Positions 1 through 40,108 of a DNA stretch of 40,108 bases are shown here, in pieces; positions within the stretch are counted from its first letter, which is position 1; each line of letters starts with the position of its first letter. The notes under the pieces were generated by a model. It made no database searches. It was given only the letters and a program-made list of their open reading frames with translations, and was not told the DNA's origin. A program made the position numbers and the translations under genes. The stretch covers positions 1 through 40,108 of the forward strand of contig NZ_BLZO01000134.1 of assembly GCF_014132355.1 (NCBI RefSeq). Direction: 5' to 3'. This DNA is from Okeania sp. KiyG1 (GTDB lineage Bacteria; Cyanobacteriota; Cyanobacteriia; Cyanobacteriales; Microcoleaceae).

Positions 1-907
1 ACGGTCAGAGTTAATGGCTATTGAACTGTTAGAAAATCATCATCCTTTATGGTGGATACAACAAGGCCGTCAATCAGAATTAGTCAGTCTAATGGTAGAG
101 AAGCTTAGTGAATTTGCCGCAGCTTTTACTCCAAAACCAGTCTTTTATCGTTCTCTTGATTTAGCATTATTTAACTCTAGCGATGGGGAAAAAGTATTTA
201 CGAAAATTCCAGAAGAATCTATAACTAATTATTCTGGAAACCAAGATAACCAGACCAAGTCAAATCTTCATAATCATCGGACTAATTATTCTAATCCTAT
301 ACTAGGAAGACATGGTACATTCAGTTATATGCTAGAACCAAATTTACTAGATTTAGAAATAGATATTTTATCTCAAGTATATGAATTGGGTTACACTAAC
401 GTTAATTTAATCTTACCATTTGTACGTTCTGTAGAAGAATTTCAATTTTGTCATAGTCGTATTCAAACTAAATGGGAAAATCGACCTAATAATTTCCAAA
501 TTTGGATTATGGCAGAAGTACCATCAGTTTTATTCTTACTACCTGAATATGTTAAAGCTGGAGTTCGGGGTATTGCTATTGGCACTAATGATTTAACTCA
601 ATTATTGTTAGGTATAGACCGAGAAGAAGAACAAATGGCAAGTGCTTTTGATAGTCGTCAACCAGCAGTAATGAGAGCCATTCAACAATTGATTTCTCAG
701 GCTAAAATTTCTGGTATTCCTTGTTCTATTTGTGGTGATGCTCCTGCTTTATATCCAGAAATAATAGATAATTTAATCAGGTGGGGTATTACTTCCATTT
801 CTGTTAATGTTGATGCTGTGGATAAAACTTATAATTCAATCGCTCGTGCAGAACAACGTTTGATTTTAGAAGCAGCTCAATTTAAGAATTTAGGTGATAA
901 GTTTTAG
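1..907 (+). CDS. PEP synthase / PPDK-like enzyme, C-terminal PEP-binding domain (5' partial)
   Basis: The frame is open from base 2, so the ATG at 14 is probably internal and the gene enters from the left edge. The visible ~300 residues match the TIM-barrel PEP/pyruvate-binding domain of phosphoenolpyruvate synthase and pyruvate phosphate dikinase. Counting from that ATG, one sees NPILGRHG near 94-101 (PEP-site Arg), AEVPS near 167-171 (metal-ligand Glu), GTNDLTQLLLGIDRE near 190-204, and CGDAP near 240, whose Cys corresponds to the catalytic proton donor. Known members interconvert pyruvate and PEP using a phosphohistidine domain that would lie outside this window. Residues 50-93 form a polar Asn/Ser-rich insert that I do not recognise from the family. 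The gene ends in TAG, and a 186-bp repeat array begins directly downstream. The domain assignment is firm; which subfamily and substrate cannot be decided from the C-terminus alone. Confidence 0.85.
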   Translation, partial: RSELMAIELLENHHPLWWIQQGRQSELVSLMVEKLSEFAAAFTPKPVFYRSLDLALFNSSDGEKVFTKIPEESITNYSGNQDNQTKSNLHNHRTNYSNPILGRHGTFSYMLEPNLLDLEIDILSQVYELGYTNVNLILPFVRSVEEFQFCHSRIQTKWENRPNNFQIWIMAEVPSVLFLLPEYVKAGVRGIAIGTNDLTQLLLGIDREEEQMASAFDSRQPAVMRAIQQLISQAKISGIPCSICGDAPALYPEIIDNLIRWGITSISVNVDAVDKTYNSIARAEQRLILEAAQFKNLGDKF

Positions 908-920
908 GTGGTAGGTTTTA

Positions 921-2390
921 GGTGGTGGGTATATATTTTTTCAGCGCAGCAAGAAAGTCAGGAGAATTTGGTATATCGGAATTTTCCGACTCACCAACCA
1001 CATTTATATCCCTGGTGAACTAGAACATTAAACCGATAAAGAAAAAGAGAATTTTCAGAAAAGGGGAGATAGGGAGAGTCGGGAAAATATCAGAATCAGG
1101 TCCTAGGTGCTGGGTATATATTTTTCCGCGCAGCAAGAAAGTCAGGAGAATTTTGTCTATCAGAATTTTCCGACTCATCAACCACATTTATATTCCTGGT
1201 GAACTAGAACATTAAACCGATAAAGAAAAAGAGAATTTTTAGAAAAGGGGAGATAGGGAGAGTCGGGAAAATATCAGAATCAGGTCCTAGGTGCTGGGTA
1301 TATATTTTTCCGCGCAGCAAGAAAGTCAGGAGAATTTTGTCTATCAGAATTTTCCGACTCATCAACCACATTTATATTCCTGGTGAACTAGAACATTAAA
1401 CCGATAAAGAAAAAGAGAATTTTCAGAAAAGGGGGAGATAGGGAGAGTCGGGAAAATATCAGAATCAGGTCCTAGGTGCTGGGTATATATTTTTCCGCGC
1501 AGCAAGAAGTAGTCAGGAGAATTTTGTCTATCAGAATTTTCCGACTCACCAACCACATTTATATTCCTGGTGAACTAGAACATTAAACCGATAAAGAAAA
1601 AGAGAATTTTTAGAAAAGGGGAGATAGGGAGAGTCGGGAAAATATCAGAATCAGGTCCTAGGTGCTGGGTATATATTTTTCCGCGCAGCAAGAAGTAGTC
1701 AGGAGAATTTTGTCTATCAGAATTTTCCGACTCACCAACCACATTTATATTCCTGGTGAACTAGAACATTAAACCGATAAAGAAAAAGAGAATTTTTAGA
1801 AAAGGGGAGATAGGGAGAGTCGGGAAAATATCAGAATCAGGTCCTAGGTGCTGGGTATATATTTTTCCGCGCAGCAAGAAAGTCAGGAGAATTTTGTCTA
1901 TCAGAATTTTCCGACTCATCAACCACATTTATATTCCTGGTGAACTAGAACATTAAACCGATAAAGAAAAAGAGAATTTTCAGAAAAGGGGGAGATAGGG
2001 AGAGTCGGGAAAATATCAGAATCAGGTCCTAGGTGCTGGGTATATATTTTTCCGCGCAGCAAGAAGTAGTCAGGAGAATTTTGTCTATCAGAATTTTCCG
2101 ACTCATCAACCACATTTATATTCCTGGTGAACTAGAACATTAAACCGATAAAGAAAAAGAGAATTTTCAGAAAAGGGGGAGATAGGGAGAGTCGGGAAAA
2201 TATCAGAATCAGGTCCTAGGTGCTGGGTATATATTTTTCCGCGCAGCAAGAAGTAGTCAGGAGAATTTTGTCTATCAGAAATTTTCCGACTCATCAACCA
2301 CATTTATATCCCTGGTGAACTAGAACATTAAACCGATAAAGAAAAAGAGAATTTTAGAAAAGAGGGAATAGGGAATAGGGGAAAATAATT
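921..2390. repeat. Tandem array, 8 copies of a ~186-bp unit
   Basis: The landmark GGGTATATAT recurs at 928, 1112, 1296, 1481, 1667, 1853, 2038 and 2225, giving periods of 184-187 bp. Units differ mainly by one- to three-base indels (AGAAAGTCAG versus AGAAGTAGTCAG; four or five G in the GGGGAGATAGGG stretch). Each unit contains an imperfect inverted repeat, ATTTTCCGACTC pairing with GAGTCGGGAAAAT about 100 bp later, so a transcript could fold once per unit. The last copy grades into a MITE-like end near 2345-2441. Reverse-strand ORFs of 64-65 codons occur in some copies but break with single-base indels, so I do not call them genes. Confidence 0.95.
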
Positions 2391-2441
2391 GATAATTTCT
2401 GTGGGATAATTGATTTTATTTTTGATTTTTACCAGATGTCT
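2345..2441 (+). mobile_element. MITE copy, GACATCTCC-end family (left end damaged)
   Basis: The segment runs from AAAAGAGGGAATAGGG through AATTGATAATTT and a T-rich core to CCAGATGTCTA. It matches the copies at 4947-5058 and 22919-23024 in order and spacing. The right end is intact; the left end has merged into the 186-bp array. It has no coding capacity. Confidence 0.6.
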
Positions 2442-2482
2442 AATAATTAGGAGTCTCTAGATTTATATCATGTCCGGTTAAC

Positions 2483-2518
2483 GAAGTCAGAAGTCAGAAG
2501 TCAGAAGTCAGAAGTTAT
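2483..2518. repeat. Heptamer tandem repeat (AGAAGTC)n
   Basis: About four copies of a 7-bp unit lie between the MITE end and a small inverted-repeat element. This is the short tandemly repeated repetitive (STRR) sequence type common in filamentous cyanobacteria. Confidence 0.8.
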
Positions 2519-2523
2519 TTTTG

Positions 2524-2659
2524 AGTTGTGAGATATTGGAAACTTTTAGGGAACACCGGATCTGGGATCTGGGAACAGAAAAGAAGAAAAAAACATATCA
2601 TATGAATATAATAATTGCTATATTCTATACTTTTAAGGAATATCTCAATTCTCACAACT
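2524..2659. mobile_element. Possible 136-bp MITE
   Basis: The segment is bounded by perfect 10-bp inverted repeats AGTTGTGAGA and TCTCACAACT, and the pairing continues with ATATT/AATAT close by. The interior is A/T-rich and non-coding. No target duplication could be assigned and no second copy was seen in the window, so the mobile nature is only inferred. Confidence 0.4.
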
Positions 2660-2691
2660 GATTCCTGATTGCTATAGTAAATTGTTAACAG

Positions 2692-2885
2692 TTGACATCC
2701 TCCCGACGCTGCTCTACGAGACAGCACGGGATTCCCATCCATCAATCAAACAGACTAAGCTGAAGGAATGACTCAGGGCGGGTTGACACATCATAGGAAT
2801 CTGCTGGCTTTTCAGTCTGACGTTTCCTCCGTGTCCGAAAATAATCGACCGTTGACCCTCGGCGACTTCATTAAAAAGTGATAGC
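2692..2885 (-). ncRNA. Putative TnpB omega-RNA (reRNA) region
   Basis: Inference from family knowledge plus comparison. The 3' part of tnpB from GTCGCCGAGGGT to the right end recurs at about 33060-33283 in a copy that has lost the rest of tnpB. Both copies keep a paired element (GACAC...GTGTC here; the longer GACACCTC...GAGGTGTC there) although the loop sequences differ, and both keep the end hairpin. RNA ends are not known; the guide would extend past 2692 into host sequence. Confidence 0.4.
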
Positions 2886-4033
2886 TGTACAGGATTTTTT
2901 GCTACTGTTCCTTTGACTATTTCAACCTTGGTTTTCGGTTGAGCAGCTTCTAAAATATTAACTGCTGCATTAATATCTCTGTCGTGAAACGTGCCACAAT
3001 TTAAGCAAGTCCATTCTCTAACATTTAGCTCTTTTTTGCCTCCTTTGAAACCACAATTAGAACACTTTTGAGATGTAGGCTCCCACCTAGAAATAGTTCT
3101 AAATTCTCTACCATATTTCTCGCACTTAGCCTCAGTTAAAGTTCTAAATTGCCTCCAACCTAAATCACTAATTGCTTTCGCTAATTTGCGGTTTTTAACC
3201 ATGCCGGAAACATTTAAGTCTTCTAATACGATAGTATCGTAATTTATGGCTAAATCAGTTGATAGCTTGTGTAGAAAATCTGTACGAATGTCTTTGACTT
3301 TTGCGTGAAGTTTAGCAACTCTAACCCTTGCCTTTTCACGACGTTTGCTACCTAGCTCAGTTTTGGCAAATTTACGTTGAAACTTACCTAATTTCTTGAG
3401 GTTTTTTTTGAGAGGCTTAGGAGCTTCAAACTTCTCACCATTACTCAAAGTTGCAAAAGTTGAAATGCCCAAATCAATACCTATTGAGTTTTCAGTCTTA
3501 GGTAAATTTTCAGCACAAGTTTCTACAACAAAACTAGCAAAGTAACGTCCTGCACTATCTTTAATTATAGTAACTGAGCTAGGATTGCTAGCTAATGGTC
3601 TTGACCAAATAATTTTAATTTTTCCTACTTTTGGGAAATAGATTTTATCTTGACCAATTTTGTAATTCGCTCCGACAAATCTAACTGCTTGTCTAGACTT
3701 TCTACTCTTGAATTTAGGAGGTTTAACTTTAATTCCTTTACGTTTTCCAGTACAACTATTAAAGAAATTCCTGTAAGCTTGGTCTAAATCTTTGAGAGAC
3801 TGTTGCAATGGAGTAGATGCTACTTCCTTTAACCAAACTAATTCTCTTTTAGCCTGAGTTATAAATTGTTTGGTTAAGTCCACATAGCTAGGTCTCTTGT
3901 GACCATTAGTATACAGTTGGTTGCAGTGTGCTAATGCACTATTCCAAACGTATCTGCAACAACCAAATAGTTGATTTAATTTGATTATTTGAATATGATT
4001 TGGATATATGCGATACTTGTATCTGGCTTTCAA
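2714..4033 (-). CDS. tnpB: TnpB RNA-guided nuclease, IS200/IS605 family
   Basis: A 439-aa protein with all TnpB landmarks: N-terminal helix-turn-helix-like segment (1-100), RuvC-I GIDLGIS with Asp187, RuvC-II VLEDLNVSGM with Glu271, a zinc ribbon CSNCG...CLNCG (Cys324, 327, 343, 346) and RuvC-III HDRDINAAVNI with Asp353. All three catalytic acidic residues are present, so nuclease activity is plausible. Known TnpB proteins use an omega-RNA made from the 3' end of their own gene and the element's right end to cut DNA next to a short motif, which helps keep the element at its site. The frame reads through the putative RNA region and stops at TAG inside the right-end hairpin, so the last ~60 residues double as RNA structure. 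The gene starts about 45 bp inside the left-end hairpin. It stands alone without tnpA. Confidence 0.93.
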   Translation of the reverse strand: MKARYKYRIYPNHIQIIKLNQLFGCCRYVWNSALAHCNQLYTNGHKRPSYVDLTKQFITQAKRELVWLKEVASTPLQQSLKDLDQAYRNFFNSCTGKRKGIKVKPPKFKSRKSRQAVRFVGANYKIGQDKIYFPKVGKIKIIWSRPLASNPSSVTIIKDSAGRYFASFVVETCAENLPKTENSIGIDLGISTFATLSNGEKFEAPKPLKKNLKKLGKFQRKFAKTELGSKRREKARVRVAKLHAKVKDIRTDFLHKLSTDLAINYDTIVLEDLNVSGMVKNRKLAKAISDLGWRQFRTLTEAKCEKYGREFRTISRWEPTSQKCSNCGFKGGKKELNVREWTCLNCGTFHDRDINAAVNILEAAQPKTKVEIVKGTVAKNPVQLSLFNEVAEGQRSIIFGHGGNVRLKSQQIPMMCQPALSHSFSLVCLIDGWESRAVS

Positions 4034-4188
4034 TGTTTTAGCCTGTTACTAATATTAAGTAGTATTATTATAGCATGGGTTGGCATTAATCCCGACGCTC
4101 CCCTACGGGAGAGCGCGGGTATAAATGCCAACATTTAGATAAACATAAGAAACGGTTTAATATTTTAGACTTTTTAAAGGTTTTTACA

Positions 4189-5004
4189 ATGATTAAATTT
4201 CTCTGGAGAAAAATACTTAAACCATTTCTGAATATATTTCTTAAGTCTAACTGTCCTCTTTGTCAGAGACCGACAGATAGAGAATTTTGTAAATATTGCG
4301 AAAGACAAGTTTGGCAATGTCAATTTCCTCATGGAGGACAAACATTTCCTGGAAAAATTCCAGTATTTATCTGGGGTGAATATAAAGATAGTCTCAAACG
4401 AGCGATCGCTGCGATGAAATATCAGGATAACCCACAGATAGCAAGACCTTTGGGACATTGGTTAGGGGATGGGTGGTTAAATTCCGCACTTTGCAAAAGG
4501 CAAGTAGGGACAACAACCCTTGACAAAATAGTAGTTGTACCCATTCCGATGCACAAAAAGAAGCTGAAAGAGCGAGGTTTTAATCAAGCAGAATTATTGG
4601 CAAAAAGTTTTTGTGAATTGACTGGTTTGCAGTTACGGCGAAATGGCCTGGAAAGAGTGAAGCAGACCCAAGCATTATTTGGTTTGTCCAGTGGAGAGAG
4701 GTTGGAAACGGTTAAGGATGCTTTTACTGTAGGAAAAGATTTCCGCAGAAGTCGTCCCCGCAGTTTAGTTTTGTTAGTAGATGATATTTATACAACAGGT
4801 GCAACAGTTAACTCTGCAATTAAGGTTTTGCAGAAAGCAGGTATTAAAGTTGTGGGAGTTTTAGCGATCGCGACTACGAGAAAACCTAGCGTTTCACTAA
4901 AGTCAAAAGTCAAAAGTCAAAAGTCAAAAGTTAGAAGTGATATTAATAGAAATCTCCAGAAAAGAGGGAACAGGGAACATGAAACTTGGAATAGTGAGGA
5001 ATAA
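4189..5004 (+). CDS. comF: ComF family phosphoribosyltransferase-like protein
   Basis: A 271-aa ComF/GntX-type protein. It has an N-terminal zinc-ribbon-like pair CPLC (22-25) and CKYC (34-37), then a type-I phosphoribosyltransferase fold with VVVPIP near 115-120, KERGFNQAELLA near 127-138, and the PRPP loop VDDIYTTGAT at 197-206. ComF proteins are linked to uptake of DNA in competence, but their reaction is not settled. The C-terminus is odd: from about residue 236 the reading frame runs through (AAAAGTC)n heptamer repeats, giving SLKSKVKSQKSKV, and from about residue 253 it lies inside a MITE that supplies the last ~19 residues and the TAA stop. The native end is probably near residue 233, so the basic tail is acquired. 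The gene lies 57 bp from the tnpB element's left-end hairpin, so its promoter may overlap that element. Confidence 0.88.
   Translation: MIKFLWRKILKPFLNIFLKSNCPLCQRPTDREFCKYCERQVWQCQFPHGGQTFPGKIPVFIWGEYKDSLKRAIAAMKYQDNPQIARPLGHWLGDGWLNSALCKRQVGTTTLDKIVVVPIPMHKKKLKERGFNQAELLAKSFCELTGLQLRRNGLERVKQTQALFGLSSGERLETVKDAFTVGKDFRRSRPRSLVLLVDDIYTTGATVNSAIKVLQKAGIKVVGVLAIATTRKPSVSLKSKVKSQKSKVRSDINRNLQKRGNREHETWNSEE
4898..4930. repeat. Heptamer tandem repeat (AAAAGTC)n inside comF
   Basis: About four copies of a 7-bp unit are read through by the comF frame and encode a Lys/Ser/Val-rich tail. Similar heptamers occur just after the stops of other genes in the window. Confidence 0.85.
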
Positions 5005-5058
5005 TTGATAATTTATGGGTAAGAATTGATTTTATTTTTGATTTTTACCAGATGTCTA
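4947..5058 (+). mobile_element. MITE copy, GACATCTCC-end family, overlapping the comF 3' end
   Basis: The left end TAGAAATCTCCAGAAAAGAG and right end CCAGATGTCTA are imperfect inverted repeats flanked by TA. The interior has the family's order: GGGAACAGGGAA stretch, AATTGATAATTT, then GAATTGATTTTATTTTTG. It provides the comF stop codon. The ends resemble those of the IS5-type element at 23078-26462. Confidence 0.7.
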
Positions 5059-5688
5059 ATGTAACTTAAAATCTTTACTCTACAATAATTTCAGCTTATT
5101 ATTTGACTTCATTTGACTTCATCAGTTACCAACTATTTGTGACATTTTTGACAGCACTTTTTAGGATAGTGAGGTACAGTTGTCAAACTATTGTTATATT
5201 TCCCGTTCCCTGTTCCCTAGAACAATAAAACTTTGTACCTCATTAACTCGAAAACAGCTGTAAGTGAATTGGTATCAGAAACCACGGTTGTAGCGCTACG
5301 CGCAAGTCAGAAGTAAAAACTCAGAAGTCAGAAGCTAGAAGTTATCCCTGACTAACTTTGAGCATTTATATATAAATGTCCGCACCCTATTTGTGTAGTG
5401 CAATAAAAAGTCAGCTTGAATTGTATGGGTTAAAAACTCAAAACAAGTCGTTCTTGTGCTTCAATTTATGAGTGGAAAATGTAGTATAAGTTAAACGAAT
5501 TTTTACTTCATTCATTAAAAAGCTGAATGCGAGCGCATTCCGGAGGAAGAGCTGACTGCTAATAGCTGAATGCGAGCGCATTCCGCAGGAAATACTTACC
5601 CATAAAATCTAAAAATTCAACCTTTTTTTCCTCTTTGTTATGATGTTTCCCTGTTCCCTGTTCCTTATTCCCTTTTTCATAATTAGCT
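5059..5688. other. Gene-free stretch with short repeats
   Basis: I see no convincing gene. It holds a heptamer-like run (AGTCAGAAGT and relatives, about 5303-5342), a 27-bp sequence at 5375-5401 that recurs inverted at 6969-6995, and two copies of GCTGAATGCGAGCGCATTCCG at 5522-5542 and 5565-5585, each containing the palindrome GAATGCG-AG-CGCATTC. A T-rich run with CCCTGTTCCCTGTTCC precedes the next gene. Confidence 0.7.
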
Positions 5689-6382
5689 ATGCTTAGAAAA
5701 ATAGATTGTAATATTTGGGTTGCCGAGCAACCTTTAAGATTTTTGGGGTTAGATGTTGGTACAAGAATGACTGTAATTAGTTTAAAAAATGGCGAACTAG
5801 CTGTCATTTCTCCAATTAAAGTTGACAAGAAAATTATTGAGCAACTTAAAGAGATTGGAAATGTCAAACATATTATCGCTCCAAATCTTTTTCACCATCT
5901 TTTTTATCTGACTTTAAAAATATTTATCCTCAAGCAAAAGTTTATGCTGTTTCAGGTTTGAAGAAAAAAGACCGGATATTTCTATCGATAAAATATTAGA
6001 TGATGATGAAAAATATTTTGGTAGTAAGGTCGAATATTTCTTATTTGAAGGACTGAATACTTTTCTTCTGAATGGAGTATCGCCTTTACATGAGTATGTT
6101 TTTTTTCACGGTGAAAGTCAAACATTGATTGTGACAGATATTGTATTTAATTTTGATGAAAGCTTTCCATTTACAACAAAGTTAGTATCTAAAATTCTGG
6201 GAGTATACAAACAACTTAGACCATCAATTTTAGAATGGTTGGGTACTAAAGAAAAAGAGAAAGTTAGACAATCAGTTGAAAATATTTTGCAATGGGATTT
6301 TAGAAGGGTTATTATGGCTCATGGCACTATTGTAGAGGATGACGCAAAGCAGAAATTTAAGAAAGGATATGAATGTTTTTGA
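5689..6382 (+). pseudogene. DUF4336 family protein, two frameshifts
   Basis: Three reading frames together spell one DUF4336 protein. Frame one (from 5689) gives NIWVAEQPLRFLGLDVGTRMTVI...IAPNLFHH. A missing T in a T6 run near 5900-5905 moves it to DFKNIYPQAKVYAVSGL, and a second missing base near 5958 moves it to EKRPDISIDKIL...FFHGESQTLIVTDIVFNF...MAHGTIVEDDAKQKFKKGYECF. The rejoined protein is about 230 aa, the normal family size, and the motifs are otherwise intact. DUF4336 proteins look like metallo-beta-lactamase-fold relatives and their reaction is unknown. Both lesions sit in or beside single-base runs, so recent inactivation and a sequencing or assembly error are both possible. The gene stands alone and a hairpin terminator follows 124 bp later. 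Confidence 0.8.
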
Positions 6383-6409
6383 GAGAAAAATTTTTGACAA
6401 TAAATAATT

Positions 6410-6455
6410 CAAGAATTTATAATTTATAATTTATAATTTATAATTTATAATTACC
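6410..6455. repeat. Heptamer tandem repeat (ATAATTT)n
   Basis: About five copies of a 7-bp A/T unit begin about 30 bp after the DUF4336 stop codon. Confidence 0.8.
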
Positions 6456-6505
6456 TTTTCTTATAAATAAAAGGATTGGATCGATGGATTTTTTTTTCTT
6501 TTCTT

Positions 6506-6556
6506 GGTCGATTGGATATGGGGAGGTTTCCTCGCCATCCCTCGACCGCTTTTTTC
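6506..6556 (+). terminator. Strong hairpin followed by a T-run
   Basis: GGTCGA pairs with TCGACC, then GGAT-a-TGG with CCATCC, then GAGG with CCTC around a TTT loop. GCTTTTTTC follows. The orientation fits a Rho-independent terminator on the plus strand for DUF4336 or an unseen small RNA. On the other strand no T-run follows. Confidence 0.6.
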
Positions 6557-6815
6557 TACATGAATGGAGAGGCTTTATACCTAAATTTTTCGGTAACTAA
6601 ACGAATTCTTTAGGGAGGTCGTACAGTTGTTTTCTGCTGTAGTCAATATTTATCTAAATAGTCGAGATTTACTCAAACACACAACCTTATAGGAATTGAT
6701 CTAAAAGCAATTATCCAAATCAAAAAGTAGTTTTTAGTTACTTACTTTTTTGATTTATTGATCGATCAATCAAGAAAACAATTAAAAGCGCACAATAAAT
6801 TAGAGATTATTTTCA

Positions 6816-6941
6816 TCAAGCTGCTTTTTTCTTAATTGATTTTTGGCAAGATTTAACAACAACCCATTTTCCTGTTGTCGGGTCGCGATATACATTAAAA
6901 GGGTTAGATTTAAGCGATTTATAACTATTTTTCAGCTTCAT
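6816..6941 (-). CDS. Small basic protein, 41 aa, unknown function
   Basis: ATG at 6941 is preceded by AGGAG with a 6-base spacer, one of the clearest ribosome sites in the window. The product starts MKLKNSYKSLKSNPF, has a core VYRDPTTGKWVVVKS, and ends QKSIKKKAA. It is strongly basic (about 11 Lys/Arg) with a single Trp in RDPTTGKW. I do not recognise a named family. The core pattern of an Asp-Pro, a Gly-Lys-Trp and a valine strand could be a small beta unit, but that is a guess. A TATAAT at 7062-7067 on the minus strand could be a -10 box about 120 bp upstream. It stands alone between repeats. Confidence 0.5.
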   Translation of the reverse strand: MKLKNSYKSLKSNPFNVYRDPTTGKWVVVKSCQKSIKKKAA

Positions 6942-7609
6942 AATGTACTCCTGATTTTTTGATGTATGGCACTACGCAAATAGGGCGCGGACATTTCTCT
7001 AATTCCTGCTCCCGGATAATCAAAATTTATTGTCAAACGCCAAAAAATGTAGTGCTATATTATTATAGTTTCAGAAAAGTTACTAAAAGACTGTAATTTA
7101 TTAGATGATTCAACGTGATTCTAATTAATATTTAAAGTGATTTAAGTCACTTTTTATATATAGAAGAATAGGATGTTAAAATCTTCCAATTTTCTTTCTT
7201 GTTATCGAGCCTAATATATATAATAGGTTTCTCATGCAAAGATTAATAATTATTTAAAAAAGAAGAAAGTTTTCCTAAAAACTGGTATTGAAGCCATTAA
7301 TTATGATTTGGTTCTCCTGTACGCCACCAATCCGACGGCTCCCTTAACTAATAACATTTCTCAAAAATTTTTCTACATTTTATTGAGCAGGGAACCCACC
7401 CTAACCCCTCCCAGAAGGGGAGTGGGTAGGTACTTTATTATTCAAAGTCCGTACAGGAAGAATTAAACATAAGAAACTGCCCTTAAAGACGGGGGTTAAA
7501 TTAACATTAAATGATCTGCTAATTAGCCAAAAAATTATTCCACCTGTGTTAATTACTTAATAACCTAAGTATTATCTAAGTCAAGCATTACTTTTGATAA
7601 TTGGTATAA
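6942..7609. other. Gene-free stretch with extragenic palindrome
   Basis: Apart from the inverted 27-bp repeat at 6969-6995, the clearest structure is at about 7389-7428: ACCCTAACCCCTCCC facing GGGGAGTGGGT, a hairpin-forming extragenic palindrome of a type frequent in cyanobacteria. No ORF of note is seen. The sequence before 7610 is A/T-rich and should hold the promoter of the hydrolase gene, but no clear boxes stand out. Confidence 0.55.
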
Positions 7610-9295
7610 ATGAGTAGCAAAATTCAGCGCAATTTTTCCATAAAACGTCGCATAAAAACTAAAAAAAGGATGTTCTTATGGTTACTATCCCTCGTCTTAG
7701 TAACTACATCACTTGTGCTAGTTAATTTCTCAGCTAAAGCAGCAGAACAGATTCATTTTAATTACGGTTTTCTGAAAATTTCTGTATCTCTAACTGCTTT
7801 AGAAACTTATGCTGAAACAGGTAAAGTTGAAGATGATTTAAAGTTATATTTCCTATTTATAGATGCAGAAAATCAGCAAAAATTGAGAAATGTACTCAAA
7901 TTTCATCTGAAGATTAATCCCATGCAACTTGCTCAAGGTTTGTATTCCCCCATGGGAGAACAATTACTCCAATATATAGGAGAAATGATTCAAACTAAAG
8001 GTAGAAATAATGGAGCGATCGCTCTGAGAGAAGCTTTAATTAAAACTGCTGAATCTCAAGATTTTACACCTATAAATTTTTTGCAAAACTTTCCGGGAGA
8101 GGTACAGTTTAATATTCGGAAAATTATGGCAGTAAATAGAGAATTTTCTGCCTTACTAGAAGATACAGAAAAGCTACTTACAGAAGTTAAACAAATCACA
8201 TTAACCGCTGCTTCTACAGAAGAAAAAATAGATTTTTCCAGATTGCCAGATTTACGCCAACCAGGCAATATTTCTTTCTATCAAGAAACTCTAAATCTCA
8301 ACGATAAAAGTCGTAACCGCCAATTTCTAGTTAATCTTTATTTACCATCTAACCAAATACAAACTCAAACTATTCCACTAATAATTCTTTCCCCTGGTTT
8401 AGCAGCAAAACTTAGTCAATGGCAACATTTAGCCATACATTTAGCCTCTCATGGTTTTGCCGTAGCAAAAATACAACATCCAGGCAGTGACTTTAATCAT
8501 TTTCAAGCTTTTCTAGAAGGAAAAGAAACAGAAATATTTCAACTCAGAGAATTTATTAATAGACCCCTAGATATTACCTATTTATTAGATGAACTGGAAC
8601 GTCGCAATAAACTTCAATATCAAGGAAAACTAAACCTGAAAAATGTCGGCATGGCAGGTCAATCTTTTGGCGCTTATACAACATTAGCCTTAGCAGGAGC
8701 AAAAATTAATTTTGCACAACTAAAACAAGATTGTTTAGCCCAAATTAAATCTTTAAATCCTTCCTTATTTTTACAGTGTCGTGCTTTAGACTTACCTCAA
8801 AAAAATTATGATTTACGAGATAAAAGAATTAACTCAGTATTAATTATGGACCCAGTAAATAGCAGTATATTTGGTAAGTCTGGTTTAAGTCATATTAATA
8901 TACCAATTTTGTGGGTTGCTGGTAGTGAAGACCAATTAACCCCCGTAGTAATAGAACAAGTTTATCCCTTTACTTGGTTGCCAGTAACAGAGAAATATTT
9001 TATGTTGACAAAAGGAGCAAAACATCTCGATTTTAATATTACTGAAATTCAAAATGTAGAATCTGTAGATGATGACTCTTTAAATCAGTTAGTTAGTGCC
9101 AGTTCCCCAGTAATTAAATCTTATATTGATGCTTTTAGTTTGGCATTTTTTCGGGCATATCTAGAGAATAATTCTGATTATTTAGATTATTTAAAATCTT
9201 CTTATGCTGTAGCTATTAGTGAAGAACCCTATACCCTTGGTTTTTTGTCTGCTTTGACAGTAGAAAAGTTAATTCCAGCTTTGGCTAAAGATTAG
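7610..9295 (+). CDS. Exported DUF1400 / alpha-beta hydrolase
   Basis: A 561-aa protein. A basic N-terminus (RRIKTKKR) and a hydrophobic stretch at 21-40 ending SAKAA predict export, with cleavage near residue 45. Residues about 48-165 match DUF1400 (DDLKLYFLFIDAENQQ, INPMQLAQGLYSPMGEQLLQYIG, GAIALREALI), a domain found almost only in cyanobacterial hydrolases. The alpha/beta-hydrolase domain follows from about 220, with oxyanion region LSPGLAAKL near 260-268, nucleophile elbow GQSFG with Ser352, probable acid Asp441 in GSEDQLTP and His472 in AKHLDF. A complete triad suggests an active periplasmic esterase or lipase; the substrate is not known. It is a single gene flanked by repeats, and heptamers (AGTTATC)n start a few bases after the stop. 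Confidence 0.85.
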   Translation: MSSKIQRNFSIKRRIKTKKRMFLWLLSLVLVTTSLVLVNFSAKAAEQIHFNYGFLKISVSLTALETYAETGKVEDDLKLYFLFIDAENQQKLRNVLKFHLKINPMQLAQGLYSPMGEQLLQYIGEMIQTKGRNNGAIALREALIKTAESQDFTPINFLQNFPGEVQFNIRKIMAVNREFSALLEDTEKLLTEVKQITLTAASTEEKIDFSRLPDLRQPGNISFYQETLNLNDKSRNRQFLVNLYLPSNQIQTQTIPLIILSPGLAAKLSQWQHLAIHLASHGFAVAKIQHPGSDFNHFQAFLEGKETEIFQLREFINRPLDITYLLDELERRNKLQYQGKLNLKNVGMAGQSFGAYTTLALAGAKINFAQLKQDCLAQIKSLNPSLFLQCRALDLPQKNYDLRDKRINSVLIMDPVNSSIFGKSGLSHINIPILWVAGSEDQLTPVVIEQVYPFTWLPVTEKYFMLTKGAKHLDFNITEIQNVESVDDDSLNQLVSASSPVIKSYIDAFSLAFFRAYLENNSDYLDYLKSSYAVAISEEPYTLGFLSALTVEKLIPALAKD

Positions 9296-9302
9296 CAAAA
9301 AG

Positions 9303-9341
9303 CCATTTCAGTTATCAGTTATCAGTTATCAGTTATCAGTA
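9303..9341. repeat. Heptamer tandem repeat (AGTTATC)n, with second copy of its flank at 9704
   Basis: About five copies follow the hydrolase stop. The same heptamer run plus its right flank (AGTACCTTTGCAAT-AAGGA-GCTTGAAATCT) recurs at about 9704-9785, so this is a duplicated composite repeat. Confidence 0.8.
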
Positions 9342-9419
9342 CCTTTGCAATAAGGAAGCTTGAAATCTGGAATATTCTCTCTCTTTTTTTATACCTTTAA
9401 AAAGGGAGGCTTTAGACCA

Positions 9420-9606
9420 AATTGATAAATGTTTGCTACAAATATCTAGGGTATTTATTAGGAGTCAGGAGTCAGGAGTCAGGAGTAATAATGAATGACT
9501 TTAATACCATTTTTTAGGACGTAAATTATATTTTTTGTCAAAGAGACATCTCCTGTAAAGTCTTTTTATCCCTCTTACTATTCGTAACATTCTTTTTTCA
9601 AATTGG
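9420..9606 (+). repeat. Dispersed ~185-bp repeat, copy 1
   Basis: The segment from TTGATAAATGTTTG through (AGGAGTC)n and ATACCATTTTTTAGGAC to CGTAACATTCTTTTTTC aligns along its length with 18480-18654. The two copies differ by scattered substitutions. There is no coding potential. The second copy lies exactly where the ftsH pseudogene loses its 3' end. Confidence 0.75.
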
Positions 9607-9703
9607 TATTAGACCACAATTTTTCGGTAATAGAATTAGAGTTTGCTGAAAAAGTCTTTTTGTAAGAGTAGGAGTCAGGAGAAATAGGAATTGTAGAGGA
9701 GAT

Positions 9704-9790
9704 AGTTATCAGTTATCAGTTATCAGTTATCAGTTATCAGTACCTTTGCAATTAAGGAGGCTTGAAATCTTGAATATTATCTCTCTTTTT
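9704..9790. repeat. Heptamer repeat (AGTTATC)n with conserved flank, second copy
   Basis: This is a near copy of 9303-9385, including AGTACCTTTGCAAT and the CTCTCTTTTTTT tail. Confidence 0.75.
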
Positions 9791-9963
9791 TTAAAAGCTT
9801 GCACTTTATTTTGACCAAAAAAAGCACTTGCCTCTATTTGTAAATGCTTTGATAGTTAATCAACAAACCCTAATTATCAAACAGGATTGGGTCTAAAACC
9901 CCACCTTTTAAGGCGAAATATTTTTGGAGACTTGCTCAAATCCCCGTTACAAAAATAACTTCT

Positions 9964-9991
9964 GTACGGGCGAACGGCCGTTCGCCCCTAC
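9964..9991. repeat. 28-bp extragenic palindrome (GGGGCGAA family)
   Basis: An inverted repeat with arms GTACGGGCGAACGG and CCGTTCGCCCCTAC. Relatives occur at 12905, 13365, 16283, 33169 and 33435. Confidence 0.8.
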
Positions 9992-10013
9992 TGACTTTTG
10001 AATTTTGACTTCA

Positions 10014-12194
10014 TTAAGGTTCCGTAAAACCCTGAAAAGCTGCGACTAAAACATTAGCAACTGGATGGTTAATAGCCTCTTTAAAAGCTTCCGTACCTCC
10101 TGACTTCAACGCACCTATTACCCGTTGTTTTAATGTGGGGTTATTTTCGACAATTTCAACAGCTTGGGTAACAACTGCCATTTGACCTGCCGTAGTTTCT
10201 GTAGGATTTGATTGCTCTAATTGTCTGAGTAATTGCTGAATTTCTGCTGCTGTTTCAGCTAAAGTTTTTTGTTGAGCATTATTAATTATCGGAGCAAATG
10301 TTGTGTCTTGAATTTTTCCCTGTTTGTTACCAGCTACACCATAATTTTCAGATTTTCCTTCCTTACCAGTTGCACCATAATTCTCAAAATTTCCTTCCTT
10401 ACCAGCCACACCATAATTTTCTCCAATCTCAATTTTATCTCTACTACTTCCTGACATTTTTGTATCTCCTTGATGACTATAATTTTCTGCATAAATATTT
10501 GGGCGTTGCATCGCAATATCTACCCAAGCTTCTAATCTTTGAATTTGTTTATCCTTCTCTGCCAAAAGTTGTTGAAATTCTTCCGGTGGCAGAGCTTCTG
10601 ATCTATTATAAGTCTGAAAATATTCTTTGTTTAACTCCGAATGGTCAGCCTGGGGTGTAGTTTCAGCTCGCAATAAAAGTGACTGATGATTTTTGCCCCG
10701 CTTTTCCATAGAGACCATTTCTATTTCTGCCTCTGGATGGTCTTCCCGTAACTTCTGAAATGAATATGCCACTATCCGTGGGTCTGCTTTTCCATTGTGA
10801 TAGAGGTCGAGAGTTTCTACCATTGGGGTAATAAAATCTACAAACTCTCCACCCTCAAAATTCTTTTCCCAGTCGTCAGGCTTTCTCCGAGGGTTTGGGT
10901 TAAGACTTTCTTCCAGTGAAAGTTGCAGGAAGTCGGGGCGTTTGTCTGGGGGAAGACGCATAAAAATATAGTCGCATCGGATGCCATAGAGTTTTGTCTC
11001 GGCAGTTATACCCCAATCTTCAATGAAAGCTCCGGTTAAGGTTGCCCCGGTAAAGTCGGTTTGGTCTAGAAAAGTTCCTACTAATTTGGCACGGGAAAGG
11101 TCAGCATCTTGGAGGTTGGCTGAGTTGAGATTAGCTTCTATGAAACTGGCATTAACCAGGTTGGCTCCCTGGAGGTTTGCTCCTTGGAGGTCTAGGCGAT
11201 CGAAGTTTTGATTTTCTCCTTGACCTGTTTTGACTAATTCTCTGACTTTGGCTTTCTGGAGATAGGTTTTTCCTGGTCTTACCCGATCAAGTTTTATGGC
11301 ATTTCGGAAGTAGGTGCGAGTTAGGTATGCTTTTCGCAAGTCTGTACTTTTGAGGGTCGCGTTAGAAAAGTTGGCATCGGTTAAGTCTGCTTTTCGGAAG
11401 CAAGTACCACCTGTGGCAGCAAAGGCAATAGCTAAGTTACGAATTAGAGCTTGTTTTTCGTCACCTTTCATTGCTCGGTAAGCGACGTAAGCACTTAATA
11501 ATGTTGTGGCGATGGGGACGGCGATGGCGATAGCGATGGCGATAGCTCCGGTGAATACTCCGGCTAAGGGGAAGGCTAAGGCTAAGGGGAAGACGATGGC
11601 GATAGCTCCGGCGATGACTCCGGCGATGGCGATAGCTCCGGCGATGGCGATGGCGGCGGCGATGGCTCCGGCGACGGCGAAGGTTCCTAGGACGGCGACG
11701 GCTCCAGCTAAGGCAAAGGCTAAGGCTAAGGTAAAGGCTAAGACTAAGGCTAAGGCTAAGGCAAATGATCCAAAACCTGGTATAATACCCCAACGAATAA
11801 CTACTATCCAGAAAAGAATAAGTATAATCAAGCTGACCCAACCAAATATTTGATCTTGTAGAATGGAATTCCCTAATATTGGATTTTCTGGATTGGAACT
11901 ATATATCAACGTTACAAAAAATGCATTAAAGAAACTCAAAAATCCTGATATTCCTACCAGAATAAATACACCAATGAGCAAAACCACTACCCAACGTTTT
12001 TGCAGTCCCCCCTTAGCACCCTGAAAATTAGTACCTTGCAGAGTTGCCCCTCGAAAATTAGTACCTCGAATATCCGCCCCACTAAAATCTGCTCCAGACA
12101 AATCTTCCCCCTTAAAAGACAGACCCCGAAGATTCGCTCCTGGGAAGTCTCGTCTACCTTCTTGATATTGCTGCAATATTTCACGGGCCTTCAT
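10014..12194 (-). CDS. Pentapeptide-repeat membrane protein with Ala-rich multi-pass segment
   Basis: A 726-aa protein. Residues ~20-60 are pentapeptide repeats (ANLRG, ADFSG, TNFRG), followed by a transmembrane helix near 68-92 and another near 115-135. A long Ala/Ile/Leu/Gly segment follows (ALALALVLAF...AIAIAIAVPIA, about 145-235). A second pentapeptide block comes next (ADLTDANFSNATL; ANLQGANLVNASFIEANL), then a soluble region, a coiled-coil stretch and three near-repeats of ENYGVAGKEG around 595-635. The last ~100 residues (TLAETAAEIQQLLRQLEQ...VIGALKSGGTEAFKEAINHPVANVLVAAFQGF) form a helical domain I have seen at the end of many cyanobacterial pentapeptide proteins, without an assigned role. 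The Ala-rich part is encoded by hexamer-based DNA repeats (GCGATG, GCTAAG on the plus strand). ATG is preceded by AGAGAAATACC, a weak ribosome site. Function unknown; a membrane scaffold is a guess. Confidence 0.85.
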   Translation of the reverse strand: MKAREILQQYQEGRRDFPGANLRGLSFKGEDLSGADFSGADIRGTNFRGATLQGTNFQGAKGGLQKRWVVVLLIGVFILVGISGFLSFFNAFFVTLIYSSNPENPILGNSILQDQIFGWVSLIILILFWIVVIRWGIIPGFGSFALALALVLAFTLALAFALAGAVAVLGTFAVAGAIAAAIAIAGAIAIAGVIAGAIAIVFPLALAFPLAGVFTGAIAIAIAIAVPIATTLLSAYVAYRAMKGDEKQALIRNLAIAFAATGGTCFRKADLTDANFSNATLKSTDLRKAYLTRTYFRNAIKLDRVRPGKTYLQKAKVRELVKTGQGENQNFDRLDLQGANLQGANLVNASFIEANLNSANLQDADLSRAKLVGTFLDQTDFTGATLTGAFIEDWGITAETKLYGIRCDYIFMRLPPDKRPDFLQLSLEESLNPNPRRKPDDWEKNFEGGEFVDFITPMVETLDLYHNGKADPRIVAYSFQKLREDHPEAEIEMVSMEKRGKNHQSLLLRAETTPQADHSELNKEYFQTYNRSEALPPEEFQQLLAEKDKQIQRLEAWVDIAMQRPNIYAENYSHQGDTKMSGSSRDKIEIGENYGVAGKEGNFENYGATGKEGKSENYGVAGNKQGKIQDTTFAPIINNAQQKTLAETAAEIQQLLRQLEQSNPTETTAGQMAVVTQAVEIVENNPTLKQRVIGALKSGGTEAFKEAINHPVANVLVAAFQGFTEP
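11515..11770. repeat. Hexamer-based minisatellite inside a coding region
   Basis: On the plus strand the sequence is built from GCGATG, GCGATA, GCTCCG and GCTAAG units in runs. Because the unit length is a multiple of three, the reading frame survives and gives an Ala/Ile/Leu/Gly membrane segment. Long alternative frames open here only because of this composition. Confidence 0.8.
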
Positions 12195-12370
12195 ATTGGT
12201 ATTTCTCTAAGATTAGGAATTTAGTGGCAAGTGGGTAGATGCGCCAAAATCATTTCCTAGTCTAACCTATATATATTGTGGGAGATATTCTAGGTTTTGT
12301 GCTGGCCTTTCTAGTTGAAAAGTTCAAAATTGGGACTCAGTACCTTCTGACTTTATCTAAAATCTAAAAA

Positions 12371-13360
12371 CTAAGACGTTGTAGTTATAATGGAAAGTCA
12401 ATTAAATATAGAGTCGGGCGATCGCTATATTCTGAGTTTCTCTCAAAGGAAAAACTAAGACGTTATAGTTTTCCCACTACCGAAACACCGAAACACCGAA
12501 TCAACAAAAATATTGCCCTATATTCTGAGTATGTCTCAAACCAAAAACTAAGACGTTATAGTTTTCCCACCAAGAAACACCGAAGGAATGAATCAACAAA
12601 AATATTGCCCTATATTCTGAGTATGTCTCAAACCAAAAACTAAGACGTTATAGTTTTCCCACTACCGAAAGACTGAAGGAATGAATCAACAAAAATATTG
12701 CCCTATATTCTGAGTATGTCTCAAACCAAAAACTAAGACGTTATAGTTTTCCCACTACCGAAAGACTGAAGGAATGAATCAACAAAAATATTGCCCTATA
12801 TTCTGAGTTTGCCTCAAACCAAAAACTAAGACGTTATAGTTTTCCCACTCCCGAAAGACCAAAGTTGTAAGAAACAGGACTTGCGCACGAACACTAAATA
12901 GACTGAGGGCGAATGCCATTCGCCCCTACATATGGTATTTTTAAGGTTAAGCATGCGTAAGTCCTGAAGAAAGAAAAATATTGCTCTATAATTCTGAGTC
13001 TGTTTCAAACCAAAAACTAAGACGTTGTAGTTTTTCCCACTACCGAAAGACTGAAGGAATGAATCAACAAAAATATTGCCTTATATTCTGAGTCTGTCTC
13101 AAACCAAAAACTAAGACGTTATAGTTTTTCCCACTACCGAAACACCGAAGGAATGAATCAACAAAAATATTGCCTTATATTCTGAGTCTGTCTCAAACCA
13201 AAAACTAAGACGTTATAGTTTTTCCACTACCGAAACACCGAAGGAATGAATCAAGAAAAATATTGCCCTATATTCTGAGTCTGTTTCAAACCAAAAACTA
13301 AGACGTTATAGTTTTCCCACTACCGAAACACCGAAGGAATGAATCAACAAAAATATTGCG
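12371..13360. repeat. Tandem array of ~93-bp units (about 10 copies)
   Basis: CTAAGACGTTATAGTT recurs at 12371, 12455, 12548, 12640, 12735, 12826, 13017, 13111, 13205 and 13298. Each unit runs through CCCACTACCGAAA, GGAATGAATCAACAAAAATATTGCC and TATTCTGAGT.TGTCTCAAACC. The one long gap (191 bp, 12826 to 13017) is explained by a 92-bp MITE inside a unit. No ORF spans the array. Confidence 0.95.
12875..12966. mobile_element. 92-bp MITE (CAGGACTT ends) inside the 93-bp array
   Basis: Ends CAGGACTTGCGCA and TGCGTAAGTCCTG are imperfect inverted repeats. The centre carries the extragenic palindrome GAGGGCGAATGCC/ATTCGCCCCTAC at 12905-12929. Removing the segment restores an array unit of normal length, which shows that it inserted after the array formed. 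Half copies lie at 13365-13419 and 16283-16343. Confidence 0.75.
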
Positions 13361-13364
13361 TTAT

Positions 13365-13419
13365 GTAGGGGCGAATGGCATTCGCCCTCACTCGATTTAG
13401 TATCCGTGCGTAAGTCCTG
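13365..13419. mobile_element. Truncated MITE of the CAGGACTT family
   Basis: It keeps the central palindrome (GTAGGGGCGAATGGCATTCGC..) and the right end GTGCGTAAGTCCTG. The left end is missing. It closes the 93-bp array. Confidence 0.6.
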
Positions 13420-13619
13420 GATATATCAAATACAGTAATGGCGGCTGCTATAAATAAATACTTATTAGCCACCCAATAAATAATTTTTTGAAAATGTAAA
13501 TAGTTTTAGTATAGATTTTCGCCGACAGCGGACATAAAACTCTTGAGTGGCCCAACATTTGTTAAATTAAAAATTGAGATAATATTTCTGTTATATCCCC
13601 CTATATTTAGCTGCTGAAA

Positions 13620-15410
13620 ATGTACACTCACTCCAATCAATTGCAAGTAGTTTTACCTAGCTTAAAAGAAGTAGGAATTTCTCAAAGAATAGCCTTGGGA
13701 CATATCTACAAAATTCAATTCCTGAATAACGATTTATTAGTAATCTGCGCCAGTGGTGGTACAAGCTTATACCAAATCAATAATTGGCAACGACTGTGGG
13801 ATATCGACTCCCCGGCAAAATGTGGCACAATAAGTCACGATGGTACAACACTAGCATTAGGTTGGGGTCAAAAAATTTATATTTGGGATTTACGGCAAAG
13901 GCAACTTTTGCGACAACTACAAATACAAACTGATGATGATATAACAATAACTTGTATCGCCATTAGTTCTCAAGGTCAATTTCTTGCCTGTGGAGATAAT
14001 AAAGGTACTGTCAGATTTTGGAATTTAGCATCGACAACAGAAACTCCAACGATGGAATTATCTTATCCTGAAGAAGAGTTAGAAGTAGTGAGTGTAGCGA
14101 TCGCTGCCGATGGTAAATTTCTAGCAGCTACATTTATAGATATAGGTGATGTTATAGTCTGGGAAATAGCATCCGCAACTCAAGTAAAAATCATGGCAGG
14201 GGAAACAGACTGTCCCTCTAATTTTGTCTTTTCCAGTCCAGACGGCAAATTAATAGTTTGCGGGAGTAATGATTTACAAATATGGGATATGGTAGCAGGA
14301 ACCGAGTCAAAATTTCTCGACTCATGGCATAACAATGCTGCTATTAGTTCTGACAGTCGCCTCCTAGCTGCTGACACTCAAATCTGGGATTTGGCATCAC
14401 AAACAAAGATAGTGACATTACCCGGCCATCCTAGTTACATTGGTAGTATTGCCTTTAGTCCTAATAGTGCGTTATTTGCTGCTGGCAGTTTCGACCGAGT
14501 AGATATTTCAGAAATTCCATCGGGAAAAACAATTGCAACTCTGGAAACCCAAACAAATTTTTTCATCAAAAAAGTTGCTTTTAGTTCTGATGGAAAATTT
14601 CTGGCAGTTGTCAGTCGTAATCAAGTCCAATTATGGAATATCCTTTCTGGAGAAAAGGTCAAAACAATAGTCTCAGACATGGAGTGGGTGCAAACAGTTG
14701 CATCTAATTCAGATGATTATTATTTTGTGTTTGGCAGTAGTCAGATTTCTGATGGCAACTTTAATCTGATTTGTTTGTGGGGAAATCAATCAGAAACCTA
14801 TATTCAGATACCGCGAAATAGTTGCCCGAAAATTATTGCTATCAGTCCAGACCTAAAATTAGTAGCATTTATCAATTCAGAAAATCATCTAAATTTATGG
14901 GAAATTGCATCAAAGCAAGTAGTCAAAAGTTTTTTGGGACATACAGACTATATTCAAAGTGTTGTTTTTAGTTCTGACGGTAAGTTTATGGCCTCTGGTA
15001 GCAACGATGGTACTGTGAGGTTATGGGATATTGCTTCTGAGACAGAAATCAAGATTTTAGAGGGTTGCTTTAGTTGCATAAATAATGTTGCGATCGGTAA
15101 CGATGGTCAGTTTCTGAGCTTTAGTAATTGCGATAAAGTGCATTTATGGAATATTTTATCTCAGGATAAAGTTACAGTTTTAGAAGGATATGACAATTCA
15201 GTAGAGAGTGTTGCAATTAGTCCCGATAGTCGGTTTTTGGCTGCTGGAGATAGGGATGGTATTGTCAAGTTATGGGATACAAAATCAGCTACAGAAATTA
15301 AGGTATTAGCTGGACATACAGATGCTGTGAACGGTATTGCTTTTAGTCCAGATAGTAAATTGATTGCAACTGGGAGTGAGGATGGAACCGTGAGATTATG
15401 GGAAATTTAG
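13620..15410 (+). CDS. WD40 repeat protein
   Basis: A 596-aa protein made of WD40 blades throughout, with repeated signatures such as GHPSYIGSIAFSPNSALFAAGS, SSDGKFMASGSNDGTVRLWDIAS and, at the very end, GHTDAVNGIAFSPDSKLIATGSEDGTVRLWEI. The C-terminal blades are closest to the consensus; those in the first half are more diverged, with WDL, WNL and WEI endings still visible. I estimate 12-14 blades, enough for two propellers. No kinase, NACHT, protease or TIR domain precedes the blades, unlike many cyanobacterial WD40 proteins, so it is probably a stand-alone interaction platform. No signal peptide is seen. The start is the first ATG of the frame, in a poor Shine-Dalgarno context (AGCTGCTGAAA). 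Octamer repeats begin directly after the stop. Confidence 0.85.
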   Translation: MYTHSNQLQVVLPSLKEVGISQRIALGHIYKIQFLNNDLLVICASGGTSLYQINNWQRLWDIDSPAKCGTISHDGTTLALGWGQKIYIWDLRQRQLLRQLQIQTDDDITITCIAISSQGQFLACGDNKGTVRFWNLASTTETPTMELSYPEEELEVVSVAIAADGKFLAATFIDIGDVIVWEIASATQVKIMAGETDCPSNFVFSSPDGKLIVCGSNDLQIWDMVAGTESKFLDSWHNNAAISSDSRLLAADTQIWDLASQTKIVTLPGHPSYIGSIAFSPNSALFAAGSFDRVDISEIPSGKTIATLETQTNFFIKKVAFSSDGKFLAVVSRNQVQLWNILSGEKVKTIVSDMEWVQTVASNSDDYYFVFGSSQISDGNFNLICLWGNQSETYIQIPRNSCPKIIAISPDLKLVAFINSENHLNLWEIASKQVVKSFLGHTDYIQSVVFSSDGKFMASGSNDGTVRLWDIASETEIKILEGCFSCINNVAIGNDGQFLSFSNCDKVHLWNILSQDKVTVLEGYDNSVESVAISPDSRFLAAGDRDGIVKLWDTKSATEIKVLAGHTDAVNGIAFSPDSKLIATGSEDGTVRLWEI

Positions 15411-16275
15411 GGCGTTTGTGAAGAGATGGGGAGATGGGGAGGTGGGGAGATTGGGAGATTGGGAGATTGGGAAATATTTGGTAATGGTTGAAGATGGAAC
15501 ATTTTTTGATACCGAATTAAACGCATTTGATATAAAATATCACTTCTAACTTCTAACTTCTAACTTCTAACTTCTAACTTTTAACTTTTGACTTTAGTGA
15601 ATGGGGAGATGGGGAGATGGGGAGATGGGGAGATGGGGAAATATTTGGTAATGGTTGAAGATGGAACATTTTTTGATACCGAATTAAACGCATTTGATAT
15701 AAAATATCACTTCTAACTTCTAACTTCTAACTTCTAACTTCTAACTTTTAACTTTTGACTTTAGTGAATGGGGAGATGGGGAGATGGGGAGATGGGGAGA
15801 TGGGGAGATGGGGAGATGGGGAGATGGGGAGATGGGGAGATGGGGAAATATTTGGTAATGGTTGAAGATGGAACATTTTTTGATACCGAATTAAACGCAT
15901 TTGATATAAAATATCACTTCTAACTTCTAACTTCTAACTTCTAACTTTTAACTTTTGACTTTAGTGAATGGGGAGATGGGGAGATGGGGAGATGGGGAGA
16001 TGGGGAGATGGGGAGATGGGGAAATATTTGGTAATGGTTGAAGATGGAACATTTTTTGATACCGAATTAAACGCATTTGATATTTGATATAAGATATCAC
16101 TTTTAAATTTTAACTTTTGACTTTTAACTTTTAACTTTTAACTTTTGACTTTAGTGAATGGGGAGATCGAGAAATATTTGGTAATGGTTGAAGATGGAAC
16201 ATTTTTTGATACCGAATTAAACGCATTTGATAATAAGATATCACTTTTAATTTTTGACTTTTAACTTTTGACTTC
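15411..16275. repeat. Composite tandem array (five ~150-207-bp units with octamer and heptamer repeats)
   Basis: The core GAAATATTTGGTAATGG recurs at 15471, 15638, 15845, 16021 and 16171. Each unit has that core, then GAACATTTTTTGATACCG, then heptamers (CTTCTAA then CTTTTAA), then octamers (GGGGAGAT)n. Unit length varies mainly with the number of octamers, about 4 to 9. No gene is present. Confidence 0.95.
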
Positions 16276-16282
16276 ATTTAGC

Positions 16283-16343
16283 GAGGGCGAATGGTATTCG
16301 CCCCTACAGATGGTGGTTTAAAAGTCAGTTTGCGTAAGTCCTG
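16283..16343. mobile_element. Truncated MITE of the CAGGACTT family
   Basis: The palindrome GAGGGCGAATGG/TATTCGCCCCTAC is followed by TTTGCGTAAGTCCTG. The left end is absent. It sits at the junction of the composite array and a pure heptamer array. Confidence 0.6.
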
Positions 16344-16344
16344 C

Positions 16345-16552
16345 AAAAATAACTTCTGACTTTTAACTTTTAACTTTTAACTTTTAACTTTTGACTTTTG
16401 ACTTTTAACTTTTAACTTTTAACTTTTAACTTTTAACTTTTAACTTTTGACTTTTAACTTTTAACTTTTAACTTTTAACTTTTAACTTTTGACTTCATTT
16501 TCTGACTTTTAACTTTTAACTTTTAACTTTTAACTTTTAACTTTTGACTTCA
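16345..16552. repeat. Heptamer array (AACTTTT/GACTTTT)n
   Basis: About 28 heptamers, mostly AACTTTT with interspersed GACTTTT, run up to the ftsH stop codon on the opposite strand. Confidence 0.9.
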
Positions 16553-18396
16553 TTATTCCCAAGGCGATCGCGCCTGGTCTAATAAATTATATAATTCCTC
16601 ACCTTCTATCACTTCTTGTTCTAAAATTTGCTGAGAAATCTTTTCCAATAAATCTCGATTATGATTCAAAATATCTAAAGCTTCTTGATGAGCTTTCTCT
16701 ACAATTTCCTTCACTTCATTATCAATTGCTTCAGCAGTTTTTTCACTCAATAAACGACGAGAATTAACCCCACCATTCGCCAAAAATCCTCCTTTGCCAC
16801 CCCGTTCATAAGCTAAAGGTCCTAATACTTTACTCATGCCATAAGTTGTTACCATTTGCTCGGCAAAATCAGTGGCTTTTTGTAAATCTCCAGAAGCTCC
16901 AGTAGTGATATTTCCAAATATAATTTCCTCCGCTGCACGTCCTCCCAAAAAAGTAGCAATTTGCCCTCTAATTTCTTGTTCATTTCTTAAAAATCTATCC
17001 TCAGTAGGAAGTTGCAAAGTATAACCTAATGCTGCCATTCCTCTTGGTACAATTGAAATTTTTTCCACCTTACCACTACCAGGCATTATCGCCCCAACTA
17101 AAGCATGACCAACCTCGTGATAAGCAACTATTTTCTTTTCGCGATCGCTCAAAACTCTACTTCTTTTTTCTAAACCAGCAACTACCCTTTCAATAGCTTC
17201 AGCAAAGTCTTTTTGTGCCACAGTTTGCCTTTGATTTCTAGCAGCTAATAAAGCAGCTTCATTAACAAGATTAGCTAAATCTGCACCGCCAAAACCAGAA
17301 GTTCTCACTGCTATTTTATGTAAATCTACATCTTCTCCTAACTTAACTTTTTTACCATAAATATTTAAAATTGCTTCACGGCCAGATAAATCAGGGCGGT
17401 CTACTAATACTTGTCTATCAAACCTTCCCGGACGTAATAAAGCAGCATCTAAAGCCTCTGGACGGTTAGTAGCAGCCAAGATAATAACTGTCAAATCTCC
17501 CGCACCAAAACCATCCATTTCAGTTAACAATTGATTGAGAGTTTGTTCTCGTTCATCATTACCGCCACTGTGAAAATTTCCACTGGTTCTTGACTTACCA
17601 ATTGCATCTATTTCATCAATAAAAATAATACAAGGAGCCTTCTTTTTTTGCCTCTTTAAATAAGTCACGAACTCTAGCAGCACCAGTACCAACAAATAGC
17701 TCTACAAATTCAGAACCAGATATACTAAAAAAAAGGTACTCCTGCTTCTCCTGCCACTGCTTTTGCTAATAAAGTTTTACCCGTTCCAGGAGGTCCGACT
17801 AATAATAAACCTTTAGGAATTCTAGCTCCAATTTCAGTGAACCTTTGAGGTGATTTTAAGAAGTCTACAATTTCTGTTAATTCTGTCTTTGCTTCTTCCA
17901 CTCCAGCAATATCAGCAAAAGTAATTTTATCTGATTCTCCCTCGACATAAACCTTCGCTTTATTCCTACCCATTGACAGAGCGCCTTGAGAACCACGATT
18001 CATAAAAAACTGAAATGCTAATACTAATATGATAGGTGGGATTACCCAGTTTAACAGAATAGCAACCCAGCGACTTTGAGGTGGTGCAGCTTGAAATAAA
18101 ACTTTATTATCTTCTAAACGCTGAAGTAGTTGGGGGTCATTTATTCGAGTAGTAGTAAGTAAAGGTCCGGGTTTATCTTCTTCTCCTTTGAGACGATATA
18201 AAATTTTTTCTTCATCTATTTGAACTCCCAGTACCTGTCCGTTTTCTACTTGTTGAATAAAGGCACTGTAAGTAACACGAGGAGGTTTACGACGTGGCAT
18301 TAATAAATATGCTGCTAATAACAGACCTGCCAAAATTAATAATGCATTGCCAATTTGACGCTTATTAGGACCTTTTGGTTTCTTTTTAAGACTCAT
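16553..18396 (-). pseudogene. ftsH: FtsH membrane AAA+ metalloprotease, two frameshifts in homopolymers
   Basis: The rejoined protein is ~615 aa, normal for FtsH. N-terminal part (17725-18396): two membrane segments (about 15-33 and 107-131), the periplasmic/lumenal domain between them, and Walker A GPPGTGKT at 201-208. C-terminal part (16553 to about 17650): FIDEIDAIG (Walker B), [18 protein letters not shown] (second region of homology) and the zinc site HEVGH, ending LYNLLDQARSPWE. The coding strand has T8 where T7 would keep [12 protein letters not shown], and A7 near 17642-17648 where A6 would keep [12 protein letters not shown]; both are +1. FtsH degrades damaged membrane proteins such as photosystem II D1 in thylakoids. 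All active-site motifs are intact, so either inactivation is recent or the indels are sequencing errors. Of the cyanobacterial types it resembles the FtsH1/FtsH4 side more than FtsH3. Confidence 0.85.
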
Positions 18397-18479
18397 ATTT
18401 ATTGAGGTATAATTGTGAACTATAGATTCAAATATTCAAAAATTGAACGTCTATTTGAGACTAATACTTCATTATAGCA

Positions 18480-18654
<175 letters not shown>

Positions 18655-18812
18655 TTTTGAAAAAGACAATTTCTTCCGCAGAACGACCCCCCAATAAAAT
18701 AGCAATTTGTCCGCGAAGTTCCGCCTCATCTCTTAAAAATTTATCCTCAGTAGGAAGTTGCAAAGTATAACCTAATGCTGCCATTCCCCGAGGAACAATA
18801 GAAATTTTCTCT

Positions 18813-20156
18813 ACCGTACGAAAAAAACTGTAGAAAATTGTAACAGCTTTTATCTTGATATTGGATTAACCAATACAGGCTGTACGGCACAGCTCACTAT
18901 CCCCTCGGCAGTAAATGCCTCTGGGAATTTCTTTCTAATTATTTGAAGACTGCCATTAACATCGGCATTAATGACTATACCAGTTCCACTCCTGAATAAA
19001 CCACGTTTGACTCGCTTGCCTACATAGTTTTCATGTTTAATTGGTTTTTCTAGGTCAATAGCAGATGTTTTACTGGTGTAACAATCTTGCTGTTTCAATA
19101 ACTTTTACCCCAACCAGTTGACACTTATAAGTTATCTGTTGAATTAACTTATAATGAGGTATTTGAGTAAAATTTTGGTTGTTTTTTTTGCCTATATTTG
19201 CTCCTTGTTTCCAGTTATCATTTTTTCCTATGACTACAGTACCAATATTATTTGTGGTTAAATACTCAACCACTAACTTACTGGTGTTATGCAGATAATT
19301 CTCTACAAAACGATTTCGGTGATAGGTTAACGCTTCAATCTTACGGCTAGTTTTTCTGTTGCCTTTGAGATGACTTTGGTACTTAGCTTTACGCTTGTTG
19401 TAAAGCTGATTAACACTTTTTAGTGGCTTCCCGTTAACAAGCATAGGCTTAACACCAGGCTTATTTGTAGATAGAGCAACTAATCTGTCAACCCCTAAGT
19501 CTATTCCGGCTACATATGTTGAGTGTATTTGTGGCTGAAGTGTTTTTTCATAGACTACTTCAATTATATAGCAGCTAGTAGCAGGTACTATCCTGACTTC
19601 GATTACAGTTTCTACAACTACAGGTATTTTGATTTCACTCATGGATAAGTGACAAATACCATCTTTTAGACTTGCTCTATAGACTGATTCCTTTGAATAT
19701 ATAACTACATTTCTACCTTGAGTTTTATTTTTATACTTTGGTATTTTTGGCTTACCTAAAAACTTCTCTGGATGTTTTGACCATTCTTTTATAGCTTGAA
19801 AATAGCCGCGCCAAGTGGCAACCAAGCATTTTATTATTTGTTTTGATACTTTAGTTGGTAATGCTCTATAGGCATCGCTATCTTTGGTGGTGTGGTACAG
19901 TTTAGTTAAATCCAGACTATGACCTGTACAGAAAAAATGTTGACGACAGTAATAATTAGCCAAATTATACAAGTTTTTTGACTTAAAGGCTAACTCATCA
20001 CAGCAAGCCCAATACTGATGTGTTCGGTTAATAATATGTCTGTCAACAAGTCGCATTCACCTGAATTATTTCCTAAGCTTTAGTTACCTGTTTAATATTA
20101 AAACACTTTTCTTATAATAGCAACTACTTTCTACAATTTTTATTCAACAGTTAATC
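18813..20156 (-). mobile_element. IS200/IS605-type tnpB element B, inserted in ftsH
   Basis: The boundaries come from the interrupted ftsH codons. On the coding strand the host reads GGTAGGGT, then the element begins GATTAACTGTT and ends TTTTTTTCGTACGGT, then the host resumes AGAGAAAATT. The same two ends occur in the element at 20757-22110. There is no terminal inverted repeat and no clear target duplication, as expected for the family. Its tnpB is frameshifted. Confidence 0.85.
18850..20056 (-). pseudogene. tnpB: tnpB of element B, one frameshift
   Basis: The first 328 codons (19070-20056) are close to the intact copy at 20794-21999 ([49 protein letters not shown]). One extra base near 19085-19095, in GAAACAGCAAGATTG versus GAAACAGAAGAAAG of the sister, shifts the frame to an early stop after ETARLLHQ. 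The remaining ~75 residues (YTSKTSAIDLEKP to [26 protein letters not shown]) continue in the next frame to 18850. The break falls at the conserved EESYTSKTS motif. The product would lack RuvC-III, so the protein should be inactive, though the element could still be moved or guided in trans by the sister copy. Confidence 0.85.
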
Positions 20157-20756
20157 ACCCTACCACTGCCAGGCATCAATGCACCAACTAAAGCGTGACC
20201 AACTTCGTGATAAGCAACAATCTTTTTCTCTTTGTCACTGAGAAGGCGACTTTTCTTTTCCAAACCTGCCACAATACGCTCGATCGCTTCAGCAAAATCT
20301 TCTTGAGTAACCTGTTCTCTTCTGTTACGCGCTGCTAATAATGCTGCTTCATTAACCAGGTTAGCTAAGTCCGCACCAACAAAACCAGGAGTACGAGTAG
20401 CGATCGCTTTTAAATCTAAATTATCTGCTAACTTAACTTTGGCAGCATAAATTTCTAATATCTTTAGACGACCTGGTAAGTCGGGGCGGTCTACCAAAAC
20501 CTGACGGTCAAATCTTCCGGGTCGCAGCAAAGCGGGGTCTAAAGTTTCGGGGCGGTTAGTAGCAGCTAAAACGATAACTGTTGACTGAGTGGCAGAAAAG
20601 CCATCCATTTCAGTTAACAACTGGTTGAGAGTTTGTTCCCGTTCATCGTTGCCACCGTAAAAACCACCACTGGCACGAGATTTTCCAATAGCATCAAGTT
20701 CGTCAATGAAAACTATGCAGGGTGCTTTTTGTTTTGCTTGTTCAAATAAGTCTCGT

Positions 20757-22110
20757 ACCGTACGAAAAAAACTGTAGAAAAATGAAACAGCCTTTATCTT
20801 GATATTGGATTAACCAACACTGGCTGTACGGCGCAGCTCACTATTCCCTCGGCACTAAATGCCTCTGGGAATTTCTTTCTGATTATCTGAATACTGCCAT
20901 TGACGTCAGCATTGATCGCTTTACCTTTTGAACTTCTAAACAAACCCCGTTTGACTCGTTTTCCCACATACAATTGATGCTTACAGGGCAATTCCAGGTC
21001 AAGTGCAGAAGTTTTACTGGTATAACTTTCTTCTGTTTCAATTACCTTGATTCCTGCCAATTGACATTTATAAGTTATCTGTTCAATTAGCTTGCAGTGA
21101 GGTATTTGGGTAAATTTTTGGTTGTTGATTTTGCCGATGTTTGTACTTTGTTTCCAATTATCATTTTTTCCAATTACTACAGTACCAATATTATTCGTCA
21201 CTAAATAATTGACAACTAACAAGCTTGTGTTATGCAGGTAATTGGAAACAAAACGATTTCTATGATAACTCAATGCTTCAATCTTACGACTGGTTTTTCT
21301 ATTGCCTTTGAGACTACTTTGGTGCTTGGCTTTACGCTTATTATACAGTTGATTGACACTTTTTAGTGGCTTCCCATTAACAAGCATAGGTTTTACACCA
21401 GGCTTGTTTGTAGCTAGAGCAACTAATCTATCAATCCCTAAATCTATTCCTGCTAAATATGTTGAGTTTATTTGTGCAACAGATTTTTTTTCATAGACTA
21501 CTTCAATTACATAGCAACCAGTAGCAGGTACTATTCTCACTTCGATTACAGTATCCACAACTACAGGTATTTTAATTTCACTCATGGATAAGTGACAAAT
21601 ACCATCTTTGAGAGGAGCTTTATAGACTGATTCCTTTGAATATATAACTACATTTCGACCTTGAGTTTTATTCTTATACTTTGGTATTTTGGGTTTACCT
21701 AAAAACTTCCCAGGATATTTTGACCATTCTTTTATAGCTTGAAAATAACCACGCCAAGTTGCAACTAGGCATTTTATTATTTGTTTTGATACTTTAGTTG
21801 GTAATGCTCTGTAGGCATCGCTATTTTTGGTTGCGTGGTATAACTTGGTTAAATCTAGACTTTTTCCACACTTGAAAAAATGCTGACGACAATAATAGTT
21901 AGCCAGGTTGTACAAGTTTTTTGACTTAAAAGCTAACTCATCACACACCCGCCAATAGATATGTGTTCGGTTAATAATATGTCTGTCAACAAGTCGCATT
22001 CACTTTCTATTTTTTACTATTTTTTAGATTTTAGTTGTTACTTGTTTAATACTACAACACTTTTGCAAATTTTGCAACTATTTTCTACGGTTTAAGTTTA
22101 ACAGTTAATC
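20757..22110 (-). mobile_element. IS200/IS605-type tnpB element A, inserted in ftsH
   Basis: Coding-strand host sequence GCAAGGGT, element start GATTAACTGTT, element end TTTTTTTCGTACGGT, host resumes ACGAGACTTATT. Left flank AGGGT is shared with element B. The element's last bases ACGGT resemble the flank AGGGT, the usual relation between the left target and the right cleavage site in IS605-type elements. It has one intact tnpB and no tnpA. Confidence 0.85.
20794..21999 (-). CDS. tnpB: TnpB-like protein, subfamily lacking the canonical RuvC-II Glu and zinc ribbon
   Basis: An intact 401-aa protein. Ruv[15 protein letters not shown] supplies Asp186, and Ruv[12 protein letters not shown] supplies Asp365. 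At the usual RuvC-II position the sequence reads [12 protein letters not shown] (277-283), with no Glu. A conserved [11 protein letters not shown] at 321-331 offers Glu323/Glu324 as a possible substitute. The Cys-X2-Cys zinc ribbon of standard TnpB is missing, replaced by [23 protein letters not shown]. This architecture is a known large subgroup (IS891/IS1341-like), and rearranged catalytic Glu positions have been described in TnpB relatives; whether this one cuts DNA is not known. It is distinct from the TnpB at 2714-4033. The last codons ISR stop 37 bp before the element end, so any omega-RNA must overlap the gene's 3' part. Confidence 0.88.
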
Positions 22111-22918
22111 ACCCTTGCTGCACCTGCACCCACAAATAATTCGACAAATTCGGAACCAGAGATGCTGAAAAATGCTACTCCTGCTTCTCCTGCAACTGCC
22201 TTTGCTAGTAGAGTTTTTCCAGTTCCTGGAGGTCCGACTAATAATACACCTTTGGGAATGCGTGCGCCGATATTAGTAAAACGTTCGGGAGACTTAAGAA
22301 ATTCCACAACTTCTGCTAATTCTGTTTTTGCTTCTTCTACTCCTGCCACATCGTTAAAAGTTACTTTGGTAGATTCACCTTCAACGTAAACTTTTGCCTT
22401 ACTTTTTGTAATCGAAAGTGCCCCTTGGGGACCGCCAAAACCACCTGCACGACGACCGATAAAAAATTGCCAGATAGCAACAAAAATTAGTGGAGGAATT
22501 ACCCAACCCAAGATATTGCTAAAAAAGTTATTAGAAGGAGGTGGGGCAGCAAATTCTACTCCTTTTTGTTCTAGACGTTTTGGTAATTCTAGGTCGAATA
22601 TTGGGGTAGTTGAAAATACCTGTCCTGGTTATTCTTCTGTTCCTTTGAGTTGATAGCGAATTTGTTCTTGACCTACAGAAGCTCTTGCTACTTTGCCGTC
22701 TTCTACTTGGTCAATGAATAAGCTGTAAGGAACGCGAGGAATTTGAGGACCGAATAAATTAGGAAATACTAGGTTGATAAATAGGAAAATGCCTGCTAGC
22801 AATAATAATATATTGCCAATTCTAATATTGCGAGGTCCTTGTGAGTTGTCTTTGATGCTCATGGTTATTATTTTTTTGGGTAAGCAAGATATTAGTCTAT
22901 GTATTTATTTTATATTAT

Positions 22919-23024
22919 TTCTGAGGAAAAGAGGGAATAGGGAATAGGGAATAGGGAATAGGGGAAAATAGTTGATGTCTCTAGTGGGATAATTGATTTG
23001 ATTTTTTATTATTGGAGATGTCTA
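22919..23024 (+). mobile_element. MITE copy, GACATCTCC-end family
   Basis: AGGAAAAGAGGG, a heptamer run (AGGGAAT)4, GGGGAAAATAGTTGATG, GGGATAATTGATTTGATTTTTTATTATTGGAGATGTCTA. The right end is intact; the left end is worn. It lies about 50 bp from the left end of the IS5-type element, which has matching termini. Confidence 0.65.
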
Positions 23025-23884
23025 TTTAGAGCTATCAGTATTGTACCAAGGGTGAAAAAAAATCTTATAAATAACTAGACATCTCCGGAAATAGTCGAAC
23101 ACTTACTATAACTATCTTTTAGGAAGCGACTGCAAATGCTAATAGAAGTTAATTTTCACGGTCAACTCAGTGTTATAGATACTTACTATTAAAAACTAGC
23201 TCAATAATAGTCATATTAATTCAATAATTGATGTCTCTATCCAGGTTGGTTTAATACTACAAAATAAATGCACCTATTCGTAATATAACAAGGCCACAAA
23301 TAGTCTTAATTATTTGCACATATTTCTCAGGATTTAGTCTAAATCTTTCTTGAACTACCCGAAATATTTTTAGTAATCTAATTATATGTTCGCTCAATTA
23401 TTCTTTCAGCAGCAAGGTCTTTATTTTGGGACTTTTCCTGACTGGTTAATTCTTGATTTTTGGGCTTTTTTTTAGGTGTTTTTATTGCCGATTCTCCCAC
23501 AGAGGCTTTATCCCCAGTAAATTTTTGTTTTTCAGAGAATTTTGCCCTAGTCTCACGAAAAAAATTTATGTCACTGTCTTGAGTGCGTCTTACATTCTGG
23601 GGAGACCCCAGAATTACGCACTCGCTTTTTCTCCCTGGTTTTCCTGCTTCTACATCAACAATATCCTTACCTGCAGGTAACACAATTACTTGACTTTTTC
23701 TTGTATGACTTTTTTTGTTTCCCGAATAATATTCTTTTTGTTTTTCATATTTTTTGCCTTTTTATGTCTTGTTCATATTGGACTTTGGACAAAAAGAAAA
23801 CATGGTTAGCGTAATATTTACGCCAACTAATTGGTTATGGTGTTAGAAATAGAATTCATAGTGGAATGATCTTCTTTTCTCATA

Positions 23885-24312
23885 TTATTGATCATCCTGA
23901 AAATCATAGGATGGGTCTGGTTCAATTTCTCCACCGAAACAGATATCTAAATAACTTTCTTGAAGGGAATGAACAACTCTCTCCAACTCATCAATAAGAT
24001 TCCTTCGAGTCATTTTTTCAACTGCATCAATATGAGCTTCACTCCCCCCTTTTCCTAAATACTTATATTTAGTTTTTTCTGACTATCAGTAGCCATAGGA
24101 AAAATCGGTGAAGCAGATTGTAATTTATAATAATAGTAAAGTTTCTGGTTTCTATTGACTTGATAACGAATGATATGACAATCACGAGGAATGACCTCTC
24201 CTTCTCGTTCAATTTTCTTAATTTTCTGCTTCATCTTACGGATTAAACTCTGAATTTGTTTCCCTCTAATGGCTGCTGATTGAGTGGTTTGCTTAGATGT
24301 TTGTGTAGACAT
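23885..24312 (-). pseudogene. IS-borne accessory protein (~142 aa), one frameshift
   Basis: The frame starts MSTQTSKQTTQSAAIRGKQIQ, a basic helical segment (RKMKQKIKKIEREGEVI), then RDCHIIRYQVNRNQKLYYYYKLQSASPIFP. An A6 run near 24073-24078, where A7 keeps the frame, shifts it to an early stop. The next frame continues KYKYLGKGGSEAHIDAVEKMTRRNLIDELERVVHSLQESYLDIC and an acidic tail EIEPDPSYDFQDDQ to the stop at 23885. It is transcribed away from the transposase with ~75 bp between starts. I do not recognise a named domain; the basic N-terminus and helices suggest nucleic-acid binding or a regulator or partner of the transposase, but this is a guess from position alone. Confidence 0.6.
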
Positions 24313-24388
24313 GAGACTGAATAGTTAAGAAAGCATTTATATTGGCGTAAAATATACACTAACATTCAGAGGTGTATTATTAACAACT

Positions 24389-25876
24389 ATGAAAAATCAG
24401 GAAAACAGTCAGGCCATCAAGGAGTTCTTATGCTGGAGGAAAAACCTCTATCATGGAGTTAATGCAAGAATTGAAACTGTTATAGAATTAGTAGATGCCC
24501 TCTCATCAAACCAAATCGCAAGTTCGGTAGTATAATTGTCTGAACATCCTTTATTTCGACGAGATTATAACAGTTTATATAAAGGAATTAAAGAGTTTTT
24601 ACCTCATCAAAACGATGATAATTACTCACAACAAGTTAATTACTTATTAGAGGCTGTATCTCAAACAATTCCTACTCCAGTTGGCCGACATTTTAATTTA
24701 TTTGGAATTGATACAACTCCTTGCCCCCGTCCCTTTTCAGCTACATTAGCAGACAAAACTTTTATCCATTATCCCAATCCTATTAAAGGAAATAAACCCA
24801 TTAGTATTGGCCATTCATATTCAGTTATATGTGCTTTACCAGAGGGAATAGCAACAGGTAATGTACCTTGGGCTGTTCCCTTATTAGGAGAAAGGGTTCC
24901 CTCGTCAGAAAAGGCTACTAACATTGGTAATAAACAACTGGAAAAAATCTTTAAAACTGCTTCTTTCTCTGGAGATAAGTTATCAGTTTTAGTGGCTGAT
25001 AGTTTCTACAGCCAACGAGATTTTATTGGAGAACAAGTCAAGCAAAAAAACTTAATTATTGTGACACGAGTGAGAAGCAATCGAGTTTTTTACCGTCAAT
25101 TTATCAGAGAAACAAACCCAAAAATTACTTCAGGACATCCTCGTTGGTATGGAGATAAATTTGACCTTAAAGATGAGAATACTTGGCATGAACCTACTGG
25201 GGTTAGTCAATCAATTTTTACTACTAAAAAAGGTCGTCAATTGACAGTAACAATTTCGGGTTGGAACCAGATGTTAATGAAAGGAACTCAGAACTATAAA
25301 ATGAACCGTTTCCTTTTACTTTACTACAAATTACTACTACTGATGAAGTCGGTAATAGGATTTGGAAGCCGATGTGGTTAATTGCTATTGGTCCTCGCCG
25401 TGAAGAGTTGAGTCTAATTGATTGCTATGAGTCTTATCGACAGCGTTATGACATGGAACATTTGTTTCGATTTGGAAAACAAAAATTATTGATGACAGCT
25501 TATTCAACTCCAGATGTCGAACAGTTGCGAAAATTGGTTCAAGTTAACATTAATTGCTTATGTTAATTTATGGGCAGCCAGAAATTTAGCCGTTGTTTTA
25601 CCTCATCCTTGGGAGCAGTATTTAAAGACTAATAAATCAGTAAAAATTACTCCCAGTTTAGTTCAAAGAGACTTTTATAGAATAATTTTGACTTTGGGTA
25701 CAATGGCTACATCTCCCAAACCTCGAGGTTATTCTACAGGACGTATTAAAGGATATAAAAAAACACCAAGAACTCGTCATCAAGTTATCAAGGGAACGGA
25801 ACAAAAATTCTCGAAAATAACTAAAAATTGGCATCCCCGTCGGCGATCGCTCTCAATTATTTCTATTTTTCAGTGA
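24389..25876 (+). pseudogene. DDE-type IS transposase, nonsense codon and two frameshifts
   Basis: The frame opens at ATG 24389 (MKNQENSQAIKEFLCWRKNLYHGV) and meets an in-frame TAA at 24533-24535 just before LSEHPLFRRDYNSLYKGI. It continues with FGIDTTPCPRPFSATLADKTFIHYPNPI (first DDE Asp region) and VLVADSFYSQRDFI (second Asp). After a shift near 25300 comes PFTLLQITTTDEVGNRIWKPMWLIAIGPRREELSLIDCYESYRQRYDMEHLFRFGKQKLLMTAY, whose DMEHLFRFGKQ carries the expected Glu. A second shift near 25540 leads to LIAYVNLWAARNLAVVLPHPWEQYL and a basic tail. The rejoined length is ~495 aa. The overall pattern fits IS4/IS701-like DDE transposases common in cyanobacteria; the exact IS family is not certain. 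Confidence 0.8.
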
Positions 25877-26464
25877 TTAAATTCACTGGAGACAGAGGAA
25901 TATTGCCAGAGTTAGTTAGTGTAATGTTTACACTAACTATTTTTTCTTCTTGTCCAAAGTCCAATTCATAGCTATCTACGATTAATTCATACTCTGTTAA
26001 AATTTCGGAGATAATTTCTTGATCGCTTGAGTTTTTTTTACCTGTTCTAATAAACTAGCTGGTAATAAATCCCCGATAATTGGCCACCAATAATTAAAGG
26101 TATCATTAGCTGTAGTTTCACGCTCCTCCGAATTGAATTCCTAGCAGTTGAAATGTTGTCAAATGTCTTAAGTAAATTCAGGTTAAAATAAAATGTTGCT
26201 GAGATGGATAATTTAGGTGGTCTACCACCACCAGAAGCAATTATTCGCGCCTTTTTTAGCTGTGGCTATCTCTTGCTTATCCGCAGTGGAGTTTTTCGGC
26301 TTGTTTTAATAACTTTTCGTGCCTGTTCATACTTAATACCTAATAAACGTTCTGATTCTTGTGGATGATTATGAATGTAGTTAAGTATACTGGTCATAAT
26401 TAGCCATAAAAAATTACATTTTATATGACTCTATCACAATTTATTTATTTTTCGGAGAAGTCTA

Positions 26465-26725
26465 TTGGGTAATTTAACGACTTTACCTGTAACGTCTGTT
26501 TGAATAACATCGTGTTAAGATAATAAGTTATAAATAACATTAAAAAGCGTTCAGCTTATCAGCGTTGAGCAGTCAGTTTTGGGCGTTTGCGGAGCATTCT
26601 GGAACGGAAAGGGGATACGCGACCCCTCCTAAAATTAAATGACTTGCTAGAAGTCGGGTATTTAAACCCAAGCTTTTAGCGCGCTGAAAGCTGAGTGCTG
26701 AAATGCTGATAACTAGTTAAATTCT
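26465..26725. other. Short gene-free stretch with a large imperfect inverted repeat
   Basis: CAGCTTATCAGCGTTGAGCAG (about 26551-26571) faces GCTGAGTGCTGAAATGCTGATA (about 26689-26710), enclosing GTTTGCGGAGCATTC, which resembles 32947-32961. It may be a worn non-autonomous element. It ends 15 bp before the next start codon. Confidence 0.45.
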
Positions 26726-27493
26726 ATGAATATCTACCAGAACCTAAAGCAAAGTCAACGTCTCAGAATTAGTGATGGCGAAATTTTACCTATCCTCAGT
26801 GGTTGTGAAAATGTTAATCGTCTTTTAGTTTTAATTTGGTCGCAATTAGGTGATTTTGATAATCTGGAATATGCTTGGTGGTTACAACGAGAGTCTGCCA
26901 AGTTGCAAGCTAAAGGGGTGACAATACGGGCAATTGGTATTGGCGATCGCGCTTCTGGTTTGAAATTTTGTGAATATACTGGGTTTCCCACGGAATGTCT
27001 GTTTGTTGACCCAGATGCTCAATTACATCAAGAATTAGAGTTATATCAGGGATTAAGTTTTAAATTCCCTTTGTTAACTATAGGTCAAAGTGCTTGGGTT
27101 AATTTAATGTTAATGTGTGCTGGTATTGGTAGTCCTGGTACTTTAGGGGAGGTGTTTAGAGGTTATCTAGGGGATAAAAAAGCACCTCAATTGATTGGTG
27201 ATGATGAAGTCATTCATGCTAAACCTTTACCACCTCTAAAGGGTTCATTTTTTAAGATGGCAGGTGGAAAAGGTTTTCAACGTCCTTTTGAACTGGCAAC
27301 ACTGAGGTTAAGAAATATGACGGAAGTTCTGAGTAATTGGTCAACTTATGTGCCTAATTCTGCTTATTTGACTCAAAGAGGTGCAACTTTTCTATTTGAT
27401 GATCAGGGGGATTTGCTGTATAAACATTGCGATCGGGGTATCCTGGATTTTGCTTTTAATAAAAGTAATCCTTTATCTTTTGTTTTAGAGTAG
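26726..27493 (+). CDS. AhpC/TSA-like (peroxiredoxin-like) protein without an obvious peroxidatic Cys
   Basis: A 255-aa soluble protein of the thioredoxin-fold AhpC/TSA_2 (PRXL2-like) type found in cyanobacteria. The first beta-alpha unit reads VNRLLVLIWSQLGDFDNLEYAWWLQRESAKLQAKGVTIRAIGIGD (30-75), where active family members have Cys-Pro-x-Cys in the loop; here it is SQLGDFDN, with no Cys. Downstream, KFCEYTGFPTECLFVDPDAQLHQELEL (81-107) matches the usual strand-helix region, and QRGATFLFDDQGDLLYKHCDRGILDFA (217-243) the last strands. So the fold is kept but peroxidase activity through a canonical Cys is doubtful. The function is unknown. It is a single gene, followed within a few bases by heptamer arrays. 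Confidence 0.75.
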   Translation: MNIYQNLKQSQRLRISDGEILPILSGCENVNRLLVLIWSQLGDFDNLEYAWWLQRESAKLQAKGVTIRAIGIGDRASGLKFCEYTGFPTECLFVDPDAQLHQELELYQGLSFKFPLLTIGQSAWVNLMLMCAGIGSPGTLGEVFRGYLGDKKAPQLIGDDEVIHAKPLPPLKGSFFKMAGGKGFQRPFELATLRLRNMTEVLSNWSTYVPNSAYLTQRGATFLFDDQGDLLYKHCDRGILDFAFNKSNPLSFVLE

Positions 27494-27567
27494 GGAATAG
27501 GGAATAGGGAATAGGGAATAGGCAACAGGCAACAGGCAACAGGCAACAGGCAACAGGCAACAGGGAA
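27491..27567. repeat. Two adjoining heptamer arrays (AGGGAAT)n and (CAACAGG)n
   Basis: About four units of the first heptamer run into about six of the second, starting at the stop codon of the peroxiredoxin-like gene. Confidence 0.9.
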
Positions 27568-27604
27568 AAACATTTCCCTGTCTGAGGTTCATTTGTACAG
27601 AAAT

Positions 27605-27657
27605 TATCAATTCTTTCCCCCTACTCCCTCTTTTCTGGAGATGTCTAAAGTTTAATT
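27605..27657 (-). mobile_element. MITE fragment, GACATCTCC-end family
   Basis: Read on the minus strand it starts TAGACATCTCCAGAAAAGAGG, then GAGTAGGGGGAAAGAATTGATAA, the family's left half. The other half is missing. Confidence 0.6.
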
Positions 27658-27665
27658 GTCAAGTA

Positions 27666-27992
27666 TCAAAGAGCGATCGCTGTCTCAATATCTTGATTTT
27701 CTCCATTACGAGAACGAAGGTGTAAAGTAATTTCTATATCAAGTCGTTTGAGAAAATTAAGTAGTTTCCCTTCACTATACCTTTGAAATTCTCCATTCAT
27801 CAAATAAGATACTTCTGGTTGAGAAATACCCAGAATTTCACTAATTTCATCCTGTTTAAGATGGCGTTGCTTCAACAAACGTATTACCTGAATACCTATT
27901 TTTCCTCGTGTAAAAAGTTCGTCGGCATCGTCCAAACCAAGATCGGCAAATACATTACCACTACTTTCTTCAAAAATTTGCTCTTGTATCAT
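27666..27992 (-). CDS. XRE/HigA-like helix-turn-helix antitoxin-type regulator
   Basis: A 108-aa protein from ATG 27992. The N-terminal part EESSGNVFADLGLDDADELFTRGKIGIQVIRLLKQR is the hallmark of the HTH_37/COG5606 antitoxin-like family, followed by the helix-turn-helix LKQDEISEILGISQPEVSYLMNGEFQRYSEGKLLNFLKRL (45-84) and a short tail. Family members repress their own operon and usually follow a RelE/Gp49-like toxin gene. Here the ATG overlaps the TGA of a tiny upstream ORF (ATGA), so translation is probably coupled. The longer in-frame extension upstream is not needed. No full toxin gene is present, so this may be the surviving half of a toxin-antitoxin pair or a free regulator. The ribosome site is weak. 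Confidence 0.85.
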   Translation of the reverse strand: MIQEQIFEESSGNVFADLGLDDADELFTRGKIGIQVIRLLKQRHLKQDEISEILGISQPEVSYLMNGEFQRYSEGKLLNFLKRLDIEITLHLRSRNGENQDIETAIAL

Positions 27993-28186
27993 TTTTGTTT
28001 CTTCTTTATTACTGCATCTTGATAACGTTGTTTGATATGACTCAAAACTTCCCTCTCTCCCAACACCTCCCACACTTGTTTTACATCAAAGGTAAATAAA
28101 ATATCTCCATCTCCCCTCTTCCTTCTTCCCTCTTCCTTCTTCCTTCTTCCCTCTTCCTTCTTCCTTCTGCTACAACCCATCACCAA
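27989..28186 (-). CDS. Small ORF coupled to the XRE regulator (possible 3' remnant of its partner)
   Basis: A 65-codon frame whose TGA overlaps the XRE ATG by the ATGA arrangement. The first ~27 codons lie in a heptamer array and give a low-complexity RRKKEEGRRKKEEGRRK stretch. The rest, DILFTFDVKQVWEVLGEREVLSHIKQRYQDAV, has normal composition and looks like real protein. I do not recognise it as RelE, Gp49 or BrnT. The likely reading is that an original partner gene lost its 5' part to repeat expansion next to the CHAT gene, whose stop it overlaps. Alternatively it is a short leader peptide. Confidence 0.4.
   Translation of the reverse strand: MVMGCSRRKKEEGRRKKEEGRRKRGDGDILFTFDVKQVWEVLGEREVLSHIKQRYQDAVIKKKQK
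28103..28166. repeat. Heptamer array (TTCCTTC/TTCCCTC)n
   Basis: About nine 7-bp pyrimidine units lie immediately downstream of the CHAT gene stop and run into the coupled small ORF. Confidence 0.85.
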
Positions 28187-30986
28187 TCAAAATAAATGGT
28201 GCCCAATAATAAGGATGCCTCAACCTTTTTGCCTCTTCTTGATTAATATTTCCATTTATCAAAGCTAGCTGTGCTTTCCGCAATGCTTCTGCTTTTGTCA
28301 TATTGCCTGTTTTCAAAGCTCGATAAAAATTAATCATCAGTACTTGCGTTCCCAGATCGTCAACTTGCCACAAACTTGCCAGAGATGTTTTTACCCCTGC
28401 ACGTTGCATTTGATAACCCAACCCTAAAATTTCTGAACCATCTTCTAGAATGCCACCTACTCCTGTTCGACAAGCACTCAAAACAGCCAAATCAATATTA
28501 GGTAAGGATAAGTTGGTAATTTCCCGCAAAGTTAAACGACTGCCATCACCAAATAAAATAAAAGAATCTTCTGGTTGCCCATTGACAAAATCTGCATGGG
28601 TGGCAAAATGTAGAATATTGTACTTATTAACCCGTGAAATAATTTCATTCCAATTGAAGGCTTCATTCAGTAGTTTTGTAGTGTTAGGAATCATTTTGGC
28701 TAAGGTCTCTACTTCTTGTCCGGCAAATTTTAATCCTGAGAATCTAAATTCTCTAGAACCCACAATAAATTTATAGTTTCCTTGACTAAAAGCTGCGGCT
28801 AATACTCGAAGTTTACCTAGAGGTTTACTGTTAAAATTAGTCAGACTTGCTGCGGTAATATTGTTGATATTAAACCGTTCTATTAACCATTTTTTTCCAT
28901 CATATAAAGCTGCTATTGGAATATAACGCAATAAACCATCAGGAGCATAAATAATAGTTTTAGTTTGCGCTAAAAATAGCTCTATCTCTAAAGGCTCTAT
29001 TAACCATTTGTATAGCTGTTGACCTGTGGTTTGTGCTATCTCGTTGCTAGTTATTTTTCTCGGGTATGTCAAAGCTGCTCTCAAGCCAAGAATTGCATCT
29101 TTTAACTGTGTTTTATTAATCGGAATTGAACGATGTATTGGCAATCCTTTACTTCTGACTAATACTAATTCTATCCTATCATCTAAAATTAAGGGATAAA
29201 GTAGTACAGCATTCTGCTTCATTTTGAGGATATTTTGTAATCTACTTAGATTGGTAATATCTATACTTTCTCCATCAGTTTTTTGCTTTAGTTCCTGTAT
29301 AATTTTGACTATATTTTCGTTGGAAATAAAGTTATGAAATTCTGCTTCTATCTGCTGTTGTTCTGCTTCTAGATCGATAATACGTTGTTGTTGAGCTTTC
29401 GACCTATCTGTGGGTGATATATTCTGTAAATCTGTGAGTTCTTTGTTCACTTGTACCGCTTTATCTTGGATAGCGGTATAGTTATCCAATATTTTTTGTT
29501 CTTGAGGTAATAATTCTATTCCCACAGAAGTTTGGTTATTACCTTCTACATTGTTGAGGTAATTTTCTAGTTCTTGAACTTTCAATAAATCTAAAACCTG
29601 TTGAGCTTCGGCGACTCTGTTTTGCTGTAATAATAAATCTGCTAAACGACGATAAGTATCAGCAATTTTTTCGGCATAAGATTGTCGTTTATCTAGGGGA
29701 AAATTTTGTAAATCTTGCCGAATTTCTTCTGTGACATTGACAGAGCGCTTATACAAAATAATGGCTAATTCTGGCTGTTTTTCTGCAACTAATAAATCTC
29801 CAATATTACTTAAAGTTATTCTTTCACTAGCGCGATCGCCTACATTTCTTTGAATAGTTAAAGCTTGGCGATAGTAGTCTTCTGCTCGGGTATATTCTTT
29901 GAGGCTTGTATAAACTGTTCCCAGGCTATCTAAGATATGCCCTTCTTCTGTTTTATTACCTATTTCCTGGAAAATTGTTAATGCTTGGTGCAAATATTCT
30001 AGTGCTTTTTGATATTCGCCTTTTTGGTCATAAACTAAGCCGATATTATTCAGACTTTGCCCTATTCCTGCTTTGTCATTTATTTGTTCTCTAACTGTTA
30101 AAGCTTGTTGATAAGATGTTAATGCTTGGTCATATTTTTTTTGCAATTTATAGGTAAGGCCAATATTATTTATTGTATTGCCCTCGCCATTTTTATTATT
30201 ATTTGCTTGATATATTTCTAGAGCATTTTGATACCACTCTAAGGATTTTTCATACTGACCTAATTCTTGATAAATTAAGCCAATGTTGTTAGTAACTGCT
30301 GCCTCACCTGGAAAATTTTCTAATTCCTGGAATGTTTGTAGAGCTTGTTGATAATATTCTAATGCTGGAAAATATTGAGCTTGATGTTGATAAACTGCTG
30401 CTATATTATTTTGAGTTCGTCCAACTCTAACTAAATCTCCTAATTCTTGACGTATTTCTAAAGCTTGCTGCAAGTAATTTAAAGCTTGGTCATAATTTCC
30501 CTGGAGAAAATAAATAGCACCAATACTATTTAGACTACTACCAATACCTTGTTTATCATTAATTTCGCGACGTATTTTTAATGCTTGTTGATGATTTTCT
30601 AATGCTTGGGGATAGTCAGTTACTTTTTGATAAGTGGCTCCAATACTGTGAAAGGTTTCACTTATTTTTAAAAGTAAAGATTGAGTCGAATTAGTCGAAT
30701 TATCTGATAATCTGTATAATAATTGGAATATTTCTAAGGCTTTTTGATAAACTTCTAAAGCTGCCTGATATTGACCATCATTGTAGAGCTGTTCACCTTG
30801 TTGATAAAGTGCTTCTGCTTCAGTTTGTTCTGGAGTTTGAGATATTAGCTGATTTTGAGGTTGGTCAGCATTTAATATTTGAGGAAATACTGTTTCGTAG
30901 CATAAGTAAAAAGTTAAACTCAAGCAGCAGATTAGAAAAAAATTTATGAGTCTTTTAATTACTCTTATTCCACTACTTTTAAACAT
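28170..30986 (-). CDS. Membrane-anchored or secreted TPR-CHAT protein
   Basis: A 938-aa protein. Residues 9-30 form one hydrophobic segment (LINFFLICCLSLTFYLCYETV), a signal or anchor. From about 57 to 420 there are ~9 tetratricopeptide repeats with the motif ALEYYQQALQIFQE...GQSLNNIGLVY, then a coiled-coil region (about 460-580). A C-terminal CHAT (caspase HetF-associated with TPRs) domain runs from about 620, with His797 in HFATHADF and Cys839 in LSACRTGVGG as the caspase-like dyad, plus the ending WAPFILIGDG typical of the family. The dyad is intact, so peptidase activity is possible; the target is unknown. Related cyanobacterial proteins are abundant and HetF acts in cell differentiation. 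No obvious partner cassette (gasdermin, effector) lies beside it. A small exported TPR protein on the same strand lies 0.84 kb upstream, with repeats between. Confidence 0.92.
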   Translation of the reverse strand: MFKSSGIRVIKRLINFFLICCLSLTFYLCYETVFPQILNADQPQNQLISQTPEQTEAEALYQQGEQLYNDGQYQAALEVYQKALEIFQLLYRLSDNSTNSTQSLLLKISETFHSIGATYQKVTDYPQALENHQQALKIRREINDKQGIGSSLNSIGAIYFLQGNYDQALNYLQQALEIRQELGDLVRVGRTQNNIAAVYQHQAQYFPALEYYQQALQTFQELENFPGEAAVTNNIGLIYQELGQYEKSLEWYQNALEIYQANNNKNGEGNTINNIGLTYKLQKKYDQALTSYQQALTVREQINDKAGIGQSLNNIGLVYDQKGEYQKALEYLHQALTIFQEIGNKTEEGHILDSLGTVYTSLKEYTRAEDYYRQALTIQRNVGDRASERITLSNIGDLLVAEKQPELAIILYKRSVNVTEEIRQDLQNFPLDKRQSYAEKIADTYRRLADLLLQQNRVAEAQQVLDLLKVQELENYLNNVEGNNQTSVGIELLPQEQKILDNYTAIQDKAVQVNKELTDLQNISPTDRSKAQQQRIIDLEAEQQQIEAEFHNFISNENIVKIIQELKQKTDGESIDITNLSRLQNILKMKQNAVLLYPLILDDRIELVLVRSKGLPIHRSIPINKTQLKDAILGLRAALTYPRKITSNEIAQTTGQQLYKWLIEPLEIELFLAQTKTIIYAPDGLLRYIPIAALYDGKKWLIERFNINNITAASLTNFNSKPLGKLRVLAAAFSQGNYKFIVGSREFRFSGLKFAGQEVETLAKMIPNTTKLLNEAFNWNEIISRVNKYNILHFATHADFVNGQPEDSFILFGDGSRLTLREITNLSLPNIDLAVLSACRTGVGGILEDGSEILGLGYQMQRAGVKTSLASLWQVDDLGTQVLMINFYRALKTGNMTKAEALRKAQLALINGNINQEEAKRLRHPYYWAPFILIGDGL

Positions 30987-31019
30987 TTTTTCTATTTTTT
31001 ATATATTCAGCTTTAGCAA

Positions 31020-31464
31020 TTACCAAATAATAGGCGATCGCCATAGCGGTTTTCACAAGGCGTGAGGTACACAAACAAGCCTCCTAAATCTCCCTTAAAA
31101 AGCTATCCCTTATAAGGAACTCCTGAAAACCTTGTGGGAAGTAGGGGAGCAGGGGAGTAGGGAGCAGGGGAGAAAGGAGAAAGAATCATTTTAGATAGGA
31201 AAAACTACTTCAGTTATCAAAAAATGTACTTTTTAATGCACTTTTTCTCTGACAAAAACCTTTTAAAGACTTGAACATAACTTGTCTATTTTGTCAATTT
31301 TTATGTTAAGGAAAGATGTTTATAAAGCATAGCTTTTTAAGGGGACTTCCGGTTTCCCCCCTTGTCAAGGGGGGTTAGGGGGGATCTCCGGCAGTGTACC
31401 TCACACTTACTGAGAAATGCTATAAAACTATTACTTAGTTCAATTAATTTATTGGTAAGTCTAT
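31020..31464. other. Gene-free stretch with hairpin-forming repeats
   Basis: GCGTGAGGTACACA near 31070 is answered by GTGTACCTCACACTT at 31395-31409, forming long-distance inverted arms. Between them is a purine-rich GGGGAGCAGGGGAG run (about 31144-31175) and the perfect hairpin CCCCCCTTG-T-CAAGGGGGG at 31356-31374. No ORF is credible. It may be a worn ~330-bp non-autonomous element. Confidence 0.5.
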
Positions 31465-31588
31465 TAGACATCTCGTGATAATAAAAAATAAAATTAATTA
31501 TCGTACTCTTATTCATTAATTCTTTCCGCCTACTCTGTAGAGACGTTGCGTGTAACGTCCCTACTCCCTGTTTTGGTCGAGATGTCTA
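31465..31588 (-). mobile_element. MITE copy, GACATCTCC-end family, with a small inner insertion
   Basis: TAGACATCTCGTGATAATAAAAAATAAAATTAATTATC at one end and GGTCGAGATGTCTA at the other. The middle contains GTAGAGACGTTGCGTGTAACGTC, a short inverted repeat absent from other copies. It lies head-to-tail with the next copy, one base apart. Confidence 0.65.
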
Positions 31589-31589
31589 C

Positions 31590-31817
31590 TAGACATCTAG
31601 TTATAATAAAAAATAAAATCAATTATCCTAAATCAATTACTAATTCTTTACCGAAAAATTGTGGTTTAAAGCCTCCTCTTTTAAGGGGATAATAAAGAAA
31701 ATTTTTCCTGTTCGTCAATCCTCTTAGTTTTAAAGGAGAGGTATTTGTTAATTATTAATTATTAATTATTAATTATTAATTGTTAAACCCCTACTCCCTC
31801 TTTTCTGGAGATGTCTA
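31590..31817 (-). mobile_element. MITE copy, GACATCTCC-end family, enlarged
   Basis: The ends TAGACATCTAGTTATAATAAAA and CTCTTTTCTGGAGATGTCTA are inverted. The interior holds a second repeat, TTTACCGAAAAATTGTGGTTTAAAGCCTCC (related to 6567-6595 and 9610-9632), and a heptamer run (AATTATT)n at 31742-31779. Confidence 0.65.
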
Positions 31818-31829
31818 TTTAAGTTATTC

Positions 31830-32387
31830 TTATTCTTTGTTGCCATCTTCATCAAATAAAAGAGTTACACTACCAGAGTCTCCTTCCCATCCTCTACAAT
31901 ATTCAGTAACATTAAGTCCATCTTTGTTCAGATATTTTTGCCCTGCTGGAGTTCTACATAAATATTTATAAATAATTGTAGCTGTATCGGAATTTCCAAC
32001 TTCTTCAGCTACTGCTACAACTTCCCAATAATAATCCTTAGCTTTCTCACCTTCACCTAGCTTTTCATAAGTTGCCCCTACATAGAATAAAGCACGACCT
32101 TCTGCAAGTAAATCTTCTTGATCTCGTCGTAATTTTAATGCCTGCCGAAATTTTTCTAACGCCTGTTCGTATTCCTCATTTTGATAATGTTTCTCTCCCT
32201 CTTTTAATAGGCTAATTATTTCAGATTCACTATCAGAACTACCATAAGAAACATCCTGAGCAAATACAGGTGAAATTAGTAATTTTTCGCCTGGAAGTAA
32301 TCCCTCAAAGGTAGGGAAACTTAAGGCTAAAGCAGTAGTAATAACTCCCAGATAGTTGATCCAATAACGCATAGATGAATACCTCAA
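31830..32387 (-). CDS. Small exported TPR protein
   Basis: A 185-aa protein. The N-terminus has a hydrophobic stretch (YWINYLGVITTALALSFPTF) followed by LLISPVFAQDVS, consistent with a signal peptide cut after VFA near residue 43. Residues ~57-130 contain two TPR units, EGEKHYQNEEYEQALEKFRQALKLRRD and GRALFYVGATYEKLGEGEKAKDYYWEVVAVAEE. The C-terminal ~45 residues include two Cys (YLCRTPAG, TEYCRGW) that could form a disulfide and end in an acidic tail. A periplasmic protein-protein adaptor is the reasonable guess. Its N-terminal export signal and TPR resemble those of the neighbouring CHAT protein, so they may act in the same place. Confidence 0.75.
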   Translation of the reverse strand: MRYSSMRYWINYLGVITTALALSFPTFEGLLPGEKLLISPVFAQDVSYGSSDSESEIISLLKEGEKHYQNEEYEQALEKFRQALKLRRDQEDLLAEGRALFYVGATYEKLGEGEKAKDYYWEVVAVAEEVGNSDTATIIYKYLCRTPAGQKYLNKDGLNVTEYCRGWEGDSGSVTLLFDEDGNKE

Positions 32388-32904
32388 TAAATCTACTACA
32401 AAATCTTTCTCAAAAATTATGACTGGATAGTAAGACTTTAAATAAACAATACTTTCAAAAATAGCCTCAAAAGATTACATATATAGTAGTCCCTCCAATA
32501 TCAAACATATAGTTTTTTGGTTACAAACTTAACTATTTACCACAGTGGAGAGGTTATGCAAAATTTTAACATTAGGACTTTAGTCAGAAATAGTTCATAA
32601 AAATATAGTCACATAAGACATATCCTTATTTTGCAGGTGTTACCATTTTAGGCAGATTAAGTATAAACTTAAATCTTAATTATTAGCATGAATTTAATTA
32701 GTATGAATAAAGTAACTTTTGATACCAACTACTCTTGATAACTCCTGAATAGTTGAAAATAGATATATTTACTTAGTTTTCTATGTAGAAAAAACTAATA
32801 TAAATTGCCTATATAAAGATTATATATTGACCTTTAAATATAAGCAATACCTCAAGATGCTAGACCTATTTGACTAAAGGAGCGATCGCTTTATCTTAAC
32901 GTTG
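32388..32904. other. A/T-rich intergenic region without recognisable features
   Basis: No ORF, array or clear hairpin is visible. It should contain the promoter of the exported TPR gene near its left end. One HIP1 octamer lies at about 32882-32889. Confidence 0.6.
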
Positions 32905-33283
32905 GTTGAAGACCCGCGCTCTCCCGTAGGGGAACGTCGGGATGTTTGCGCAGCATTCCGTAGGAAAAACCAATCAATCTTACGCTTTTACAGATAATTT
33001 GTTAAAATGTAAATTTTACTTAACCAAAAACCAAGGTTGAGACTACTATCGCTTTTTAATCAAGTCGCCGAGGGGCACTGGTCGATTATTTATCGGACAC
33101 CTCAGAAGCGTGCTTACTGGCAAGCCAGCATTTTCCAGCGAGGTGTCAACCCGCCCTGAGTCATTCCTGTAGGGGCGTTAACGATAGTTATGCGCAAGCT
33201 TTCGGCCGTTCGCCCCTACAGTCTGTTTGAATGATGGATGGGAATCCCGCGCTGTACCGGAGGTCAGCGTCGGGAGGATGTCA
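32905..33283 (+). mobile_element. Internally deleted IS200/IS605-type element (both ends kept)
   Basis: The left-end hairpin GCGCTCTCCCGTAGGGGAACG (about 32915-32935) matches the reverse complement of 4085-4120. From about 33024 the sequence matches the 3' end of the 2714-4033 tnpB: CCAAAAACCAAGGTTGAGA, a ~37-bp deletion, CTATCGCTTTTTAATCAAGTCGCCGAGG, then to the right end GATGGATGGGAATCCCG...CGTCGGGAGGATGTCAA at 33283. Nearly all of tnpB is gone. A 51-bp palindromic insert (33169-33219) sits between the tnpB end and the right-end hairpin. Confidence 0.75.
33169..33219. repeat. Extragenic palindrome (GGGGCGAA family), enlarged copy
   Basis: GTAGGGGCG and CGCCCCTAC arms enclose ~33 bp with TTCGGCCG. 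It interrupts the right end of the deleted IS605-type element. Confidence 0.7.
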
Positions 33284-33296
33284 AATAACACTATTA

Positions 33297-33530
33297 GGAC
33301 TTACGCAGGTGAACCCAGAAACCTGGTTTCTCGTAGACATCTATTGCTTAAAACAACAATTTATCGTAGAAACCGGGTTTCTTTGCGTAATATCAAATCC
33401 GGTAGCATCGGTGTTATTCAGTATTATTGAGATTGTAGGGGCGAATGGCCATTCGCCCCTACGCATTGTATAATAATCAAGGGAATTATATTACTCCGAA
33501 GCCAACGGATTTGATATAAGTCCTGACTAT
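33297..33530. mobile_element. Nested palindromic MITE cluster
   Basis: Outer ends AGGACTTACGCAGG (33297) and ATAAGTCCTGAC (33516-33527) belong to the CAGGACTT family. Inside lie AGAAACCTGGTTTCT and AGAAACCGGGTTTCT (about 33321-33382), then ATATCAAATCCG (33390-33401) facing CGGATTTGATAT (33506-33517). In its centre is the perfect 28-bp palindrome of the GGGGCGAA family at 33435-33462. No coding capacity. Confidence 0.65.
33435..33462. repeat. Perfect 28-bp extragenic palindrome (GGGGCGAA family)
   Basis: Arms GTAGGGGCGAATGG and CCATTCGCCCCTAC are exact complements with no loop base. This is the cleanest of six family members. Confidence 0.9.
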
Positions 33531-33549
33531 AATTCTTTACAAACAGCCT

Positions 33550-35340
33550 CTTAATTGAACTATTGTCCAATAGTATTGAGAGGAAACTGACCAGGTAGCG
33601 ATCGCCTGATTATTCAGCAAACCCTAATTAATTTAACTATTGTCCAATAGTATTGAGAGGAAACTGGCAAGGTAGCGATCGCCTGATTATTCAGAATGAC
33701 TATAATTTAACTATTGTCCAATAGTATTGAGAGGAAACTGACAAGGTAGCGATCGCCTGATTATTCAGTATGACTATAATTTAACTATTGTCCAATAGTA
33801 TTGAGAGGAAACTGGCAAGGTAGCGATCGCCTGATTATTCAGCAAACCCTAATTAATTTAACTATTGTCCAATAGTATTGAGAGGAAACTGACCAGGTAG
33901 CGATCGCCTTGATTATTCAGAATGACTATAATTTAACTATTGTCCAATAGTATTGAGAGGAAACTGACAAGGTAGCGATCGCCTTGATTATTCAGAATGA
34001 CTATAATTTAACTATTGTCCAATAGTATTGAGAGGAAACTGACAAGGTAGCGATCGCCTGATTATTCAGAATGACTATAATTTAACTATTGTCCAATAGT
34101 ATTGAGAGGAAACTGGCAAGGTAGCGATCGCCTGATTATTCAGTATGACTATAATTTAACTATTGTCCAATAGTATTGAGAGGAAACTGGCAAGGTAGCG
34201 ATCGCCTTGATTATTCAGAATGACTATAATTGAACTATTGTCCAATAGTATTGAGAGCAAACTGACCAGGTAGCGATCGCCTTGATTATTCAGAATGACT
34301 ATAATTTAACTATTGTCCAATAGTATTGAGAGGAAACTGACAAGGTAGCGATCGCCTTGATTATTCAGAATGACTATAATTTAACTATTGTCCAATAGTA
34401 TTGAGAGGAAACTGACAAGGTAGCGATCGCCTGATTATTCAGAATGACTATAATTTAACTATTGTCCAATAGTATTGAGAGGAAACTGGCAAGGTAGCGA
34501 TCGCCTGATTATTCAGTATGACTATAATTTAACTATTGTCCAATAGTATTGAGAGGAAACTGGCAAGGTAGCGATCGCCTTGATTATTCAGAATGACTAT
34601 AATTGAACTATTGTCCAATAGTATTGAGAGCAAACTGGCAAGGTAGCGATCGCCTTGATTATTCAGAATGACTATAATTTAACTATTGTCCAATAGTATT
34701 GAGAGCTAACTGACAAGGTAGCGATCGCCTTGATTATTCAGAATGACTATAATTTAACTATTGTCCAATAGTATTGAGAGGAAACTGGCAAGGTAGCGAT
34801 CGCCTGATTATTCAGAATGACTATAATTTAACTATTGTCCAATAGTATTGAGAGGAAACTGGCAAGGTAGCGATCGCCTTGATTATTCAGAATGACTATA
34901 ATTTAACTATTGTCCAATAGTATTGAGAGGAAACTGGCAAGGTAGCGATCGCCTTGATTATTCAGAATGACTATAATTTAACTATTGTCCAATAGTATTG
35001 AGAGGAAACTGGCAAGGTAGCGATCGCCTGATTATTCAGTTTTGGTAATTAATTTAACTATTGTCCAATAGTATTGAGAGGAAACTGACAAGGTAGCGAT
35101 CGCCTTGATTATTCAGAATGACTATAATTTAACTATTGTCCAATAGTATTGAGAGGAAACTGGCAAGGTAGCGATCGCCTGATTATTCAGTATGACTATA
35201 ATTTAACTATTGTCCAATAGTATTGAGAGGAAACTGGCAAGGTAGCGATCGCCTTGATTATTCAGAATGACTATAATTTAACTATTGTCCAATAGTATTG
35301 AGAGGAAACTGGCAAGGTAGCGATCGCCTGATTATTCAGT
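33550..35340. repeat. 24-unit tandem array of 74-77 bp, one HIP1 site per unit
   Basis: AACTATTGTCCAATAG recurs 24 times from 33558 to 35279. Each unit reads through GTATTGAGAGGAAACTG, a short variable spot (ACC, ACA or GCA), AGGTAGCGATCGCCT, GATTATTCAG and a linker (usually AATGACTATAATTT). Each unit has two palindromes: CTATTG-TC-CAATAG and the one around GCGATCGC. Units 7-10 and 12-15 share the same order of variants 373 bp apart, a five-unit duplication. The units are too alike for a CRISPR and there are no spacers. Confidence 0.97.
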
Positions 35341-35354
35341 TTTGATCATCAATG

Positions 35355-35383
35355 GTACTGATAACTGATAACTGATAACTGAA
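35355..35383. repeat. Heptamer tandem repeat (TAACTGA)n
   Basis: About four units lie ~20 bp downstream of the stop codon of the large surface protein (which is on the minus strand). Confidence 0.8.
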
Positions 35384-35400
35384 ATGACTTGCGCGTAGCG

Positions 35401-38400
35401 CTATATCTCTGGTTGTAATGTCAACTGTAAATTATCAATACCAATTTCGGTAGATTCACTGCCAATACTAATAAACCGAGTATCTCCTGGAATTGAAATA
35501 CTTCGACGGCTAAAGTTACTGAAATTATTTGGTTGGTCAGGAACAGGAGTAGTTGGACCTAAAGTTGCTCCTGGGCCAATCTCTTGACTATTTTCATTGA
35601 AAAACCTCACATTGTGACTTCTGTTAGGAGAAGCATAGTCAAACGCAAGATTACCAGACTCAATTTCACCTATCGTACCAATCACTTCAGCTAAATCAAT
35701 CACAATAGCATCAAGCTCAAAGCCTAATTGTTGGTCTGGTATATCGTAGGCAATAACAGTATTATTGTTAGGAGTACCATCAAATCTTCCTTCTCCTTCT
35801 GGTTCATTCCTACTTACTAAAGCTACAGTATTACGAGAAAATAGAAGGTCAGGAGGACCTTGAGGGGAAGTAACTGGAACAGACCTAACAGAATCAAAAT
35901 TGTTAAATTCACCATCAAAACGCAACACCCTAGTAATAAAAGGTTGAGGTGGTGGGAGTAGCTCGTCATCATCAATAATTTGTAAAGTAGCAGGTGAACC
36001 AACAGTTGCCCCACCAGTAACGTTACTTAAACTTAAATTGACAGTTTCCGTATTCTCGACTGAGTCATCATTAACAATAGGAATATTAATAGTTTGTTGG
36101 GTTTGGTCATCTGTAAAGAAAATAGTCTCAGGAACAGGGTTGCCATAATCAATACCTTGGGATGCTGTGCCATTGGAAAGATTAAAATTGGCACTAACTA
36201 CTCCATCACTCCCACCAGTACGAATAACTGTAACTGTAGCAGTGGGTTCATTTTCTGTCACACTAAAAGTGGGGTTGCTAAATTGGAGAGTACCTGAGTT
36301 GGCAATGCTATAACCGAAGTTAACATTAACATCTTGACTAGAAGACAAGGAAACAGGAAACTCTGCGGCAGTTGTGAGAGTAGCATTAGGTTGAGGAGAA
36401 ATTGTTCTGACTGTATAGTTACCTGGTAATAAGTTAGAGAAGCTATAGAAACCAAACCCATTTCTAGTAGCTTGTTGTTCGTTGGGGTCAAGAGTATCAT
36501 TTTGATTAATATCTAGGAAAACAGTGATATCTCCTAATCCAGTTTCTCCTGAATCGAATAAACCATTACGGTTAATATCGTTAAATATATTTCCACTAAT
36601 ACTTCCTGGAAATTCAGGTTGCGGGTTAACTACAACGCTGACTGTATTCGTAGAGTCAGGAGTATTTGGGTTATTATCGCTAATAGTGTAATTGAATGTA
36701 TCTGTGAAAGGTTCGGTAGTTGTAAACCCTGGAGCGAGACTATAGATAATTTGGTTGTTAATACCATCTATAGTAACGTTATTTCCTGCTTGGCTAAAAT
36801 TATCAACAGCAATAATCTCTGGAAAATCCCCTTGATCATTTGCCAAGACATTAATAGTTATAGGTGGGTCCCCTTGAGTTATATTAGCAGTATCGGGGTT
36901 AGCTATAGGAGGGAGTGGAACTTCATCCTCACGAATTTCTAAAATTGCAGTAGCAGGTTGACCAATAGTTCCATCACCAGTAACATTGCTCAAACTCAAG
37001 TTAACAGTTTTATTTCCTTCAACGATAGAATTATCAAAAATTGGAATACTGACAGTTTGTTGTGTTTCTCCATCTGCAAAGAAAATAGGGTTAGGAAAAG
37101 GGTTGCCAAAATCAACACCTTGAACTGCCGTATCACTGGAAAGGTTGATATTAGCACTAACTACTCCATCACTCCCATCAGTACGAGTTATTGTGACTGT
37201 AGCAGTAGGAGTATTTTCCGCAACGTTAAAAGTTGGTTCGCTAAATTGGAGAGTACCTGAGTTGGCAATGCTATAACCAAAGTTAATATCATTAACATTT
37301 TGACTAGAAGACAAGGAAACAGGAAACTCTGCTGCAGTTGTGAGAGTAGCATTAGGTTGAGGAGAAATTGTTCTGACTGTATAGTTACCTGGTAATAAGT
37401 TAGAGAAGCTATAGAAACCAAACCCATTTCTAGTAGCTTGTTGTTCGTTGGGGTCAAGAGTATCATTTTGATTAGTATCTAGGAAAACAGTGATATCTCC
37501 TAATCCTGTTTCTCCTGAATCGAATAAACCATTAAGGTTAATATCGTTAAATATATTTCCACTGATACTTCCTGGAGAGATATTATTTTGAATATTTATA
37601 TTGGTAGCATTTTGACCAGCTAATAGGGGGACTGGTGCGATAAGTTCAGGAATAAAATTACCTTGAGGTACTGCTCGGATATTATAAGTATTAGCTTCTA
37701 GTTCCGAGAAGTTGTAATTACCATCGAGGTTGGTTAAAGTATTTCTTTCGTTGGGGTCGAGGATGTTGTTATTGTTGGAGTCGATGAAAACGGTGATATT
37801 TCCTATTCCCTCCGTGGGGTCTGGAGAATCATTATTGTTGAGGTCGTCAAATACTGTACCACTAATGTTGCCAAGAGGTTGAGATTGAGAAGTTACATTA
37901 GCATTAACAATATTTGTCGGTACTCCATCTACAATAAATTGTAGGTTTGGGTCAATACCATCAAGAGTTGCACTGTGAGAAATGTTAAAGTTACCATCAT
38001 TAACTCCCGTAACTGTTACATTTTGCGGAGTAGTTCCATTTGATTCATTAAATTCTAGGGTGATCGGAACTCCAGGACCGCTACCAAGATTGATTTCTAG
38101 GGGCGGGGCGATCGCTATTTCAATAGGAGTTGTGGGATTACTATTTAGTTGTATCGTATAATTGTCAGACCCTCCAGCAGTAAAAGCTGTATTTCCATCA
38201 GTTTGATTAATCAGGACTTGTGTAGGAGCGGGGTCATCAATATTTACTGTGACTTGAGATATGTTGAGATTATTGTATCTAAGGTCGGTCTGACTAAAAG
38301 CTTGATGAGCGATCGTGCTAATATTTTGAGTCTCCGTTTCTGGAATATTATCATCTACTGCTGTAACTGTAACTGTTCGAGGAACATTCCAGTTAGTTTG

Positions 38401-40108
38401 GTCAAAAGTAATAGGAGCTATTGGTTGAATTTGCTGGTCTGTATTAAAGTTGATAGAAACGTTGCCAATAGGTTCTGTGGTTAAGAATACTTGATAACTA
38501 CCTGTTGCTCCTCCCTCTGTTGCGTCAGTTGTAGCGGGGTTAATCACAACATTAGGAATATCGTTATCTGTGATATTAGCAGTAATGACATTCGATGGTG
38601 TACCATCTACCGTAAATGGTGCAGTAGGACCATTATAATTTTGATCGTTACTCGTAGCAGTATGAATAATGTTATCAATAGAGTCTCCTGCTGCAATATT
38701 ATCATCTACTGCTGTAACTGTAATCGTTTGAGCTCCTAAGTTACCAGGGTTAAATGTCAAGTTAATTGTGTTGCTTAGTGTTTCATCACTATCACTGAGA
38801 AGAGCTTGACCTTCTGAAGTAATGGTAATATTAACTGGATCGCTAGGATTGCTATCGAGTTCTATTTGGTAAGTATCAGTTGTTGACCCTTCGATAACGT
38901 CAGTGCTTCCACCTGTTTGAGTAATAGAGATTCCGGGAGGAGTAATATTGTTGGGTATGTTGGTGAGGTTGATTTGGGAGAAGTCAAATGTTGTATCTGT
39001 GGGATTGATGGTAATAGTTGGTGCTGGTTGTTGTTGAGTGAATCCTGTTGGGGGAATGTCTCTAATACTATATGTTCCTGGTGCTAGATTAATATTGTTG
39101 AATTGGTACAATCCATTAATATCTGTTATGGTCTGAATTTCGTTATTATCCAGGATGTTGTTGTTGTTGGTATCTATATATATGGTGATATTAGGTGCTG
39201 GTGTATCTCCTATTCCATCGTTGTTTGTGTCGTTTAATTTGGTTCCACTAATATTTGCTGGAATATTATTCGCTATATTTGTCAAATCTACCTGGGTCAA
39301 ATTGACAATTGTATCTGTGGGATTGATGGTAATAGTTGGTGCTGGTTGTTGTTGAGTGAATCCTGTTGGGGGAATGTCTCTAATACTATATGTTCCTGGT
39401 GCTAGATTAATATTGTTGAATTGGTACAATCCATTAATATCTGTTATGGTCTGAATTTCGTTATTATCCAGGATGTTGTTGTTGTTGGTATCTATATATA
39501 TGGTGATATTAGGTGCTGGTGTATCTCCTATTCCATCATTGTTTGTGTCGTTTAATTTGGTTCCACTAATATTTGCTGGAATATTATTCGCTATATTTGT
39601 CAAATCTACCTGGGTCAAATTGACAATTGTATCTGTGGGATTGATGGTAATGGTTGGTGCTGGTTGTTGTTGAGTAAATCCTGTTGGGGAAATGTCTCTA
39701 ATACTATATGTTCCTGGTGCTAGATTAATATTGTTGAATTGGTACAATCCATTAATATCTGTTGTGGTCTGAATTTCGTTATTATCCAGGATGTTGTTGT
39801 TGTTGGTATCTATATATATGGTGATATTAGGTGCTGGTGTATCTCCTATTCCATCATTGTTTGTGTCGTTTAATTTTGTTCCACTAATATTTGCTGGAAT
39901 ATTATTCGCTATATTTGTCAAATCTACCTGGGTCAAATTGACAATTGTATCTGTGGGATTGATGGTAATGGTTGGTGCTGGTTGTTGTTGAGTAAATCCT
40001 GTTGGGGAAATGTCTCTAATACTATATGTTCCTGGTGCTAGATTAATATTGTTGAATTGGTACAATCCATTAATATCTGTTGTGGTCTGAATTTCGTTAT
40101 TATCCAGG
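35401..40108 (-). CDS. Giant SdrD-B / Calx-beta repeat surface protein (5' partial)
   Basis: The frame is open through the right edge; about 1568 residues are visible. Reading N to C: at least four nearly identical 106-residue units (ISGTKLNDTNNDGIGDTPAPNITIYI..., with DTNNNNILDNNEIQT calcium-type loops and APGTYSIRDI) of SdrD-B type; about four Calx-beta-like stretches with TVTAVDDN; further SdrD-B units (GNIFNDINLNGLFDSGETGLGDITVFLD and a twin ~960 bp on); two clear Calx-beta domains (FNVAENTPTATVTITRTDGSDGVVSANINLSS); a cadherin-like/VCBS-like piece (PPIANPDTANITQGDPPITINVLANDQG); and a distinct ~170-residue C-terminal domain (TRVLRFDGEFNNFDSVRSVPV...GIDNLQLTLQPEI) that may be jelly-roll-like. 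Family members are secreted calcium-binding adhesins or sheath proteins. No sorting motif or anchor is visible at the C-terminus. The gene stands alone. Confidence 0.85.
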   Translation of the reverse strand, partial: LDNNEIQTTTDINGLYQFNNINLAPGTYSIRDISPTGFTQQQPAPTITINPTDTIVNLTQVDLTNIANNIPANISGTKLNDTNNDGIGDTPAPNITIYIDTNNNNILDNNEIQTTTDINGLYQFNNINLAPGTYSIRDISPTGFTQQQPAPTITINPTDTIVNLTQVDLTNIANNIPANISGTKLNDTNNDGIGDTPAPNITIYIDTNNNNILDNNEIQTITDINGLYQFNNINLAPGTYSIRDIPPTGFTQQQPAPTITINPTDTIVNLTQVDLTNIANNIPANISGTKLNDTNNDGIGDTPAPNITIYIDTNNNNILDNNEIQTITDINGLYQFNNINLAPGTYSIRDIPPTGFTQQQPAPTITINPTDTTFDFSQINLTNIPNNITPPGISITQTGGSTDVIEGSTTDTYQIELDSNPSDPVNITITSEGQALLSDSDETLSNTINLTFNPGNLGAQTITVTAVDDNIAAGDSIDNIIHTATSNDQNYNGPTAPFTVDGTPSNVITANITDNDIPNVVINPATTDATEGGATGSYQVFLTTEPIGNVSINFNTDQQIQPIAPITFDQTNWNVPRTVTVTAVDDNIPETETQNISTIAHQAFSQTDLRYNNLNISQVTVNIDDPAPTQVLINQTDGNTAFTAGGSDNYTIQLNSNPTTPIEIAIAPPLEINLGSGPGVPITLEFNESNGTTPQNVTVTGVNDGNFNISHSATLDGIDPNLQFIVDGVPTNIVNANVTSQSQPLGNISGTVFDDLNNNDSPDPTEGIGNITVFIDSNNNNILDPNERNTLTNLDGNYNFSELEANTYNIRAVPQGNFIPELIAPVPLLAGQNATNINIQNNISPGSISGNIFNDINLNGLFDSGETGLGDITVFLDTNQNDTLDPNEQQATRNGFGFYSFSNLLPGNYTVRTISPQPNATLTTAAEFPVSLSSSQNVNDINFGYSIANSGTLQFSEPTFNVAENTPTATVTITRTDGSDGVVSANINLSSDTAVQGVDFGNPFPNPIFFADGETQQTVSIPIFDNSIVEGNKTVNLSLSNVTGDGTIGQPATAILEIREDEVPLPPIANPDTANITQGDPPITINVLANDQGDFPEIIAVDNFSQAGNNVTIDGINNQIIYSLAPGFTTTEPFTDTFNYTISDNNPNTPDSTNTVSVVVNPQPEFPGSISGNIFNDINRNGLFDSGETGLGDITVFLDINQNDTLDPNEQQATRNGFGFYSFSNLLPGNYTVRTISPQPNATLTTAAEFPVSLSSSQDVNVNFGYSIANSGTLQFSNPTFSVTENEPTATVTVIRTGGSDGVVSANFNLSNGTASQGIDYGNPVPETIFFTDDQTQQTINIPIVNDDSVENTETVNLSLSNVTGGATVGSPATLQIIDDDELLPPPQPFITRVLRFDGEFNNFDSVRSVPVTSPQGPPDLLFSRNTVALVSRNEPEGEGRFDGTPNNNTVIAYDIPDQQLGFELDAIVIDLAEVIGTIGEIESGNLAFDYASPNRSHNVRFFNENSQEIGPGATLGPTTPVPDQPNNFSNFSRRSISIPGDTRFISIGSESTEIGIDNLQLTLQPEI
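39098..40108. repeat. 318-bp in-frame tandem repeats inside the surface-protein gene
   Basis: Three full units and a partial one repeat at exactly 318 bp (for instance the block at 39155, 39473 and 39791) with only a few substitutions per unit, such as GGGGGAATG versus GGGGAAATG and TTATGG versus TTGTGG. The array runs off the window's right edge. Confidence 0.95.

Follow-up and report, generated by a model that had tools for sequence, protein, structure and literature searches.

The window analysed here is a 40,108-nt stretch of DNA from Okeania sp. KiyG1 (contig NZ_BLZO01000134.1). On its minus strand, two related tnpB elements lie within a single, broken copy of ftsH. Their coordinates are given below together with the flanks, the coding regions, and the predicted parts of the guide RNA (reRNA); TAM denotes the transposon-adjacent motif.

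18640..22862, minus strand: broken ftsH copy, host of both insertions (orthologous ORFs in two relatives, 623 and 627 aa)
20757..22110, minus strand: element 1, complete tnpB-only IS607-family element of 1354 bp, among the 54 complete copies
22111..22115, minus strand: left flank AGGGT of element 1, a predicted TAM that ends in the three-base shared core
20794..21999, minus strand: tnpB of element 1, intact ORF of 401 aa (NF040570 guided_TnpB, 156.6 bits, cut-off 100)
20826..20832, minus strand: GCCGTAC, 5' arm of the predicted guide-adjacent reRNA stem of element 1, inside tnpB codons A-V-Q (fold, covariation)
20757..20763, minus strand: GTACGGT, 3' arm of that predicted stem, ending in the core GGT (fold, covariation)
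20737..20756, minus strand: predicted 20-nt guide of element 1, ftsH downstream of the insertion (stem position and IS607 reRNAs published in PMC10711439 and PMC11061315)
18813..20156, minus strand: element 2, related tnpB-only element of 1344 bp with a frameshifted tnpB (site empty in two relatives)
20157..20161, minus strand: left flank AGGGT of element 2, predicted TAM
18850..20056, minus strand: what remains of the frameshifted tnpB of element 2, in overlapping frames at 19070-20056 and 18850-19098
18882..18888, minus strand: GCCGTAC, 5' arm of the predicted stem of element 2 (sequence)
18813..18819, minus strand: GTACGGT, 3' arm of the predicted stem of element 2 (sequence)
18793..18812, minus strand: predicted 20-nt guide of element 2 (same basis as for element 1)

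Both elements begin with GATTAACTGTT and end with CGTACGGT on the minus strand, and neither contains tnpA. The junctions read AGGGT(22115-22111)|GATTAACTGTT...CGTACGGT(20757)|ACGAGAC for element 1 and AGGGT(20161-20157)|GATTAACTGTT...CGTACGGT(18813)|AGAGAAA for element 2, in agreement with a preliminary description of this DNA that had reported AGGGT in front of two related tnpB elements in one ftsH gene. That description had set the insertion points by codon continuity (G-A-A-R|V-R-D and S-G-R|V-E-K), and the ungapped empty sites in two same-genus ftsH orthologues confirm them: CGGGT|ACGAG and CGGGT|GCGAG at the first site, and AGGGT|AGAG twice at the second. The host gene, described as dispensable, is better called an already broken copy, since its 5' part contains a stop codon and its 3' part is missing; at the corresponding place, two same-genus genomes have a pair of adjacent long ftsH ORFs without interruption.

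Both empty ftsH sites hold one GGT. Empty sites with a single GGT were found for four insertions in all (at one of the four, L269, another relative reads GGGGA), and GGT stands at both junctions of the occupied sites, as in insertion by a matching core without target duplication. According to PMC10711439 and PMC6188088, IS607 elements insert in this way, the core being a dinucleotide; GG lies within the GGT core, but sister families have TAT, GCT, or CCT at this place. Since target and element end of an IS607 element share the crossover core, GGT is expected at both junctions, and empty sites cannot resolve it. The three-base ambiguity pointed out earlier corresponds to the core common to target and element.

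The target motif was counted in 54 complete elements of the family (56 minus two duplicate pairings), which were picked without using the flank; element 2, with its two ends in separate loci, is missed by this count. In pattern searches for the ends, inspection by eye put 13 of 76 left-end matches down to chance, as no element sequence follows them, and the left-end pattern misses at least one known left end (L042, flank TAGGGT); 6 of 80 right-end matches lacked the TTCTACAG core and were dropped. GGGT precedes 53 of the 54 elements, compared with 291 of 103,065 positions in the 1-kb flanks, and is thus enriched far beyond chance. Only L176 departs from this (AGGAT), and its six paralogous stretches all carry G where it deviates (three GGGT, two GGGA, one CGGT). 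The pentamers were GGGGT (27), AGGGT (20), TGGGT (4), CGGGT (2), and AGGAT (1), which gives G 27, A 21, T 4, and C 2 at position -5. The right flank showed a weak bias only.

The insertion motif is RGGGT, not AGGGT. The identical A at the two ftsH sites is not informative; at the first site the target base itself could have been C, judging from CGGGT in both relatives. The earlier claim that AGGGT is the left target and TAM stands in that the flank pre-exists the insertion, marks the insertion specificity, and provides the best available TAM prediction; as a fixed pentamer it falls. Copies without AGGGT, which the preliminary description had named as evidence against itself, do exist and count against it in part: GGGGT outnumbers AGGGT, and GGGT is kept in 53/54. 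A strict pentamer requirement, as both ftsH sites would suggest, was rejected and deserves virtually no credence, because 33 of the 54 complete elements differ at -5 (27 G, 4 T, 2 C).

Both window elements are tnpA-less members of the IS607 family, not IS605-like; the group is common among Okeania-like cyanobacteria. On contig C157, a copy sharing their left end (AAGGGT|GATTAACTGTTGAAC) continues with an intact IS607 transposase of 213 aa that overlaps the tnpB start (NF033518, 201 bits, cut-off 110; PF00239, 76 bits). A serine-recombinase TnpA with HTH and resolvase domains is hence found within the ends of the group; a search for the right end of this copy did not find it. An Oscillatoriales copy (TnpB 66%, TnpA 57%) has AAAGGGT|GATACCTG on the left and CAAACGGT on the right, where its contig ends. 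Near their left end, 52/54 elements carry a 14-nt motif (≤3 mismatches), which recurs inverted at the right end of 54/54 (≤2 mismatches). No close tnpA was detected in the five other same-genus genomes, the best match having 42% identity. Among plasmid and viral relatives, whose right ends were not fixed independently and which were used only for the neighbourhood of TnpB and IS607 transposase, this TnpB type adjoins annotated IS607 transposases in two of nine plasmid regions opened; inspection by eye of two Ligilactobacillus regions revealed no obvious pairing partner.

The TnpB of element 1 scores above the cut-offs of NF040570, PF01385, and PF07282. It has D186, E324 (the alternative RuvC-II Glu), and D365, with G277 in place of the canonical RuvC-II Glu and no CxxC zinc finger. 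The three acidic motifs are present in 18/18 aligned proteins, this one included (18 of 22 representatives; the four without an open frame were left out). RuvC-I reads DLG/DIG and not DPG in all 18, and an identity as pro-Fanzor was rejected on this ground. Many tnpB copies are broken.

The last bases of the element can pair with tnpB codons close to the 3' end of that gene, and this covarying structure ends exactly at the junction. Pairing was tested at the homologous position with slide and permutation controls, which replaced a search for the best partner anywhere in 190 nt; the single best pairing within 190 nt was not significant for most families taken alone. Across seven families whose ends were fixed by comparing copies (copy drop-off), 41 of 42 stem pairs form, among them 21/21 core pairs; family B was read one base earlier, an offset chosen knowing the pairing. 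Core and paired tnpB codons change together (GGT/GCC, GCT/GGC, TAT/GTA, CCT/GGG). Moving the arm gave at most 3.43 of 6 pairs versus 5.86 observed, and only swaps of identical ends equalled the observed pairing (6 and 12 of 5040 permutations). As copies of one subfamily share descent, these four cores amount to few independent events. A wider test covered 21 representatives, with 8/21 right ends assigned by motif or contig end (L177, L179, L180, L184, L016, L207, L215, and L315, all left out of the seven-family test).

In 18 of the 54 complete elements the stem arm is changed (GCCGAGAGC in 17, GACGAGAGC in 1) and keeps only about four adjacent pairs; with one extra base in this arm, the final tnpB codons fall in a different frame. 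An alignment of twelve right ends contained poor blocks (several coordinates cut) and was left out of the counts. An inner hairpin is at most a candidate feature. The Rfam search of 18700-22300 returned no described RNA family, RAGATH-18 reRNA included, and one sub-threshold unrelated match only. From its pairing, GGT looks like guide-RNA scaffold rather than guide.

Both ends were seen in four families, and in these the target reads G+core and the element end C+core: GGGT and CGGT in families A and B, GTAT and CTAT in two TAT families (10/10 copies whose left end was reached). Further sister families carry GCT or CCT as core. The left flank of the GCT family, CACGGCT|TTGTG, was placed by codon continuity of one interrupted gene and left out of the counts; a search for the empty site found none. 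The archaeal CCT family (Methanoperedens) has G before the core at its element end (TAGCCT), against a universal C+core end. A B-family tandem (L012) has the left flank GCGGT and used a core without G at -4; no A-family tandem occurs in 377 loci.

We propose the following model. An IS607 serine transposase acting in trans would move the tnpA-less elements, and insertion would be recombination between the core common to circle joint and target, here GGT, two bases of which would form the exact crossover, at a target reading (R)G-GGT and with an element ending in C-GGT. By analogy with published TnpBs, the tnpB 3' end and the right end would be transcribed as reRNA, whose last bases, core included, would pair with the tnpB 3'-end codons. 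The covariation fits such a stem; its function would be to stand directly before the guide, which places the guide start just after GGT. TnpB would cut empty alleles that combine RGGGT with a guide match and so favour recopying of the element, and the occupied site, with ACGGT before the same guide match, would presumably escape because the G at -4 is C. We consider this explanation as a whole to be likely. Its extension is that the core is read thrice, as TnpA crossover, as inner part of the TAM, and as strand of the reRNA stem, so that a core change needs two to three tnpB bases, and that in the GGT and TAT families the G-to-C difference at -4 tells target from donor. To this we give slightly less than even confidence, because of the G before the core in the CCT-family end.

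A conserved left flank, no target duplication, a tnpB-only layout, and a weak right-flank bias would also fit an IS200/IS605-type element, in which single-stranded circles are placed 3' of RGGGT by a Y1 (HUH) transposase, with CGGT as a right cleavage site that is merely alike. The preliminary description implied such logic when it took the element end to resemble the flank, and here we depart from it. Within these ends, an IS607 serine recombinase is the sole transposase detected; the element ends are absent from all 24 loci retrieved around Y1 matches in the genome (several being pieces of one gene); and last bases common to both junctions, in families with differing cores, fit IS607 matching-core insertion. 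We regard the IS200/IS605 reading as very improbable.

A closer competitor keeps the IS607 assignment. RGGGT might reflect the target preference of TnpA only, TnpB recognising something else or being inactive, with the stem a product of shared descent. IS607 TnpA itself prefers (G)GG targets, according to PMC6188088, many tnpB copies are broken, and the B-family tandem used its core without G at -4. Against this, D186, E324, and D365 are kept in 18/18 aligned proteins, the TAM of ISXfa1 is GGG (PMC10711439), and AG-rich motifs at the putative left end of other IS607 TnpBs are reported in PMC11061315 to match the measured TAM. The covariation of core and tnpB codons, with the frame shift of family B, is moreover hard to explain by descent. 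This reading seems unlikely to us, and we prefer the core-matched insertion with an RNA-guided TnpB set out above.

The elements share with ISDra2 and other IS200/IS605 TnpB elements an RNA-guided nuclease type and a TAM at the left flank; those elements, however, have a Y1 transposase. Their TnpBs use an AT-rich TAM (TTGAT) and possess the canonical Glu and a zinc finger. With the IS607 family (IS607, ISXfa1, ISC1904, and IS1535), the group has in common a serine transposase with a MerR-like N-terminal domain, a tnpA overlapping tnpB, short repeats near the ends, a core common to both junctions, and no target duplication. It differs in that tnpA is missing from nearly all copies seen, the target motif is longer (RGGGT), and the shared stretch comprises three bases. 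As in pro-Fanzors and Fanzors (PMC10711439), the catalytic Glu is the alternative one, by our count six residues before the zinc-finger position, and the proteins are cyanobacterial and IS607-linked; unlike in pro-Fanzors, RuvC-I is DLG/DIG.

PMC10711439 (ISXfa1) and PMC11061315 (ISFba1) describe TnpBs of the same RNA-guided type with G-rich TAMs (GGG; AGGAG or GAGGG). In ISXfa1 a flank-derived base belongs to the scaffold (PMC10711439), and in PK2 of ISFba1 scaffold bases that by their numbering adjoin the guide pair with an upstream loop (PMC11061315). A helix next to the guide and G-rich TAMs of IS607 elements have both been published before. In contrast to these systems, the pairing partner here is made up of tnpB codons and follows the recombination core through four different cores, no Rfam family matches, and the TnpB is of the alternative-Glu, D-hydrophobic-G type without a CxxC zinc finger. 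Covariation tracking the recombination core was not found in the literature searched.

Guide boundaries and TAMs of TnpBs usually come from experiment, one enzyme each. If the core-plus-stem rule is true, both could be read from genome sequence for the IS607 TnpBs of this clade: for families with the core GGT or TAT the TAM would be G+core, and guides would start after the core. The rule would also explain how the target core can change without loss of the nuclease, and how elements that lost their own transposase could keep nuclease targeting.

Both related tnpB elements of the preliminary description were found as claimed, in a single ftsH gene (18640-22862, minus strand) and each preceded by AGGGT (slashes mark the element junctions):

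20757-22110, minus strand: element 1, reading AGGGT/GATTAACTGTT...TTTTTTTCGTACGGT/ACGAGAC
18813-20156, minus strand: element 2, reading AGGGT/GATTAACTGTT...CGTACGGT/AGAGAAA

The TnpB reading frame of element 1 is intact (401 aa), and the tnpB of element 2 carries a frameshift. In ftsH orthologues from two genomes of the same genus, both insertion sites are empty and ungapped (27 further loci that were compared proved more divergent and were not used). Site 1 reads CGGGT/ACGAG and CGGGT/GCGAG, and site 2 reads AGGGT/AGAG in both. The gene had also been called dispensable; this copy is itself broken, with a stop codon in its 5' part and the 3' part absent. At the same place, the two same-genus genomes carry two long ORFs each (619 + 627 aa and 637 + 623 aa), all of which match the ftsH query. 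A neighbouring second ftsH (16553-18396) is divided into two frames near position 17700, beside A/T runs, either by a frameshift or by a sequencing error. Short tandem repeats, AGGAGTC and GGGAATA, lie beside the broken ftsH ends (about 18520-18550 and 22930-22970).

The 11-Mb KiyG1 genome yielded 161 matches to TnpB (E <= 0.001), some being fragments of the same gene, and 19 left ends of the window elements' family (family A). Of 115 relatives, 80 were kept, and the close ones belong to Okeania, Hydrocoleum, and Microcoleaceae genomes. Fetched loci were scanned for left ends with patterns from the element interior only. The scan gave 76 matches, 13 of which were judged chance, and GGGT precedes 62 of the 63 judged real. 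Requiring both ends to lie within a single locus, and thus choosing without the flank, we obtained 54 complete elements (12 from KiyG1, 42 from other genomes). GGGT stands before 53 of them, compared with 291 of 103,065 background flanking positions. These counts therefore upheld the last four bases of the proposed AGGGT motif but not the first, as base -5 varies (G 27, A 21, T 4, C 2). The one exception, AGGAT, sits in a gene with paralogous stretches; because G stands at the deviating position in all six that were fetched (three GGGT, two GGGA, one CGGT), this flank likely reflects a later mutation. Right ends terminate in CGGT in 73 of 74 cases. The next base leans towards T or A (T 36, A 24, G 11, C 3; 0.37 bits), and subsequent positions to +15 hold at most 0.36 bits each. 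Empty sites are known for two further insertions: GGGGT/TTCC in five genomes, with TGGGT in a sixth, and GGGGT/GGTA in two genomes, one without mismatch, with GGGGA in a third and more divergent sequences in the remaining ones. Together, flank counts and empty sites point to (R)GGGT as the insertion site.

Two transposase types, with 13 (IS607 TnpA) and 24 (Y1) matches in KiyG1, gene pieces counted separately, had to be considered. On contig C157, an IS607 TnpA that scores 201 bits against NF033518 (cut-off 110) lies 261 bases inside the same left end as in the window elements (AAGGGT/GATTAACTGTTGAAC) and overlaps the start of tnpB. A TnpB relative of 66% identity follows a 57% TnpA relative in an Oscillatoriales genome, with AAAGGGT/GATACC on the left and CAAACGGT on the right, at the contig end. 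Relatives from Crocosphaera, Nostoc, Hyella, and Methanoperedens also stand behind TnpA-like frames (tblastn), and two of nine plasmid regions opened have an annotated IS607 transposase just upstream of such a tnpB. The element ends were absent from all 24 loci surrounding Y1 matches. A 14-nt motif lies directly at the left end of 52 of the 54 complete elements (<=3 mismatches); all 54 carry it in inverted form at the right end (<=2 mismatches). The TnpA behind the same left end, the Y1 loci, and the end motif identify the window elements, on sequence grounds, as tnpA-less IS607 derivatives. They would be mobilised in trans. Among six genomes of the genus, a close TnpA was found in KiyG1 only (elsewhere best 42% identity), and no right end was found for the C157 copy carrying it.

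Three loci (L140 on C157, L177, and L189) have a small conserved ORF of about 53-64 aa between left end and tnpA, with the consensus K-V-V-R-V-T-x-x-E-F-E-L ... Y-D-H-W (partly read by eye). Two versions gave no match over cut-off in Pfam or NCBIfam; the product may serve these IS607 elements in an accessory or regulatory role. On contig C72 (97400-101000, L309), both transposase types, Y1 and IS607 TnpA, lie within 3 kb of each other together with a tnpB of a different type.

According to published work, IS607 inserts at GG, preferably (G)GG (PMC6188088), and its circle and overlap dinucleotide have been described (PMC4058570). Recombination at matching dinucleotides fixes the base after the right end, which in ISXfa1 is part of the scaffold of the reRNA, the guide RNA of TnpB; the motif recognised by that TnpB (TAM) is GGG (PMC10711439). 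Other IS607 TnpB TAMs are AGGAG in 18 of 22 strains and GAGGG in 4 of 22 (PMC11061315). Alternative-Glu TnpBs form two clades, DPG (pro-Fanzor and Fanzor) versus D-hydrophobic-G (PMC10711439). The window TnpB has DLG, G277 replacing the canonical Glu, E324 (by our count six residues ahead of the zinc-finger position), and D365. All 18 aligned proteins, that of the window among them, keep these residues, with DLG or DIG as RuvC-I, which assigns the predicted protein to the alternative-Glu, D-hydrophobic-G type.

When the final 190 bases of element 1 were folded, GCCGTAC (tnpB codons A-V-Q), the arm, paired with the terminal GTACGGT. The predicted outer stem encloses the hairpin GTGTTGG-TTAAT-CCAATAT and a second hairpin; relatives have a hairpin of at least four pairs at about the same place in 21 of 22 cases, counted without a chance control. 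In 21 representatives, eight with right ends assigned by motif or contig end, at least five of six outer pairs form throughout when family B, a sister family also with a GGT core, is read one base earlier. With B unshifted, the mean is 5.62 pairs at the homologous position versus no more than 3.62 at any of 75 other offsets. End shuffles attained the observed pair total in 0 of 20,000 trials, and in 2 of 20,000 when ten distinct arm-end pairs were used. In a strict set of seven families, those in which copy drop-off fixes the ends, B again read one base earlier, 41 of 42 pairs form (core 21 of 21), with 5.86 at the homologous position versus 3.43 at the next best; permutations equalled this solely by swaps of identical ends (6 and 12 of 5040). 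Core and arm covary as GGT/GCC, GCT/GGC (Crocosphaera), TAT/GTA, and CCT/GGG (Methanoperedens). Family B keeps the RNA arm unchanged in a different reading frame (L-P-F-N versus A-V-Q), which argues for a constraint acting on the RNA. The arm is altered in 18 of the 54 complete elements, being one base longer, so that the last tnpB codons are frame-shifted. It reads GCCGAGAGC (17) or GACGAGAGC (1) versus GCCGTACAG in the others (L006, L009, L018, L023, L026, and others are altered). A local GCGC-CGAGA-GCGC hairpin is possible in this stretch, and these elements may be decaying or may rely on that hairpin.

The left flank of family B is GGGGT (L010, L012, L013, L015), and that of two TAT families is GTAT in all ten copies with the left end reached. 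Wherever both ends were seen, in four families, G stands before the core in the target and C in the element end. The CCT family, seen at its element end, has G before the core there, counter to a general C rule. A Microcoleus group (L196, L197, L198, L200, L206) has a TAT core, GTAT on the left in five of five, and the end GTAACTAT; a second TAM class is predicted for it. In L012 (about 2680-2720), a B-family right end, TTGAGCGGT, abuts a left end, AAATGCAGC, with one GGT common to both. The junction, GCGGT/AAATGC, suggests from this one case that TnpA can use the core without G at -4, and for this reason G at -4 may be a mark of TnpB. No family A tandem occurred in 377 loci.

For other IS607 TnpBs, the literature already describes a helix next to the guide and a scaffold base derived from the flank (PMC11061315, PMC10711439), including pseudoknot PK2 between scaffold bases, guide-adjacent by that paper's numbering, and an upstream loop (PMC11061315). 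In the literature searched, mostly outside subscription journals, we recognised no description of an RGGGT-type TAM, of cyanobacterial TnpB TAMs, or of a recombination core covarying with the reRNA. Sequence comparison shows where the elements insert and which core is shared, that an IS607 transposase lies behind the same left end, that the catalytic residues are kept, and that core and arm covary. The window elements are ordinary in kind. Their reRNA would be processed so that the guide starts after GGT; TnpB would then cut empty RGGGT sites, and the occupied site would be protected by C at -4.
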